A stretch of 64,000 bases of DNA, from the NCBI GenBank assembly GCA_000798955.1, contig JTLC01000041.1, positions 1 through 64,000 of the forward strand, given 5' to 3'. Under the pieces are notes generated by a model. That model saw nothing but the letters and a program-made list of their open reading frames with translations, had not been told where the DNA came from and ran no database searches. Numbering within the stretch: position 1 is the first letter of the stretch; every line of letters begins with the position of its first letter. Source of the stretch: Firmicutes bacterium ZOR0006. GTDB taxonomy: Bacteria > Bacillota_I > Bacilli_A > Culicoidibacterales > ZOR0006. Of the stretch, positions 1-64,000 are shown in pieces. Made by a program: the position numbers and the translations under genes.

Positions 1-42
1 TTTTGTGATCGTTGCCTTTCCTTTTTTCACATGCCGCCTTGA

Positions 43-70
43 TGTCTACCTTTTATTCTTTGTGTAGACA
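43..70. repeat. Inverted repeat downstream of the PfkB kinase gene
   Basis: Arms TGTCTAC (43-49) and GTAGACA (64-70) are perfectly complementary with a 14-base spacer. It lies just past the stop of the leftward kinase gene, but no T run follows on the minus strand, so it is at best a weak terminator. Positions 1-42 hold nothing recognisable. Confidence 0.35.
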
Positions 71-90
71 CCGTGTTCAGCACTCTTTTT

Positions 91-1041
91 TTAGCGACAA
101 AGTGGTGTATTCGTGATTGTTTTCATTAACTCACGAACTTTGGTTTCTGAAAGTTCTTCGCTTGTAGCACCTTTAGCTTGAATCGTAATTGCGGCTGTTG
201 CTGTCGCAAAATGGGCACTTTCATCAATTGATAATTCGTGAATATAACTATATACCATTGCTGCCATAACCGAATCACCAGCACCGAGTGTGTTACGAAT
301 TGGCACTGGTAATGGGTACACATGGCCATGTTTTGTTTCGTCTGCATAATATAATCCTTTTGCCCCAAGGCTGAGGAATACACGCTTCACACCTTCTTCA
401 ATAAAACGATCTGCTGCAACAATATAATCTTCCTCTTCTTCAATTGTCATATCTAAAAAGGCTTCTGCTTCAATATCATTTGGTTTTACTGCATAGAATG
501 AATGAATTAAATCCTTCACTCGCGCTGCTTTCTGTGCCGAAATTGTATCCACAAATAATGGTACATGGCTGTGTTCATCAACTAAATATTCTAACACTTC
601 TCGTGGATTATCAGTATCAACTACACAAGCACTTGCATTGCGAATAACTTCTTCAAATGGCTTCACATCTGCAACTGACATTGAATCGACAATTTTCGTG
701 TCGACAAGACCAACATATAAATCACGGTCTTCCTGATTAATACACATAAATTTTGCCGTGGACATATCTTCGCGGAAAATTGTGCAATCCATATTAATTC
801 CTAATTTTTTTGCATCTTCGACTGACCCACGTCCATCGGCATCGTTACCAACGATTGTAATAAAGACAACGTTCACCCCTAAACGTTGTAAATTACATGC
901 AATATTTCGACTAACTCCCCCAAATACTGTCCGAATTGTTCCTGGATTTGAATCATGAATTACCAACCGTTTCTTTGGTGTTCCGATGACATCAACTAAT
1001 GTTGGTCCAATTACTACGACATATTTCTCGTTTGAGTTCAT
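91..1041 (-). CDS. psuK: PfkB/ribokinase-family kinase, probably pseudouridine kinase
   Basis: 316 residues, normal length for the family. The N-terminal glycine-rich substrate motif GGVSRNIACNLQRLG (residues about 41-55) and the C-terminal catalytic signature NTLGAGDSVMAA, with the general-base Asp in GAGD, identify an ATP-dependent carbohydrate/nucleoside kinase. The pattern GGV.RNIA.NL..LG followed by VGND is characteristic of the PsuK/YeiC branch, which phosphorylates pseudouridine, so that is the preferred reading. The usual partner, pseudouridine-5'-phosphate glycosidase, is not visible; it could lie beyond the left edge. Other PfkB substrates (ribose, adenosine, fructose 1-phosphate) cannot be excluded. 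An AGGCGG-like ribosome site precedes the ATG. A gap with the lysS terminator separates it from the upstream gene, so it probably has its own promoter. Confidence 0.75.
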   Translation of the reverse strand: MNSNEKYVVVIGPTLVDVIGTPKKRLVIHDSNPGTIRTVFGGVSRNIACNLQRLGVNVVFITIVGNDADGRGSVEDAKKLGINMDCTIFREDMSTAKFMCINQEDRDLYVGLVDTKIVDSMSVADVKPFEEVIRNASACVVDTDNPREVLEYLVDEHSHVPLFVDTISAQKAARVKDLIHSFYAVKPNDIEAEAFLDMTIEEEEDYIVAADRFIEEGVKRVFLSLGAKGLYYADETKHGHVYPLPVPIRNTLGAGDSVMAAMVYSYIHELSIDESAHFATATAAITIQAKGATSEELSETKVRELMKTITNTPLCR

Positions 1042-1104
1042 TTTCTTTACCGCCTATCAACTATTGATATTTATTTCCTGATCTTCATGTTGCATAAGTG
1101 AAAA

Positions 1105-1129
1105 CAAACCGCTGCAATTCAGCGGTTTG
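1105..1129 (-). terminator. Rho-independent terminator of lysS
   Basis: Arms CAAACCGCTG and CAGCGGTTTG pair perfectly; on the minus strand the hairpin is followed by TTTTC. It lies 13 bases past the lysS stop. Confidence 0.85.
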
Positions 1130-1141
1130 CTTATTCCCAGA

Positions 1142-2665
<1,524 letters not shown>

Positions 2666-2706
2666 CTAACTTCTATCTTATCAAATTCTTGATTTGAAAG
2701 CTATGC

Positions 2707-3231
2707 TTATTTCATTTGCATCATTTTCAACATAAACTTTGATGGCCGAACCCGAATTACCTTCGAATTTCCCAATAAATCATGGACAAAGCGACCATTT
2801 GTAAAGATGTAAACAATCAGTTGAATAAATGTAATTGGTAATAATAAAAATCGTCCAATCATTTCACGAAGAAATAACCGCCAAAAGCCAATTGGTTCAC
2901 CTGTTCGGCTCACAATTTTGATGCCTAAGGCAAGTTTGCCGATTGATTGTCCTTTTAAAATCCACGTTTCACCAACAAATAAAATCCCAAATACTATTGC
3001 CATAATCGCAATCATTACTGGGTAATTTTGAGTAATACCTGGCATAACTGTCTGTTGTAATCCATACGCTGGAATCATCACAATTGCAACATACATAACA
3101 ATATCAATCCAGTACGCTAGTACACGACGCCATAGCGGTGCACGCATAATTGCCTCAGCTTGCATCTGCTTTTTCATTTGTGCCATAAACTGCTGTTGTT
3201 CTTCTGGTGTCATATCTTGTACTTTTTTCAT
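2707..3231 (-). CDS. RDD-family membrane protein
   Basis: 174 residues. A charged, Met/Gln-rich cytoplasmic N-terminus (about 30 residues) precedes the RDD signature RRVLAYWIDIVMYVAIVMI, which opens the first membrane segment; further hydrophobic segments lie near residues 73-90 and 125-145, giving the usual three-helix RDD fold. GQSIGKLALGIKIVSRTG is the second conserved family block. RDD proteins have no agreed function; some act as ion/H+ antiporters. The gene sits between dusB (21 bases upstream) and lysS (80 bases downstream), so it is probably co-transcribed with them; the link to tRNA genes may be only positional. A GGGGGAT ribosome site precedes the ATG. Confidence 0.85.
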   Translation of the reverse strand: MKKVQDMTPEEQQQFMAQMKKQMQAEAIMRAPLWRRVLAYWIDIVMYVAIVMIPAYGLQQTVMPGITQNYPVMIAIMAIVFGILFVGETWILKGQSIGKLALGIKIVSRTGEPIGFWRLFLREMIGRFLLLPITFIQLIVYIFTNGRFVHDLLGNSKVIRVRPSKFMLKMMQMK

Positions 3232-3252
3232 TCTTTCATCCCCCGAATCAAT

Positions 3253-4248
3253 TTAAAATAAGATTGGCTCACCTGTTTCCAAAAAGGCTAAGTAATCAAG
3301 TAATAGCTTTTCCATTTCTGCTGCCGACTGTGTATGATTAATCAAATCCTTTACACGGGCACTTCCTTTTAAACCTTTGATATACCAAGCTGCATGTGCT
3401 CGCATTTCTCGTGATCCTACACGCTCACCCTTGAGGTCTACAAGACTCGTTAAGTGCTCATTAGCAACAAGAATTTTCTCACGTGCTGTTGGTTCGGCTA
3501 ATAGTTCACCTGTTGTCAGGTAATGGGCTGTCTGTTGAATCATCCAAGGATTTCCTAATGCTGCTCGACCTATCATGACACCATCGCATCCAGTTTCATC
3601 CATCATCCGTTTGGCATCTTGTGGTGTTTTCACATCACCATTTCCTAAGACAGGAATTGATACGGCTTCTTTAACTTGGCGAATATAATCCCAATCAGCT
3701 GTTCCTGTATACATTTGTTTAGCAGTTCGTCCATGCACCGCCACTAATTTCGCACCGGCTGCTTCTACGGCTTTGGCATTATTAATCACATTAATTGTTT
3801 GGTTATCCCAACCAATACGCATCTTAACTGTTACTGGTTTATCAACTGCTTCCACAACTGCTTTCACAATATCGTATACTTTATCTTCATCTTGGAGCAG
3901 TTTAGCCCCGGCTTCATTTTTCGTGATTTTTGGAACGGGACAACCCATGTTAATATCAATAATATCACTTTCACAGTTCGCTTCAACAAAGCGTGCTGCC
4001 TCCACAAAAATATCTTTTTCTGATCCGAAAATCTGCATTGCCATCGGATGCTCCTGTGGATCCACATATAACATTTTTAACGTTTTTTCATTTCGGAAGT
4101 GCACAGCTTTATCACTTACCATTTCTGCATAGATTAATCCGGCTCCAAAACGTTTAATCAGTGTGCGAAATGAGGCATTACACACTCCAGCCATTGGAGC
4201 CAATGCCACTGGATTGTCAATGTGAATATCACCAATTTTATATGCCAT
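3253..4248 (-). CDS. dusB: tRNA-dihydrouridine synthase B
   Basis: FMN-dependent enzyme that reduces uridines in the tRNA D-loop. The TIM-barrel motifs are all present in order: PMAGVCNASFRTL near the N-terminus, the catalytic-Cys block INMGCPVPKITKNEAG, VKMRIGWD, VHGRTAKQMYTG (FMN phosphate region), VLGNGDV and GVMIGRAALGNPW. 331 residues matches DusB. It is the first gene of the dusB-RDD-lysS unit and follows a 150-base gap with an extended -10 promoter. The dusB-lysS neighbourhood is conserved in Bacilli. The subfamily (DusB, not DusA or DusC) is inferred from the motifs and the position. Confidence 0.94.
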   Translation of the reverse strand: MAYKIGDIHIDNPVALAPMAGVCNASFRTLIKRFGAGLIYAEMVSDKAVHFRNEKTLKMLYVDPQEHPMAMQIFGSEKDIFVEAARFVEANCESDIIDINMGCPVPKITKNEAGAKLLQDEDKVYDIVKAVVEAVDKPVTVKMRIGWDNQTINVINNAKAVEAAGAKLVAVHGRTAKQMYTGTADWDYIRQVKEAVSIPVLGNGDVKTPQDAKRMMDETGCDGVMIGRAALGNPWMIQQTAHYLTTGELLAEPTAREKILVANEHLTSLVDLKGERVGSREMRAHAAWYIKGLKGSARVKDLINHTQSAAEMEKLLLDYLAFLETGEPILF

Positions 4249-4310
4249 AGTTTCTCTCTCCCTATATATTCACGGCGCAATTGCGCGATGTTTTTTTCTA
4301 AATTGCTTCA

Positions 4311-4316
4311 ATTATA
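4311..4316 (-). promoter_or_regulatory. Extended -10 promoter of the dusB operon
   Basis: On the minus strand TGATATAAT gives a consensus -10 with a TG extension; no good -35 is visible. Just upstream is the direct repeat GAACGT-GAACGT. The 5' leader contains the perfect 12-base palindrome GCGCAATTGCGC at 4275-4286. Confidence 0.6.
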
Positions 4317-4370
4317 TCACGTTCACGTTCGCGCAACCGTTGTAAATTCGTTAAAAATCAGCTTGACAAT

Positions 4371-4395
4371 AAAAAAGCCCATTCAATCTGAATGG
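4371..4395 (-). terminator. Terminator of the ABC-VanY operon
   Basis: Arms CCATTCA and TGAATGG (4379-4395) with loop ATC; on the minus strand the hairpin is followed by GCTTTTTT. Confidence 0.8.
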
Positions 4396-4404
4396 ACTCT
4401 TTGT

Positions 4405-5205
4405 TTATTCGACAAGTTTAAAATACTCTTCCATTGTTAACCCAGACTGCGTAATTGCTGTCGCTAATTCTGTGCCAACATAGCGTAAATGCCATGGTTC
4501 ATATTGATAACCGGTAATCGATTCTTTTCCTTGAAGAAAGCGAATAATAAAACCATATTTATGCGCATGCTCTTTCAACCACTGACCTGTTGAGGTCTCT
4601 TCAAAACAGATTTCCAAGTAACACTCATAATCACTACCGACTAAATCTACCGCGAGACCTGTTTGGTGTTCGCTCTGTCCAGCCCGTGCACTATATGTAT
4701 TTGCTTGCTCAATTCCTGAAGCCTCAGCATAGCTCGAAAATAAATTTTCTTGTAAGTCATACGAGCGGTATCCACTTCCTAAAACAAGCTCAATGCCCTC
4801 ATTTGCAGCTGCTTGTGCCATTGTCTCCAAGGCCGTTGCCGTTGCTTGCCGTACATATTGCTCATCATCAGAAATATTTCCACGCATCGCAATCGTTGGT
4901 ACAACTAAATCATTAGGTACATATTCTGCCGCTAATGGTCGTTGTTTATTGATAATTGCTGTCAAGCTTTCCGGTGTATCGATATCATAACTTGAAGTTG
5001 CTCCTTCAGTTACTGGCTCAACCGGTGTTGGTGTTAATGGAATTTCAACACCACTCCCCTTTTCACTTCCGTTACTAATTAATACTCCCCCAATCACGAG
5101 TATCAGTACAATCACGAGCACAATCACTGGCGTCTTTTTTATCCGCCGGCGCTTTTTATCGTTTAAATGCATACTTTTCACTCGTGGCTTCTGAATGGGT
5201 TTCAT
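4405..5205 (-). CDS. Membrane-anchored VanY-type D,D-carboxypeptidase (M15B)
   Basis: 266 residues. A basic N-terminus (KKRRRIKK) precedes one membrane helix (about residues 28-46); a Pro/Thr-rich linker leads to an extracellular peptidase domain (about 95-260). The zinc site is intact: SEHQTGLAVDLVG supplies His and Asp, and YEPWHLRYVG supplies the catalytic Glu and third His. Such enzymes trim the terminal D-Ala from peptidoglycan stem peptides. The start overlaps the stop of the upstream 74-residue gene by one base (TAATG), implying translational coupling. Its anchor segment closely resembles that upstream protein. It closes an operon with an FtsX-type ABC exporter, so it may act with, or be controlled by, that transporter. 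No VanA/VanH/VanX genes are nearby, so the sequence does not point to a vancomycin-resistance cluster. Confidence 0.88.
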   Translation of the reverse strand: MKPIQKPRVKSMHLNDKKRRRIKKTPVIVLVIVLILVIGGVLISNGSEKGSGVEIPLTPTPVEPVTEGATSSYDIDTPESLTAIINKQRPLAAEYVPNDLVVPTIAMRGNISDDEQYVRQATATALETMAQAAANEGIELVLGSGYRSYDLQENLFSSYAEASGIEQANTYSARAGQSEHQTGLAVDLVGSDYECYLEICFEETSTGQWLKEHAHKYGFIIRFLQGKESITGYQYEPWHLRYVGTELATAITQSGLTMEEYFKLVE

Positions 5206-5429
5206 TAATTCGTCACCTTAATTGGAAAAGCATCAGTTGGTAGCGTCCCCGTTGTCGCCCCTTCAACTGGTTCTGTTGTTTCCGGTGTTTCCGGTACTGT
5301 CGTTTCCGGTGCTTTCCCCGATGTGAAAAAGAAAATTCCACCACCAATTAAAACTAAAATCAGGATGATACCGATAATAATTGGTCCCTTTTTAATTCGC
5401 TTTTTTCGATTCCCTAGATAAACTGCCAT
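5205..5429 (-). CDS. Small membrane-anchor protein, paralogous to the VanY N-terminus
   Basis: 74 residues: a basic stretch (RKKRIKKG), one membrane helix (about residues 15-36) and a short Thr/Pro/Glu-rich external tail ending EGATTGTLPTDAFPIKVTN. The sequence around the helix, RKKRIKKGPIIIGIILILVL, lines up with the start of the next gene (RRRIKKTPVIVLVIVLILVI), and both have PV.EGAT after the linker. It therefore looks like a duplicated VanY anchor without the peptidase domain. It is co-transcribed between the permease gene (12 bases upstream) and vanY (one-base overlap). No function can be assigned. Confidence 0.7.
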   Translation of the reverse strand: MAVYLGNRKKRIKKGPIIIGIILILVLIGGGIFFFTSGKAPETTVPETPETTEPVEGATTGTLPTDAFPIKVTN

Positions 5430-5441
5430 ATTTTGTACTCC

Positions 5442-7853
5442 TTATTTTTTCAATGCTTCTTGTAATGAGACGCGATTTAATGATCGTTGTGCCATTTTGA
5501 TTGAAAGGTAATAAACAACGAGCACAATCACTAATCCAATGAGCACTAATGGCCAAGAAATCCGGACTGGTAATCCCACACCAATTTCTTGTCCAATTAA
5601 ATCCGTCACATATGATACGATTTGCAACGCTGCCGGAATACTCACAAGATACGCAAGTAATACAACTGGCGTATAAATATTCAGGGCAATCGATGAAATC
5701 TCCTTCTTATTATAACCCATTACTTTCAATAATGAGATTACTTTTCGATTATCATCAACAGAAAAATTTGAAACAAGCGAAATCATAATGAGTCCTAAAC
5801 CTGCCGCAAAGCCAGTGAAAATCCCCAACATCATTGTCATTTGTTTATTTAATTGTGTCATATTTTCAACTAAATCAGCGAGTGACATTACCGATAAAAC
5901 ACCTTCTGTATCTTTTAAGTTCGCCAAATCATCTGGTGATTGCACAGAATTAAAGCTACCCGGATCATATCCAAGTAATTCATTGACAGTCTCAATATCA
6001 GTATAGGCATAATTCCCATTAAACGCATGTGTTACTGCCATAACTTCAAGATCAATCGTTTTACCATCTGCCGTTTTTGCTGTTACAACATCGCCAACTT
6101 CAATGCCAAAACCACTCTCAACAAAGGTATTAATCACAACACCATTTTCAACTTCCGCTGTAATATCACGCCCATTCACATCGAGTAAACGGTTTAACTG
6201 TGTATCTGGCATAATACCCGTTAATTCGATACTTGCTTGGCTTGAGTCAATTGACTGCAAGAAGCTTGAATCACTTGTATAGCCTTCAAAATCAACTTTT
6301 GCCATTGTCACTGGTTCTTCATCATCAGCAACACGCTCATTTGGTAATGTATATGGTTGTGTATACGTAACTTGACTATTATAGCTCGCTGCACCAAATG
6401 CATTCCCTGTGACATCATCAATCATCGTAATGAGTAAAAACGCATAATTGATTAAGATTCCTGATAAAATCGCACCAAAGAACACCATGAACAAGCGTCC
6501 ATATCCACGGCTTGCCAATGAATAACGGAATCGTTGCTTGAAGTTCAGTTTCATTTTATCAATTAATTTCGCTAGTCCATTCACATGGGTATCACTTCCC
6601 GGGCTTAATAGCCAAATTGGTTGGTGACGAAGAGCGATAAAGCTGACAAACCAACTCACAATTCCAATAATAAGCATTGGTCCAAATAAACCAATCAGCG
6701 AGCGATCGAGTAATGGTGCGATTTCAAAGGCTGGCATATTTAGCATTGCTCGTAAAGCATCAGACACTGGGTATGCCAATGCATATCCGGCCCAGTAGCC
6801 GATAAGTGCACCACCAAATCCAATCACGACTGCATATACAAAGTAGCTCATCATGATTTCAGCACGACGATAACCTAACGCTTTTAAAACCCCTATTTGC
6901 TCTTTTTCATTATTGATTTGTCGGCGAATTGTTAATGCGACCATAATTGCCGTAATTCCTGAAAGGAATGCTAACATAATCGTCGACATAACTGTGCTCA
7001 TCTCGGCACGACTCGAAAGGATGCTCACTCGTGGATTACTATCGATATCAATAATATATTGGAATTTTTCAGCATCAATTGTTTCATATTGCGCTTTTGT
7101 ATCCGTTTGATCTGTAAAAACAGCAGCATATGTCGTTTGAGCTTCTGTTGTTAAACGATCAAATTCAGCGTCACTAAAGTGAACGATAGCATCTTTATCA
7201 GCCATATAGAGTGGTGATTCCATCGAGACGATTGGGAATACTTGATCTACATCATAGACTGAAGCACTAATTGTGTATGTTTTTCCGAGAATATCATATG
7301 TATCACCGATACTTAATCCATTGGCTTTTAAAAATGGTTCATTGATGGCAACCTCGGTATCTGTTGCTGGTAATGTTCCCTGCACAACATACGGTTTATT
7401 AATTTCGGTTGGTGTCTTAATCGCTAAAAAATTATAGTCGATGTCACCAACTGTTTCACTAAACATTTTTTGCACTCGTGGCTCAAATGTAAATTCATAC
7501 TCACTTGCTAATTGCTCAGCAGCTTCATCCAAATATGGTTGGAAATCCACTTTATATTTTGTAAAAGCTTGTGAAATATCACCATTGGCTAACTCAGTCA
7601 ACGGAATCTGGTAATCTTGAATAATCTCACCTATTGTTGCTTCTGTAAGTTCAAGTTTTGGCACAAATGTAAAATCTTCTTGGTTTTGCTTCGCAAAATA
7701 GTCATCAGAACCGACATAAATAACATCATTCGAATACGTCATCATTGAATAGAGCAATGTTGACACAATAACTAATATCATCAAGCCGAGCGTTTGTACT
7801 TTTTGATTTTTTAAGCTCCGTAATGTATTGAGGAATAAACGAATCATGCCCAC
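5442..7853 (-). CDS. FtsX/MacB-type ABC transporter permease
   Basis: 803 residues with the two-FtsX-domain layout: one helix near residues 18-38, a large extracellular domain (about 45-285), three helices (about 290-415), a fourth at about 455-478, a second extracellular domain (about 490-660), then three C-terminal helices (about 665-790). LSGITAIMVALTIRRQINNE and ISLLKVMGYNKKEI are typical FtsX-domain cytoplasmic loops. These permeases do not carry substrates across the membrane in the classical way; they are mechanotransmitters or exporters of lipids, peptides and lipoproteins. The gene overlaps the ATPase gene by 10 bases, so the two form one transporter. The downstream carboxypeptidase suggests a cell-envelope role; the substrate is unknown. 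Confidence 0.88.
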   Translation of the reverse strand: MGMIRLFLNTLRSLKNQKVQTLGLMILVIVSTLLYSMMTYSNDVIYVGSDDYFAKQNQEDFTFVPKLELTEATIGEIIQDYQIPLTELANGDISQAFTKYKVDFQPYLDEAAEQLASEYEFTFEPRVQKMFSETVGDIDYNFLAIKTPTEINKPYVVQGTLPATDTEVAINEPFLKANGLSIGDTYDILGKTYTISASVYDVDQVFPIVSMESPLYMADKDAIVHFSDAEFDRLTTEAQTTYAAVFTDQTDTKAQYETIDAEKFQYIIDIDSNPRVSILSSRAEMSTVMSTIMLAFLSGITAIMVALTIRRQINNEKEQIGVLKALGYRRAEIMMSYFVYAVVIGFGGALIGYWAGYALAYPVSDALRAMLNMPAFEIAPLLDRSLIGLFGPMLIIGIVSWFVSFIALRHQPIWLLSPGSDTHVNGLAKLIDKMKLNFKQRFRYSLASRGYGRLFMVFFGAILSGILINYAFLLITMIDDVTGNAFGAASYNSQVTYTQPYTLPNERVADDEEPVTMAKVDFEGYTSDSSFLQSIDSSQASIELTGIMPDTQLNRLLDVNGRDITAEVENGVVINTFVESGFGIEVGDVVTAKTADGKTIDLEVMAVTHAFNGNYAYTDIETVNELLGYDPGSFNSVQSPDDLANLKDTEGVLSVMSLADLVENMTQLNKQMTMMLGIFTGFAAGLGLIMISLVSNFSVDDNRKVISLLKVMGYNKKEISSIALNIYTPVVLLAYLVSIPAALQIVSYVTDLIGQEIGVGLPVRISWPLVLIGLVIVLVVYYLSIKMAQRSLNRVSLQEALKK

Positions 7854-8551
7854 AGCACCTCACTCGCTGCAATCGGATTCTCATTTGTGTAATGCTCAAC
7901 AATTTTCCCACTGTTCATTCGAATCACGCGATTCGCCATTGCTGCAATCCCTGGGTTATGGGTCACAATGATTAAAGTTGTTCCATACTCTTGATTAACA
8001 CTTTGTAATACTTCGAGGACTTTTTTTCCAGTATTTTCATCAAGAGCACCTGTCGGCTCATCACAGAACATCAGCTGTGGGTTTTTTGCGAGTGCACGAG
8101 CAATAGAAATACGCTGTTGCTGCCCTCCTGATAATTGGAATGGGAATTTTTTCCGATGGTCATGCATATCAACACTATGTAAAATTTGTTCAACATCAAG
8201 CTTATCTTTGGCAATGTAACGACCAACTTCAACATTTTCTGTAATCGTTAAGTTTGGTAGTAAATTGTACGATTGGAAAATAAAGCCAATTTTATCACGA
8301 CGGAACTTTGTTAGCTGCGCATCACTCATATTACTAATCATTTCCGTTTGGAATTGGATTGTTCCTTCATCGATTTTATCCAAACCACTCATTACATTCA
8401 ACATTGTTGACTTTCCACTTCCTGATGGCCCTAACAAAACGACAATTTCGCCTGCAAAAATCTCTAAATCAATTCCATCTAAGGCATGTACGAGTGTTTC
8501 ACCCTTTCCATAAACCTTTTTAACTCCTTGTAACTTCATCATTGTTTCCAT
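7844..8551 (-). CDS. ABC transporter ATP-binding protein (LolD/MacB type)
   Basis: 235 residues, complete nucleotide-binding domain: Walker A LLGPSGSGKSTMLN (about residues 39-52), Q-loop FIFQSYNLLPNLTI, signature LSGGQQQRISIARALA, Walker B LMFCDEPTGALDE and the switch His in LIIVTHNPG. The LPNLTITENV segment is typical of ATPases that energise FtsX-like permeases. An AGGAGA ribosome site lies before the ATG. It is the first gene of the four-gene operon ATPase-permease-anchor-VanY and drives the permease just downstream. Confidence 0.93.
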   Translation of the reverse strand: METMMKLQGVKKVYGKGETLVHALDGIDLEIFAGEIVVLLGPSGSGKSTMLNVMSGLDKIDEGTIQFQTEMISNMSDAQLTKFRRDKIGFIFQSYNLLPNLTITENVEVGRYIAKDKLDVEQILHSVDMHDHRKKFPFQLSGGQQQRISIARALAKNPQLMFCDEPTGALDENTGKKVLEVLQSVNQEYGTTLIIVTHNPGIAAMANRVIRMNSGKIVEHYTNENPIAASEVLWA

Positions 8552-8599
8552 TTTTCAGCTCTCCTGACTTTCTTACTTTCAATTCAGACACGTATCGAT

Positions 8600-9481
8600 T
8601 TATTTTTTACGTTTTGCATCAGCCAATAAAATTTCTAGTTGTGGCACATCAAATTCATAGACTTCATTACAGAAATGACACTGTGCTTGTGCGCCACCGT
8701 CTGCAATCATATTACGGATTTCATCTTCTCCTAATGCAATCATGCCGCGAGCAAAACGTTCAAAAGAACACTGACAATGGAATCCAATCGGAAGCGTCTC
8801 TAAGATTTGGGCATCGGCTCCAGCTAATAATGTTAAAATTTCCTCTGGTGTTTTTCCTTCGTGAAGTAACTCAACTGTTGCCGGCATTTGTGCTAAAGCT
8901 GCTTCAATAGCAACAATCGTCTGTTCGCTCGCATCTGGTAATAATTGAATAATAAAACCACCTGCTGATTCAATTTGATTTTCAGGATTAATGTAAACCC
9001 CAACAGCTACAACACTTGGTACTTGTTCACTAACAGTGAAATAATAGGCAATATCTTCCCCAATTTCACCACTAACCATGGCACTTTCACTCGTAAATAA
9101 TTCTCGCAATCCAATATCTTTCACGACACGAATTGTCCCTTGCGTACCAACAACAGCACGGACATCAACTTTACCAGTTTGTGTATTATGAAAATGCACA
9201 TGCGGGTGATCACAGTAACCACCAACTTCACCTTTTGCATTCGCATCCACAACAATTTTTCCAATTGGTCCATTTCCTTCGATACGCAACGTTAACCGTT
9301 GATCACCTTTTAACATTGCTCCCATAATCGCTCCAGCTGTTGTGCTTCGGCCTAATGCTGCCGCTGCTGCTGGCAATGCTTCGTGACGACGGACAATTTC
9401 CGCTACCGTTTCTGTTGTATTCGCAACGTATACACGTGCTTCGTTATTAAACGCTAATGCTTTTAAAATATAGTCCTTCAT
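8600..9481 (-). CDS. hslO: Redox-regulated chaperone Hsp33
   Basis: 293 residues. The C-terminal zinc redox switch is intact: HCQCSFERF supplies C-X-C and QCHFCNEVYEF supplies C-X-X-C. The N-terminal holdase domain carries the conserved blocks TVAEIVRRHEALPAAAAALG and GNGPIGKIVVDANAKGEVGG. Oxidation of the four cysteines releases zinc and switches on ATP-independent protection of unfolding proteins in the cytoplasm. In Bacillus hslO also lies between ftsH and dusB/lysS, but here coaX, cysK and the folate genes are missing and other genes intervene. A GAGGGT ribosome site precedes the ATG. Confidence 0.95.
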   Translation of the reverse strand: MKDYILKALAFNNEARVYVANTTETVAEIVRRHEALPAAAAALGRSTTAGAIMGAMLKGDQRLTLRIEGNGPIGKIVVDANAKGEVGGYCDHPHVHFHNTQTGKVDVRAVVGTQGTIRVVKDIGLRELFTSESAMVSGEIGEDIAYYFTVSEQVPSVVAVGVYINPENQIESAGGFIIQLLPDASEQTIVAIEAALAQMPATVELLHEGKTPEEILTLLAGADAQILETLPIGFHCQCSFERFARGMIALGEDEIRNMIADGGAQAQCHFCNEVYEFDVPQLEILLADAKRKK

Positions 9482-9624
9482 AGATAGACCCTCACTTTCT
9501 TATCTTGTTGTTCTTCATTATAGTGACTTCAGCGCAAGACGTAAATCTGCTTTCACTTTTCTAGTGATTTTTCATTTTCCAAGCTGTTTTACGGCTATTT
9601 CTACGTCATTTAACACTAAAAAGA

Positions 9625-10278
9625 TTACTCATTATCACTTGGGAGTTTTTTATACAAAACATACGAATAAATCATTGGTACAATCACCATGATAAAAATA
9701 CAGCTGACAAAGATTGTCGATGATAGTGCCCCTGAAAAAAAAGCACTCACAAACATAATTGTGCCTAGTCCGACCCAAAGATGACCTGCCATTCGGTGTG
9801 TCCGATTCCAAACCTCAGTATTGGCCAACGTCCATGGCGTCTTAATCCCAATCGTATAGTTTTGCTTCATTTTACCCAAATAGTTACCAATAAATACTAG
9901 TAATAGACTGACACCTGCCCGAATCATCATATCGACATCTAAGGCAACGCCTAATGAAACAAATGTCGTTAAGACAATCAGAGCTGCAAAAAAGACTTGC
10001 ATAGCTAAACGTAATGCTTGATACTTAGTCGCAAATTTAGCAATATTACTTCCTTTCGGATCGATTTTCGGAACAACAAACATCAACCCATAGACACCGA
10101 GGCCAATTCCGGCAAACATCAATTGCATCCACCGCGGACCATAGCCGTCAATTTCACCATTCATATTCCAGTGAATCGGAATTTCTAATGGCAATTGCTG
10201 ATACAAACTAATTACGAAAATGAGTGGTGCAATTGCCAGTATCAAAATAATACCTTCTTGCCAATTCATTTTTTTCAT
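9625..10278 (-). CDS. SdpI-family membrane protein (DUF1648 + SdpI)
   Basis: 217 residues with about six hydrophobic segments. The N-terminal DUF1648 motif IPIHWNMNGEIDGYG and the C-terminal SdpI block KMQ-like KMKQNYTIGIKTPWTL followed by WNRTHRMAGHLWV are clear. In B. subtilis SdpI protects against the SDP toxin and sequesters the repressor SdpR. Here the gene is coupled (ATGA overlap) to an ArsR-type regulator, the same regulator-immunity arrangement. No sdpABC toxin genes are in the window, so it may confer immunity to foreign toxins or have been domesticated for another purpose. Confidence 0.88.
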   Translation of the reverse strand: MKKMNWQEGIILILAIAPLIFVISLYQQLPLEIPIHWNMNGEIDGYGPRWMQLMFAGIGLGVYGLMFVVPKIDPKGSNIAKFATKYQALRLAMQVFFAALIVLTTFVSLGVALDVDMMIRAGVSLLLVFIGNYLGKMKQNYTIGIKTPWTLANTEVWNRTHRMAGHLWVGLGTIMFVSAFFSGALSSTIFVSCIFIMVIVPMIYSYVLYKKLPSDNE

Positions 10279-10559
10279 TTTTTATCGCCTCCTTCGCCCG
10301 TATGTGTGAGTCGTAAAATCCAGCCCATCGCATCCTCAACGACACTCGTATTCAACGTGTACACAATAAATTGTCCTTGCTTCTCATCCATTATCAAATC
10401 TGCCTGTTTCAGCAGCTTCAAATGGTGTGAGATACTTGGTTTTGTCATCGCAAAATGATCGGCAATTTCTCCGGCATTTAAATTCCCGCTTCGCAGCAAT
10501 TGCAAAATTTCGCGCCTCGTTGGATCTGCCAATGCTTTAAAAGCTAAGTTCAATGACAT
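10275..10559 (-). CDS. ArsR-family transcriptional repressor (SdpR-like)
   Basis: 94 residues from the ATG at 10559; a longer in-frame reading to 10640 would include promoter and operator DNA and has no better ribosome site. AFKALADPTRREILQLLRSG starts the winged-helix fold and the recognition region is FAMTKPSISHHLKLLKQADL. No metal-binding CxC motif is present in the helix, which fits the SdpR/autorepressor group rather than metal sensors. Its stop overlaps the SdpI-like start (ATGA), so the two are made together. A palindromic site directly upstream of the gene suggests autoregulation. Confidence 0.87.
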   Translation of the reverse strand: MSLNLAFKALADPTRREILQLLRSGNLNAGEIADHFAMTKPSISHHLKLLKQADLIMDEKQGQFIVYTLNTSVVEDAMGWILRLTHTGEGGDKK

Positions 10560-10579
10560 ACCTTCACGCCCTTTCCTAC

Positions 10580-10601
10580 TATTTAGATGTTTTTCTAAAT
10601 A
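10580..10601. promoter_or_regulatory. Palindromic operator for the ArsR/SdpR-like repressor
   Basis: Perfect arms TATTTAGA (10580-10587) and TCTAAATA (10594-10601) with a 6-base spacer; a further CCTAAATA half-site follows at about 10602-10609. It covers the expected transcription start of the regulator's promoter, a position suited to repression. Confidence 0.65.
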
Positions 10602-10611
10602 CCTAAATATA

Positions 10612-10640
10612 AGAATACTGATTTTATTTTGCCTCGTCAA
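10612..10640 (-). promoter_or_regulatory. Promoter of the SdpR/SdpI-like operon
   Basis: On the minus strand -35 TTGACG (10640-10635), a 17-base spacer and -10 TATTCT (10617-10612). The palindromic operator begins about 10 bases downstream of the -10. Confidence 0.65.
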
Positions 10641-10642
10641 GT

Positions 10643-10669
10643 AAAAAAAATCCCCACATTAAGTGGAGA
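10643..10669 (-). terminator. Terminator of thiT
   Basis: TCTCCAC and GTGGGGA pair (one G-T) around a 5-base loop and are followed by eight T residues on the minus strand. Confidence 0.8.
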
Positions 10670-10678
10670 TTTCTACTA

Positions 10679-11215
10679 TTATTCACTCGCGAGCCCAGTA
10701 CGCAGGCTTACTTTTGTTAAGAGTGGCACAAACACAATCGCTACTACCCATGTTGGTACTAAGTAGGTTGCATTATAAATCAGTGAATACGCCCATGCTG
10801 ATTGACCGACCGGTGCATATTCAGCAAAGAACACTGCTCCCGAAACAACAAAACTCGCTAACATTCCAAGACATGCAAGTGTGATTCCAACCGTCACTTG
10901 CCAACGAGCACTCGTCAGATCGGCCATGAATCCAACAAGACCAACCATTGCAAATGATATTCCATAATCAAGCAAGACTTGGAGTGGATGGACGACAAAA
11001 CCACCAAACAGCAACCCTAAAACGCCATAGATAATCCCAACTAAAATTCCATCTCGGCCACCGTATCGTAACGCGACGATAAACAGCGGGAGCAATGAAA
11101 CCATAATCGAGCCACCGTTCAACCAACCAAAGCTCAAAAAACTTTTCTCCAATAAATTCAACGCAAAAGCCAATGCTAATGCCAGTGCCATAAAAGCTAA
11201 TTTTTTTGCTTTCAT
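10679..11215 (-). CDS. thiT: Thiamine-specific ECF transporter S component ThiT
   Basis: 178 residues with six predicted membrane helices. The ThiT signature region GGSIMVSLLPLFIVALRYG (residues about 34-52), followed by GGFVVHPLQVLLDYGISFA, is characteristic of thiamine-binding S components. It captures thiamine outside the cell and works with a shared EcfA/EcfA'/EcfT energising module, which is not in this window. The TPP riboswitch directly upstream independently supports the thiamine assignment. The ribosome site AGGAGG lies inside the expression-platform hairpin. Confidence 0.93.
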   Translation of the reverse strand: MKAKKLAFMALALALAFALNLLEKSFLSFGWLNGGSIMVSLLPLFIVALRYGGRDGILVGIIYGVLGLLFGGFVVHPLQVLLDYGISFAMVGLVGFMADLTSARWQVTVGITLACLGMLASFVVSGAVFFAEYAPVGQSAWAYSLIYNATYLVPTWVVAIVFVPLLTKVSLRTGLASE

Positions 11216-11218
11216 ACT

Positions 11219-11245
11219 AAAAAAACCTCCTCAAAATTGAGAAGT
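11219..11245 (-). terminator. Expression platform hairpin of the TPP riboswitch
   Basis: CTTCTCA and TGAGGAG pair (one G-T) around ATTT and are followed by GTTTTTTT on the minus strand. The 3' arm contains the thiT ribosome site (GAGGAGG), so the hairpin could both stop transcription and hide the ribosome site. Confidence 0.75.
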
Positions 11246-11276
11246 TTACACGCCAGATTACAAAGAATCGCACGCA

Positions 11277-11356
11277 AACTCCCTACGCTGGTATTAACCA
11301 GAATCAGGTTCAAAGGGTCGGAATTTCTCCTCTCAGCTCAATGAGCACCCCTGTTG
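11277..11356 (-). ncRNA. TPP riboswitch (THI element)
   Basis: On the minus strand the conserved blocks appear in order: GGGGTGCTC, GCTGAGAGG, GACCCTTTGAACCTGAT, CTGGTTAATACCAG, GCGTAGGGA. These are the hallmark sequences of the thiamine pyrophosphate aptamer. The aptamer sits about 60 bases upstream of thiT and is followed by a terminator-like hairpin, so thiamine pyrophosphate is expected to turn thiT off. Confidence 0.95.
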
Positions 11357-11365
11357 CCTACCGTT

Positions 11366-11394
11366 ATCCTAGCACATTATTTTGTTTTTGACAA
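11366..11394 (-). promoter_or_regulatory. Promoter of the TPP riboswitch-thiT transcript
   Basis: On the minus strand -35 TTGTCA (11394-11389), 17-base spacer ending TGC, -10 TAGGAT (11371-11366). It starts transcription just before the aptamer. Confidence 0.65.
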
Positions 11395-11395
11395 T

Positions 11396-11422
11396 GAAAA
11401 AGCAGCACCCTTCGGTACTGCT
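11396..11422 (-). terminator. Terminator of the ftsH operon
   Basis: AGCAGTACC and GGTGCTGCT arms (11401-11422, one mismatch) with loop GAAG, followed by TTTTTC on the minus strand. Confidence 0.8.
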
Positions 11423-11428
11423 TTATTC

Positions 11429-13477
11429 TTATTCCGTTTTTTCAGCTGTCTGTGTCTGTTCGGTTTTTTGCTCATCTGGCTTCACTTCTGGTTGCTCAAC
11501 TGGTGTTTCCACAAGTGGCCCATCTGGTGTTGCATTAATTTCAGCAATTTTCGCTTCAATTTGCGCATCAGTTACTTGATCACTATATTCAGTTGCCGGT
11601 GGTAAGACTCCATGCTCCTTAATATACATGATTTGTTCGTAAGTTAATGTTTCTTCAGCTAATAATGCTTCCGCAATATTCGTTAAGAGCTCTTTTTGCT
11701 CTGTTAAAATTTGGCGTGTTCGATCATAGCACTCATCAATAATTTTACGAACTTCAAGGTCGATATCTAAGGCAATTTGATCTGAGAAGTTTTGTTCTTT
11801 TCCATAATCACGCCCTAAGAAGACTGATCCCCCACGACGTTCATATTGAATTGGTCCGAGGTTACTCATTCCATACTCAGTTACCATTGAACGTGCAATC
11901 GCTGTTGAACGTTCAAAGTCATTATGTGCTCCAGTAGAAACATCACCAAATGTCAATTCTTCAGCAACACGTCCTCCCAAGAAACCAATAATTTGATCAA
12001 GAAGTTCACCTTTACGTGAGAAGAATCGCTCTTCTTTTGGAATCATCAAGTTATACCCACCCGCTTGTCCACGAGGGATAATTGTTACTTTTTGAACAAT
12101 CGAAGCATCATCTAAAGTTAAGCCAATTACCGCGTGACCGGCTTCATGGAACGCCACAAGACGTCGCTCTTCTTCAGAATATTTTCGACTTTTCTTCGCT
12201 GGACCAGCAATAACACGATCAGTTGCTTCATCAATATCACGCATTGTAATCAATGAACGATTTTCACGAACTGCTAAGAGTGCCGATTCATTCAGTAAGT
12301 TCTCTAAATCAGCCCCACTAAATCCTGGTGTCCGCTTCGCAATCGCTTTGAGGTCAACATCAGGTGCTAAATGTTTGTTTTCAGCATGAACCGCTAAAAT
12401 CTTTTCACGACCATGAACATCTGGTACATTGACTGTAATTTGACGATCAAATCGTCCAGGACGTAATAACGCTGGGTCAAGTACGTCTGGTCGGTTCGTT
12501 GCTGCCATAATAACGATACCAGAATGTGGATCGAATCCATCCATTTCAACTAATAATTGGTTTAAAGTTTGCTCACGTTCATCGTGACCACCACCTACAC
12601 CGGCTCCACGTTGACGACCAACAGCATCGATTTCATCAATGAAAATAATAGCAGGTGCTTGTTTTTTCGCTTCATTAAACATGTCACGAACACGACTCGC
12701 CCCAACTCCAACAAACATTTCGAGGAAATCAGAACCACTGATTGTATAGAATGGCACACCAGCTTCACCAGCTGTTGCACGTGCAAGTAATGTTTTTCCG
12801 GTTCCCGGTGGACCAACAAGTAGCATTCCTTTCGGAATTCGTGCTCCCATATCGCGGTAACGTTGTGGATGTTTTAAGAAATCAACAACTTCAACAAGCT
12901 CTTGCTTTTCTTCTTCATAGCCGGCAACATCACGATATTTGACCGTACTTCCTTGTTGTAATTTCGCTCGGCTCTTACCGAACTCCATCGCTTTTCCATT
13001 CGCTCCAGCAGCACGATTCATAAAGAAGAACATCACTCCAGCCAATAATAAGAATGGCAAGAATGTTAAAAGTCCCGAAATGAATGGTCCTGGTGTTTGT
13101 AATGGTGAATAGACAACTTTCACTTTCGCCAAGTTGTCATTAATCAGTTTAACAACCTCATCTGAATACGGCACTGTTAATGTGTACCGTGGCTTCATTT
13201 CCGTTGTTTCACTCACTGCATCATCACGTTTCGTATAAATAATTGAGTATGCTTCCCCTGATACTGGTTCAAAGTTTAATTCTTCAATTTCTTCAGTTGT
13301 TAACTCTTGTACGAATGTTGTGTAATTCGTTTCCGTAATTGTCGTTCCGCTGTCACGGAAGATTAAAAAGATTCCAAATAATGCCATTAATACAAAGAGC
13401 CAAACCGTAAATGTTTGAAATCCACTCAATGGTGATTTTTTTTGCCCCTGTTGTTCATTTGGATTTCCTGCAGCCAT
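11429..13477 (-). CDS. ftsH: ATP-dependent zinc metalloprotease FtsH
   Basis: 682 residues, membrane-anchored AAA+ protease that degrades misassembled membrane proteins and short-lived regulators. Two N-terminal membrane helices (about residues 25-45 and 132-152) flank a small extracellular domain. The AAA module has Walker A GPPGTGKT, Walker [12 protein letters not shown] and the second region of homology [19 protein letters not shown]. The protease site [11 protein letters not shown] provides the HEXXH zinc ligands. The C-terminus is a Glu/Thr/Pro-rich tail. It lies 34 bases after hpt in the order rqcP-divIC-tilS-hpt-ftsH, as in Bacilli. A GAGGTGG ribosome site precedes the ATG. Confidence 0.97.
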
Positions 13478-13511
13478 ACTACCACCTCACTTTTCTGTTA
13501 TTACTTTTTGT

Positions 13512-14057
13512 TTATGCGTAGACCTCTTCTTTTAAAATCCCAATAAATGGTAAGTTACGGTAGACTTCATTGTAGTCTAATCCATATCCGACAACAAATT
13601 CATTTGGAATTGTAAAACCAACATAGTCCGCTTCTAATTCAACTTTGCGTCCTTCTGGCTTATCGAGTAAGCTCGCAACCTTTACGCTGTTTGCTCCTCG
13701 TGATTCAAGCATTCCCACGACTTTTTTTAATGTTTGTCCAGTATCAACAATATCTTCAACAATTAAGACATCGCGTCCTGTTACTGATGTCTCAAGATCA
13801 CGTAAAATTCGAACATCATTTGATGATTGTGTTCCACCATGGTAACTTGAAACATCCATAAAATCGATTTCTAACATTAAGTCAATGCTTTTCAGCAATT
13901 CACTCATAAAAGGAATTGACCCCTTTAACAATCCAACAACTAATAATGGTTGTTGTGTTTTTGGCGTAAAGTCTGCGGTAATTTCCGCTCCCATCTCTTG
14001 GGTTTTGACCACAATCTCCTCGTGGCTAATTAGTACTTTTTCAATATCTTGCATCAT
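13512..14057 (-). CDS. hpt: Hypoxanthine phosphoribosyltransferase
   Basis: 181 residues. The PRPP-binding motif [14 protein letters not shown] is diagnostic for type I phosphoribosyltransferases, and [17 protein letters not shown] is the conserved loop of hypoxanthine/guanine salvage enzymes. It converts hypoxanthine and guanine to IMP and GMP. The ATG at 14057 has AGGAGG 9 bases upstream; an in-frame TTG at 14075 would lie inside that ribosome site and is rejected. The ribosome site overlaps the stop of tilS, consistent with coupled expression; tilS-hpt adjacency is conserved across Bacilli. Confidence 0.94.
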
Positions 14058-14061
14058 GTGC

Positions 14062-15366
14062 CTATTCCTCCTCAATAATTAACGTTGCTGTTTTCGCTTG
14101 ATTCACAAAAATATGAGTTGCTTGCCAGAGTTTATACACCCAAATAATTTCTCCCTGATACACAAAAATTGGCCACGTTTTTCGTAAAAACCGTGGAACT
14201 TTGGCATCAATGAATAATCGTGCTACTTTTTTATGCTGTCCGTTTGCAAGTTCAATACAATCACCTGGTAAGCTGTGACGAACAAGGATTTGTGCTTGAA
14301 TTGCTTGTGGATACGGCATAGTTTCAGTGCTTGGACTGAGTATTGTAGCAATACTCTTGATGGTATAACTCCCAAATACTTGTGTGCCATCTAGTAACAC
14401 AGGTTGGACTGTATCTATAAAGTCATCAGGACGATAAACAAATAGGTGCTCATAGTTCCGTTCGAACAGATACTGTTGCCACTGAAACTGCTCACTTCCA
14501 CTTGTTTTTTCTAACATTTGAAATAAACGTCTGAAGACTTCTTCACCCAAGCTTACATGCTCGTGAGAAGATACATATCTTAATATTATTTTAAACACCG
14601 CACTTTGTAAAGCCATAGGTTTATTTTTAAGTGGATTTATAGAGACTCTTAGATAGTTTTTGTGCTGAAAACAAATTTGCCTTGCTATTTTCTCAGCTTC
14701 ATTCATCAGATAATCATCAATTTGTTGTAACTGATCGATAAAATGCCGAATTTGTTTACTGGCTTGTGGATTTTCACGCTGTAATTTCGGAATAATATGG
14801 TGGCGATAGCGATTGCGCAAGTAATCATCCTTTTGATTCGAACTATCTTCCCAAAAAGGAATATCCTGTTCGTGACAATAGCGATAAATATCTGCCTTCG
14901 TCCAAGTATAGAAAGGTCGTAAGAGCCAGTAACCTGCTTCACGTTGCTCTTCCGCTTTGAAAGGGACTAAACCAAGTGGCGAAGTCCCCCTAACGAGCCG
15001 CATTAAAACTGTTTCCATTAAATCATCACTATGATGCGCCAATGCCAAATAGGCGATATTTTCTTGTTCAAGCAGACGTTCCCAGATTTGATACCGTTTT
15101 TCACGCGCAAAATTTTGAAAATTCCCTTTATTCGCTCTGAGTTCAGTTGGTGTAATTTCATGAATCATGACTTGGCTCATCAAACGCTGACCAAATGCCT
15201 GAATCATCGCTATTTCTTGAATGTTTTCGGTTGGTCGTTGATGATGGTTAATGTAACACGCAACCACCTCATATCCTTGACTCCAAAGCCAATGCCACAG
15301 TGCCATCGAGTCCGCACCACCCGAAACACCGAGCAAAATTTTTGCTGCGGGTACTACTGTTTTCAT
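14062..15366 (-). CDS. tilS: tRNA(Ile)-lysidine synthetase
   Basis: 434 residues. The PP-loop motif [13 protein letters not shown] at the N-terminus binds [20 protein letters not shown] and the domain after it fit the N-type ATP pyrophosphatase core. It modifies the wobble cytidine of the AUA-reading tRNA-Ile to lysidine, changing both charging and decoding. The start codon overlaps the divIC stop by one base (TAATG). The C-terminal third is divergent but ends with the family's small C-terminal domain ([15 protein letters not shown] onward). Confidence 0.94.
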
Positions 15367-15806
15367 TATCCCGCCTCAGTTTCAGCTTTTGTCTCAGGTT
15401 GTAATCGGAAGAAATCTAAAATTTTTTCAATGAATGATGGCTCTGCTTCGGCTAATTCTGGATTTGGTGGCGTTGGTAAAACTAATAACACTTCACCCGG
15501 ATGACTTAAAAAATATTTTTCACGGGCATATTGCTGAATATAATTTGGATCTTGAGATTTTTTTAATTGGATCTCAAGTGTTGCTTGTTGGTTTTCGGCT
15601 TGTTCGTAGCTTGTTTTAATTTCACGATAGCGTTGACGACTTTCAAGATAGCTTGTTGCCTGTGGTAACAAAGCAGTTAGCGAGAGCACAAACGTACCGA
15701 TGGCAATTGCAATAATAGCAAATTGACGATTGGTCGCTTTTTTATTGCGTTTCCGTTTTTTTGCATATTTTTGTTCGCGATTCGGTTGCTGATTACTCAC
15801 CATCAT
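15366..15806 (-). CDS. divIC: Septum formation initiator DivIC/FtsL-like
   Basis: 146 residues from the ATG at 15806, which has AGGAG 7 bases upstream; an in-frame TTG at 15833 is not used because it precedes that site. A Lys/Arg-rich cytoplasmic N-terminus, one membrane helix (about residues 29-50) and an extracellular coiled coil (about 52-90, many Gln/Glu/Leu) match DivIC. The conserved block YIQQYAREKYFLSHPGEVLL closes the domain. It forms the divisome subcomplex with FtsL and DivIB. It overlaps rqcP by 14 bases and tilS by one base, the usual Bacillus order. Confidence 0.9.
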   Translation of the reverse strand: MMVSNQQPNREQKYAKKRKRNKKATNRQFAIIAIAIGTFVLSLTALLPQATSYLESRQRYREIKTSYEQAENQQATLEIQLKKSQDPNYIQQYAREKYFLSHPGEVLLVLPTPPNPELAEAEPSFIEKILDFFRLQPETKAETEAG

Positions 15807-16083
15807 CAACAAACTCCTTTTCGACTTGTTCAATTTTCTCTTGTCTTATCAACTCATAGAGTGTTGTTGCTTCATCTTTGCGAACATGCTCTTTCAAAAG
15901 CGTGACTTTTGCTTCAATGACACGATTTCCATAACGAATTTCGATATGATCATCAACTTTTATAACTACTCCCGGTTTCACAATTTTCCCATTTACCATC
16001 ACCCGTTTTGCATCACATAGTTGTTTTGCGAGTGGACGACGTTTGACTAAACGTGATACTTTTAAATATTTGTCTAATCTCAT
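15793..16083 (-). CDS. rqcP: S4-domain RNA-binding protein RqcP (YabO)
   Basis: 97 residues beginning MRLDKYLKVSRLVKRRPLA, the standard S4/Hsp15 start; an ATG 12 bases upstream is possible. The S4 fold spans about residues 1-62 (VMVNGKIVKPGVVIKVDDHI). RqcP binds obstructed 50S subunits and helps RqcH add alanine tails to stalled nascent chains. It is followed by divIC with a 14-base overlap, as in Bacillus. Confidence 0.9.
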   Translation of the reverse strand: MRLDKYLKVSRLVKRRPLAKQLCDAKRVMVNGKIVKPGVVIKVDDHIEIRYGNRVIEAKVTLLKEHVRKDEATTLYELIRQEKIEQVEKEFVDDGE

Positions 16084-16144
16084 CTTTGTTCCCATTGCCA
16101 ATTTGTTGTGAAAATTTATAACTATCTCTAAACTCTACAATAAA

Positions 16145-16651
16145 CTACTTGCTTCTCCTATTCATTGTGTTCAATTTAGCTGACTTGTGAATCTTGTTTC
16201 CAATGACAAGGCAACTACTTTTGTTTGAGATAACACTCCAGAGGCGTAAAGTTCTTGATACAACGAATCCTCCATATTTGTTTCGTCGTTTCAGTGACGA
16301 AACAAATTGATAATTACTCAAGTTGATAGCAGCGTTCAAATCGCAGTGCAGCAATTTGATTTGTTGTTCGAGTTTGAGGATATTTTTTATTTTTACAAAT
16401 TGGCTTCCTTTCTTATTATTTTCATATGTACAAATTGAGTGTTTGCGCACGTCAGTCTTGACTGTCCGTGTCGCTGAAAAATAAACAAAACTCAAGGGGA
16501 TTCCAAAGAATTCATTGCTTAATATTGGTTGTTCAAATAACTGCTCAACAACAACAAAGAGATACCAATACTTTCCATCATGACTAATGCGTGGGTTTGC
16601 GTATTTACCTTCAATTCGATGTTGTTCTTTGATTTGAATCCAAGCAACTCC
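16145..16651 (-). pseudogene. tnpB remnant (RNA-guided nuclease family), inactive
   Basis: The frame is open from the stop ending at 16652 down to 16145, about 165 codons against about 370-430 for a full TnpB. Near the start it reads WIQIKEQHRIEGKYANPRIS then HDGKYWYLFVVVEQ, matching the TnpB wedge-domain end. Where the first RuvC motif GIDLG is expected it reads GIPLS, so the catalytic Asp is lost. It then runs almost directly into the zinc-finger tail: KNILKLEQQIKLLHCDLNAAINL minus its first residues is the DRDLNAAINL-type block, with one Cys pair deleted. The internal deletion removes the rest of the nuclease. Confidence 0.65.
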
Positions 16652-16796
16652 TTAATCATCTGTTTGGCTTTATTTACGTGCCTCCGCTGAAGACGAGCCC
16701 TGAAAACAGTGATAATTCGGATTATATCTTCGACTAATTCTTGTTGCTCTGTTTTATCCCTCTTATTTCTTTTTTGCTAGATTTTACTCTTTTATT
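16640..16796 (-). pseudogene. tnpA remnant (IS607 serine recombinase C-terminus)
   Basis: The frame reads EQQELVEDIIRIITVF then RARLQRRHVNKAKQMIKELL, which resembles the conserved C-terminal segment of IS607 TnpA resolvases (QELVEDLI...F..RLYG.R...K..KM.KEL). Only about 50 residues remain; the MerR-like DNA-binding part and the catalytic serine domain are gone. The frame stays open past 16640 but the similarity ends there. Confidence 0.6.
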
Positions 16797-16854
16797 TTAC
16801 CATGTTTCACAAGAGGATGCGAATTTCCTTATCCGTTTTTCTTGTCTTTACCAA

Positions 16855-17517
16855 TCAATCTTTGTTCTGTGCTGGAATGTAGACACTCATCAGATTATCA
16901 ACCCCAGTAAAATAATGATCAAGTTCATATAATGGTAGCTGCATGAGTTTTTCTTGCTTCGTTCCAGCACCACTGACAAGTGTGACTTGCGTTTCATCAT
17001 CAAGTTTCTCCATTAAATCTAATTTCAAATTCGAAGCCACAAGCTGATCAAATACCTGGGCAACAATTGTATGTTGCTGTGGTTGATATAATGCAATATC
17101 AAAACTTAAAGCATCAAAAAGTTGGAAACCTTCAATCGGATCAAAACGTAAGGCAGCAAACATAGGATCAAGAAAACTCTGACCACCAACAACCGTTACC
17201 GCTTCGCTACGTTGGAACAGCAGCTGCACTGCATATTCAGCTAGTAATGGATGCCCTGGTGTCGCATAAACAATATCTTTTGTTTGTGCTTCCTCTAAAA
17301 GAAAAGTCACAATCTCTTCATAAACAGCGATAAAATCTTGATGTTTTTCATAGACTGTATCAAAACTTTGATATTCCATCCCCTCTGCCACTAATTGATC
17401 AACAACTGGATGTTGATCAGTTCGCAAATATACTGGATGTGAACCAAGTAAATAGCGGATAACTCCAATTGGCATCTGTTCATATTCTCCTGGTCCTAAA
17501 CCGACAACATAAATCAT
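16855..17517 (-). CDS. yabN: YabN-like tetrapyrrole-methylase-fold protein lacking the MazG domain
   Basis: 220 residues. IYVVGLGPGEYEQMPIGV opens the SAM-dependent tetrapyrrole methylase fold, and YATPGHPLLAEYAV with VTVVGGQSFLDPMFAAL are the other conserved glycine-rich blocks. In Bacillus YabN this domain (about 220 residues) is fused to a C-terminal MazG nucleotide pyrophosphohydrolase; here the protein stops straight after the methylase domain (DNLMSVYIPAQ). The IS607 relic lies exactly where the MazG part would be encoded. The mfd stop is only 5 bases upstream and overlaps the AAAGGAG ribosome site, so it is co-transcribed with pth-mfd. The substrate of the methylase domain is not known. 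Confidence 0.85.
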   Translation of the reverse strand: MIYVVGLGPGEYEQMPIGVIRYLLGSHPVYLRTDQHPVVDQLVAEGMEYQSFDTVYEKHQDFIAVYEEIVTFLLEEAQTKDIVYATPGHPLLAEYAVQLLFQRSEAVTVVGGQSFLDPMFAALRFDPIEGFQLFDALSFDIALYQPQQHTIVAQVFDQLVASNLKLDLMEKLDDETQVTLVSGAGTKQEKLMQLPLYELDHYFTGVDNLMSVYIPAQNKD

Positions 17518-17522
17518 TCTTC

Positions 17523-20500
17523 TTACTCCTTTATTGCTTCCATTTTTTGGAAGATTGTTAAAATTACAGCAATAGCGTCAAGAACTGCCGTAGTGTTCAA
17601 TGTGACTGTCAATTGTATCCGCCCCTGTGGTACTTCTAAACTCACTTGACGTTTAAATGGTTGCAGTATTTTGAAGACTGCTTGTCGTGTATAACTTTGA
17701 CTCGCTCCAGCACTGAAGCGAATAGTTAGTTTATTTCTCTGTTGGCGGATGATATCAACACCAACTCGTAACGCTTGATTTCGAAGCAGAAATTGATACA
17801 TTAGATTTTCGACTGGCTGTGGATATTTTCCAAAGCGGTCAAAAAGTTCAGCTTCAACTGCTTGAAAGTCAGCTTCATTTTGAATTTCACTTAATCGGTG
17901 ATAAATTTCAATTTTGAGTGATTCATCATCAAGGTACGTTTGTGGTAAGTACGCATCTATTCCTAACTGCATATCAATTGGGCTATCTAGATAGGCTTTT
18001 GCCTCTTGTTTTTGTTCGGCATACAGTGGGCTTGTCAGTGCTAATCCTTTCGCTTCGATTGCCTGACGCAATAATTGGTTATACATTTCAAAGCCAACCG
18101 TATCAACAAATCCACTTTGATTGGCACCTAGCATGTCCCCAGCACCACGAATCGCTAAATCACGCATAGCAATCTTAAAGCCACTTCCTAATTCAGTGAA
18201 CTCTTTAATCGTATGTAATCGCTTGGTCGCAATTTCTGTCAGGACCTTTTTCTTCGGATACATCAAGTACGCATAGGCAATCTTATCACTCCGACCCACA
18301 CGACCACGTAATTGATAAAGTTGTGCCAGCCCCATTTTATCAGCATCGCTAATGAGTAACGTATTCGCATTAGGAATATCAATTCCCGTTTCAATAATTG
18401 TCGTGCTCACAAGTACATCGTATTTGCGAGCAATAAAATCATTCATGATTGTTTCTAGTTGTTCACGACTCATTTGACCATGTGCATAAATCACACGTGC
18501 TTCCGGAACTAGCTTTTGAATCCGTTGCACGCGTTTCTCGATTGTTTGGACACGATTATACAAATAAAAACTTTGCCCCTTACGTGCAAGCTCACGTTCA
18601 ATTGCATCTCGGACAATCGAATCATGTTCCTCAAGTACATATGTTTGAACCGGATAGCGATTTCGCGGTGCCGTTTCTAGTAATGACATTTCACGAACAC
18701 CACTCAATGACATTTGTAATGTTCGTGGAATTGGTGTTGCTGACAATGATAAGGCATCAACATTCCCGCGGAACTGTTTCAGACGTTCTTTATCACTCAC
18801 ACCAAAACGATGCTCCTCATCAATAATAATCAACCCAAGGTCACGAAAGTGGATATCTTGGCTGAGTAGTCGATGTGTTCCAATCACAAAGTCACATCCA
18901 CCATTTGTTAAAAGTTGCCGTGTTCGCTCTTGCTGACTTGGAATCACAAAACGACTCATCATCGCCACCGTAAATGGTGTCTCTTTAAAACGTTCACATG
19001 CACTCTCATAATGTTGTTTCGCTAAAATTGTTGTTGGCGCCAACATTACAACTTGTTTGCCTTCAATCATCGCTTTAAAAGCTGCCCGAAAAGCAACCTC
19101 TGTTTTCCCAAAACCAACATCACCACAAAGAAGCCGATCCATTGGCCGTCCTTGTTCCATATCAAACTTAATCTCTTGAATGGCTCGCAATTGATCAGCC
19201 GTTTCAATATATGGAAAAGCCTGTTCAAATGCCAATTGTGCTTCAGTATCTGGAGCAAAGGCATACCCTGGACGACTTTCACGTTGTGCGTACAAGGTGA
19301 TGAGATTCTCAGCGATTTCTTGAACATTCTTTTCCACTTTCTTTTTTGCTTTTGTAAAGTCATTGCCACCTAGCTTATGCAGCTTTGGTTGGTAGCCTTC
19401 ACTTCCAACATATTTTTGAATGTAATGAATTTTATCAACAGGAATATATAGCTTTCCATTATTTTGATACTCAATATGTAAATAATCCTGGGTCCCACCT
19501 TGACTAGTTAATGTTTCGATACCTAAGTAACGACCAATTCCGTGTTGTTCATGGACAACATAGTCTCCTTGTCGAATTTCATCTAACGAATGAATATGCT
19601 GTGCTTTACGCATATAAGCATCACGGTTGCGTAGTCGTCGTTTCTGTAGTTGACGACTAATATGTTGTTCACTTAAAATAGCGAGTCGCTGTTGAGGATA
19701 CTCCTCACTAATAAAGTTCTCCATCACAATGACATTCAGTTGCTGTGGTTGGATTGTTCCTTGAGCTTCTACGTAGTGATAATGGAGGTGGTCAAAATGA
19801 TGCCGATCTTGTTTATCATCAACGGTAATGACAATCGTGTACTCTTCAGCTAACCATGTATCAATTGTTAGTTCAAAATCATCACGATTCATAACTTCTA
19901 AATATTCAAGTTCACGACTCCCGACTTCAATGCCTGTGCTTTGATACATACCTTCTTGTGAAAATGTCACATATGTCGTGCCGAGTTGTTGCTCTAAAGG
20001 AACGAATAATTGCTCGAGCTGTTGCCCAGCTTCAGCCAAATTTTTCGCATCTTCTAACATATGTTCGTAATTAGCGAGTACCTTGGCCTCTTCTACAACA
20101 ATAATTTGTGGTTGATCGATATAATCAAGGATTGTCCCTTGTTGCGTTCCCGTTTCAATCGCCGGAATTAATTCACATGTTTCGCAGAGCGTCACTGTTC
20201 GTTGCGTTTGTGTATCAAATTGGCGAATACTTTCAATTTCATCATCAAAAAATTCAATCCGAATCGGATATTCTTCATGAATCGGAAAAATATCAACAAT
20301 TCCCCCCCGAACGGCAAATGTCCCAATTTCCTCAACTAAACTTTCACGCACATAGCCTAAGCGTACGAGCTCTCCAAGTAATGTTGGTAAATCATGCTGC
20401 TGACCAACTGTTAATTGCTGTGTCAGCGCTTGCCATTCTTGTTTAGACATGATTGGCTTACACATCCCAGAGGTATGTGTCACAATAATTGGCCGAACTT

Positions 20501-20801
20501 GTTGTTGTAGCCCTTGTAGTGTCAATAATCGTTGAATCAATAAATCTTTACTTGCTGCCATTACTTGTGCCGTAATAAATTCATCAGCTGCAAATAAAAA
20601 AACAGTGTCGTCATTCAAACGCTCATAAATTTTTTGCGCTTGATATTGTGTTGGTGCAACAATGACAATTGGTTTTTTTTGGGCATACGCTTCAATCAGT
20701 GCACCTTGCACAAACGGATAAGCACCAAAAAAATGCTGTTGCTCATGGCATTGATTGTCAAGTTGTAAATGCTGTAATAAATATTCAGTCAATTTCGGCA
20801 T
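17523..20801 (-). CDS. mfd: Transcription-repair coupling factor Mfd
   Basis: 1092 residues, somewhat shorter than the B. subtilis protein. Order of domains: UvrB-homology region (about 1-320), RNA polymerase interaction domain (about 405-480, QGDYVVHEQHGIGRYLGIE), RecG-like translocase with Walker A LLCGDVGFGKTEVAFRAA and the DEEH box in LIIIDEEHRFGV, then the TRG and C-terminal inhibitory domains. It displaces RNA polymerase stalled at lesions and recruits UvrA. AAAGGAG precedes the ATG. It follows pth by 21 bases; pth-mfd is the normal order in Bacilli. Confidence 0.97.
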   Translation of the reverse strand: MPKLTEYLLQHLQLDNQCHEQQHFFGAYPFVQGALIEAYAQKKPIVIVAPTQYQAQKIYERLNDDTVFLFAADEFITAQVMAASKDLLIQRLLTLQGLQQQVRPIIVTHTSGMCKPIMSKQEWQALTQQLTVGQQHDLPTLLGELVRLGYVRESLVEEIGTFAVRGGIVDIFPIHEEYPIRIEFFDDEIESIRQFDTQTQRTVTLCETCELIPAIETGTQQGTILDYIDQPQIIVVEEAKVLANYEHMLEDAKNLAEAGQQLEQLFVPLEQQLGTTYVTFSQEGMYQSTGIEVGSRELEYLEVMNRDDFELTIDTWLAEEYTIVITVDDKQDRHHFDHLHYHYVEAQGTIQPQQLNVIVMENFISEEYPQQRLAILSEQHISRQLQKRRLRNRDAYMRKAQHIHSLDEIRQGDYVVHEQHGIGRYLGIETLTSQGGTQDYLHIEYQNNGKLYIPVDKIHYIQKYVGSEGYQPKLHKLGGNDFTKAKKKVEKNVQEIAENLITLYAQRESRPGYAFAPDTEAQLAFEQAFPYIETADQLRAIQEIKFDMEQGRPMDRLLCGDVGFGKTEVAFRAAFKAMIEGKQVVMLAPTTILAKQHYESACERFKETPFTVAMMSRFVIPSQQERTRQLLTNGGCDFVIGTHRLLSQDIHFRDLGLIIIDEEHRFGVSDKERLKQFRGNVDALSLSATPIPRTLQMSLSGVREMSLLETAPRNRYPVQTYVLEEHDSIVRDAIERELARKGQSFYLYNRVQTIEKRVQRIQKLVPEARVIYAHGQMSREQLETIMNDFIARKYDVLVSTTIIETGIDIPNANTLLISDADKMGLAQLYQLRGRVGRSDKIAYAYLMYPKKKVLTEIATKRLHTIKEFTELGSGFKIAMRDLAIRGAGDMLGANQSGFVDTVGFEMYNQLLRQAIEAKGLALTSPLYAEQKQEAKAYLDSPIDMQLGIDAYLPQTYLDDESLKIEIYHRLSEIQNEADFQAVEAELFDRFGKYPQPVENLMYQFLLRNQALRVGVDIIRQQRNKLTIRFSAGASQSYTRQAVFKILQPFKRQVSLEVPQGRIQLTVTLNTTAVLDAIAVILTIFQKMEAIKE

Positions 20802-20822
20802 TAGCTTGCTCCTTTACGGGAT

Positions 20823-21386
20823 TTATTGTTGACCATTAAAGCGATTCATCACATTTTCAAAACTATTTTCTAAATAATACGTCATCGCAGCAACAGTATG
20901 CTGAATACTAGTCTCAACCGCTGCTTCTTCATCAGGACGGAAGCGCCCAAGTACATAATTTACAACACTTTCATGGGTTGGTTTACTCACGCCCATCCGG
21001 ACACGAGCAAACTGATTAGTCCCTAAATGCTGAATCAACGACTTCATTCCGTTATGACCACCGTGACCACCTTTTGCTCGCAAACGAATTGTTCCCGCCA
21101 CAGTATCCATATCATCATAAATAATGACGAGTTCTGCATCTTCAATACCGAAATAATCCATAAACGGTCGAACACACTCTCCTGAAAGATTCATAAAGGT
21201 TAACGGTTTTAATAAATAGACTTTTTCACCATTCACTGTTCCCATCCCATAAACACCTTTAAATTTTTCGCGATTAAGCTCGATACCCCACTCTTGTGCG
21301 AGTGTGTCCACGGCCATAAAACCGATGTTATGTCGCGTTTTCGCATATTCTTTTCCTGGATTTCCTAAACCAACAATTAATTTCAT
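20823..21386 (-). CDS. pth: Peptidyl-tRNA hydrolase
   Basis: 187 residues. LIVGLGNPGKEYAKTRHNIG carries the catalytic His region (TRHNIGF), KPLTFMNLSGECV and VIIYDDMDTVAGTIRLR include the active-site Asn and Asp, and GGHGGHNGMKSLIQHLGT is the glycine-rich block. It releases tRNA from prematurely dropped peptidyl-tRNA. It has a GGAGG ribosome site and an extended -10 promoter about 40 bases upstream, right after the prs terminator. Confidence 0.96.
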   Translation of the reverse strand: MKLIVGLGNPGKEYAKTRHNIGFMAVDTLAQEWGIELNREKFKGVYGMGTVNGEKVYLLKPLTFMNLSGECVRPFMDYFGIEDAELVIIYDDMDTVAGTIRLRAKGGHGGHNGMKSLIQHLGTNQFARVRMGVSKPTHESVVNYVLGRFRPDEEAAVETSIQHTVAAMTYYLENSFENVMNRFNGQQ

Positions 21387-21422
21387 CTTCTTTGCCTCCT
21401 ACACTTTCGTTTCTGTGCATCT

Positions 21423-21428
21423 ATTATA
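21423..21428 (-). promoter_or_regulatory. Extended -10 promoter of pth-mfd-yabN
   Basis: On the minus strand TGTGCTATAAT contains a perfect -10 with a TGn extension. It lies between the prs terminator and pth; no clear -35. Confidence 0.6.
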
Positions 21429-21445
21429 GCACATGCATCAATAAG

Positions 21446-21470
21446 AAAAAGACGCCTTTTGGCGTCTTTT
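21446..21470 (-). terminator. Terminator of prs
   Basis: GACGCC (21451-21456) and GGCGTC (21461-21466) with a 4-base loop, followed by TTTTTC on the minus strand. Confidence 0.85.
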
Positions 21471-21485
21471 CCGATAGCTTTTAAA

Positions 21486-22436
21486 TTATTTATTATACAT
21501 ATCGAAAAGAACACTAACTGGTTCATCTTTGTATACGTGACGAATTGCTGTTCCTAATAAGTTCCCAACAGATAACTGAACAATTTTTTCAACTTTTTTA
21601 TCTTCGCGTAACGGAATTGTATTTGTTGTAATTAATGCTTTCATTGGGCTTGCTTCAATACGCTCAAAAGCAGCACCTGAAAGAACCGCATGTGTACATG
21701 ACGTATACACTTCAACAGCGCCGTTATCCAATAAAGCGTCAACTGCATTACAGATTGTTCCAGCTGTATCAATCATATCATCAATAATAACTGCTGTTTT
21801 GCCACGAACATCTCCAATAATTCCCATTACTTCTGAGACATTTGGTTTTGGACGGCGTTTATCGATAATTGCCATTGGTACATTTAACTGTTCAGCTAAT
21901 TTACGTGCTCGTGTTGCTCCACCGTGGTCAGGTGATACAACTACAATATTGTCTAAGTGTAAGTTTTCAAAATATTCGGCTAAAATTGGCATTGCACGGA
22001 AATCATCAATTGGAATATCGAAGAACCCTTGGATTTGTGTTGCGTGTAAATCCATTGTTAAGATACGTGTCGCTCCAGCTGCTTGAATTAAATTTGCTAC
22101 TAACTTCGCTGTAATCGGCTGACGAGCGCCAGCTTTACGGTCTTGACGAGCGTACCCATAATATGGCATCACGACATTAATAGTTTTTGCTGATGCACGT
22201 TTTAACGCATCAATCATAATTAATAATTCCATTAAGTGTTCGTTGACCGGATTACATGTTGGTTGAATGATATAACAGTGATTCCCACGAACCGTTTCTT
22301 GAATATCGATTCCAATTTCTCCATCCGCAAAGTGTGATACTTTACATTTCCCTAATTCAACACCTGCTGCCTCGGCAATCTCCTCGGCTAATTTACGATT
22401 TGCTGAAAGACTAAAGATTTGTAATTTGCTCGCCAT
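21486..22436 (-). CDS. prs: Ribose-phosphate pyrophosphokinase (PRPP synthetase)
   Basis: 316 residues, standard class I length. [18 protein letters not shown] is the PRPP synthetase signature (Mg and ATP binding), [16 protein letters not shown] follows, and [14 protein letters not shown] is the PRPP/ribose-phosphate loop. It supplies PRPP for purine, pyrimidine, His, Trp and NAD synthesis, including the Hpt reaction encoded nearby. GGAGG precedes the ATG. It lies downstream of glmU, as in Bacillus. Confidence 0.97.
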
Positions 22437-22500
22437 AATTAAAATTCCTCCGTGTACTGATTGTTCTTCTTTTGTTTAACTCAATTTTCTTGCTATCGGT

Positions 22501-23874
22501 TTATTTTTTTGCAAAACGTTCGCGTAAACGTTTCGCATAACCTTCTTTGTTTTCCTGTTTTGCACGTGCAATTGCTAGGGCATCTGCCGGTACATTTTTT
22601 GTTACTGTTGAACCAGCAGCGACATACACACCTTCACCAATTGTAATTGGGGCAATTAAGTTGGCATTACATCCAATAAAAGCATTGGCTTCAATTGTTG
22701 TTTTATGTTTGTGCTGTCCATCATAGTTGACAGTCACGACACCACAACCAATATTGACATTTTCACCAACTTCACTGTCACCTAAATATGATAGATGTGA
22801 AGCTTTTGCATGATCAGCAAATGTTGTTTTCTTCATTTCCACAAAGTTACCAATGCGCACATGATTTCCGCATGCTGTTGCCTGACGCAAGTGAGCAAAT
22901 GGACCTACAGTTGCTGTTTCACCAACACTTGAATCACTAATCACCGATTGCGTTATATGCGTATTGGCACCAATTGTTGCATTTGTTAATTGGGTATTTG
23001 GACCAATGATACAGTCTTCACCGATTGTTGTTGTTCCTAAGATGACAGAGCCTGGGTAAATAATTGTATCGGCACCGATTATCACATCCGTACCAATGTA
23101 TGTTGTTGCTGGATCGACAAGTGTAACACCATTGATCATATGAGCAGTGTTTAAACGCTCACGTAATAATGTTGTTGCTTGGGCTAATGCTAAGCGATCA
23201 TTAATTCCTAGTGTTTCGTCAGCATTCTCAATACAGTAACCTTCTAAGCGATGATTCGCTTCACGCATAATCTTGATTACATCTGTTAAGTAATATTCAC
23301 CTTGCGCATTTTTGTTATCAATTTTTGCGAGTGCTGCAAATAATTCCTGATTGTCAAAGCAGTATGTTCCAGTATTTATTTCTTGAACAGCTAATTCAGC
23401 TTCATTGGCATCTTTTTGCTCAACAATATAAGCAAGCTGATGATTTTCATCACGAATAATTCGTCCATATCCTGTTGGGTTTGCCATTTGTGCCGTTAAG
23501 ACCGTTGTTTTGGCTTGGGCATTTTCATGATGTTCAAACATCTGTGCAATTGTTGATGCTTGAATTAGTGGTGTATCACCACAAATAACCATTGTTGTCC
23601 CACCTTCTTGAGCAAGTAATTGCTCTGCTTGCATGACAGCATGACCTGTTCCTAGTTGCTCAAGTTGATAAACAAACTCGACACCTTCAATTTTTTCTTC
23701 GACTAATTCAGCACCGTGGCCAATAATCACAATGATTCTTTTTACATCAGCAGCGCGTAAATTATCAACGACATGTTGAACCATTGACTTTCCAAGTACT
23801 TCGTGGAGTACCTTTGGAAGTTTTGATTTCATTCGCGTTCCTTTTCCCGCGGCTAATACTAAAGCTTGACGCAT
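22501..23874 (-). CDS. glmU: Bifunctional GlmU (GlcN-1-P acetyltransferase / GlcNAc-1-P uridyltransferase)
   Basis: 457 residues. The N-terminal nucleotidyltransferase starts LAAGKGTRMKSKLPKVLHEV; the C-terminal left-handed beta-helix (about 250-440) has hexapeptide repeats and the acetyltransferase block HAKASHLSYLGDSEVGENVN. It makes UDP-GlcNAc for peptidoglycan and teichoic acids. GAGGAGG lies before the ATG. The order spoVG-glmU-prs is conserved in Bacilli. Confidence 0.96.
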   Translation of the reverse strand: MRQALVLAAGKGTRMKSKLPKVLHEVLGKSMVQHVVDNLRAADVKRIIVIIGHGAELVEEKIEGVEFVYQLEQLGTGHAVMQAEQLLAQEGGTTMVICGDTPLIQASTIAQMFEHHENAQAKTTVLTAQMANPTGYGRIIRDENHQLAYIVEQKDANEAELAVQEINTGTYCFDNQELFAALAKIDNKNAQGEYYLTDVIKIMREANHRLEGYCIENADETLGINDRLALAQATTLLRERLNTAHMINGVTLVDPATTYIGTDVIIGADTIIYPGSVILGTTTIGEDCIIGPNTQLTNATIGANTHITQSVISDSSVGETATVGPFAHLRQATACGNHVRIGNFVEMKKTTFADHAKASHLSYLGDSEVGENVNIGCGVVTVNYDGQHKHKTTIEANAFIGCNANLIAPITIGEGVYVAAGSTVTKNVPADALAIARAKQENKEGYAKRLRERFAKK

Positions 23875-23960
23875 GTGTCATCCTCCTCATTTTCTTCACC
23901 TTACATTGTACTTGAAAACTCATTTTTTTTCAACAAAGCTAAGATCATATCATAATTATG

Positions 23961-23985
23961 AAAAAAAGCCGGTTTTTTGCCGGCT
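23961..23985 (-). terminator. Terminator of spoVG
   Basis: AGCCGG (23967-23972) and CCGGCT (23980-23985) with an A-rich loop, followed by seven T on the minus strand. Confidence 0.85.
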
Positions 23986-23990
23986 TCATC

Positions 23991-24269
23991 TTATTCTTCT
24001 GTTGCGGTTTCTGCCGTCAAAACATGCTCATATTCGGCTAAAATTGCTTTTTCAAATAATTCGCGCGTTTCGGCATTAATTGGATGAGCGATATCGCGGA
24101 ACTCCCCTGTCGTCAAGCGACGCGATGGCATTGCTACAAACAAGCCTTCAGTTCCTTCAATAATGCGAATATCATGGATAACTACTGCTTGATCAAGTGT
24201 AATCGAAGCAATTGCTTTCATCCGTCCCTCTTTTTCTACGATACGAACACGTACATTTGTAATTTCCAT
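23991..24269 (-). CDS. spoVG: SpoVG regulatory RNA/DNA-binding protein
   Basis: 92 residues starting [20 protein letters not shown], with FVAMPSRR and [16 protein letters not shown], the invariant SpoVG blocks. SpoVG is a small nucleic-acid-binding regulator of septation, capsule and virulence genes; it is retained in many non-sporulating Gram-positives, so its presence does not show sporulation. It stands alone between ispE and glmU with its own terminator. purR and yabJ, which separate ispE and spoVG in B. subtilis, are missing. Confidence 0.94.
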
Positions 24270-24379
24270 AGTTGAGACACCCCCGTGTAGTTTTCATCAC
24301 AGGCACATTATAATAACCATTCCTAGCATTTGTCATGCTTTTTTTGATTATTTAAGTAAAAATTATGGCTATCTATTGA

Positions 24380-25231
24380 TTAGCCTTTCATTCGGGTTTC
24401 AATCACAGTGTAACAAAAGCCCTTCAAACTATTCATAATCCGATTTTTGCGACTCTCACTTTGTGTAAAGGCGAAAACTGTTGGACCACTTCCACTCATG
24501 AGTACCCCATCAGCACCGCTTTGTTCCATCACTTGTTTAATTTGCTGAATTTGCTCACACAATTGTAAACTGACAGCTTCTAAACTATTCCCTAGCGTGG
24601 CACACATCAATTCGTAGTCTTGGGTTTCTAACGCTTGGCGCATTTGCTGCGTATCTGGATGTGGTGCTTCAGCGATGTTCAAAGCACCGTATACTTCCGC
24701 CGTTGATAATCCTACTTGTGGTTTCGCTAAAACAACCCAACACTTCGGCGGCGCTGACAATCGTTCGAGCTTTTCACCACGTCCGGTCGCTAATGCTGTT
24801 GTATTGAGAATACAGAAAGGGACATCAGAACCAATTTCTGCGCCTAATTCTTGGAGTGTCTCTTGATCAAGTTGGAGCGCCCACAATTCATTGAGGGCTT
24901 TAAATGTAGCTGCGGCATCCGCACTACCTCCAGCAAGTCCTGCGGCAACAGGAATATTTTTCTCAATTGTTATTGTAACACCAGTTTTGACATTGTATCT
25001 TGTGCGTAATAAGTCTGCGACTTTAAAGCATAAATTTTGTTGATCATTCGGAATCAATCCCGATGTTGTCTCAATGATAATTGCTTCATCATCACGTGCT
25101 TGTACTTCAATGTAATCAGCAAGTTCGAGTGTTGTCATAATCATTTCAACTTCATGAAATCCATCTGGTCGCTTTGCTAAGGCATCTAATGTTAAATTTA
25201 TTTTGGCATTTGCTTTTATTCGTACTGACAT
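24380..25231 (-). CDS. ispE: 4-diphosphocytidyl-2-C-methyl-D-erythritol kinase
   Basis: 283 residues from the ATG at 25231, which has GGAGG 8 bases upstream; an in-frame ATG at 25246 overlaps that site. KANAKINLTLDAL opens the GHMP kinase fold, PVAAGLAGGSADAAATFKAL is the ATP loop, and GVLMSGSGPTVFAF is the third GHMP motif. It catalyses the ATP-dependent step of the MEP isoprenoid pathway, so this organism probably uses MEP rather than mevalonate. A weak hairpin (24367-24385) overlaps the stop. Confidence 0.94.
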   Translation of the reverse strand: MSVRIKANAKINLTLDALAKRPDGFHEVEMIMTTLELADYIEVQARDDEAIIIETTSGLIPNDQQNLCFKVADLLRTRYNVKTGVTITIEKNIPVAAGLAGGSADAAATFKALNELWALQLDQETLQELGAEIGSDVPFCILNTTALATGRGEKLERLSAPPKCWVVLAKPQVGLSTAEVYGALNIAEAPHPDTQQMRQALETQDYELMCATLGNSLEAVSLQLCEQIQQIKQVMEQSGADGVLMSGSGPTVFAFTQSESRKNRIMNSLKGFCYTVIETRMKG

Positions 25232-25277
25232 TTGGTATTCCTCCATTCATATCATCACTTTTACTCTATCAAAAAAA

Positions 25278-25294
25278 AGATGGTCTGACCATCT
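25278..25294 (-). terminator. Terminator of the rnmV-ksgA unit
   Basis: AGATGGT and ACCATCT with loop CAG, then eight T on the minus strand; only 3 bases past the ksgA stop. Confidence 0.85.
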
Positions 25295-25296
25295 TT

Positions 25297-26175
25297 TTAT
25301 CGGATTTGTTCACCTTTTCCATCAGCAACGACTTGATTGGCAATTTTCGCAAATGTTGCCAAGTCTAATGCTTCTGCTCGAGTTTGTGGTGCAACCCCAC
25401 AAGTTTCGAGGAGTGCCACGACATATTCTTTATCTTGAAAAAGCGCATTAAAGTTATTCTGGATTGTTTTCCGACGTTGAACGAATGCTCCTCGTGTAAT
25501 TGCAAAGAAAATTGCTTCATCAGCAAGTTCAACTCGAGGTTGTGGTAACATCGCTAAACGGACAACAGCCGAGTCAACATTGGGTTGGGGAATGAAAACA
25601 TTTTTGGGAACGTTAAGCATAATTGAAACATCGGCATATAATTGCATAGCAATTGATAATGATCCATACTCTTTTGTACTTGGTTTTGCACTTAATCGTT
25701 GTGCCACTTCTTTTTGCATCATGACTGCTAAATTTTTAAACGGCAGACGACTCTCAATCAGTTTTGTCAAAATTGGGGTTGTAATATAGTACGGTAAATT
25801 TGCCACAACGCTGACATGATCACAACCTTCAAATTCACGAGCATAAATAGTATCTAAATCTGCTTCAAGGATATCTTGCCAAATAATCGTCACATTATCG
25901 TAATGACTCAGTGTATCTGCCAAAATTGGTTTTAACGTTGTATCAATTTCAAAAGCTACAACCTTTTTCGCATTGTGTGCCAAGTGCTCGGTTAATGCCC
26001 CAATTCCTGGACCAATTTCAATAACACCAGTCGTTGGCCCAACTTCTGCTCGTTCAACAATATTACTTAACACATTTTGATCAATTAAAAAGTTTTGACC
26101 AAATTTTTTCTTCATACTAAAGCCGTGCTTTGCCAAAATCGCTTTTGTATTTGATGGTGTCGCAATTCTTTTCAT
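25297..26175 (-). CDS. ksgA: 16S rRNA dimethyladenosine transferase
   Basis: 292 residues. KKKFGQNFLIDQNVL, the SAM motif VIEIGPGIGALTEHLA and the catalytic NLPYYITTPIL are diagnostic of KsgA/RsmA, which dimethylates two adjacent adenosines near the 3' end of 16S rRNA in late 30S assembly. The ATG lies one base after the rnmV stop and its AGGAG site is inside rnmV, so the two are coupled. Its loss would give kasugamycin resistance. Confidence 0.96.
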   Translation of the reverse strand: MKRIATPSNTKAILAKHGFSMKKKFGQNFLIDQNVLSNIVERAEVGPTTGVIEIGPGIGALTEHLAHNAKKVVAFEIDTTLKPILADTLSHYDNVTIIWQDILEADLDTIYAREFEGCDHVSVVANLPYYITTPILTKLIESRLPFKNLAVMMQKEVAQRLSAKPSTKEYGSLSIAMQLYADVSIMLNVPKNVFIPQPNVDSAVVRLAMLPQPRVELADEAIFFAITRGAFVQRRKTIQNNFNALFQDKEYVVALLETCGVAPQTRAEALDLATFAKIANQVVADGKGEQIR

Positions 26176-26176
26176 A

Positions 26177-26728
26177 CTATTTCTCCTCGCTTACTTCTAA
26201 CTCACTTAAATAAGTTGCTACTTGATTCGCCGTAATTCCGAACATTTGTAGACGTTTATAAAACTGTTTGGCATTGACATGGCCTAAATGAAATTGCTTT
26301 GCAACCACTTCTCGTCTTTGCTTCGCTTGTGGTCCAACAATCAAATCAAGTTGAATAAGTTGTTCCCATGTAATTGTTTGCTGATGATGCTTTGGTGTAC
26401 TTACTGCCGTTAGCGCTCGCTCTAATGCTGGACGTTTTGCATGTTCGATACCGACTTTGCCGTTTTTCGCCATACATTCTTCACGCTGTAAATAGGCATG
26501 CTTTGCTTCAGGAACAGCTTGCATAATTGTTTTGCGAATTTTTTCTCCGGGATAATCAGGGTCTGTAAAAACGATAACTCCGCGTTGTTTTTGTGCTTCT
26601 TTAATTACTTCGAGCGTCTGTTGATTAATTGCTGATCCATTTGTTTCAATCGTATCAACATCAAAATATGTCCGCAAGCGAATCGTATCATCTCGACCCT
26701 CGACAACAATCACTTCTTGAATTTCCAT
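26177..26728 (-). CDS. rnmV: Ribonuclease M5
   Basis: 183 residues. The TOPRIM fold is visible as EVIVVEGRDDTIRLR (catalytic Glu) and VIVFTDPDYPGEKIRK (DxD). It matures the 5S rRNA ends in Bacilli. It is coupled to ksgA, as in B. subtilis. KVGIEHAKRPALERAL is the family's conserved post-TOPRIM block. Confidence 0.93.
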   Translation of the reverse strand: MEIQEVIVVEGRDDTIRLRTYFDVDTIETNGSAINQQTLEVIKEAQKQRGVIVFTDPDYPGEKIRKTIMQAVPEAKHAYLQREECMAKNGKVGIEHAKRPALERALTAVSTPKHHQQTITWEQLIQLDLIVGPQAKQRREVVAKQFHLGHVNAKQFYKRLQMFGITANQVATYLSELEVSEEK

Positions 26729-26796
26729 TTTGCCACCTCAATTTCTCTCTTTTGTATTCTATCATGTTTTAGCAAAATCTTCTAATTACAAAAAAA

Positions 26797-26815
26797 AAGA
26801 CATCAATGATGTCTT
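26797..26815 (-). terminator. Terminator of the first 3D-domain gene
   Basis: AAGACATC and GATGTCTT with loop ATT, then nine T on the minus strand. Confidence 0.85.
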
Positions 26816-26821
26816 TTCATT

Positions 26822-27889
26822 TTATTCGACAATCGCAACACCGACATTATTACGTCCCCATGCTAATGCTTCTGCATCAGTAGCAAATAATAAGTCTAGG
26901 CGATTTCCTTTAATATAGCTTCCAGTATCTAACACGATTGCTTTTCCAAAACCATCAATTTCAATGATACTTCCCATTGGAATGATGCTTGTATCAGCCG
27001 CAACGATACGAATTGTTCCGTATGTTGGATGATTGTAATAGGCTGAATTACAGATTTCGTATCCTGAGGCAGCTGTACATTCACCATAGCGAATACTTCC
27101 TTCAATACTGTACCCTGATAATTCCATCGTCATTGATGCCGATTGTGTCATTGCTGTTGATGTTGCTACAACTTCAACTTCACGCACTTTCGTTCCTTGA
27201 GCAATAATTTCTGGTTGTCCTTCTTTTGTTACCGCCTCACTTACAAGTGTACGTTGTGTTTCTGTTCCATTCACATATGTCACATCATACGTTTTTGTAA
27301 TTTCTTGGTCAGTTCCTTCTTGGATGACTTTTTCTTCACCCTCATAGAGTGTGTCGTCCGTTTTATATTCAACACCGAGTGGTTGTGTTTCTTGTGTCGT
27401 TTCTTGTTTTACTTCTGTCTCATTAAAGACAATCGTTGTATCTTCTTTGATGTAGTCGAGTGGTGAAAGGCTTTGTAATGTACTTTGTGTCGTGTCAATT
27501 GCTTTTTCCGCAATTAAATCTTCGACTGTTAATGATGTTGTTTCAATTGTCTCTGTTGTTTCACCAACTTGAAGCGTAATTGTTTTTGGTGTTGAAATTG
27601 TAATATACATTCCATCTTGCACGAGTGCTTGTTCTCCTGGTTCAACAATTGAACCTTCTTCAACTTCAAAATCACCTGTCGCTAAAATATCAGCAACGTT
27701 TTTCTCTGTTGTTTCTTGATACACAACTGTATCGTCAATTTGGATATATACACCTTTAGGTGTTGGTTCGAACCCAACTGCTGAAAATGCTAATGTCATA
27801 ATCAACGCTGTCACCTGCGAAGCTCTTAAAATCATTGGTCGTAAACGACCAGGCTGCTTGGTGTCTGGTTCTTTTCCTTGCCTGCTCAT
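26822..27889 (-). CDS. yabE: YabE-like G5 and 3D-domain cell-wall protein, copy 1
   Basis: 355 residues. A short cytoplasmic N-terminus and one membrane helix (about residues 20-42) are followed by DUF348-type repeats (KGVYIQIDDTVVYQETTE; ITISTPKTITLQVGETTET), a G5 domain (about 175-235) and a C-terminal 3D domain with the three conserved aspartates: VAADTSIIPMGSIIEIDG and IVLDTGS, then NRLDLLFATD. This is the layout of YabE/Rpf-like muralytic proteins, which probably cleave peptidoglycan glycan strands. It lies between rnmV and the second copy. A 110-base structured leader precedes it. An AGGAGG ribosome site lies before the ATG. Confidence 0.88.
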   Translation of the reverse strand: MSRQGKEPDTKQPGRLRPMILRASQVTALIMTLAFSAVGFEPTPKGVYIQIDDTVVYQETTEKNVADILATGDFEVEEGSIVEPGEQALVQDGMYITISTPKTITLQVGETTETIETTSLTVEDLIAEKAIDTTQSTLQSLSPLDYIKEDTTIVFNETEVKQETTQETQPLGVEYKTDDTLYEGEEKVIQEGTDQEITKTYDVTYVNGTETQRTLVSEAVTKEGQPEIIAQGTKVREVEVVATSTAMTQSASMTMELSGYSIEGSIRYGECTAASGYEICNSAYYNHPTYGTIRIVAADTSIIPMGSIIEIDGFGKAIVLDTGSYIKGNRLDLLFATDAEALAWGRNNVGVAIVE

Positions 27890-27997
27890 ATAAATTTCTA
27901 CCTCCTAAATTTATGGCAATTTCTTGCCAATCAATCCGTGTTTCACTCACGGCTCTACTTTCACCTGTGCCATTCGTCGGCCGCTGCCTCGATGACT
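27890..27997 (-). ncRNA. Structured 5' leader of the 3D-domain gene, class unknown
   Basis: From the predicted start site to the ATG the leader has at least three hairpins: a GC-rich one around GGCAGCGGCC, CCGTG-AGTGAAA-CACGG, and TGGCAA-GAAA-TTGCCA, then AGGAGG. The bases GTGAAAGTAGAGCC between hairpins look conserved-like. The c-di-AMP riboswitch, often linked to such wall enzymes, was considered but its core blocks are not recognisable. It may be an untyped regulatory RNA. Confidence 0.4.
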
Positions 27998-28003
27998 TTT
28001 CTA

Positions 28004-28032
28004 ACCCTAACACACTTCAAAAATAAATGCAA
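28004..28032 (-). promoter_or_regulatory. Probable promoter of the 3D-domain gene
   Basis: On the minus strand -35 TTGCAT (28032-28027), 17-base spacer, -10 TAGGGT (28009-28004). The AT-rich stretch 28033-28270 upstream shows only a small CACAA/TTGTG hairpin and no gene. Confidence 0.45.
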
Positions 28033-28274
28033 ATTTTTTTTTGCTTATTTGCTTTTTTTGGTAAACAAGGGTAAAAACATGGTTTCCCATCACTTTCTCA
28101 GCTATTTTTTTGTGTAATAGCACAAAAACTTGTGTTTTGCGTTAGTTTTTTTGGATAATTAACTAAAATTACCGCTGCTATTATCATTTTTTATTAATAG
28201 ATTAAATTTAAAAATAGTTTGTTTTTTCTTGATTTTACTGCTTTTTTTATTACTCGTATTCGTTCAAAATAAAA

Positions 28275-28297
28275 AAACCAATCAAACTGATTGGTTT
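28275..28297 (-). terminator. Terminator of the tatD-3D-domain unit
   Basis: AAACCAATCA and TGATTGGTTT with a 3-base loop, then T-rich sequence on the minus strand. Confidence 0.85.
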
Positions 28298-28305
28298 TCA
28301 TTTTT

Positions 28306-29361
28306 TTACCAGCCTAAGCGGATAATTTCAATTGTTGGATACTCGACACCATGACTTGGAACTGGGTCTTTTCCGATAAACATATCAATATGGTTCCCCG
28401 ATACACCAGTATCTAAGACAATTGCTTGCCCCCATCCTGGCACATTCACAATTGAACCAGCTGGCAATACCGACCAGTCTGCAGACAGGATTCGCATCCC
28501 TTGATACATCTTCGTATCTGAATCGACTGGAATCCCCGATGCCGATCCACACGATTGGCACCCATAGAATGTCATTTTCATCGGAATTGTTCCTAACACC
28601 GTTGGTGCTATCGGCTCAGCTTCCACTGCTACTCGTGATGCAACTGCAACTGGTTCTGCCTCAGGTGCTTTTGTACCAAGACGAATAATTGTCGGTTGTC
28701 CTTGATCAACGACCTTTTCTTCAACAAGTGTACGTTCAACGATTTCGTCATTTACTTGACGAACTGTATATGTTCGTTCAATAATCGTTGCCTGACCTTC
28801 TTGTTCAATTTCTTCACTACCAGCTACTAAGGTCTCATCTTCACGATACTCGACAACCGGAGCAATTTCTTCGATGACAACATCTTCGGTATAAGTTGTA
28901 TAATCAAACGTTAATTTCATACCTTCAGCTAAATATGCTGTCGGTTGTGTCGATAAAAGTGTATAGCCTTTTTGTTCTGTTAATTCTTGTTCAAATAAAA
29001 AGTCTTGAACTTGTAAAGCATTTGTTTTGACGGTGCGTTCAACATCACCAATCACAATATTCAACGTTTTTGGTGTTGAAATCACAATCTCCATTTCATC
29101 TACTAATGGCTCATTACTATTATAATTCATAATCATTTCCGTATTCGGATTGATAAATTCGCTAATTAATTGTCCAACATATGCTTTTGAGGTATGTGTT
29201 GTTTGTACCTGTTCATTAACCCGTACTGTTACTGCTTTTGGTGTACTAAATCCGACTAAGGCCACAACCAATAATCCGACTAAAATAAGTGCACGCAGTG
29301 CATAGCGGTGATGATATAAGACTGATGTCTTCTTGGAAGGTACATTTCCTTGATTATTCAT
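28306..29361 (-). CDS. yabE: YabE-like G5 and 3D-domain cell-wall protein, copy 2
   Basis: 351 residues from the ATG at 29361, which has AGGAGG 6 bases upstream; longer in-frame readings run back into tatD. Same layout as the neighbouring copy: membrane helix (about 20-40), DUF348 repeats (VNEQVQTTHTSKAYVGQLI; VISTPKTLNIVIGDVE), a G5 domain, and a 3D domain with SADWSVLPAGSIVNVPG, IVLDTGVSGNHIDMFIG. The 3D domain differs from copy 1 in having CQSCGSASG, a Cys pair. It follows tatD by 10 bases; tatD-yabE is the Bacillus order, so this copy is the positional yabE and copy 1 the probable duplicate. Confidence 0.88.
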   Translation of the reverse strand: MNNQGNVPSKKTSVLYHHRYALRALILVGLLVVALVGFSTPKAVTVRVNEQVQTTHTSKAYVGQLISEFINPNTEMIMNYNSNEPLVDEMEIVISTPKTLNIVIGDVERTVKTNALQVQDFLFEQELTEQKGYTLLSTQPTAYLAEGMKLTFDYTTYTEDVVIEEIAPVVEYREDETLVAGSEEIEQEGQATIIERTYTVRQVNDEIVERTLVEEKVVDQGQPTIIRLGTKAPEAEPVAVASRVAVEAEPIAPTVLGTIPMKMTFYGCQSCGSASGIPVDSDTKMYQGMRILSADWSVLPAGSIVNVPGWGQAIVLDTGVSGNHIDMFIGKDPVPSHGVEYPTIEIIRLGW

Positions 29362-29371
29362 AAATTTCCTC

Positions 29372-30142
29372 CTAGTTTTCGATACCGAACAGACGTTTGG
29401 CATTTGCTGTTGTGACTTTTCCAACTTCTGAGACTGCAAGTTCTTTAATTTTTGCAATTTCTTCAGCGACTAGTGCAACATAAGCCGGTTCGTTTCGTTT
29501 CCCGCGGTAGGGGTGCGGTGTTAAGTATGGAGCATCTGTCTCAATTAAGAGATACTCCAATGGTGTAAGTTCAGCTACTTTTTTTGGGACTTTTGCATTT
29601 TTAAAAGTAACGACTCCACTCAATGATATCATAAATCCTAAATCTGTAAAGGGTTTCACCATTTCGCTACTCGCTGAGTAACTGTGCATAACCCCTCTCA
29701 ATCCTCGATTTGCATATTTTTTCAATGTTTGATACACAGCTTGATGTGCATCACGATCGTGAACAATAATTGGTTTCTCATATTTCAGTGCTAATTCAAT
29801 TTGTTGCTCAAATATTGTTTGTTGCACGTCATGTGGTGATTTATCCCAATAATGATCTAACCCAATTTCACCGACTGCCACAACCTTCGGATGGCTTAAG
29901 AGGCTCTCAATCCAAATTAAATCCTCATTTGTACAATCAATAGCATCCACTGGATGCCACCCAACAGCAGCATAAATATGTTCATATTTTTCCGCAAGTG
30001 CAATTGCATCAATATTTGTTTGACGATCAAATCCCACAACTAATATATATTCGACTCCTGCTTGTTGGGATTGTTCGATAATATTTTCGACTTCTCCAAC
30101 AAAATGTTCAGCATTTAAATGACAATGTGTATCAAAAAACAT
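29372..30142 (-). CDS. tatD: TatD-family metal-dependent DNase
   Basis: 256 residues from the ATG at 30142 (GAGGTGG just upstream; the in-frame GTG at 30151 overlaps that site). FFDTHCHLN gives the first two metal His, AVGEIGLDHYW the Glu, KPIIVHDRDAH and MHSYSAS further His, and LIETDAPYLTP the Asp. TatD enzymes are 3'-5' exonucleases acting in DNA repair or quality control. Order metG-tatD-yabE matches Bacillus. Confidence 0.94.
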   Translation of the reverse strand: MFFDTHCHLNAEHFVGEVENIIEQSQQAGVEYILVVGFDRQTNIDAIALAEKYEHIYAAVGWHPVDAIDCTNEDLIWIESLLSHPKVVAVGEIGLDHYWDKSPHDVQQTIFEQQIELALKYEKPIIVHDRDAHQAVYQTLKKYANRGLRGVMHSYSASSEMVKPFTDLGFMISLSGVVTFKNAKVPKKVAELTPLEYLLIETDAPYLTPHPYRGKRNEPAYVALVAEEIAKIKELAVSEVGKVTTANAKRLFGIEN

Positions 30143-30198
30143 ATTTTCCACCTCGAGTTGTCCTCAATTATAGGCGAATTCATCCAAGCTGTCAAAAA

Positions 30199-30226
30199 AT
30201 TGTGATTTTTTTCAGCATATCACAAT
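30199..30226. repeat. Perfect inverted repeat upstream of tatD
   Basis: ATTGTGAT (30199-30206) and ATCACAAT (30219-30226), 12-base spacer. On the minus strand the hairpin is followed by TTTTTTG, as in a terminator, yet it lies 57 bases before the tatD start and after a TATAAT; it may attenuate tatD or end an upstream transcript. Confidence 0.55.
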
Positions 30227-30588
30227 TATATCGCAAGATAACTTTGCCGTTTTGAGGTTTTTTTACGCTTTCTTCATCTCTTCGCGTATTCCTTTTTTCA
30301 ACTTATCATAAAATAATCACCTTGGCAAATAAGTGTTATTTTTATTGGCTTTTCAACACTGCTAAATCAACAAAATTCTATAAAAAATTACCTATTTCGC
30401 TCCTCTTTCCCCGCAAAAAGTGAGTCCCTATTATATAAATAGAATTCGTAACAATTTCCCCTTGCTTTTCCATAATAAAAGCTCGGATTTGCAAAATTAT
30501 TTCGTGATTACAATAGCGGTTTCTTCTCGCCACTTTTTTCGGATTTCTTTAGGTTTTTATCAAAAATTTTCGCAACTTATTTCTCGCT

Positions 30589-30624
30589 AAAAAAAGCCGC
30601 TTCTCCATTGTAATGAGCAGCGAC
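30589..30624 (-). terminator. Second terminator-like hairpin after metG
   Basis: GTCGCT and AGCGGC (one G-T) with an inner CTCATT/AATGGAG stem, followed by TTTTTTTA on the minus strand. Confidence 0.65.
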
Positions 30625-30674
30625 TTTCTGTTATTTCGTTATTTTAACTAGATCTATTTTCTTTTTGCGAAAAT

Positions 30675-30715
30675 GAAAAAATAGCAGATACTCACTTTGC
30701 CATGCATATCTGCTA
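30675..30715 (-). terminator. Terminator of metG
   Basis: TAGCAGATA and TATCTGCTA pair perfectly around a 16-base loop, followed by TTTTTTC on the minus strand. Confidence 0.8.
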
Positions 30716-30788
30716 CTTTCCTTTTTATCATACTAATCTGATGCCATAAATGACACTGTTATCAGGCACTTTATTGTGTCGTCACTCT

Positions 30789-32729
<1,941 letters not shown>

Positions 32730-32750
32730 TTATTATATATATAGATTTCG

Positions 32751-32975
32751 TCATGACTGACAGGCATCAGAGCTCGCTTTTGAGACATCAACAGCGCAAA
32801 AATTTGCCTTTTGCTCAATTAATAATTGGGTGATTTCCGCATTGCCAACTACTAGTGCTAACTGCAATGGTGATTGTCCATACGGGTTTTTGATTGCGAG
32901 GCTATGCCCACTGGCAATATACACTTTCACGGCCTCAATATCCTGATTTAGAATTGCTGTAAAAATTGCTTCCAT
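32751..32975 (-). CDS. Small ankyrin-repeat protein between T-box and metG
   Basis: 74 residues, with two ankyrin repeats: AILNQDIEAVKVYIASGHSL and NPYGQSPLQLALVVGNAEIT followed by QLLIEQKANF. No signal peptide or membrane helix; ends in a short Ser/Cys tail. CAGGTG precedes the ATG. It lies right after the T-box terminator and 33 bases before metG, so it should be induced with metG when uncharged tRNA-Met accumulates. Ankyrin repeats mediate protein contacts; no partner can be named. Confidence 0.75.
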   Translation of the reverse strand: MEAIFTAILNQDIEAVKVYIASGHSLAIKNPYGQSPLQLALVVGNAEITQLLIEQKANFCAVDVSKASSDACQS

Positions 32976-32989
32976 TTATTTCACCTGCC

Positions 32990-33255
32990 TTCAAAAAAAA
33001 CGCCCCAAGATAAAAAACTTATCTAAGGACGTAAAATTACGCGGTACCACCTTAGTTCAACAGTGATCCTGTTGCCCTTTCACCATTAACGCTGGTCAAC
33101 GACTTTTGCTTGTTTCTCACTCACAAAAGCAACTCTGGAGCCATCTTCACTTCTTTTTTTACGTTCAGTTTTCACCATCCACTGACTCTCTAGGCGTAAT
33201 CCAGAAGCTACTCTTTCCTTCTTTGTCTTTTTTTGACTTATCTTTTCATAATTAC
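32990..33255 (-). ncRNA. T-box leader, methionine type
   Basis: On the minus strand the T-box core AAGGTGGTACCGCG is clear (about 33054-33041), followed by the terminator ACGTCCTTAGAT...ATCTTGGGGCGT and a T run (to about 32990). Upstream is a Stem I-like region with GAGAGTCAGTGG; an ATG triplet at 33144-33142 in GAAGATGGC is a candidate specifier, matching the downstream metG. Uncharged tRNA-Met binding would favour the antiterminator and switch on the ankyrin gene and metG. Confidence 0.92.
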
Positions 33256-33262
33256 TACTTGC

Positions 33263-33291
33263 ATTGTATCATCAGTTTCTCAAAACGACAA
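33263..33291 (-). promoter_or_regulatory. Promoter of the T-box-metG operon
   Basis: On the minus strand -35 TTGTCG (33291-33286), 17-base spacer ending TGA, -10 TACAAT (33268-33263). Confidence 0.7.
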
Positions 33292-33302
33292 TATCTAAAT
33301 CC

Positions 33303-33404
33303 AAAAATAAAAGCTGCTTAACGCAGCTTTTATTTTTGAACTGATTTTTTTATTAGCTTTGCTCCTGTATCCCGCTAGTTTCCTAGTGAACCAATCACAA
33401 AGCT
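33303..33404 (-). ncRNA. Candidate small RNA, about 100 nt
   Basis: A near-consensus promoter (33411-33439) and a strong hairpin terminator (33309-33331) enclose about 100 bases with no open reading frame. The RNA folds as AGCTTTG/CAAAGCT closing an internal domain with a CTAG-GAAA-CTAG tetraloop hairpin, then an A-rich single strand and the terminator. SRP RNA, 6S, preQ1 and guanidine classes were checked by eye and do not match. It lies between the nitroreductase gene and the T-box. Confidence 0.5.
33309..33331. terminator. Hairpin terminator of the candidate small RNA
   Basis: AAAAGCTGC and GCAGCTTTT pair perfectly around 5 bases, followed by ATTTTTGG on the minus strand and ATTTTTGA on the plus strand, so it can work both ways. 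Confidence 0.85.
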
Positions 33405-33410
33405 CTCTCT

Positions 33411-33439
33411 ATTATAACGAGCTTAAGCAATTGTTGCAA
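33411..33439 (-). promoter_or_regulatory. Promoter of the candidate small RNA
   Basis: On the minus strand -35 TTGCAA (33439-33434), 17-base spacer, perfect -10 TATAAT (33416-33411), located after the nitroreductase stop. Confidence 0.75.
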
Positions 33440-33466
33440 CCTTTAAACCCAGTCCTTTGCTAATTC

Positions 33467-34213
33467 TTACTCTTTCAGTTCAAATCCAGCATTTTTTAAT
33501 TGAGCCACAAATTTGGGATTCACATTTTTGCTATAGAAACTTGCTGTCTTTTCAACCCATCCTGCTGTTGATTTTTGACCAGCACGATTCGCATTATAGG
33601 CTAAGATTTCAGTATCAAAATCTTGCACGGCTTTTACAAGTGACGTTTCATCATAGGTTTCAAAAAAGACTGTTGCTTCTTGTGGTAAGCGCGGTTTTGG
33701 TGTCACAAGCGTATTTGGATCCGCGTATCCCATTACTAAGCCAACAAGTGGCAGCACGTGCTGTGGTAGCCCGAGTTCTTGGCGAATTTCATCAATATGA
33801 CCGCGAATGGCACCAATTGTCACCGTTGATAACCCTAGACTTTCAGCAGCAATCATCATATTTTGTAATGCTAAGCCCCCATCAAAAAACCCTGTGACAA
33901 GTGCATCTAAATTATCTGGTTGTACGTCAATTCCGTGTGCTTGCCCAGCTAGGTCAATTCGGTGATAGTCTAAACAAATCACAAAAAAGACTGGTGCTTG
34001 GCCAATGTAGGGTTGTCCCCAAGCCCATTCCATCATTTTCGCTTTGCGTTGCTCATCTTGAATCACGACTAAACTTGTTTGCTGACCATTGATACTATTT
34101 GGTGCTAAACGATAGGCTTCAATCACCGCTTGTAATCTTTCGGCTTCAACTGGCGTTGGCAGATAGTGTCGTACTGAATGACGGTTGGAAATTGTTTCTA
34201 ATACATGATTCAT
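33467..34213 (-). CDS. NADPH-dependent nitroreductase/flavin reductase (NfsA/Frp type)
   Basis: 248 residues. SNRHSVRHYLPTPVEAERL and APNSINGQQTSLVVI are the FMN-binding N-terminal blocks of the nitroreductase fold; GGLALQNMMIAAESLGLSTVTIGAIRG is the central helix region in the NfsA/NfrA group, and PLVGLVMGYADP with KPRLPQEATVFFETY completes it. Such enzymes reduce nitro compounds, quinones or FMN using NADPH. Not part of the conserved Bacillus order here, so it is an insertion between rsmI and metG. AAAGGAG precedes the ATG. Confidence 0.88.
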   Translation of the reverse strand: MNHVLETISNRHSVRHYLPTPVEAERLQAVIEAYRLAPNSINGQQTSLVVIQDEQRKAKMMEWAWGQPYIGQAPVFFVICLDYHRIDLAGQAHGIDVQPDNLDALVTGFFDGGLALQNMMIAAESLGLSTVTIGAIRGHIDEIRQELGLPQHVLPLVGLVMGYADPNTLVTPKPRLPQEATVFFETYDETSLVKAVQDFDTEILAYNANRAGQKSTAGWVEKTASFYSKNVNPKFVAQLKNAGFELKE

Positions 34214-34344
34214 GGCTAGATGCTCCTTTTTCTTTGCATAATTTTCTCAATTGTAACACAATTCATTTCTCGATTCGAAAAAATTACTCTTAAAAATGTT
34301 GCTCCCCCTGAACACAACCCATATTTATAATCGTAATTGCAAAA

Positions 34345-34369
34345 GGGAAGTCCATACTCTGGACTTCCC
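34345..34369. repeat. Strong hairpin between rsmI and the nitroreductase gene
   Basis: GGGAAGTCC and GGACTTCCC pair perfectly around 7 bases; followed by only TTTTGC on the minus strand. It may be a second, weaker terminator after rsmI or a hairpin upstream of the nitroreductase gene. Confidence 0.55.
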
Positions 34370-34423
34370 ATTACTTAGACGAATGAATAATTACTCGTGC
34401 ATTTTTTGATTTTAGTATCAAAA

Positions 34424-34451
34424 AAGCACGGCTCCATTCAGAGCCGTGCTT
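34424..34451 (-). terminator. Terminator of rsmI
   Basis: AAGCACGGCTC and GAGCCGTGCTT pair perfectly around 6 bases, then TTTTTTGA on the minus strand. Confidence 0.9.
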
Positions 34452-34461
34452 GTGTCCCACT

Positions 34462-35313
34462 TTATAGTTGGTGATATTCAGAATAAATAATTTTTTTAGG
34501 GACTTGACGATCAACAGCCGCTTGCTTAATAGCATCTTTTGTCATCATTCCTTGGTCAATGTAATGCTCAACATGCTGCGAAACATTGTATGCTTCCCAC
34601 CAAATATCAGCTTGAGCACCGCTACCGGCTTCAACGATAATCACCATCTCACCTTTTAAGCCGTCACATTCCTCAAGCACTTCACTAATTGATCCACGCA
34701 AGAATTCTTCAAATTTTTTGGTTAATTCTCGAGCTAAAACAATACGTCGATCACCAAATCCATCTAGCATGAGTTGGAGCGTTTCCTTGATTCGGTGTGG
34801 TGATTCATAAAAAACAAGTGTCGTTGCAAGTGGTTCTAATTGTGCTAACTGCTTTTTCTTTTCACTTTTTTTATGGGCTAAAAAACCATAAAAATAAAAT
34901 GGTTGTGGTGTTAATCCAGAAGCAATTAATGCCGTCAGTGCTGCATTTGCACCTGGCAGTGGTACAACTGGCAAGTTATGAGCTAAAACCGCCTCAACTA
35001 GTTGGACACCTGGATCAGAAATACATGGCATACCGGCATCCGAAACAAGTGCAATATTCTTTCCTTGTTGGAGCTGATTAATAACCCATTCGCGTTTTTG
35101 CCATTCATTGTGTTCGTGTAGACTCACTAGCGGTGTTGCAATTTCGAAGTGATTACATAACTTCTTTGTAACACGTGTATCTTCAGCGGCAATATAATCA
35201 ACAGTTTGGAGTGTTTTTATCGCACGGAAGGTCATATCTTCTAAATTTCCAATTGGCGTTGGGACTAGATATAATGTTGGTTTCGCATCGATAAAGCTCT
35301 TTTGACGTTGCAT
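34462..35313 (-). CDS. rsmI: 16S rRNA 2'-O-ribose C1402 methyltransferase
   Basis: 283 residues from the ATG at 35313 (AAAGGTGG upstream); an in-frame TTG at 35334 is rejected. LYLVPTPIGNLEDMTFRAI, AAEDTRVTKKLCNHF, SDAGMPCISDPGVQLV and FYFYGFLAHK are the RsmI signatures of the tetrapyrrole methylase fold. It methylates C1402 in the decoding centre. In B. subtilis yabC follows yabB (trmN6) as here, but peroxiredoxin, pgmB and an unknown gene have been inserted. yazA and abrB are absent. Confidence 0.95.
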   Translation of the reverse strand: MQRQKSFIDAKPTLYLVPTPIGNLEDMTFRAIKTLQTVDYIAAEDTRVTKKLCNHFEIATPLVSLHEHNEWQKREWVINQLQQGKNIALVSDAGMPCISDPGVQLVEAVLAHNLPVVPLPGANAALTALIASGLTPQPFYFYGFLAHKKSEKKKQLAQLEPLATTLVFYESPHRIKETLQLMLDGFGDRRIVLARELTKKFEEFLRGSISEVLEECDGLKGEMVIIVEAGSGAQADIWWEAYNVSQHVEHYIDQGMMTKDAIKQAAVDRQVPKKIIYSEYHQL

Positions 35314-35349
35314 GTGAAAACCACCTTTCTTCAATCAATTCGTATTGTC

Positions 35350-35355
35350 ATTATA
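35350..35355 (-). promoter_or_regulatory. Extended -10 promoter of rsmI
   Basis: TGTTATAAT on the minus strand gives a consensus -10 with TGn; no clear -35. It lies about 36 bases before the rsmI ATG. Confidence 0.6.
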
Positions 35356-35419
35356 ACACAGTTTTTTTATTTTCGCACCGCTATCCCTGTCTGTTTTTTG
35401 CCCTAAACAAGCATTTCTC

Positions 35420-35448
35420 TTTACTTTATTGGGGGCTTTGCCTATACT
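35420..35448 (+). promoter_or_regulatory. Promoter of the peroxiredoxin gene
   Basis: -35 TTTACT (35420-35425), 17-base spacer, -10 TATACT (35443-35448). An AT-rich run AAATTATATTATATC lies at the start site, but matches the PerR box poorly. Confidence 0.55.
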
Positions 35449-35487
35449 TAAATTATATTATATCATCGAAAAACGGAGGAATTATCT

Positions 35488-36078
35488 ATGTGCAATTCAA
35501 ACTGCTGTAGCAATGAAGAAATCGTATATTATCAAGAAGCACGCGTTGGGCGTTTAGCACCACAATTTGAAATGGAAGCAATCTTAGCCGATGGTTCAAC
35601 TGGTGTTGTCTCATTAGCCGAAAATATGGAAGCTGGAAAATGGACAGTTTTATACTTCTATCCCCTCGACTTCACTTTTGTTTGTCCAACAGAAATCAAA
35701 GCTTTAAGTGCTCAACAAGCAAAATTTGAAGAATTAAATGCTGCTGTCATTGCCGTTTCAACTGACTCAACATTCTCACACGCGGCTTGGCGTAATCATC
35801 CATCATTAGGAACGATTCACCATCCAATGGCGGCTGATTTAAATCATGAAGTTTCCGAAGCATATGGTGTTTTAATTCCAGAAGAAGGAATCGCATTACG
35901 TGGTCTTTTCATCATCAACCCGGAAGGAGTACTCCTTCACTCAACAATCAACAGCAATGACGTTGGTCGTAACGTTGAAGAAGTTATCCGGACATTAGAA
36001 GCGTTCCAAGCTGTCTCTGAAGGAAAAGTTGTTCCTTGTGGTTGGCACCCTGGTGAGGCTTTACTTACAATAAAATAA
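35488..36078 (+). CDS. 2-Cys peroxiredoxin
   Basis: 196 residues. The peroxidatic Cys is in FYPLDFTFVCPTEIKAL, with Thr and Arg partners in the fold, and the resolving Cys in VVPCGWHPGE near the C-terminus, the typical 2-Cys AhpC/Prx1 arrangement. The N-terminus carries an unusual Cys cluster (MCNSNCCSN) of unknown role, perhaps for metal or extra disulfides. It reduces H2O2 and organic peroxides. No ahpF is adjacent, so the reductant is probably thioredoxin. It is the only clear plus-strand gene in the left arm, opposed to replication, which suggests a later insertion. An AGGAGG-type site precedes the ATG. Confidence 0.92.
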   Translation: MCNSNCCSNEEIVYYQEARVGRLAPQFEMEAILADGSTGVVSLAENMEAGKWTVLYFYPLDFTFVCPTEIKALSAQQAKFEELNAAVIAVSTDSTFSHAAWRNHPSLGTIHHPMAADLNHEVSEAYGVLIPEEGIALRGLFIINPEGVLLHSTINSNDVGRNVEEVIRTLEAFQAVSEGKVVPCGWHPGEALLTIK

Positions 36079-36085
36079 ACAAAAA

Positions 36086-36108
36086 ACCAGCATGAGCTGG
36101 TTTTTTTT
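36086..36108 (+). terminator. Terminator of the peroxiredoxin gene
   Basis: ACCAGC and GCTGGT with a 4-base loop, followed by TTTTTTT on the plus strand. Confidence 0.85.
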
Positions 36109-36122
36109 CGCCCAAAATAAAA

Positions 36123-36240
36123 ACGACTATCATTCGACAGTCGCTTCTACAGGTACGGTAAAGTGCTATTGAGAATACAGAAAAGCAAAGGTACAAATTC
36201 TCTTCTGTTGGCTCTTGTGATTAAAATCTTTACAATCACA
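36123..36240 (-). ncRNA. Possible small RNA or long 3' leader after pgmB
   Basis: A T-run terminator hairpin (CGACTGT/ATAGTCG, one mismatch, 36124-36143) ends a minus-strand transcript 170 bases beyond the pgmB stop. A -10-like TAAAAT lies at 36251-36246. Between them is a hairpin TGTGATT/AATCACA. Either pgmB has a long 3' tail or a short RNA starts here. Confidence 0.3.
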
Positions 36241-36314
36241 TCTTAATTTTAGCATAAATCTAACCGTTTTCGAAAGAATATTTCTTTTTTTTTCGTAAAA
36301 CAGGTTTTTTTTTA

Positions 36315-36989
36315 TTATTTTAGTGCAAATTTGGCGATAATTTTCGTAAAATCAAGTTCACTTGTCTGTGCAACCACATAGTCTGCACCCGCTGCTTGCA
36401 TGACTGCCGGGGTCCCAACTCCAACGGCAAACATGTTTGCTGCTTTAATAGCCTCAATCCCTGCTTCAGCATCCTCAACCCCAATACACGCTTGTGGGTC
36501 AACACCAAGTGCCTTTGCCGCCCGGAGGAAGATTTCTGGATTTGGTTTTCCAGCTTGTAAATCGTCAGGATTGACAATATATTCAAAATAATCAGTCAAG
36601 CCTAGGGCTTGTAAAATCATCGGTGCGTTTTTACTAGCTGAAGCTAAGGCAATACGAATGTGCTGTGCTTGCAGCGTTTGCAAGAGTCGTTCGATACCAG
36701 GATAAATATCCGCTGGACTCATATCGACTAATAAAGAGACATAGTCCGCATTTTTCGCCTCTGCTAATGCTTGCTTTTGCTCTGTTGAATATTCATCTGT
36801 TTTCCCCCCAAGCGCTAAGATCCGTTCAAGGCTTTCCATCCGGCTAATCCCTTTTAACGTTTCATTGAATTCTTTATCAAAAGGAATTGCAAGCTGCTCT
36901 CCTAGTCGCTTCCAAGCTAAATAATGATATTCTGCCGTATCGGTAATGACACCATCCAAATCAAAAATAAATGCTGCTACTTTTGTCAT
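36315..36989 (-). CDS. pgmB: Beta-phosphoglucomutase
   Basis: 224 residues, HAD superfamily. FDLDGVITDTAEYHYLAWK holds the nucleophile Asp and the general acid Asp of the DxD motif, and the cap starts LGEQLAIPFDKEFNETLKG. ALASASKNAP (motif II Ser), KPNPEIFLRAAKALG and CIGVEDAEAGIEAIKAA follow. It interconverts beta-glucose 1-phosphate and glucose 6-phosphate in maltose/trehalose breakdown. No maltose or trehalose phosphorylase is adjacent, so its partner enzyme lies elsewhere. It is not part of the Bacillus origin order. Confidence 0.93.
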   Translation of the reverse strand: MTKVAAFIFDLDGVITDTAEYHYLAWKRLGEQLAIPFDKEFNETLKGISRMESLERILALGGKTDEYSTEQKQALAEAKNADYVSLLVDMSPADIYPGIERLLQTLQAQHIRIALASASKNAPMILQALGLTDYFEYIVNPDDLQAGKPNPEIFLRAAKALGVDPQACIGVEDAEAGIEAIKAANMFAVGVGTPAVMQAAGADYVVAQTSELDFTKIIAKFALK

Positions 36990-37098
36990 ATTTCTCTACC
37001 TCTTTTCTCATCTCGTCCTTATTTTTACAAATTCACACGTAACTTGCAAGCACTTTCAAACCGTTACCGCTAACAGTTTATCCTCTCCGCAAAAAAAA

Positions 37099-37120
37099 AG
37101 CCATCTCTCGCGAGATGGCT
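37099..37120 (-). terminator. Terminator of the 544-residue membrane protein gene
   Basis: AGCCATCTC and GAGATGGCT with a 4-base loop, then nine T on the minus strand. Confidence 0.9.
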
Positions 37121-37126
37121 AAATTG

Positions 37127-38761
37127 TTACCAACTAGTATTCGTAAATTCATTAACAATAATTTCTGTCGACTCACTTGGTAAGTATTTTAATTCGACAG
37201 TATCCCCAACTTTTGTCAGCGGTGCATACGCACTTGTTTGTGGACTGATGATAAATAACGTTTTATTATCGGCAACTTTCACATATGTCAAACTTTCGCC
37301 ATCAACAATAACAGTTTCAATACGCTCAACAACTGCTGTTGTTGTCGTTAATCCTTCCGTTGGTGCCGTAATTTGATTATCTTGTGATAATTGTCGTACA
37401 TAATCTTTTTGAGCTTCACTAATGCTTGTACCTACACCAACATTATTGTAATTTTCCACGCTCACATACGCATAACGTTTAACGAGTCCTTCATTATCTT
37501 TCAACGTCATGAAGTACGTTGCTTTCCCTTGGACGTTAACAAGAATTGGGAAGGTTGCTCGGTAGCCTAAATCTTGTACTAAACCTTCAGCAGAGCGCAT
37601 TGCTGTAATTTCAGTTGCTCCTGAAACTTTATAGAACGTTGCTTCTTTTGTTCGTGTATTGACTAACATGAAACCAACTGTTGATTCATCACGTCCTGCC
37701 GATGTTAAACCAGTATAGAAGTAGTTTTGACCATCTATAAACATGTATGATCCACCTTCTGTTACTTGTAGCATTTCACGACGACCAAATAACGTATTGA
37801 TAAAGCCGTTTTTATACAGACCCCAATCATTAATTTGTTTATACATCATTTCACGTGGATAAATCCGATTTGCCCATTCTGGTGCATCTTCCGGTGCATA
37901 GGCATTGATTTCTCCAGTTTGGGCATCAACAATGAGCACACGACTTACATTGTCACCACCAAAATAAGCAACATCTTTTTGATATTCACTTACAACCCAG
38001 TATGGACGACCTTCATCATCAATTTCAAATGAGTAATCAGTTAAACCGTATTGCATAAAGCCACCTAAATAGACGTGACGTTGCAAGTTATTGAGTAAAA
38101 AAGCACCCTTTGAATATTTAATTTTGACAGGTTCATTAGCTACTGTTTGGACTAATTGGACATCATTTGGATCAGTCGCAGATACAATAATGTACCCTGG
38201 TGCTCCTTCCATATTTTGGAACCATTTAAAGAAATCAATTGGTTCTAATGGTGCAACCCATGCGAGTTCGCCAGCATAATCGATTAAATAATATTCACCG
38301 ATTGTAAACTGGCTTCCAAGCCCTAAGTCGGTTCCTAATACTTTATCTCCTAATTTTTCAGCTAATGCTTGATCGACAACTGGTAACTGAGTCACAGCTA
38401 CATCGGCTACATTTTCTGAGTAGTCTTTTTCTTGGACTTCACCGATTAAGTTCCGATACCCTTCTGCTTGAAAAATTGGTGACGCATAAATTTGCCCAGC
38501 AATTGGTAGAAGTAAGAGCGCCAATACCGCAATTTTCAGTTTCATTGATTTACTGAAACGCCAGACTAAACCAATGATTAAGAAAATCCCAATCCACAAG
38601 GTAAAACCAAAGCTTGGATCAAGTGGTGGCATCAAAATAAAGAAAGTAAACCCAGCTGCAATAATTAAGAAAATAATAATTGAGACAATTGAAATGCGTT
38701 TGAAATTACTAAGTACTGCTTGGGCATTAATTGGTTGCCCGTCCGGACCGTATACATTCAT
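37127..38761 (-). CDS. Membrane-anchored protein of unknown function
   Basis: 544 residues. Two to three hydrophobic segments at the N-terminus (about residues 25-45, 53-70, 75-92) are followed by about 440 residues predicted to lie outside the cell. The external part has repeated short blocks (GEYYLIDYAGELAWVAPLEP; DVSRVLIVDA-like NVSRVLIVDAQTGEINAYAP; GGSYMFIDGQNYFYTG; VGFMLVNTRTKEATFYKVSG), suggesting a beta-propeller or PepSY-like fold, and a C-terminal OB-like stretch around TYVKVADNKTLFIISPQTSA. Not confidently recognised. It replaces genes found here in Bacillus and has its own terminator; the upstream gap to trmN6 is 75 bases. Confidence 0.7.
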   Translation of the reverse strand: MNVYGPDGQPINAQAVLSNFKRISIVSIIIFLIIAAGFTFFILMPPLDPSFGFTLWIGIFLIIGLVWRFSKSMKLKIAVLALLLLPIAGQIYASPIFQAEGYRNLIGEVQEKDYSENVADVAVTQLPVVDQALAEKLGDKVLGTDLGLGSQFTIGEYYLIDYAGELAWVAPLEPIDFFKWFQNMEGAPGYIIVSATDPNDVQLVQTVANEPVKIKYSKGAFLLNNLQRHVYLGGFMQYGLTDYSFEIDDEGRPYWVVSEYQKDVAYFGGDNVSRVLIVDAQTGEINAYAPEDAPEWANRIYPREMMYKQINDWGLYKNGFINTLFGRREMLQVTEGGSYMFIDGQNYFYTGLTSAGRDESTVGFMLVNTRTKEATFYKVSGATEITAMRSAEGLVQDLGYRATFPILVNVQGKATYFMTLKDNEGLVKRYAYVSVENYNNVGVGTSISEAQKDYVRQLSQDNQITAPTEGLTTTTAVVERIETVIVDGESLTYVKVADNKTLFIISPQTSAYAPLTKVGDTVELKYLPSESTEIIVNEFTNTSW

Positions 38762-38836
38762 AGCTGTTCTCCTTTAGCAAAACGTCATTAAAACGTTGAA
38801 ATTATTACTAAATATAACACGTTTCCAGCTCATTGC

Positions 38837-39622
38837 CTAGTCATTTTGTTGTGTCACACGATTAAAGTAGCTTAAAACTTCCGGGGTGTAACTTCCATCC
38901 ATTTCATGAACGATAAAAGGTGGTAAGATCCGTAAGCCCGGGCGGCCATTTTTTCGTCCTTCAATCAATAACATATGTGCTTCCCGACCAACTTTCGGAT
39001 AAATGAGTTGCATCCGCTTTGGCTCTAATTTGTATTTTTTAAAAGTTTCAATAATATCAATGAGACGATCTGGGCGATGGACCATTGCGAAATAGCCATT
39101 ATTATTGAGTAAGTAGGCAGCATTTCCCACGATATCATCGAGAGTTGCCAAAACTTCATGTCGAGCAATGGTTAAATACTCAGTTTTATTGATATTGCTT
39201 GATGGTTCATATTTGAAAAATGGGGGATTTGACACGACAACATCTACCGCACCCGTTTCAAAATGGGTTGGGATTTGCTTTAAATCATCATGAATCACAC
39301 GAATTTGGTCCTCAAGCGCGTTGATACTTACCGTTCGAATTGCCATATCTGCTACTTCAGGCTGGATTTCAACACCAACAATTTTCGCATCTGTCCGCTT
39401 TGTTAATAATAATGGAATTGGCGCATTTCCGGTCCCAAAATCAACGATTGTTTCAATTCCCTTAACCAGGCTAACAAAATTAGCAAGTAGCACTGAATCT
39501 AATGAAAAGTTGAGCATATCTGTCCGTTGAATGATGTAATTTTCCTCAAAACCAAGCAGTTCGTTCAGCACCTCATTATCTTTCAATAACCCATCGGCGC
39601 GTAATTTTTGTTCTAAATCCAT
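38837..39622 (-). CDS. trmN6: tRNA adenine-N6 methyltransferase, TrmN6 family
   Basis: 261 residues. IVDFGTGNAPIPLLL is the SAM-binding motif I and VVVSNPPFFKYEPSS holds the catalytic NPPF. It probably methylates an adenine (A37 of tRNA-Val in E. coli). It follows ricT by 14 bases, as yabB follows yaaT/yabA in B. subtilis. yabA, which regulates DnaA, is absent between them. The TAGGAG ribosome site overlaps the ricT stop. Confidence 0.88.
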   Translation of the reverse strand: MDLEQKLRADGLLKDNEVLNELLGFEENYIIQRTDMLNFSLDSVLLANFVSLVKGIETIVDFGTGNAPIPLLLTKRTDAKIVGVEIQPEVADMAIRTVSINALEDQIRVIHDDLKQIPTHFETGAVDVVVSNPPFFKYEPSSNINKTEYLTIARHEVLATLDDIVGNAAYLLNNNGYFAMVHRPDRLIDIIETFKKYKLEPKRMQLIYPKVGREAHMLLIEGRKNGRPGLRILPPFIVHEMDGSYTPEVLSYFNRVTQQND

Positions 39623-39636
39623 CCGTATTTCAACTC

Positions 39637-40515
39637 CTAGTCTAAAATTGCTTTAAATTCTCTAGCCAAGTCGCGATCATCCTTTTTTGAACGCCGAATT
39701 GGCTTTACTAGCTTCACTTCTTCAAATGAAAAAGCTTCCACACGATTGACTTCATTTTTGCGCTCAAAAATATCAACTTGAACAAGTTCATTTAAAATAT
39801 TTAAGCCAACAACACGACCATCACCTTCAGGAGTATGGACAATACTGCCAACATCTGGTAGTTTTTCTAAAATTTCTTCATAGAGATCATTTTCATATTT
39901 TAAACAGCATAACAACCGACCGCATGCGCCTGAAATTTTCGTTGGATTCAATGAAAAATTTTGATTTTTCGCCATTCGAATCGTCACCGTATCAAAATCA
40001 CTCAAAAATGTTGCACAACACAGCGAGTACCCACATGGACCTAAACCACCAATAATTTTCGCTTCGTCACGAACACCGACTTGGCGTAATTCAATTCGTG
40101 TTCGAAATTGTGCTGCTAAATCTTTTACTAACTCACGGAAATCTACACGACCATCAGCTGTGAAAAAGAAAATCAACCGTTCCCGTTCAAATGTATATTC
40201 TGCTTCAAGTAAATTCATTTCTAACTGGTTTTTTTTCACAAGCTTTTGGCAAATTGGCAAAGCCTCTTTCGCATCTTCTTGATTTTTTTGATATTGAATA
40301 ACATCTTTCTCAGTTGCTTTGCGTAAAACAGCACGCAATGGTAAAACCACATCATTTTCTGTAACTTGTCGATTTGCAATTACGACATATCCTAATTCAA
40401 GACCCCGAGCAGTTTCGACAATCACCGGTGTTTCTAAATCAAATTGTTCCTTTTTCGGACTAAAAAAATATATTTTTCCGACTGGCTTAAAGCGGACACC
40501 CACTACCTCAATCAT
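39637..40515 (-). CDS. ricT: RicT (YaaT), PSP1-domain protein
   Basis: 292 residues. The cysteine-rich core GLGPCGYSLCCATFLSDF and ACGRLLCCLKYENDLYEE supplies the iron-sulfur-type Cys set of the RicAFT complex, and the PSP1 domain spans about 60-150. In B. subtilis RicT with RicA and RicF forms a 4Fe-4S complex that directs RNase Y processing and biofilm and competence control. RicA and RicF are not in this window. It sits directly after holB (0 bases), as in Bacillus. Function in this organism is inferred from orthology. Confidence 0.93.
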   Translation of the reverse strand: MIEVVGVRFKPVGKIYFFSPKKEQFDLETPVIVETARGLELGYVVIANRQVTENDVVLPLRAVLRKATEKDVIQYQKNQEDAKEALPICQKLVKKNQLEMNLLEAEYTFERERLIFFFTADGRVDFRELVKDLAAQFRTRIELRQVGVRDEAKIIGGLGPCGYSLCCATFLSDFDTVTIRMAKNQNFSLNPTKISGACGRLLCCLKYENDLYEEILEKLPDVGSIVHTPEGDGRVVGLNILNELVQVDIFERKNEVNRVEAFSFEEVKLVKPIRRSKKDDRDLAREFKAILD

Positions 40516-41478
40516 TTATGCTTCACTCCCATTCATCAATGCAATATGGTAGCTCGTTAAAGCTAACGTCACTAACGCATTTGCACGTAAATTCTTCTCT
40601 AGTTTTACTAATTGTTGTAAGCGTTGTTGACACGCTTGACGATCTAACTGTGTTTGGATTTTTTCACTTATTGTCACTATTGGTTGTTGCCGTTGGTGAA
40701 AAGCATGTTCATAAACAGCGACCAACAACGCAATAATTTCTAGCGCTGATTGCCGTTTTTGACACCATTTCTCAATTGTAATTTGTGCGATAACCGGTGC
40801 TTGTTTTTGTACTTCAAGTTGCTCAAGATACAGCTCGAGATCTTTAATCATTTTTCGAAATTCTTCATCACCTACAAGTTGATATAAGCGCTCATAATCA
40901 GCAGTTAAGACATTCGCATAAAATGCGCGTTGCTCATCTAAGCCTTGATGAACCATTTCCGTTAACCGTTGTTGTTGATTTGGTGGTAACAACTGAAGGA
41001 TTTGCACACGCGAAAGAATTGTTGGTAAGACTTTCGTTGGATTAGAAACGAGCAAAAATGCTGTCTGCTTTCCTGTTGGTTCTTCCAAAAACTTCAAGAG
41101 ACTATTTGCCGCTTGAATTGTCATTGTTTCGGCAGCAACAAGGATATAAAATTGTTCATCTGTTTCAAAACTTGTTTGTGATAAATCATGTTGCAACTGT
41201 TGAATTTGGTCTTTTTTAATTGAAGCACCATCCGCTTCAATCGTAATAACATCTGGATGATTCCCACTCATAATCCGTTGACACGTTGAACACATGCCAC
41301 ATGGTCGTGCCCCTGGCGTTCGACAGAGTTTTGCTTGAATGACTGTTCGTGCTAATTCTAACTGAATAGCAAGTGGCTGACCATGAAACAATAACGCATG
41401 TGCAAGGCGCTCTTTGGCTAAACTATTCTGTAAGATACGTGTCGCAATCGGTTGTGTCTGTTGCCATTTATTCCACAT
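40516..41478 (-). CDS. holB: DNA polymerase III delta' subunit
   Basis: 320 residues from the ATG at 41478 (AAGG 9 bases upstream); an in-frame TTG at 41487 is possible. A zinc module is present as CRTPGARPCGMCSTCQRI. The usual Walker A lysine is missing (LLFHGQPLAIQLELART), consistent with delta' being a non-ATP-hydrolysing clamp-loader subunit. ANSLLKFLEEPTGKQTAFLL is the sensor region. It overlaps tmk by 11 bases, typical of the tmk-holB pair. Confidence 0.9.
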   Translation of the reverse strand: MWNKWQQTQPIATRILQNSLAKERLAHALLFHGQPLAIQLELARTVIQAKLCRTPGARPCGMCSTCQRIMSGNHPDVITIEADGASIKKDQIQQLQHDLSQTSFETDEQFYILVAAETMTIQAANSLLKFLEEPTGKQTAFLLVSNPTKVLPTILSRVQILQLLPPNQQQRLTEMVHQGLDEQRAFYANVLTADYERLYQLVGDEEFRKMIKDLELYLEQLEVQKQAPVIAQITIEKWCQKRQSALEIIALLVAVYEHAFHQRQQPIVTISEKIQTQLDRQACQQRLQQLVKLEKNLRANALVTLALTSYHIALMNGSEA

Positions 41479-42112
41479 TTTCGACAACCTTGCTGACAGC
41501 TTGAATCGTCTCAGTAATAACCGTAGTTAAGTGCTGATTTGCATCAACAATGATGAAGCGATCTGCAAACCGCTGTGCCAAATCATGGTATCCTTCATAG
41601 ACAGCCTGATGGAAGGCTACATTTTCTTGATCCAGACGATTAATTTCCCCAGCATCTCGATTGGCAAAAACCCGCGCTAAACCAACTTCTGGTGTGACAT
41701 CCAATAAAATTGTCGCTTCCGGCCAGCACGCACCGATGGCGTATTGATTTAATTCATAAACAGCGTCAAACCCTAAATCACGTGCATATGCTTGATAGAC
41801 AAGTGAACTGTCGACAAAGCGATCACACAACACAATTTTCCCAGCTGCTAAATTCGGAATCACCAGTTCAGCTAAGTGTTGTGCTCGTGCCGCCGCATAC
41901 AATAGCACTTCCGTCTTTGCTGCCATTGCTGTATTTTCAACATCTAAAATTACTTCGCGGATTTGTTCGGCAATCGGCGTTCCCCCTGGTTCGCGTGTGA
42001 CTACAACGTCAAATCCTTTGGCTTCGAGATCGGCTTTGACCGCCTGAATCACCGTTGATTTCCCCGCTCCTTCACCACCTTCAAAGGTAATAAATTTTCC
42101 ACTCTCTATCAT
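41468..42112 (-). CDS. tmk: Thymidylate kinase
   Basis: 214 residues. ITFEGGEGAGKSTVIQA is the P-loop and VTREPGGTPIAEQIREV the DRX-like motif; DRFVDSSLVYQAYARDLG follows. It makes dTDP from dTMP. AGGAG lies 7 bases before the ATG at 42112 (an ATG 3 bases earlier is also possible). It is the first gene of tmk-holB-ricT-trmN6 and overlaps holB. Confidence 0.95.
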   Translation of the reverse strand: MIESGKFITFEGGEGAGKSTVIQAVKADLEAKGFDVVVTREPGGTPIAEQIREVILDVENTAMAAKTEVLLYAAARAQHLAELVIPNLAAGKIVLCDRFVDSSLVYQAYARDLGFDAVYELNQYAIGACWPEATILLDVTPEVGLARVFANRDAGEINRLDQENVAFHQAVYEGYHDLAQRFADRFIIVDANQHLTTVITETIQAVSKVVENVE

Positions 42113-42143
42113 CATTATGCTCCTCAACATTCAAATATCTTTT

Positions 42144-42149
42144 ATTATA
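42144..42149 (-). promoter_or_regulatory. Extended -10 promoter of the tmk operon
   Basis: TGGTATAAT on the minus strand: perfect -10 with a TGn extension, 30 bases before tmk. Confidence 0.6.
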
Positions 42150-42183
42150 CCACTTTCTTGTGAGTCGTGATAGCAATGCAACT

Positions 42184-42210
42184 AAAAAAATCAGCTGTCA
42201 TTCCAGCTGA
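42184..42210 (-). terminator. Terminator of transporter copy 1
   Basis: TCAGCTG and CAGCTGA with a 6-base loop, followed by seven T on the minus strand. Confidence 0.85.
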
Positions 42211-42220
42211 TTTTCTGCTA

Positions 42221-43516
42221 TTAAATAGCAACATCTTCATATTGTGCTTGTACTTTTTTCCGGTGTTGGACTAACACTGTTGTCATAATGGTTAAGACAC
42301 CAACTCGCCCCATATACATCATTAAAATGATAACGAGCTTTCCAACATAATCAAGTTCTGCTGTTAGATTCATTGATAACCCTACAGTCCCCAATGCACT
42401 TGTCGCTTCAAACAAGAGTTCTTGGAAACCAAGATTCGGCTCCACAATCAAGAGTAGTAAATAACCACCAGCTAACATCGTGAGATATACCATTGCTGTC
42501 GCAATTGCAATTCGCACCCGTTCCATTGGAATCGCACGTTGTAACAATTTAATCTGCGTATCACCAAAAATAAACGCCCGAACAGCGGCAAAAACCGCAC
42601 TAATTGTTGTAATTTTCATTCCCCCTGCTGTTCCCGATGGCGCTCCACCAACAACCATCAAAATTATCAACATGAAAATAAAACTTCCCGAAATGTCTGC
42701 AATTGGCACAGTATTATAACCGGCCGTTGTCATCGCATTAATGTTTTGGAAACTCGAAATCAAAAAATCTTGGTAAAGCCCTTCTCCCTGACTAATACCC
42801 CCAAAGAACATCATCAACAATGTTGAGGTCGCAAGAAAGCCAAACATAATCCACAAAATAACCCGAGTTGTCAGTGTGATACTTTTTCGTTGGCCACGCA
42901 ACACCGACATCACATCGGTTGCTACGATAAATCCAAGTGCTCCTAATATTGCAATCAGGTTGATAACTAAATTTAACGCTCCATGATTCACATATGACTC
43001 AAAATTATCTGGATACAGTGAAAATCCTGCTGTCGCAAAAGTCGAGACTGAGTGGAAAACCGCACTCCAAATCGGATTGGCTCGAGGATCATCTTGAAAA
43101 ATAAAAAACAACAATATTGCACCAATAATTTGGACAATCAGGGCATAAATCCCAATATTCGCCACAAATTGGCGTAAATTAATGTCTTTTGGCAAAGCAA
43201 AAGATTGCCGAAGAACTTGGTGTTGATCGGTACTGATTGATCCTCTAATTGAGAGACTAATAAATGCACTAAATGTCATGTAGCCAATTCCCCCAAGGAA
43301 AATCAGCGTCATCAACACAAACTGTCCTAGAAACGTCATGTCCACTAGCGGAATTGGTGATAACCCCGTTGTGGAAATCCCCGAAACAGCAACGAAAAGT
43401 GCATCAATAAATGGCAATCCTTCTCCTGAAACCTGTGAGACTGGCAACATAAAGACAATCGTTCCAAACACAATATAAATTAAATACCCCACGAGAATTC
43501 GCCACGTTCGATTCAT
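42221..43516 (-). CDS. ktrB: TrkH/KtrB-type cation transporter, copy 1
   Basis: 431 residues from the ATG at 43516 (GGGGAT 7 bases upstream). Four membrane-pore-membrane units; the pore-loop glycines are kept in AVSGISTTGLSPI, FHSVSTFATAGFSLYP, NINAMTTAGYNTVP and EATSALGTVGLSMNL. The linker VGGAPSGTAGGMKITTISAVFAAV between units 3 and 4 is the KtrB gate loop. It imports K+, probably with Na+ coupling. The usual cytoplasmic regulator (KtrA/TrkA, RCK domain) is not in the window. Very similar to copies 2 and 3 upstream. Confidence 0.9.
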   Translation of the reverse strand: MNRTWRILVGYLIYIVFGTIVFMLPVSQVSGEGLPFIDALFVAVSGISTTGLSPIPLVDMTFLGQFVLMTLIFLGGIGYMTFSAFISLSIRGSISTDQHQVLRQSFALPKDINLRQFVANIGIYALIVQIIGAILLFFIFQDDPRANPIWSAVFHSVSTFATAGFSLYPDNFESYVNHGALNLVINLIAILGALGFIVATDVMSVLRGQRKSITLTTRVILWIMFGFLATSTLLMMFFGGISQGEGLYQDFLISSFQNINAMTTAGYNTVPIADISGSFIFMLIILMVVGGAPSGTAGGMKITTISAVFAAVRAFIFGDTQIKLLQRAIPMERVRIAIATAMVYLTMLAGGYLLLLIVEPNLGFQELLFEATSALGTVGLSMNLTAELDYVGKLVIILMMYMGRVGVLTIMTTVLVQHRKKVQAQYEDVAI

Positions 43517-43573
43517 CTTTTTATCCCCTACTTTACTTTGTTCTATAATCACATTATTGATTAAATCAAAAAA

Positions 43574-43613
43574 AATCCTAAAAAGCTAGCACTTCCCTTG
43601 TTGTTTTAGGATT
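43574..43613. terminator. Second terminator-like hairpin between transporter copies 1 and 2
   Basis: AATCCTAAAA and TTTTAGGATT pair around a 20-base loop with T runs on both sides, so it can stop transcription in either direction. Just beside it is the imperfect repeat CTTGAAgAACA/TGTTTTCAAG at 43619-43643. Confidence 0.6.
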
Positions 43614-43653
43614 TTTTCTTGAAACATTAAGTGTTCTTCAAGTTAAGCATAAA

Positions 43654-43687
43654 AAAATAGCCCCAGCTTTTGGCACGTCAAAGCTGG
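43654..43687 (-). terminator. Terminator of transporter copy 2
   Basis: CCAGCTTT and AAAGCTGG around 9 bases, then GGGCTATTTTTTT on the minus strand. Confidence 0.75.
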
Positions 43688-43714
43688 CACTATTCTTCTT
43701 ATCGTCGTTCGGTA

Positions 43715-45010
43715 CTAGACAGCAACATCTTCGTATTGGATATCGACACGCTTGCGGTTTTGCACAAGAATCGTCGCCATTATTGTTAAGACACCAACAC
43801 GTCCCATATACATCATCAGAGCAATCACGAGCTTTCCTAAGTCTCCGAGTTGACTCGTAATTCCCATTGATAACCCGGCTGTCCCTAAACCACTCACTGC
43901 TTCGAAGAGAAGCTCGCGGAAACCTAAATCACCCTCAACAAGTAATAATAAGAGATAGCCGACTAATAGCATTGTCATGTAAACTGTCGCTGTTGATAAC
44001 GCTACTCGAACCCGTTCTTGAGGAATGACCCGTTTCAACATCGTCACTTGCTTATCACCAACAATAAAGGAACGAATTGCAGCAAAGACAGCACTAATCG
44101 TCGTAATTTTCATTCCCCCCGATGTTCCTGAAGGAGCACCACCGATTGTCATTAAAATCATCAAAATCAAGGCGAAACTTCCACTAATTTCGGCTAACGG
44201 AATTGTGTTAAATCCGGCTGAAGTAATTGCATTTACAACGTGGAAACTCGTAATCAAGAAATTGTGATATAGCCCTTCACCTTGATCAACACCACCAAAG
44301 AATAACATCAAACCAATTGCCCCGGAAATAAAAGTAGCCATTAAAATTAAGACTACTCGTGTCGTCAATGTAATCCGTTGGCGATGTCCGCGTAACACCG
44401 AGCCAACATCCGTTGCAACAATGAACCCGATTGATCCGAGTAAACAAATTGTACTTACAATTAAATTTAACGCCCCATTCATACTATAACTTTCTAATCC
44501 ATTAGGATAAATCGAAAACCCAGCTGTCCCAAAACTTGAAACTGAATGGAAGATCGCACTCCAAACCGGATTTGCTCGAGGATCATCTTGAAAAACAAAG
44601 AACAGCAGAATCGCACCAATAATTTGCACAATGAGCGCATAGATTCCAATGTTTAAGACAAACTGGCCTAAATTAATATCATTTGGTAACGCGAAGGTTT
44701 TCCGCATGACTTTATGCTGACTAGTTGTCATCGTCCCCCGAATTGAGACACTAATAAAAGCTGTAAATGTCATATAACCAAGTCCACCAAAGAAGATTAA
44801 CGTGAGCAACACGACTTGACCAATAATAGTCATATCGGTCACTGGTATTGGCGATAACCCCGTTCCTGAAATACCGGAAACGGCAATAAATAAAGCATCA
44901 ACAACCGATAAACCCTCACCCGAAACTTGCGACATAGGTAACATAAACATGATTGTTCCAAATGCTATATAGAGTAAATATCCAACTAAAATTCGCCAGG
45001 TACTATTCAT
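43715..45010 (-). CDS. ktrB: TrkH/KtrB-type cation transporter, copy 2
   Basis: 431 residues from the ATG at 45010 (AAGGA 8 bases upstream). Pore loops AVSGISGTGLSPI, FHSVSSFGTAGFSIYP, VVNAITSAGFNTIP and EAVSGLGTAGLSMGI keep the filter glycines; the gate loop is IGGAPSGTSGGMKITTISA. It is nearly collinear with copy 1 (both start NRTW/NSTWRILVGYL and end with QYEDVA), so they arose by tandem duplication. Separated from copy 1 by two terminators, so each copy may be transcribed separately. Confidence 0.9.
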   Translation of the reverse strand: MNSTWRILVGYLLYIAFGTIMFMLPMSQVSGEGLSVVDALFIAVSGISGTGLSPIPVTDMTIIGQVVLLTLIFFGGLGYMTFTAFISVSIRGTMTTSQHKVMRKTFALPNDINLGQFVLNIGIYALIVQIIGAILLFFVFQDDPRANPVWSAIFHSVSSFGTAGFSIYPNGLESYSMNGALNLIVSTICLLGSIGFIVATDVGSVLRGHRQRITLTTRVVLILMATFISGAIGLMLFFGGVDQGEGLYHNFLITSFHVVNAITSAGFNTIPLAEISGSFALILMILMTIGGAPSGTSGGMKITTISAVFAAIRSFIVGDKQVTMLKRVIPQERVRVALSTATVYMTMLLVGYLLLLLVEGDLGFRELLFEAVSGLGTAGLSMGITSQLGDLGKLVIALMMYMGRVGVLTIMATILVQNRKRVDIQYEDVAV

Positions 45011-45104
45011 TTCTATCATCCTTTACTTTTTGACTGACTGGCAAGACACCATCATTGTTCTTTCCCTTATTTTATAGTCACTGCATCGCTTGGATTCACT
45101 AGCT

Positions 45105-46406
45105 TTAAACGGCAACATCCGCATCCGCATACGCTGAACTTTGCCGTTGACGACTGCGAACAAGAATCACGGCCGCTACCGTAAAGACCCCAACGCGTCC
45201 CATGTACATCAAGACAATCAACACAAACTTTGCAAGCGTTGTAAGGCTTGACGTAATTCCCGCCGACATTCCTGTTGTTCCCAGTGCACTTGCCGCCTCA
45301 AACATTAAGAAGAGAGGGTTGATATCTGGTTCGATAAAAAACAACAATAAAATTCCCGAAACAAGGCTAACAATATAAATCACAAAATTGGAAAATGCTT
45401 GTTGGACGCGGGTATCTGGAATTTTTCGCCCCATTAAATAGGTTTGTTTACTCCCGCGAGTAAATGAATGCACAGCGGCAAAAATTGCACTCACAGTTGT
45501 CACTTTAATCCCCCCAGCAGTCCCGGAAGGAGCGCCACCAATCGTTAAAATCATCATTAAGACCATGAGAAATCCAATCGAAACTTGTGATAAATTAATC
45601 GTTGAAAATCCTGACGTTGTCATCGCGTTCGTATTCTCAAACATAATCACCATGATTGTTTGCCACCAAGAATCCCCAATTGTATAATCACCAAAGAGAT
45701 AAACAAGTGCCGTCGAAACAAATAAAATCCCAAAGGTCATAGTCAAAATGATTTTTGTCGTAAAGGTCAGCCTCTGGCGCTGACCACGGACAACAGATGC
45801 GACATCTGTGGCAACAATAAAACCTAATGAACCTAAAATTGCGACAATAATTGTAATCACATTGAACGCTGTATTTAAAACGTAGGTTTCAACACCATTC
45901 GGATAAATTGAAAAACCTGCTGTTGTGAAAATAGAAATAGAATGAAATAATGAACTGAAAATCGGATTCGCTCGCGGATCATCTTGAAAAACAAAGTACA
46001 GGGCAAATGCTCCAAGTAATTGCACGACTAATGCATAAATCCCAGTACTAAACACAAACTGTTTCACATTTAGTTCGCTCGGTAAGGCGAATGCCGACTT
46101 CAAAATCCCATGTTGTTGTGTACTCAATGTCCCATGAATTGTTAAAGCCAAAAATGCACCAAACGTCATATAACCAAGTCCACCAACAAAAAGCATCATC
46201 ATTAGACCAACTTGGCCAATGAACGAAAATTCCGCTGCGGAAACAGGTGTTAATCCCGTCGTCGAAATTGCTGAAGCCGAGACAAATAACGCATCAATAA
46301 ATGGAAGCCCAACCCCTGATTTGTGCGCAATTGGTAACATTAAAAAGAATGCTCCTCCAATCATGTACAACGCATAGCCCCATAAAATACGTGATAAATT
46401 TTTCAT
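45105..46406 (-). CDS. ktrB: TrkH/KtrB-type cation transporter, copy 3
   Basis: 433 residues. Pore loops SASAISTTGLTPV, FHSISIFTTAGFSIYP, TNAMTTSGFSTI and EAASALGTTGMSAGI; gate loop IGGAPSGTAGGIKVTTVSA. It is more divergent than copies 1 and 2 and is the first of the three in transcription order, 18 bases after the LCP ligase gene. The three copies may differ in ion preference (K+ or Na+). Confidence 0.9.
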   Translation of the reverse strand: MKNLSRILWGYALYMIGGAFFLMLPIAHKSGVGLPFIDALFVSASAISTTGLTPVSAAEFSFIGQVGLMMMLFVGGLGYMTFGAFLALTIHGTLSTQQHGILKSAFALPSELNVKQFVFSTGIYALVVQLLGAFALYFVFQDDPRANPIFSSLFHSISIFTTAGFSIYPNGVETYVLNTAFNVITIIVAILGSLGFIVATDVASVVRGQRQRLTFTTKIILTMTFGILFVSTALVYLFGDYTIGDSWWQTIMVIMFENTNAMTTSGFSTINLSQVSIGFLMVLMMILTIGGAPSGTAGGIKVTTVSAIFAAVHSFTRGSKQTYLMGRKIPDTRVQQAFSNFVIYIVSLVSGILLLFFIEPDINPLFLMFEAASALGTTGMSAGITSSLTTLAKFVLIVLMYMGRVGVFTVAAVILVRSRQRQSSAYADADVAV

Positions 46407-46424
46407 TTTTTCTCTAATCCTCTC

Positions 46425-47492
46425 TTAGACAACAGCTGCGCTTGCTGCCTGTACGCTTGCTTCTTCCGGGATAAAATACCAGACTCCATCAATCGTTGTA
46501 TCTTCTCCAGCAATCTGGATTGCTTCAATTTTTGGAGCAATTAAAAACCACGGTGCGGCAAAGACAAGCTTCGTCAGTGGGACATTCGTTTCCACCATGT
46601 TCCCAATAGCCCCAAACACTGCTGGCAGTTTTGTTAAAACGACTTGCGGTTTCACAAGTTGTTTGATTGTTGCTGTAATTAGCTGTTGTTGTCGTTGCTG
46701 TCGCATCTGATCGCCATCACTTTTACGGTGGCGAGCATACGCTAATGCTTCTTCGCCATTTAACACCCGCTGCTCACCTTCAGTGAAACAGATTGCATCA
46801 GGATTATCTTGGCTATCTTGCTCACAAAACGTACCTTGAACCGTGACTGGCAACCCACCGAGAGCCTCAACAAAGGCTAATACACCTTCGAAGTTCGTTT
46901 TTAAATAATACTGCGTATCAATTGCTAAGAATTGATTCACTGTTTCAAGCGTGCATGCTGTTCCCCCGTAAGCATAGGCATGATTGATTTTATCTTGCTG
47001 GCCACCCTCGCAAGGGATTGTTGTATACGTATCTCGTGGAATCGAAACAAGTGCTGCTTGGCGCTGAACCGGCTTCATCCCCACAACAATGAGTGAATCA
47101 GTCCGACCATTTGTATCCGTACGGACTTCTGAAGTATCAACACCCATCACAACAACTTGAAAATTACGAGCATTCCAAACAAAAAGCCCAACTAGTAAAC
47201 AAAACGCAATGACAAAAAATGGCTTCCATTTCAACCGTCTTTTTTTCTTGCTCCGCGCAGCAACCTGCCCCACTTTGCCTTTCGTTCTCTTCCGAAACAA
47301 TTTGAAGCGACGTTTACGTTTTTGCGCTTGGCGTTTCAGTTGTGGCTCAGCAATTGTTGGCTGCTGTAAAGCATCGACAGCAGGCTGTGCTTGCTCATTT
47401 GCCGGTGGCACGACAATATCATATAAATGCAATTGTGATGGGTCTATTGGTTGCCCATTCTCATCAACATAAATAATTTTTTGACCACTCAT
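46425..47492 (-). CDS. LytR-CpsA-Psr (LCP) family cell-wall polymer ligase
   Basis: 355 residues. A cytoplasmic, very basic N-terminus (about 90 residues, with RKRRFKLFRKR), one membrane helix (about 92-110) and the LCP domain: GRTDSLIVVGM, SIPRDTYTTIP, DKINHAYAYGG, GGLPVTV and the arginine cluster AYARHRKSDGDQMRQQRQQQ. LCP enzymes transfer teichoic acids or capsule polymers from lipid carriers to peptidoglycan. Two extra Cys pairs are present (IPCEGGQQ, GTACTLE, FCEQ, AICF), perhaps an external disulfide. It leads copy 3 of the transporter by 18 bases. Confidence 0.9.
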   Translation of the reverse strand: MSGQKIIYVDENGQPIDPSQLHLYDIVVPPANEQAQPAVDALQQPTIAEPQLKRQAQKRKRRFKLFRKRTKGKVGQVAARSKKKRRLKWKPFFVIAFCLLVGLFVWNARNFQVVVMGVDTSEVRTDTNGRTDSLIVVGMKPVQRQAALVSIPRDTYTTIPCEGGQQDKINHAYAYGGTACTLETVNQFLAIDTQYYLKTNFEGVLAFVEALGGLPVTVQGTFCEQDSQDNPDAICFTEGEQRVLNGEEALAYARHRKSDGDQMRQQRQQQLITATIKQLVKPQVVLTKLPAVFGAIGNMVETNVPLTKLVFAAPWFLIAPKIEAIQIAGEDTTIDGVWYFIPEEASVQAASAAVV

Positions 47493-47647
47493 TTGTACTG
47501 CTCCTCTTTTTCCCTATCATCAACTAAGACGTATCAATATTATACCTTTTATTAGGTAAAAATTCAGTCTTTTTTTGCAAAAAGGCTGCTTATTTTATTT
47601 CATTTTCATGTTTCGCCAAAGAATTGCCAAATTTATCTTGATATAAC

Positions 47648-47674
47648 AAAAAAAGCAGCCAAAATTGGCTGCTT
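47648..47674 (-). terminator. Terminator of the tRNA operon
   Basis: AGCAGCC and GGCTGCT with a 6-base loop, then TTTTTTT on the minus strand. Confidence 0.85.
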
Positions 47675-47699
47675 TTATATAAAGTTTATTACTTATTCA

Positions 47700-47773
47700 T
47701 GGAGCGGGTGATGAGAATCGAACTCACGCTAAAAGCTTGGAAGGCTCTTGTTCTACCATTAAACTACACCCGC
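47700..47773 (-). tRNA. tRNA-Gly (anticodon TCC)
   Basis: 74 bases with CCA encoded. Acceptor stem GCGGGTG pairs with CACCCGC, the anticodon loop reads CTTCCAA, and the T arm has GTTCGATTC. It reads GGA/GGG codons. It is transcribed after tRNA-Phe from a common promoter. Confidence 0.96.
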
Positions 47774-47776
47774 AAA

Positions 47777-47852
47777 TGGTGGCTTTGGACGGAATCGAAC
47801 CGCCGACACAGGGATTTTCAGTCCCTTGCTCTACCGACTGAGCTACAAAGCC
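47777..47852 (-). tRNA. tRNA-Phe (anticodon GAA)
   Basis: 76 bases with CCA encoded. Acceptor stem GGCTTTG pairs with CAAAGCC, D arm TAGCTCAGTCGGTAGAGCA, anticodon loop CTGAAAA, T arm GGTTCGATTCC. Only 3 bases separate it from tRNA-Gly. Confidence 0.97.
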
Positions 47853-47858
47853 ATAAAC

Positions 47859-47876
47859 ATTGTTCTTCAGAACAAT
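47859..47876. repeat. Palindrome at the 5' end of the tRNA transcript
   Basis: ATTGTTCT and AGAACAAT around 2 bases, at the transcription start of the tRNA promoter. It could be an operator or form a 5' leader hairpin removed by RNase P. Confidence 0.5.
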
Positions 47877-47880
47877 ATTT

Positions 47881-47909
47881 AGTATAAAGCGTTTTCGCAT
47901 TTTTGTCAA
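47881..47909 (-). promoter_or_regulatory. Promoter of the tRNA-Phe/tRNA-Gly operon
   Basis: On the minus strand a perfect -35 TTGACA (47909-47904), 17-base spacer, -10 TATACT (47886-47881). It starts just after the prepilin peptidase stop. Confidence 0.85.
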
Positions 47910-47917
47910 GAAAAATC

Positions 47918-48616
47918 TTAAAATAATCCCCAGTACCACCCAAGAAGAGCATCACCAACATAATAGCAACAGACCGCTGCTACTGCAATAAATGGGCCAA
48001 ATGGTAAAATTGCTCCAGCTTTACGTCGCATGATAATTGCGCCAATTAAAGCGAAGACTGCCGCTAGAAACAGCGAAAGAATAGTCAGTTGCCACCCTAA
48101 AACATAACCAATAAGCGCGTAAAGTTTGACATCCCCACCACCGAGTGCATCCTGCTTATAATAGAGTCGTCCTAGCGTCCCAATTATATAGAGTAAACCG
48201 AAACCAACAAGTGCTCCAATGAGTGCCGATTGAAATGAAAAACCGTCAACAAAGTAACTCGCAACTACTAAGAGGACGCCAAAGAATAGCAAAATTTTAT
48301 CCGGAATCAATTGTTCATACACATCCGTTACCGTAATTGTAAATAACAAGGCCGAAAAAATCCAAACAAAGACAATTTCACCCGTTAAAAAACCATGATA
48401 CCCAAATACGAGGACTGGAATCACAAATAATATTCCCAGTGCAACCTCCGCTAACCAGTAAATCACCGGAATATGCGCCCCACAATGGCGGCACTTCGCT
48501 CGTACCTTCGGCTCTTTTGTTGTTTGGGTCTCAATTTTTTGACCTTGTAAATGTTTTTTGACATCTTTAATATCCAGCTTCAACAAAGTATTAAAGTCAA
48601 TTTTTTTCTTGCTCAT
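47918..48616 (-). CDS. Prepilin peptidase (A24) with an atypical N-terminus
   Basis: 232 residues, about six membrane helices. The two catalytic Asp of A24 aspartyl proteases are present: TVTDVYEQLIPDKIL and ALGGGDVKLYALIG. The N-terminus is unusual: instead of the first membrane helix and first Cys pair of the methyltransferase module, it has about 38 polar residues (MSKKKIDFNTLLKLDIKDV) and then a single CRHCGAHIPVIYWLAEVALG block. It may cleave pilin leaders without methylating them normally. It is the last gene of the pilus-assembly unit (GspE, GspF upstream). Confidence 0.85.
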   Translation of the reverse strand: MSKKKIDFNTLLKLDIKDVKKHLQGQKIETQTTKEPKVRAKCRHCGAHIPVIYWLAEVALGILFVIPVLVFGYHGFLTGEIVFVWIFSALLFTITVTDVYEQLIPDKILLFFGVLLVVASYFVDGFSFQSALIGALVGFGLLYIIGTLGRLYYKQDALGGGDVKLYALIGYVLGWQLTILSLFLAAVFALIGAIIMRRKAGAILPFGPFIAVAAVCCYYVGDALLGWYWGLF

Positions 48617-48627
48617 TGTTCTTCCCC

Positions 48628-49830
48628 CTACATTACACTGTACATTTCAAACATTGGTGTCATAATTGCAATAATGATAAAACCAATAATCGCTGCCATC
48701 ACCAAAATCATAATCGGTTCAACTAGCGAGACGGTGACTTGCATTTGATGTTCGAGCTCTTCTTCATAGAAGTCTGCAGTTTTATCAAGAATTTCATCAA
48801 TTGCACCAGTCTCTTCACCAATTTTCACCATTGATGCTAACATAGATGGAAAGGCTTCACTCGTTTTAACGGCTTCAGCTAAACTCTCGCCTCGTGCTAC
48901 TGCTTCACGAATTGCAATAATTTTACGCTCAATCAAGACATTTTTAATCACGGTTGCCGTTAAATCAAGAGCTTGCATGATCGGAATACCACTTGCTGTT
49001 AAAATTGACATTGTTCGTGTAAAGCGAGCAACAATAATTTTTTGATTTAAGGCTTTAAAAATTGGCATTTTTAATTTAATATGGGCAAAAAACTCTTTTC
49101 CTTTTTCCGTTCGTCCGAAAATTGTCAGTAAAATCGTTCCTAACACACCTACAATTACTAAAATAACCGCATTTCCTAATAAGAAATCACTAATAGCAAT
49201 TAATAATTGTGTTGTCCATGGAATGGCCACACCATTATCGGTAAAGATTGTTAAGAATGTTGGTAAAATATATGTTAATAAGAAAATAACAACACTCACA
49301 GCAACAATTGCTAAAATAACCGGATAAATCATCGTTGATTTAATTTTTTTATTGATTTTATTGTCTTTCACATACTGATTTGCCATTCGTAGCATCACCG
49401 TATCTAAATTCCCGGTCGTTTCCCCAACCTCAACCATGCTCACAAGTAGTGACGGAAAGACTTTTTCTTCTTTGGCCATCGCTTGTGAAAGTGACTCACC
49501 TTTACTAATTCGTTCTAAGAGCCGTAATGTCGCTTGGCGCATTGCTTTTTTCGGTAATTCTTCACCTAAAATTCCTAACGCTACGTTTAATGTGACTCCA
49601 GCATTTAACATTGTATAAAATTGCCGACAGAAGATAGCTACATCCTCTAGTTTGACACTATCTAACTTGCCAAGGGCAATATCTGGACTTTCAACAATTT
49701 TTTCAACGACTAGTGGGTAATATCCGTTTGCGGTAATCATTGTCATGACATCATGTTCTGTCGCTGCTTCAAAGATTCCATCAACTTTTTCCCCCGCGAG
49801 CGTTTTGGCCCGGTACTTAAATTTCGCCAT
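48628..49830 (-). CDS. Type IV pilus/type II secretion inner-membrane platform protein (GspF/PilC)
   Basis: 400 residues. Two T2SF domains (about 65-190 and 268-390), each with the pattern FCRQFYTMLNAGVTLNVAL / FTRTMSILTASGIPIMQAL and GESLSQAM / GESLAEAV, plus three membrane helices. It organises pilus assembly and interacts with the ATPase gene directly upstream (18 bases). In Gram-positives such a set also serves DNA uptake (ComGB). Confidence 0.93.
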   Translation of the reverse strand: MAKFKYRAKTLAGEKVDGIFEAATEHDVMTMITANGYYPLVVEKIVESPDIALGKLDSVKLEDVAIFCRQFYTMLNAGVTLNVALGILGEELPKKAMRQATLRLLERISKGESLSQAMAKEEKVFPSLLVSMVEVGETTGNLDTVMLRMANQYVKDNKINKKIKSTMIYPVILAIVAVSVVIFLLTYILPTFLTIFTDNGVAIPWTTQLLIAISDFLLGNAVILVIVGVLGTILLTIFGRTEKGKEFFAHIKLKMPIFKALNQKIIVARFTRTMSILTASGIPIMQALDLTATVIKNVLIERKIIAIREAVARGESLAEAVKTSEAFPSMLASMVKIGEETGAIDEILDKTADFYEEELEHQMQVTVSLVEPIMILVMAAIIGFIIIAIMTPMFEMYSVM

Positions 49831-49848
49831 TTTTTACTCTCTCCTTCT

Positions 49849-51537
49849 TTATGTCAGCACAATTGTTAATAATTCATCGACGGTCGTCTGTCCACTTAAT
49901 ACGAGTTGTCGGCATTCTTGCGCTAATGTTGTCATCCCGTTTTGCATTGCTAAGTGACGAAGCTGATCTGGTGTTGCTTGTGAAGCAACTGCTTGCCGTA
50001 AAGTTTCATCCAAAGCTAGGATTTCATAGACACCAATCCGGCCATAATAGCCAATATTGTTACAGCGTCCACATCCAGTCCCCGAATAAAGTTGGATTGT
50101 CTGTTCTGCTGGCAATTGTAAAATTTGTTTCTCTCTTGCTGTCGCTTCATGAGCAGTTAAACAATATGGGCAATTTTGGCGGACTAATCGTTGAGCAATA
50201 ATGCCACTAATCGATGAAGTCAATAAATATGGGGCAATTCCCATATCCTGTAACCGAATAATCGTTGATGGTGCATCATTTGTATGGAGTGTACTTAGTA
50301 CCAAGTGGCCAGTGATTGCCGCTCGAATGGCAATTTGTGCCGTCTCTTCATCACGAATCTCACCAATCATGACAACATCAGGATCTTGTCGTAAAATACT
50401 CCGCAATCCGCTCACAAATGTGACATTGGCTTTTGGATTCACGTTCACTTGGTTAATCCCTTCAACCATAAATTCAACAGGATCCTCAATCGTGACAATA
50501 TTTGTTTGGTTATCATTCATCTCACTTAATAATGTGTAGAGTGTTGTTGATTTTCCAGAACCTGTTGGTCCTGTAACAAGAATAACTCCGTGCGGACTCG
50601 CCAATAACTGTGTTAATTTTGCTAAGTTTTGCGGACTTAAACCCAATTGAGACTTGTCCATTTTTAAATTATTTCGATTTAAAATCCGGATAACAATTTT
50701 TTCACCGTACACAACTGGTAATATCGAGACCCGTAAATCAATCTCTTGTTGATTTACCTTCGTAATAATACGCCCATCTTGTGGTGCTCGCTTTTCCGCA
50801 ATATTTAAGTTGGCCATAATTTTAATTCGAGTTACTAATGCGGCCAAACTCTCTAATTGTAATTCATTCATTAATTGTAAAACGCCATCAATCCGATAAC
50901 GGATACGAACCTTGGTTTCAAAAGGCTCGATATGAATATCCGATGCACGCATTTCGACAGCATTCTTAAATAAATAATCAATCATCTTCACAATTGGTGA
51001 ATTTTTCACATCTTCAAAGCTTTCCGTATTAACCGGTGTAACTTGATTTTTTGTTAAACGATTTTCCTCTGCAAGCGCCTCTGCTGCTTGGAATACTTGT
51101 TCAGTTGAATAATGTACTTGAATATAACGTTGGATTAAGCTTTTGGGACTGATAAAGGTCTCAATTGCAAAACCGGTTGAAATTGCAAGGTCATCTAATG
51201 CATAAATATTCAGTGGATCTGCCATCGCCACTTGAATTTTATTGCCGTTAAAACCAAATGGAATCAAGCCATATTTTTGGCATAATTGCTCGGGAACTAG
51301 TTTTAAAACTTTCCGGTCAAAGTCCACATCACCCAATTCAACTGCCTGAATCCCTGTTTGTTGGACAATTGCATCAATAATCTCCTCTTCACTTAAAACT
51401 CCTAATTCAATTAACACTTCTCCCAGTTTCTTGCCTAATTTTTTTTGTTGTTCGAGTGCAGCTAGTAAATTATTTTCACTCAGTTTACCCGCATCAATCA
51501 ATAAATCTCCTAGCCGCTTTTTTTGCTCAACTGCCAT
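49849..51537 (-). CDS. Type IV pilus/type II secretion assembly ATPase (GspE/PilB)
   Basis: 562 residues. N-terminal MshEN domain (about 1-150, GKKLGEVLIELGVLSEEEI), then the hexameric ATPase: Walker A VTGPTGSGKSTTLYTLL, Asp box TIEDPVEFMVEGINQV, Walker B DPDVVMIGEIRDEETA, and His box LVLSTLHTND. A tetracysteine zinc module follows: CPYCLTAHE and GTGCGRCNNIGYYGR. The MshEN domain often binds c-di-GMP; whether it does here is unknown. The 562-residue length is the GspE/PilB type rather than the shorter ComGA. Confidence 0.93.
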   Translation of the reverse strand: MAVEQKKRLGDLLIDAGKLSENNLLAALEQQKKLGKKLGEVLIELGVLSEEEIIDAIVQQTGIQAVELGDVDFDRKVLKLVPEQLCQKYGLIPFGFNGNKIQVAMADPLNIYALDDLAISTGFAIETFISPKSLIQRYIQVHYSTEQVFQAAEALAEENRLTKNQVTPVNTESFEDVKNSPIVKMIDYLFKNAVEMRASDIHIEPFETKVRIRYRIDGVLQLMNELQLESLAALVTRIKIMANLNIAEKRAPQDGRIITKVNQQEIDLRVSILPVVYGEKIVIRILNRNNLKMDKSQLGLSPQNLAKLTQLLASPHGVILVTGPTGSGKSTTLYTLLSEMNDNQTNIVTIEDPVEFMVEGINQVNVNPKANVTFVSGLRSILRQDPDVVMIGEIRDEETAQIAIRAAITGHLVLSTLHTNDAPSTIIRLQDMGIAPYLLTSSISGIIAQRLVRQNCPYCLTAHEATAREKQILQLPAEQTIQLYSGTGCGRCNNIGYYGRIGVYEILALDETLRQAVASQATPDQLRHLAMQNGMTTLAQECRQLVLSGQTTVDELLTIVLT

Positions 51538-51567
51538 GTTTTTCCTCCTTTAATTTATTCCATTGCT

Positions 51568-52155
51568 TTATCGTAAAACCCAAACCATTGCTACTAAAAT
51601 AAACGGTGTAAAGGCGATTGTCGTGGTTGGTGTGAGTCGTTTGTTCACCCATAAGTAACAACCATATAACCCACCTAATATACTCGCCAAAATGAGGACC
51701 TCAAAAAATGATTGCCACCCAACAATCAAACTACAACCCATTAAAAAGAAGCTATCGCCACTTGCGATGCTCTTTGTGAGTCTGCCGATGAGGGTGATGC
51801 CACCGCACAGCACTAGCGCAATTACGAGTTCGGGAAGCAATGCTTGTGGTACTGAGCTGACAATCGCCAGACTCGCACAAACAATCATAATTCCCGTTAA
51901 AAAATCATAAATGAATTGCGTTTTCCAATCATAGACGGCATTCATGAGTGCACAAATAATTGCCAGCATCACAAACCATTCTGATACATAACGCCACTCT
52001 GGATTAATAACTAGTACAATCGGCATGAGCACTCCACAAAACCACCACCAGTGCTGAATTTTGACTGGATTTACATCTCGGATTTGTATCCATTTATACA
52101 TTTGCCAGCAGAGTCCACTCCCAGCGATTACAAAAATTCCATCGAGCCAAATCAT
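51568..52155 (-). CDS. Second A24-family prepilin peptidase-like protein
   Basis: 195 residues, about six hydrophobic segments, no Cys pair module. The Asp motifs VYDWKTQFIYDFLTG and SIASGDSFFLMGCSLIVG (GxGD variant ASGD) mark an A24 peptidase. It heads the pilus-assembly unit, 30 bases before GspE. Two such enzymes in one cluster suggests either separate substrates or one being degenerate; the first Asp motif here is more divergent. Confidence 0.75.
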   Translation of the reverse strand: MIWLDGIFVIAGSGLCWQMYKWIQIRDVNPVKIQHWWWFCGVLMPIVLVINPEWRYVSEWFVMLAIICALMNAVYDWKTQFIYDFLTGIMIVCASLAIVSSVPQALLPELVIALVLCGGITLIGRLTKSIASGDSFFLMGCSLIVGWQSFFEVLILASILGGLYGCYLWVNKRLTPTTTIAFTPFILVAMVWVLR

Positions 52156-52287
52156 ATCTCTTTCCTTTAATCATAAAATAGCGAGTTTTTCACTCTTTTA
52201 TATTATCATAATGAAATGTCAAATTAAATATAAGTATATTTAATTTCTCATCAAAAACAAAGGTTTTTAGTTTTTTTAAAAATAAAA

Positions 52288-52330
52288 AAAAGGTTGAAAA
52301 TCACATTGCTGTGATATTTCAACCTTTTTT
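52288..52330. terminator. Terminator of mnmG, bidirectional
   Basis: AAAGGTTGAAA...ATCACA and TGTGATATTTCAACCTTTTTT pair around TTGC; T runs on both sides. Confidence 0.85.
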
Positions 52331-52338
52331 CGCTTTGT

Positions 52339-54219
52339 CTATACTGAACGTTTTAGTGATTTTAAATAAATCATCAGAATTGAAATGTCCGCTGGGTTCA
52401 CTCCACTAATTCGACTTGCTTGTCCAATTGTCAACGGGCGAATCTCTCCTAGTTTTTGCCGAGCTTCATTTGCTAAGTTGGGTACTTGCGCATAGTCTAA
52501 ATTCATCGGAATTCGTTTACTCTCTAGATCTTTGACGCGCTCAGCTTGCCGCATTGCTTTCGCAATATAACCTTCATACTTAATTTGGACTTCTACTTGT
52601 TCAATCACTTCTGCTGTTAAATGCGCAGGGATTGGCATCAACGGTGCCAAATGATGGTATTCAATTTCTGGTCGTTTCATCAATTCATACAAACTAATAC
52701 CATCGCGAATTGCCGCTGTTGGAATTGTTTGTAGGTAGGCATTTGTTGCTGCTTTTGGTGTAATTCGTAGAGTTTGCAAACGTGCTAACTCCATTTCAAT
52801 CATCATGACTTTCATCGCAAAATTTGCTTTTCGCTCTGAATCAATTAAACCAACACGGATTCCGTGTGGTCGTAAGCGTAAGTCAGCGTTATCATGACGT
52901 AATAACAGTCGATATTCTGCTCGTGATGTCAATAATCGGTAAGGTTCATCAGTTCCCTTTGTAACAAGATCATCAATCAATACCCCAATATACGCTTCAT
53001 CTCGGCGTAACACGAGTTGCTCCTCACCTTTTACTTTCAACGCAGCATTAATACCCGCGATTAACCCTTGTCCAGCAGCTTCTTCATAGCCACTCGTACC
53101 ATTCATTTGCCCTGCACTAAAGAGCCCACTAACTTTTTTCGTTTCCAAAGTCGGCCAAAGCTGTGTTGGAACAATGGCATCATATTCAATTGCATAAGCA
53201 TATCGAATAATTTCACAGTTTTCAAGGCCCGGTAATGAGCGCAACATTTGCTCTTGAACATCATGAGGCATACTTGTAGAAAAGCCTTGCACATAAATTT
53301 CTGGTGTGTGTTTACTCTCAGGCTCCAAAAAGATTTGGTGTCGTTCCTTATCAGCAAAACGAACAAGTTTATCTTCAATTGAAGGACAGTAACGTGGACC
53401 TGCTCCTTCAACCATACCCGAATACATTGCTGATTCACCTAAATTATCGTTGATAATTTGGTGTGTTTCTGGTGCTGTATAAGTTAAATAACATGGTAAT
53501 TGATCGTCTGGATTTTTGGCTTCACTCATTGGTGTATCAAATGAAAATGTTCGAGGTACATCATCACCTGGCTGAATTGTCGTTTTTGTATAATCAACAC
53601 TCGTTGTCGCCACTCGTGCTGGTGTTCCTGTTTTTAAGCGGAATAAATCAAAGCCGAGTGCTTGTAAATTTCCTGATAAGCCCATACTTGCTCGTTGTCC
53701 ACTCGGACCACCATCGGTAGCCGTATGTCCCACTAAAATTTGTGATTTTAAATATGTTCCCGTTGTTAAAATTACTGCTTTTGCCTCAACGATATCACCG
53801 GTTTCTAAGCGCACACCAGTTACTTGCTGTGCTTCATCAACTAGAATTTCTTCAACCATTGCCTCTAACACTGCTAAATTTTTTTGATTGAGAATTGTTT
53901 CTTGCATCGCTTGGGGATATTCTACTTTATCGGCTTGTGCACGCAATGACCAAACAGCTGGGCCTTTCGACAAGTTCAACATCTTCATTTGGATATTTGT
54001 TTTATCTGTATTACGTCCCATTTCACCACCTAGGGCATCAATTTCTCGCACAACAATCCCTTTTGCTGGCCCCCCGATTGATGGATTACACGGCATATGT
54101 GCAATCATTTCAATACTTCCTGTAATCATAAGGGTCTGTAGTCCCATTCGCGCTGGTGCTAGTGCTGCCTCACTCCCAGCATGACCACCACCAATGACAA
54201 TCACATCATATTGCTTCAT
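52339..54219 (-). CDS. mnmG: tRNA uridine 5-carboxymethylaminomethyl enzyme MnmG
   Basis: 626 residues from the ATG at 54219 (AGAGGAG upstream). The FAD fold opens with [60 protein letters not shown] and [19 protein letters not shown] are family signatures. With MnmE it adds the cmnm5 group to wobble U34 of several tRNAs. It is separated from mnmE by a Ppx/GppA gene; in Bacillus they are adjacent. Confidence 0.97.
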
Positions 54220-54358
54220 AATTATGCTCCTCTCTTTTCGCCTCACTTAAAATCTCACGTTATCTTTCACCTAACTGTTTTAGTTTAGCATGTTTTTCGC
54301 TTTTTGGTTATTTTTTAACGATTTCATCACTGATTCTAGCATCTTTTAAGCCAAAAAA

Positions 54359-54378
54359 ACCTGATGTTTCCATCAGGT
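54359..54378 (-). terminator. Terminator of the Ppx/GppA-like gene
   Basis: ACCTGATG and CATCAGGT around a 4-base loop, then TTTTTTT on the minus strand. Confidence 0.9.
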
Positions 54379-54391
54379 CTACGTGTCATCA

Positions 54392-55321
54392 TTAAATTTT
54401 GCCACTTTTGTGCAAGTAATCATAAATCACACCTTCACGCACACCATGGTTAGAAATAAAAATGACCGGTGAATCAACAAATTTACTTAACATTCGGAAT
54501 AATACCGCAGCTGCTTTAATCGTTTTTTGACGTTCAATTGTAAAACGTGGCACTTTAACAAAATCAACTTTGCGGGCAAATGTCGCAAACATGTAAATAC
54601 GATAAACATCTCGTTGCGTTAGCATATGAATTTTTTTTGAGACATATTTTTGTTCATTTAAATGCCGAGAAATTTTCGCGCAATTTCGCGCACTTCCACC
54701 GATAAGTACTAATGGTAATTTCGTATCCAATGCATAATCAATTTCGGTACGCCAATTGAATAATTGGTGCTTTAGTAAATCGGCAGCATAATCTGGATCT
54801 TCGCTATCATGAAAATAACGTTCACTTAAATTGACGACACCGTACGGAAAGCTTTTCATCTTTTCAATTTTTTGATTTCGCATCAAACTAATTTCGGTAC
54901 TTCCACCACCCATATCGACTAAAATAGCATCCTTTAAGCTCGGCTCTTCTTGGCGAATAGCTACTAATCCATAATAGGCTTCCATTTCCGAGGAAATAAT
55001 TTCCACTTTAATCTGTGTTTTCTCATAAATGCGGTCTTGTATTTCTGATTGATTCATCGCGGCCCGCAAGGCTGCTGTCGCAACACAGAATGTCTCTATC
55101 ACTTCATTTTTATCAATAACAAGCTTAAATTTTGCGAGTGCGTGGGCTAACGTATCGATCCCCGCTTTCGAAAGTACGTTTTCTTCAGTAATATATCGTA
55201 GTAACTGTGGATATTCTCGTAAATTTTCGAGTTTTTTGAGCCGATGTGTCTGCTCATCATACGCAAAAATAACACATCGTACTGAGTTTGATCCAATATC
55301 AATAACAGCATATTTCATCAT
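54392..55321 (-). CDS. Ppx/GppA-family phosphatase-like protein
   Basis: 309 residues from the ATG at 55321 (AAGGGGG upstream; a second ATG follows at once). The actin-like fold has the phosphate motif YAVIDIGSNSVRCVIF, AILVDMGGGSTEISLM and LVLIGGSARNCAKIS. Such proteins hydrolyse polyphosphate or pppGpp. The single-domain length (about 300) is that of Gram-positive Ppx/GppA. It lies between mnmE and mnmG, an insertion not seen in Bacillus. The partner Ppk is not in this window. Confidence 0.88.
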   Translation of the reverse strand: MMKYAVIDIGSNSVRCVIFAYDEQTHRLKKLENLREYPQLLRYITEENVLSKAGIDTLAHALAKFKLVIDKNEVIETFCVATAALRAAMNQSEIQDRIYEKTQIKVEIISSEMEAYYGLVAIRQEEPSLKDAILVDMGGGSTEISLMRNQKIEKMKSFPYGVVNLSERYFHDSEDPDYAADLLKHQLFNWRTEIDYALDTKLPLVLIGGSARNCAKISRHLNEQKYVSKKIHMLTQRDVYRIYMFATFARKVDFVKVPRFTIERQKTIKAAAVLFRMLSKFVDSPVIFISNHGVREGVIYDYLHKSGKI

Positions 55322-55383
55322 GGTGTCCCCCTTTTTATTCAACTTGCGTTGATTATACCATGTGAGTGTTGGTATCTCATTCA

Positions 55384-56760
55384 TTATTTTCCTAAACAGA
55401 ATTTACTGAATAGCTCATCAATTAAATCGGTTTTCGCTTCTTCCCCTAAAATTTCACCTAGCGCTTGCCAGGCATCTTGGATATCAACCGTAATTAAATC
55501 AACTGGCATTTCTAAGGCAATCCCCTCCAGTGCTGCCTGGATACTTTGACTCGCTTGTTCAATTAACCCAATATGACGCACATTGGAAACAAAATTTTCT
55601 GTTGCTTCACTTGTAAAATCAGCTAAATCAAATAATTGTTGAATACGACCTTCTAGTTGATTTAAGCCCCAATCTTCTAAAGCTGATATTTTCACTAACT
55701 CATTTTCTGCTAGCTGAAGCTCAGTTAAATCAAGTTGATTCGTTAAATCCATTTTATTAATTAATACGAGTCGTGGTTTGTCAGCAGTCATCGTTACTAA
55801 CTCCCGATCAACATCACTCAGTGGCTCGTTATTGTTTAAAACAATTAAGACAAGTTGGGCTTGTTCAATCATTTGTCGTGATTTTTCGACCCCTATTGCT
55901 TCAACTACATCTGCGGTTTCACGAATACCAGCCGTATCAACAAGATTCAACACGATATGCCCTAAACGTAATGTCCCTTCGACAGTATCTCTCGTCGTCC
56001 CAGCGATATCAGTAACAATTGCCCGTTCTTCTTGTAAAAGTCGGTTTAACAAACTCGATTTTCCTACGTTTGGCCGACCAACAATTGCGGTTGCAATTCC
56101 TTCACGAATAATTTTCCCGGTTTGAGCCTGGTGTAAGATTTTCTCTAGTTCAACTTGGACTTCCTCTAAACGTGGTTTTAAGATGTGATTTGACATCTCA
56201 ATAGCATCATCATATTCTGGATAATCAATATTCACTTCAATATTTGCTAACGTTGTCAATACTTCCGAACGTAACGTTTGGATTAGTTGTGAGACTTTCC
56301 CATCGACACCACTTACTGCCATTTTTAGTGCATCTTCAGTTTTTGCATGAATCACATCCATTACTGCTTCAGCTTGCGCCAAATCAATCCGGCCATTCAA
56401 AAATGCACGTTTTGTAAATTCACCTGGCTGTGCTAATCGAGCACCTTGAGCAAGTAATAACCGTAAAATGCGTTGCGTGGCAATTTTCCCACCATGGCAA
56501 TTAATTTCTACCATATCTTCCATCGTAAATGTTCGCGGTGCTTTAAAAACGCTGACTAATACTTCATCAATAATTGTTGCTGTTTTTGGATCTTTAATGT
56601 GACCATATTGAATTGTGTGACTATCAACCGTCGTTAAATCTTTACCTGTAAAGACTTCATTTGCCAGTGTGATTGCTTCTGGTCCGCTCAAGCGGACAAT
56701 CGCAATTGCACTCTCGCCGATGGCTGTCGCGATTGCTGTAATTGTTTCTGTTAAATACAT
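55384..56760 (-). CDS. mnmE: tRNA modification GTPase MnmE
   Basis: 458 residues from the ATG at 56760, with GGAGAGG 9 bases upstream. N-terminal THF-binding domain (ETITAIATAIGESAIAIVR), a G domain within a helical domain: G1 VGRPNVGKSSLLNRLL, G2/G3 TTRDTVEG and DTAGIRE, G4 INKMDL, and the C-terminal CLGK motif required for activity. Works with MnmG on tRNA wobble uridines. Confidence 0.97.
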   Translation of the reverse strand: MYLTETITAIATAIGESAIAIVRLSGPEAITLANEVFTGKDLTTVDSHTIQYGHIKDPKTATIIDEVLVSVFKAPRTFTMEDMVEINCHGGKIATQRILRLLLAQGARLAQPGEFTKRAFLNGRIDLAQAEAVMDVIHAKTEDALKMAVSGVDGKVSQLIQTLRSEVLTTLANIEVNIDYPEYDDAIEMSNHILKPRLEEVQVELEKILHQAQTGKIIREGIATAIVGRPNVGKSSLLNRLLQEERAIVTDIAGTTRDTVEGTLRLGHIVLNLVDTAGIRETADVVEAIGVEKSRQMIEQAQLVLIVLNNNEPLSDVDRELVTMTADKPRLVLINKMDLTNQLDLTELQLAENELVKISALEDWGLNQLEGRIQQLFDLADFTSEATENFVSNVRHIGLIEQASQSIQAALEGIALEMPVDLITVDIQDAWQALGEILGEEAKTDLIDELFSKFCLGK

Positions 56761-56842
56761 GTATTTCATCCTCTCCAATCGTTTTTTTTGCTATTTTATT
56801 GTATCATGCTTTGCCATTTTTGCATGCTTAGAAATTACTAAC

Positions 56843-56866
56843 AAAAAAAACACCACTTGGTGCTTT
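56843..56866 (-). terminator. Terminator of jag
   Basis: Short CACCA/TGGTG hairpin flanked by A and T runs that extend the stem, then TTTTTTTTG on the minus strand. Confidence 0.7.
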
Positions 56867-56867
56867 T

Positions 56868-57548
56868 TTAGGCTTCTTTTTTAGACGTTGCATCAAAGCG
56901 TTCCCGTTTGGGACGTTGTTCGACATCATCACGTAATTCAATCACAATATAACGATTTGGCTCTTGACCGACACTAATCGTTTTAACAAAATTATCCTGT
57001 GCTAAAGCGGTATGAATAACTTTTCGTTCAAAAGCATTCATCGGTGGTAACGTCATTGGTTGTTGCTCTTTATGAGCTTTTCTTGCCATAATCATCGCTT
57101 GGCGTTGCATTTTTTCAATCATTTGTTCGCGATAATTTGCCACATTAAGCTCAACATAAAATTTAAAATATTTCCCCAAATGTTGTTTGAGTGCCTGTTG
57201 GAACACAAATTGTAAGGCTTGTAACGTCTCACCATCACGGCCAATTAATAATCCATTTTTATCAGTATCAATTTGAATTGCCATATTACGCCGTTGCGTT
57301 GTAATTGTGAGACTTTCAATGGTAATCCCCATTTGGGTAATGACTGAACGTACATAATCTGTAAACTGCTCTTCAATCATTGCTACTGTGAGATATTCAA
57401 TTAATGCATCTCGTGAGCCAATCCCAAATACCCCTTTTTTCCCCTCATCAATTACTTCGGTAAAAACTAATTTCCCTTGTGCTCGTTCCTGTGCCTGTAC
57501 CTTTGCCAGCTCAACGTTTTTATCACTAATTTTTTCAAAAACAAACAT
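56868..57548 (-). CDS. jag: Jag/KhpB RNA-binding protein
   Basis: 226 residues. An N-terminal Jag-N domain (about 1-50, with GKKGVFGIGSRDALIEYL), a KH domain (about 80-150, IDTDKNGLLIGRDGETLQAL) and an R3H domain (about 155-215, MNAFERKVIHTALAQDNF; GQEPNRYIVIEL). With KhpA it binds RNAs and affects cell elongation and division. It follows yidC, the normal arrangement. A GAGGGGG ribosome site precedes the ATG. Confidence 0.94.
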   Translation of the reverse strand: MFVFEKISDKNVELAKVQAQERAQGKLVFTEVIDEGKKGVFGIGSRDALIEYLTVAMIEEQFTDYVRSVITQMGITIESLTITTQRRNMAIQIDTDKNGLLIGRDGETLQALQFVFQQALKQHLGKYFKFYVELNVANYREQMIEKMQRQAMIMARKAHKEQQPMTLPPMNAFERKVIHTALAQDNFVKTISVGQEPNRYIVIELRDDVEQRPKRERFDATSKKEA

Positions 57549-57606
57549 GTTGATCCCCCTCTTGTTGTTTTATATTGATTATACAAACTCTCCCAATAAA
57601 AGTCAA

Positions 57607-57628
57607 AAAGCACTCAGTTGAGTGCTTT
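57607..57628 (-). terminator. Terminator after yidC
   Basis: AAAGCACTC and GAGTGCTTT pair around 4 bases, followed by TTG on the minus strand; weak T run, so it may only partly stop transcription into jag. Confidence 0.7.
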
Positions 57629-57647
57629 GTAACTTTTTTATTGATAA

Positions 57648-58409
57648 TTACTTACGTAAAACAAACTTGAAGATTAATTGACGAACAAGCATGAATAAGT
57701 TTCCGGTAAATAAGTACAATGATAATGCCGATGGTAAGTTCAACATTACGAATAAGAACATAACAGGCATTAAATACATTGATAACGCCATCGGATTGTT
57801 TTTCGGTGAACGTTGATCTTTTGGCATCATTAATAATGTCGATGCTAACATTAATACCGTTGCTACGATTGGTAAAATGTAGTATGGATCAGGATTTCCT
57901 AATTCAAGATAGTAGAATGTTCCTGTTTTTAACACCGGCGTACGAATAATTGCTTGGTAGAATGCCATTAAAATTGGCATTTGGACTAATAACATCACGA
58001 TTGATGATAAACATCCACCTAGTGGGTTCACCCCATGTTGTTGCATAACTTGCATTAATTCATATTGTTGCTTTTGTTGTGCTTGTGGATCCGTTGATTC
58101 TTTGTATTTCTCTTGAATTTCTTTAATTAACGGTTGCACTTTTTGCATACCTTGTTGACTTTTTTGTGTCCAAATGTCTAAAGGTACTAATACGATACGA
58201 ATAATAATAGTCGCAATAATTACTCCCCATCCGTAATTTCCAGTGAAATCACCTAAGAATACGATGAAGTTTGATAATGGTAGGACGATATAGTCCCATA
58301 ATGACTCTGCTTGGTACCCAGGTACAATTTCAGCAGTCGAACATGCTGTTAAAAACAAGGCCATAACGGCAACAGTTCCTAAAAGCTGCCATGCTTTACG
58401 TTTTGACAT
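57648..58409 (-). CDS. yidC: Membrane protein insertase YidC1/SpoIIIJ
   Basis: 253 residues. A lipobox LTACSTA (about residues 20-26) marks it as a lipoprotein, like other Gram-positive YidC proteins. Five membrane segments follow; the hydrophilic groove Arg is in IRIVLVPLDIWTQKSQQ. It inserts membrane proteins together with or without Sec. It lies between rnpA and jag. An AGGAGG ribosome site precedes the ATG. Confidence 0.96.
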   Translation of the reverse strand: MSKRKAWQLLGTVAVMALFLTACSTAEIVPGYQAESLWDYIVLPLSNFIVFLGDFTGNYGWGVIIATIIIRIVLVPLDIWTQKSQQGMQKVQPLIKEIQEKYKESTDPQAQQKQQYELMQVMQQHGVNPLGGCLSSIVMLLVQMPILMAFYQAIIRTPVLKTGTFYYLELGNPDPYYILPIVATVLMLASTLLMMPKDQRSPKNNPMALSMYLMPVMFLFVMLNLPSALSLYLFTGNLFMLVRQLIFKFVLRK

Positions 58410-58450
58410 TTTTTTATCCTCCTAAATGATAAACTCTATACCTTAATTTT

Positions 58451-58792
58451 TTATCTATCACTCTTTATTGTAGTTTTTTTTAACAGTTTTTCCAAGTTAA
58501 TTTTAACATCTTGGTAAGAAAATTCATTTGCAGCCCCTTTTGCCAAAAATAAATAGTAATAACCAGGTTGTAATTGTTGATAATTGGGTTGCAAAACTGC
58601 TTTAATATAGCGGCGCATTTGATTACGTGCATGAGCTTTTCCGATTTTCTTCCCGACTAAGAAAGCAAAATAGTTTTTCCCATCTGGAGTTGGAAGCCGA
58701 TAAATCAAAAAATAACGATTTCCAATTCGTTCACCTTTTTGCATCACATGTTGAATAACTTCGTTTCTTTGGATCATGTACTGCTTTTTCAT
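58451..58792 (-). CDS. rnpA: Ribonuclease P protein component
   Basis: 113 residues from the ATG at 58792, with GGTGG 8 bases upstream (an ATG at 58807 lacks one). FLVGKKIGKAHARNQMRRYI is the RNR motif region that binds RNase P RNA, and GYYYLFLAKGAANEFS the C-terminal block. It helps process tRNA 5' ends. It follows rpmH, separated by a terminator. Confidence 0.93.
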   Translation of the reverse strand: MKKQYMIQRNEVIQHVMQKGERIGNRYFLIYRLPTPDGKNYFAFLVGKKIGKAHARNQMRRYIKAVLQPNYQQLQPGYYYLFLAKGAANEFSYQDVKINLEKLLKKTTIKSDR

Positions 58793-58851
58793 CTGCTTTA
58801 CCACCATTCTTTTGTTCTAAGTTTCCGGTTTTTTCCTCTAAAATGAAGAAA

Positions 58852-58874
58852 AAGACCACTGGTTGAGTGGTCTT
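58852..58874 (-). terminator. Terminator between rpmH and rnpA
   Basis: AAGACCACT and AGTGGTCTT pair around 5 bases, followed by TTTTC on the minus strand. It overlaps the rpmH stop and may limit read-through into rnpA, giving more L34 than RnpA. Confidence 0.8.
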
Positions 58875-59007
58875 AAGCTGATAATACTTTACGTCCTTTA
58901 TTACGACGAGCTTTTAATACTCGACGTCCTGCCGCTGTTGCCATACGAGCACGGAAACCATGCTTTTTGCTGCGTTTACGACTATTTGGTTGGAATGTAC
59001 GTTTCAT
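58873..59007 (-). CDS. rpmH: Ribosomal protein L34
   Basis: 44 residues, very basic: [20 protein letters not shown], followed by [15 protein letters not shown] and NKGRKVLSA, almost the full L34 consensus. GGAGG lies before the ATG. It heads the rpmH-rnpA-yidC-jag arm that diverges from dnaA across oriC, as in most bacteria. Confidence 0.97.
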
Positions 59008-59056
59008 ATGTGACACCTCCTAGGGTTGTTCTTTTTCTTGACACTACACTCTAGAT

Positions 59057-59084
59057 ATTATAACAGACTCGTTTTTTTTTGCAA
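59057..59084 (-). promoter_or_regulatory. Promoter of rpmH
   Basis: On the minus strand -35 TTGCAA (59084-59079), 16-base spacer, perfect -10 TATAAT (59062-59057). Confidence 0.7.
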
Positions 59085-59179
59085 TCAATTTTTGGACTAT
59101 CGCCAGAAAATATGTACTTTATTAATAAAATTGCAATGTTTCCGAGTTATTTTTAACGACTAGTTCGTGTTTTTAAATC

Positions 59180-59496
59180 TGTGGAAAACTAAAAAAGAGA
59201 TTTTCACATAAAAAAGCCATGTTTTCCCCAGTTTTTTTGATTTTACAGTGTATTTGGAAAACTTTTAAAAATTACTTGTGGAAAATGTGGAAAAAGAAAA
59301 AGGTTCGTGTTATTATGGGAAAGAACGCCTGTCGATAAGCAAAAGTTTTCCCAAACAAGTTCTGGCAGCATTTATGTTTTCCACAAAAGTTTTCCACTAT
59401 GTGTATAACTCAATTCTACATGTAGTTTTCACCTTTGCGGAAAATGTGCATAAGTAACGATAACCTTGATTAATCCTGGTTTCATGCTGTGGAAAA
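59180..59496. other. oriC, upstream DnaA-box cluster
   Basis: Seven to eight DnaA-box-like 9-mers, mostly of the form TTTTCCACA: minus strand at 59180-59188, 59277-59285, 59286-59294, 59400-59408 (TTATACACA), 59445-59453 (TTATGCACA), 59488-59496; plus strand at 59377-59385 and 59390-59398 (TTTTCCACT). Two boxes at 59277-59294 lie back to back. This is the incAB-type cluster between rpmH and dnaA. The dnaA ribosome site AAAGGAGG is at about 59538. Confidence 0.85.
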
Positions 59497-59555
59497 GGTT
59501 GTAGATTACTTTTTTATTTTTACTGTTATTTTATTTAAAGGAGGATTTTGAAATT

Positions 59556-61016
59556 ATGGCTCAATCAGAATTAGCACAAAATATCTGGTTACAAGCACTT
59601 GATTACATTCAAGCCAACGAGAAAATTTCAAAAACAAGTTTTGATAATTGGTTTAGTCAAACGAAAGCTATCTCACTGAATCAAGATGAAATTATCATTG
59701 AAACATATGATACTTTTGTAAGTGACTGGCTGAAAAATAAATTCTCAGAAATTATTCAAGAAGCACTTGTTCATGTTTTAGGAGCACCAATTCATATGCG
59801 TTTTATCGCAAAAGAAAAAGAAGTTCCGGTCCAAAAACCAATTGAAACGCCAACAAACACACCAACTGTCAAAAAGACGATGAAAACAATTGTTCCATTA
59901 GAGCAGCCACGTGAGCGTTCAATTGCCGAAAAGACGATGAAAGCTGATCAACATCAGTTTTTACAGCCAACACTCCTCACAGAAAGTGATTTTGAATCAA
60001 ATCTCAATTATCACTATACCTTTGAAAACTTTGTTGTTGGTGGCGGAAATCGCCTTGCTTATAATATTGCTTTAGCCGTCTCAGAGGATCCCGGATCTCG
60101 TTATAACCCCTTATTCATTTATGGTGGTTCTGGTCTAGGAAAAACCCATTTAATGCAAGCAATTGGCAATCAAATTCACATTCAGGGTGATGATAAACGC
60201 ATCCTCTATGTAACTTGCGAAGATTTCGTCAATGATTTTATTAATAATCTCTCAAAGAATAATATGACAAAATTCCGTAATAAATACCGTGATATTGATA
60301 TCCTTCTTGTTGATGATATTCAATTTTTAGCGAAAAAAGAAGCAATGCAGGAAGAGTTTTTCCATACATTTAATCACCTGTATCAAAACGGAAAACAACT
60401 TGTTATCACTTGTGATACACAACCAAGTGAAATTTCAAAGTTAACTGATCGATTACGTACTCGTTTTGAGTGGGGAATCATGGTCGATATTACTGTTCCT
60501 GACCTAGAAACGCGAATGGCTATCTTGCAACGCAAGCTCAATGCTGATAATATGCTAGAAGACGTTCCTCGTAATGTTATTGAATATATTGCTTCACAAT
60601 TTGATTCAAATATTCGTGAATTAGAGGGTGGTTTGAGTCGAGTAGTTGCTTATAGTACGATGTTTGGTAAGAATGATATCACGCTAGAGCTCGCAATCGA
60701 AGCACTAAAAGGTTTTTCGAAAAGCCAACAAGCCGTTATTTCAATCTATAAAATTCAAAAAGTGGTTGCTAGCTATTTTAATATTCAGGTCGATGATTTA
60801 AAATCAAAAAAACGTAAGCAACCGTTAGTAAAATATCGTCATATTGCTGTGTATCTCTGTAAATTACTGACAGATTCTTCACTCCAAAAAATCGGGAAAG
60901 AATTTGGCGGACGTGATCATACGACTGTTATGCATTCTGTGCAAACAATTGAAGCCGAGCTCAAAACTGAAGCTGATACGCAGCGTATGATTCAAGAAAT
61001 ACAAGAATTACTCTAA
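59556..61016 (+). CDS. dnaA: Chromosomal replication initiator DnaA
   Basis: 486 residues. Domain I (about 1-85), variable domain II (about 90-145), AAA+ domain III (Walker A YGGSGLGKTHLMQAIG, Walker B DILLVDDIQFLAKKE) and domain IV with the DNA-binding motif GGRDHTTVMHS near the C-terminus. It opens oriC in two flanking box clusters. The spacing of AAAGGAGG to the ATG is about 11 bases, slightly long. Confidence 0.97.
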   Translation: MAQSELAQNIWLQALDYIQANEKISKTSFDNWFSQTKAISLNQDEIIIETYDTFVSDWLKNKFSEIIQEALVHVLGAPIHMRFIAKEKEVPVQKPIETPTNTPTVKKTMKTIVPLEQPRERSIAEKTMKADQHQFLQPTLLTESDFESNLNYHYTFENFVVGGGNRLAYNIALAVSEDPGSRYNPLFIYGGSGLGKTHLMQAIGNQIHIQGDDKRILYVTCEDFVNDFINNLSKNNMTKFRNKYRDIDILLVDDIQFLAKKEAMQEEFFHTFNHLYQNGKQLVITCDTQPSEISKLTDRLRTRFEWGIMVDITVPDLETRMAILQRKLNADNMLEDVPRNVIEYIASQFDSNIRELEGGLSRVVAYSTMFGKNDITLELAIEALKGFSKSQQAVISIYKIQKVVASYFNIQVDDLKSKKRKQPLVKYRHIAVYLCKLLTDSSLQKIGKEFGGRDHTTVMHSVQTIEAELKTEADTQRMIQEIQELL

Positions 61017-61021
61017 AAAAC

Positions 61022-61160
61022 TTTTCCACAACCATTGTTGATAAAAACACTGGTTTTCCACGACATTTCCACATAGTTTTCTACAACGTTTATACAGTGG
61101 TATTCTTGTCTAAAAGTGGTTTTCCACATAATTATACCCCCCCTATTACTACTACTATTT
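61022..61160. other. oriC, downstream box cluster and unwinding element
   Basis: DnaA boxes on the plus strand at 61022-61030 (TTTTCCACA), 61054-61062 (TTTTCCACG), 61065-61073 (ATTTCCACA) and 61120-61128 (TTTTCCACA). The last is followed by a run of seven C (61137-61143) and TATTACTACTACTATTT (61144-61160), which on the other strand reads as repeated TAG/AAT triplets: the box, GC-cluster, DnaA-trio order of the Bacillus basal unwinding system. An A-rich stretch and the dnaN ribosome site follow. Confidence 0.75.
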
Positions 61161-61203
61161 AAAAAAAAAGATATAATTATCATTTCAGGAGGTTATCTAA
61201 AGT

Positions 61204-62337
61204 ATGAAAATTTCGATTTCACGCCAACATTTTATTAAAGCTATTTCAACTGTTTCTAAAGCAATTACAAGTAAATCTGTTTTACCAGTATTAAGTGGTT
61301 TAAAAGTAGAAGTTGATGCGACACAAATGACATTAACAGGATCAAACGCTGAATTAACAATTGTTACGCATATTCCTTGTATTGAAAACGAACAAAAAAT
61401 TATTGATGTTCAAGAACCAGGAATTGTTATTCTACCAGCAAAATATGTTTTAGAGATTGTGAAGAAAGTGCAAGATGAAATGATTCAACTTGAGAAAGTT
61501 GATAGTGGTTTAATTCGTCTAGCAACTGCTTCAAGTGAATTTCAATTAAATGATCTTGCTGTGGAAGAATATCCAGTGATTCAATTAATTACAGATCAAC
61601 CTGACTTCCATATCTCATCAAATGTCTTAAAAACAATTATTCGCCAAACCCTCTTTTGTGCCTCAACGAGTGAAAGTCGACCAATTTTAACAGGTGTCCA
61701 CTTCATTCTTGAAAAAAATGAGTTACTAGCTGTAGCAACAGATAGCTATCGTCTTGCCCAAAAGGTAGTACCATTACCAAAAGCAGTTGATTTCAGCAAA
61801 AATATTGTTATCCCTGCTAAAACATTAACAGAATTGATGAAAGTCCTTGAAGATGAAGAGAAAATTGTCACAATTTACTTTGGAGACAATAAAGTACTCT
61901 TTACTTGGGATGATATTTATCTACAATCACGATTACTCGAAGGCAGCTATCCACAAACAAATCGGTTAATTCCAACAGAATTTCACACTGAAGTGACCAT
62001 TGATCATTCAGCATTATTCCAAGCGATTGATCGGGCATCATTGTTAGCTCGTGAAGCGAGTAATAATGTGGTTAACTTAAATATTTCTGCAAATAAAATT
62101 GAAGTTACGTCAAATTCACCAGAAGTTGGACAAGTACGAGAACGATTAACACCTGCGAATTTGTTAGGAGAGCCATTACGCATTACATTCAATGCACGAT
62201 ATGCGCTTGAAGCTTTACGTGCGTTAGATGGTGATGCTGTGACAATTTCATTTGTAGGTGAACTACGTCCATTTATCATTCGCAGTAAAAATGATGAAAA
62301 AGTCACACAGTTGATTTTACCTGTTCATACTTACTAG
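61204..62337 (+). CDS. dnaN: DNA polymerase III beta subunit (sliding clamp)
   Basis: 377 residues, three repeated clamp folds (about 1-125, 128-250, 252-377). MKISISRQHFIKAISTVSKA opens domain 1; FHISSNVLKTIIRQTLF and FHTEVTIDHSALFQAIDRAS start the next two. The C-terminal LILPVHTY matches the conserved end of clamp proteins. AGGAGG precedes the ATG. A terminator separates it from yaaA. Confidence 0.97.
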   Translation: MKISISRQHFIKAISTVSKAITSKSVLPVLSGLKVEVDATQMTLTGSNAELTIVTHIPCIENEQKIIDVQEPGIVILPAKYVLEIVKKVQDEMIQLEKVDSGLIRLATASSEFQLNDLAVEEYPVIQLITDQPDFHISSNVLKTIIRQTLFCASTSESRPILTGVHFILEKNELLAVATDSYRLAQKVVPLPKAVDFSKNIVIPAKTLTELMKVLEDEEKIVTIYFGDNKVLFTWDDIYLQSRLLEGSYPQTNRLIPTEFHTEVTIDHSALFQAIDRASLLAREASNNVVNLNISANKIEVTSNSPEVGQVRERLTPANLLGEPLRITFNARYALEALRALDGDAVTISFVGELRPFIIRSKNDEKVTQLILPVHTY

Positions 62338-62350
62338 GATACCTAGCAAG

Positions 62351-62377
62351 AAAAAAGTCGTTATACGACTTTTTTTT
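62351..62377 (+). terminator. Terminator of dnaN
   Basis: AAAAAAGTCGT and ACGACTTTTTT around 3 bases, followed by TTG on the plus strand. Confidence 0.85.
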
Positions 62378-62481
62378 GTGTAAAAAACAGTATTTTGTCG
62401 TCGTTTATGGTAAAATAAGGAAGTATGATGATTAATTTTTCATCATGAAAAATCAGTAGAAATAAGAGGAAGGTGCTTGCT

Positions 62482-62699
62482 ATGTATTATGTTGAAATTG
62501 ATGCCGAATATATCACATTACAACAGTTTTTAAAGGCTGCCGAGGTGATTTCTTCAGGGGGAATGGCAAAACATTATCTTGCAGAAACACCAGTAAAAGT
62601 GAATAATGCCATCGAAAATCGTCGCGGACGAAAATTATATCCAAATGATGTCATTGAGATTGAAGGGTATGAACCGTTCACGATTGTGCCTCAACAGTA

Positions 62700-62700
<1 letters not shown>
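62482..62700 (+). CDS. yaaA: S4-domain protein YaaA
   Basis: 72 residues from the ATG at 62482 (GAAGGTG upstream; an in-frame GTG at 62473 is rejected). ITLQQFLKAAEVISSGGMAK and VKVNNAIENRRGRKLYPNDV form an S4 RNA-binding fold. It is the usual gene between dnaN and recF in Bacilli and is thought to act on ribosome assembly. Its stop overlaps the recF start by one base (TAATG). Confidence 0.92.

Positions 62701-64000
<1,300 letters not shown>

Follow-up and report, generated by a model that had tools for sequence, protein, structure and literature searches.

The sRNA FasX of Streptococcus pyogenes stabilises the ska mRNA by pairing with its 5' end, according to PMC4691137 and PMC5419742. RoxS of Bacillus subtilis shields the yflS mRNA from 5' decay, and PMC5419742 places the yflS promoter element 44 nt upstream of the start codon. 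In Vibrio cholerae, PMC8672173 describes an sRNA, VcdR, that pairs with the ptsHI mRNA and represses it; VcdR acts by means of a run of four cytosines, has ptsG, treB and nagE as further targets, and encodes a 29-amino-acid protein. In the literature searched, control of ptsHI by pairing was found in Vibrio only.

We analysed a candidate sRNA gene in a stretch of 64,000 nucleotides from Firmicutes bacterium ZOR0006 (contig JTLC01000041.1, positions 1 to 64,000), which is called the window hereafter. The RNA recalls FasX-ska in the proposed stabilisation of an mRNA by 5'-end pairing, and VcdR in its putative pairing target, the ptsHI mRNA. It differs from both, and from RoxS, in several respects. 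FasX has another target and a C-rich pairing sequence, the two RNAs having been compared in sequence through Rfam alone. RoxS pairs via C-rich regions, whereas the RNA described here carries an A-rich/AUCAGUUC linker, is directed at a different target and has no Rfam match. VcdR encodes a protein, whereas no coding frame of at least 20 aa overlaps the present RNA on the minus strand of the window, in agreement with the first-pass annotation of this DNA.

The analysis was based on a comparison of the window's genome (G000) with that of a sister species (G001, contig CAMFJD010000004.1), the only other member of the genus among the genomes searched; the order was represented by four genomes (G000, G001, G002 and G003). 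Of the 5318 fourfold-degenerate sites in 51 neighbouring gene pairs, 2150 (~40%) are identical between G000 and G001. Conserved intergenic stretches are common in this region, as blastn finds a G001 match for 17 of the window's 29 intergenic gaps that measure 60 nt or more. The 225-nt stretch at window positions 58843-59065 is 95.6% identical to G001; it appears ordinary, lies next to dnaA and the gene for the ribonuclease P protein, and contains a 47-aa ORF, which we take to resemble ribosomal protein L34 (rpmH).

The features of the sRNA locus are listed in Table 1. The promoter TTGCAA-17-TATAAT proposed in the first-pass annotation is present on the minus strand, and it was the top scorer (10 of 12 matches) among the 12 promoter-like sites of a 2-kb scan in which shuffled sequences would be expected to give 5.6 sites. 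At the same place G001 has TTGCAT-17-TATAAT, so that both hexamers and their 17-nt distance have been retained although the spacer sequence has diverged. As sequence features, this promoter and an intrinsic terminator thus enclose a non-coding RNA, whose query sequence matched G001 DNA with 80% identity over query positions 31-149.

The closed stem with an inner hairpin, as described earlier, does fold. The outer stem AGCUUUGU/GCAAAGCU (33404-33397 with 33362-33355) is followed by a tandem GA/GA mismatch, an inner stem UUGGUUC/GGGAU(A)CAG with a bulged A, and a tip CUAG-GAAA-CUAG, i.e. a CUAG/CUAG stem closed by a tetraloop. The predicted energy of this hairpin, -20.6 kcal/mol (z -5.3), is lower than that of all 200 shuffles, and the whole sRNA folds with -46 kcal/mol (z -9.5). 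Between the two species 42 of 48 hairpin columns are identical, and the six differences correspond to two compensated pairs (U-A to C-G and G-U to C-G in G001) and two tetraloop bases. The GNRA tetraloop reported earlier therefore holds for the window, where it is GAAA, but it is UCAA in G001 and is not conserved. Likewise, the reported terminator exists, but its stem is considerably longer than the 9 bp initially given; 30 of its 37 columns are kept in G001, with two of the 16 consensus pairs compensated. Overall, four pairs are compensated and none is broken. Four compensated pairs were reached by 39 of 500 shuffles in a covariation control that has little power with two sequences, and when the partners were slid by 1-3 columns no compensated pairs were obtained and only 42-57% of the cells were paired. 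The conservation of the RNA against ~40% identity at fourfold sites indicates that it is under selection. With promoter, terminator and compensated structure all conserved in the sister species, the sequence comparison argues strongly for a genuine but unclassified small RNA gene whose size is close to that first proposed, and we hold this conclusion with high confidence. The 5' hairpin may serve as a stabilising domain or as one that binds a protein or a ligand.

Table 1. Features of the sRNA locus and its neighbours (window coordinates).
Feature	Position	Strand	Remarks
sRNA gene (candidate)	about 33404 to 33302	minus	~100 nt, predicted start near 33404
sRNA promoter TTGCAA-17-TATAAT	33411..33439	minus	TTGCAA 33439-33434, 17-nt spacer, TATAAT 33416-33411
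5' hairpin, 50 nt	33355..33404	minus	fold and G001 alignment
Unpaired pairing stretch AAAAAUCAGUUC	33338..33349	minus	last 10 bases AAAUCAGUUC identical in G001
Intrinsic terminator CAAAAAUAAAAGCUGC-GUUAA-GCAGCUUUUAUUUUUG	33302..33338	minus	16 to 20 base pairs
Nitroreductase-family gene, upstream neighbour	33467..34213	minus	PF00881, E 3.2e-23
T-box promoter-like site	33291-33263	minus	scan; separate from sRNA promoter
T-box leader, downstream neighbour	33022..33232	minus	RF00230, 140.5 bits
Small ankyrin-repeat ORF, 74 aa, in T-box operon	32751-32975	minus	PF12796
metG	30789-32726	minus	operon with T-box leader

The RNA appears to represent a new, genus-specific family, as judged from sequence searches. 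Rfam at gathering score matched the T-box next door and gave no family for the sRNA stretch, in line with the earlier statement that it fits no known RNA class. Permissive matches below threshold were to sraL (24.1 bits, gathering 39) and ohsC (24.3 bits, gathering 50), and a large share of the agreement in the displayed alignments falls in the terminator. In a DNA search of 100 genomes, eight matched at E <= 0.001; most of the query was matched in G000 and G001 only, whereas the other six matched just 26 to 49 bases at or close to the terminator. The covariance search suggested in the first-pass annotation was run with a model of hairpin and linker built from the two sequences (17 pairs, with two outer pairs misplaced), and among genomes of the order (4), the class (395) and the phylum (392) it recovered the sRNA in G000 and G001 only. 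A match in G003 (E 0.84) was rejected, since its sequence reads coding-like. No other genus among those searched carries the sRNA. An exact-pattern scan of a species-genome collection, from which the window's genome may be absent, gave one match, the G001 contig; the pattern was found in no viral contigs, and blastn found the sRNA in no phages or plasmids. Upstream of metG in G002 and G003, the adjoining 3-4 kb are occupied by other genes and contain no T-box.

Between hairpin and terminator lies an A-rich linker, of which the two species share only AAAUCAGUUC, directly before the terminator. In the window's RNA the unpaired probability is 0.99-1.0 over 33338-33349; the C that closes the pairing stretch is also the base at which the terminator stem begins. 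For the G001 RNA, weak internal pairing is predicted for part of the linker (unpaired probability mostly 0.3-0.4), which makes its accessibility less clear. A single 10-mer, AAATCAGTTC, was tried; it was picked for its conservation and its unpaired state at a time when no target had been identified. The complementary sequence GAACTGATTT occurs at seven sites in G000 and eight in G001, the RNA locus included (reversed control, four and three). Judged from the contexts of the sites, the sole orthologous pair of sites besides the RNA itself is in the ptsHI leader (L042 266 in G000, L033 525 in G001). In both genomes this site begins 7 nt past the -10 box TAAAAT of a predicted promoter TTGNAA-17-TAAAAT (TTGAAA or TTGCAA, 17 nt upstream of TAAAAT), so that with the predicted transcript starts it would occupy the extreme 5' end of the mRNA. 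From its start to the ATG codon of a gene for an 88-aa protein, which is followed by a second gene, there are 39 or 38 nt, a distance to be set beside the 44 nt given above for the yflS promoter element, and about 10 nt or more separate it from the Shine-Dalgarno sequence. The NCBIfam curated models identify the 88-aa protein as HPr (NF010352) and the product of the second gene as PTS enzyme I (TIGR01417). The predicted duplex comprises 12 pairs in G000 (-14.9 kcal/mol) and 15 pairs including one G-U in G001 (-20.3 kcal/mol). Both species thus combine a conserved seed with a complementary mRNA-leader site, the seed being predicted as only partly unpaired in G001. G002 and G003, two genomes in which the RNA model gave nothing above noise, have no such site in the inspected stretches of their ptsH leaders.

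To assess chance matches, the linker columns were shuffled jointly for both species and tested against leaders from 51 genes of one region. None of 20,400 and none of 281,622 tests of shuffled linker against leader reached the weaker observed energy (-14.7 in this setting) in both species; among the 281,622, nine reached -13 and 54 reached -12. Extrapolated from this fall-off, the chance of an equal match is estimated at a few per thousand per genome. The ptsH leader was matched equally well by 0 of 2000 shuffled linkers. The 51 orthologous leaders share a mean of 3.8 10-mers per 80-nt leader, from which the chance that a given 10-mer matches some shared leader is estimated to be near 1%, assuming 1,900 genes. 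For the real linker, the best match among the 51 neighbouring leaders had energies of -9.8 and -11.2 kcal/mol, much weaker than those for ptsH. A 7-mer search restricted to leaders gave 23 places in one genome and 24 in the other, of which ptsH alone was common to both by eye; the loci were examined for 30 of the 47 places and the remainder compared as listed. No second orthologous leader emerged from the 10-mer and 7-mer searches. The glmU leader was rejected as a target, its partial site AACTGATTTTC in G001 being missing from the G000 counterpart. On this sequence evidence we consider ptsHI a likely target of the sRNA.

We therefore propose, as the reading we rather favour, a trans-acting sRNA that base-pairs to the 5' terminus of the ptsHI mRNA and most likely protects it from 5'-end decay. 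Expressed from its own promoter and terminator, and acting independently of Hfq and CsrA, the RNA would pair through its conserved linker with the initial 12-15 nt of this mRNA, as the complementarity in two species suggests. Such pairing would make the 5' end double-stranded, protect the mRNA from decay at that end and so yield more HPr and enzyme I. Direct blocking of ribosomes is unlikely, because the site is clear of the Shine-Dalgarno sequence; the predicted 5'-end position, together with the RoxS-yflS and FasX-ska precedents, favours protection, which by this analogy we judge to have about an even chance of being the way the sRNA acts. Dependence on Hfq was rejected, as Hfq (PF17209) was found in none of the four order genomes (5 of 14 control genomes); CsrA (PF02599) was also found in none of the four (3 of 14 control genomes). 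If the proposal is correct, it would add a new sRNA family with a specific target, the general PTS proteins HPr and enzyme I, and a compact case of chaperone-free 5'-end control in an order whose searched genomes have neither Hfq nor CsrA. HPr and enzyme I also steer catabolite repression in this bacterial group.

The pairing evidence is identical if the duplex represses ptsHI, for instance by recruiting RNase III or by destabilising the leader, and VcdR offers a precedent for repression of this very mRNA. Unlike the sites of start-site blockers, the present one lies at the predicted extreme 5' end and away from the Shine-Dalgarno sequence, and we consider repression unlikely. A duplex of 12-15 bp is also short as a substrate for RNase III, which counts against this alternative. 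About equally doubtful is that the sRNA is real but functions through its hairpin, the tandem GA, bulged A, and GGGA and AGGAG motifs binding a protein or metabolite, with the ptsHI match being coincidental. The hairpin is near-invariant against 40% identity at neutral sites, which exceeds what a mere stabilising hairpin would need; however, an equally good match in an orthologous leader is improbable by chance, as shown by the 281,622 shuffled tests, and the hairpin is by eye unlike the genus's own PTS antiterminator RNA element. A CsrA-sequestering RNA was rejected because no CsrA was found in the order genomes. The proposal of 5'-end protection can be extended to a sensing sRNA, in which the near-invariant hairpin, on binding a metabolite or protein indicative of sugar status, gates the linker next to it, so that protection of the ptsHI 5' end sets the level of the whole PTS; this extension is speculative and distinctly improbable.

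Two further alternatives concern the neighbouring genes, among which the RNA lies between the nitroreductase gene and the T-box in both species (RF00230, 130.2 bits in G001). The scan found no terminator-like site between the nitroreductase gene and the sRNA, so read-through into the sRNA is possible, and the nitroreductase mRNA would then end at the sRNA terminator. That hairpin and terminator are no independent gene but belong to the nitroreductase gene, as its 3' untranslated region and terminator, is nevertheless very improbable, since both hexamers of the 17-spaced promoter are kept in G001 despite the diverged spacer, and the RNA is kept there although the nitroreductase gene, 74% identical, has an in-frame TAG. 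This TAG (L002, G001:C4, about 2172-2190, minus strand) reflects either a decaying gene or an assembly error beside a retained RNA. Least probable of all, to the point of being scarcely credible, is regulation of metG by read-through from the sRNA promoter, which the first-pass annotation had raised. The sRNA terminator does end about 10 nt ahead of the promoter-like site of the T-box. Against this idea, however, stand the strength of the terminator with its compensatory stem changes, the separate promoter-like site of the T-box and a pairing stretch that points to ptsHI, and inspection of the sequences revealed no alternative pairing kept in both species. A switchable terminator was rejected, as pairing between the terminator arm and the 5' strand of the outer stem is possible in G000 and not in G001. 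The sRNA thus probably controls sugar uptake rather than metG. With the ankyrin-repeat ORF placed between T-box and metG, the T-box would control that ORF first; the ORF is also present in G001 (L002 942-1142).

The PTS antiterminator element (RAT, of LicT/SacY/GlcT) is likewise a small conserved hairpin tied to sugar uptake. Assignment of the sRNA hairpin to this class was rejected, since by eye it does not share the 3' half of the genus's own element, GTGTTACTGATTCGATCAGGCATTACC, which by the RAT consensus we assume to be an ordinary-looking RAT element. In G000 the ptsHI promoter is closely preceded by a sequence TGAAAACGCTTAAA (L042 203-216), presumably a catabolite-repression-like site, which is not obvious in G001. 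At L061 about 5130-5230 and L062 about 5855-5960, the GTGTTACTGATTCGATCAGGCATTACC element precedes the genus's single CAT_RBD antiterminator gene, which in G000 is also preceded by a terminator-like hairpin, and the genes beside it presumably form a run of sugar-acid catabolism genes, which they resemble.
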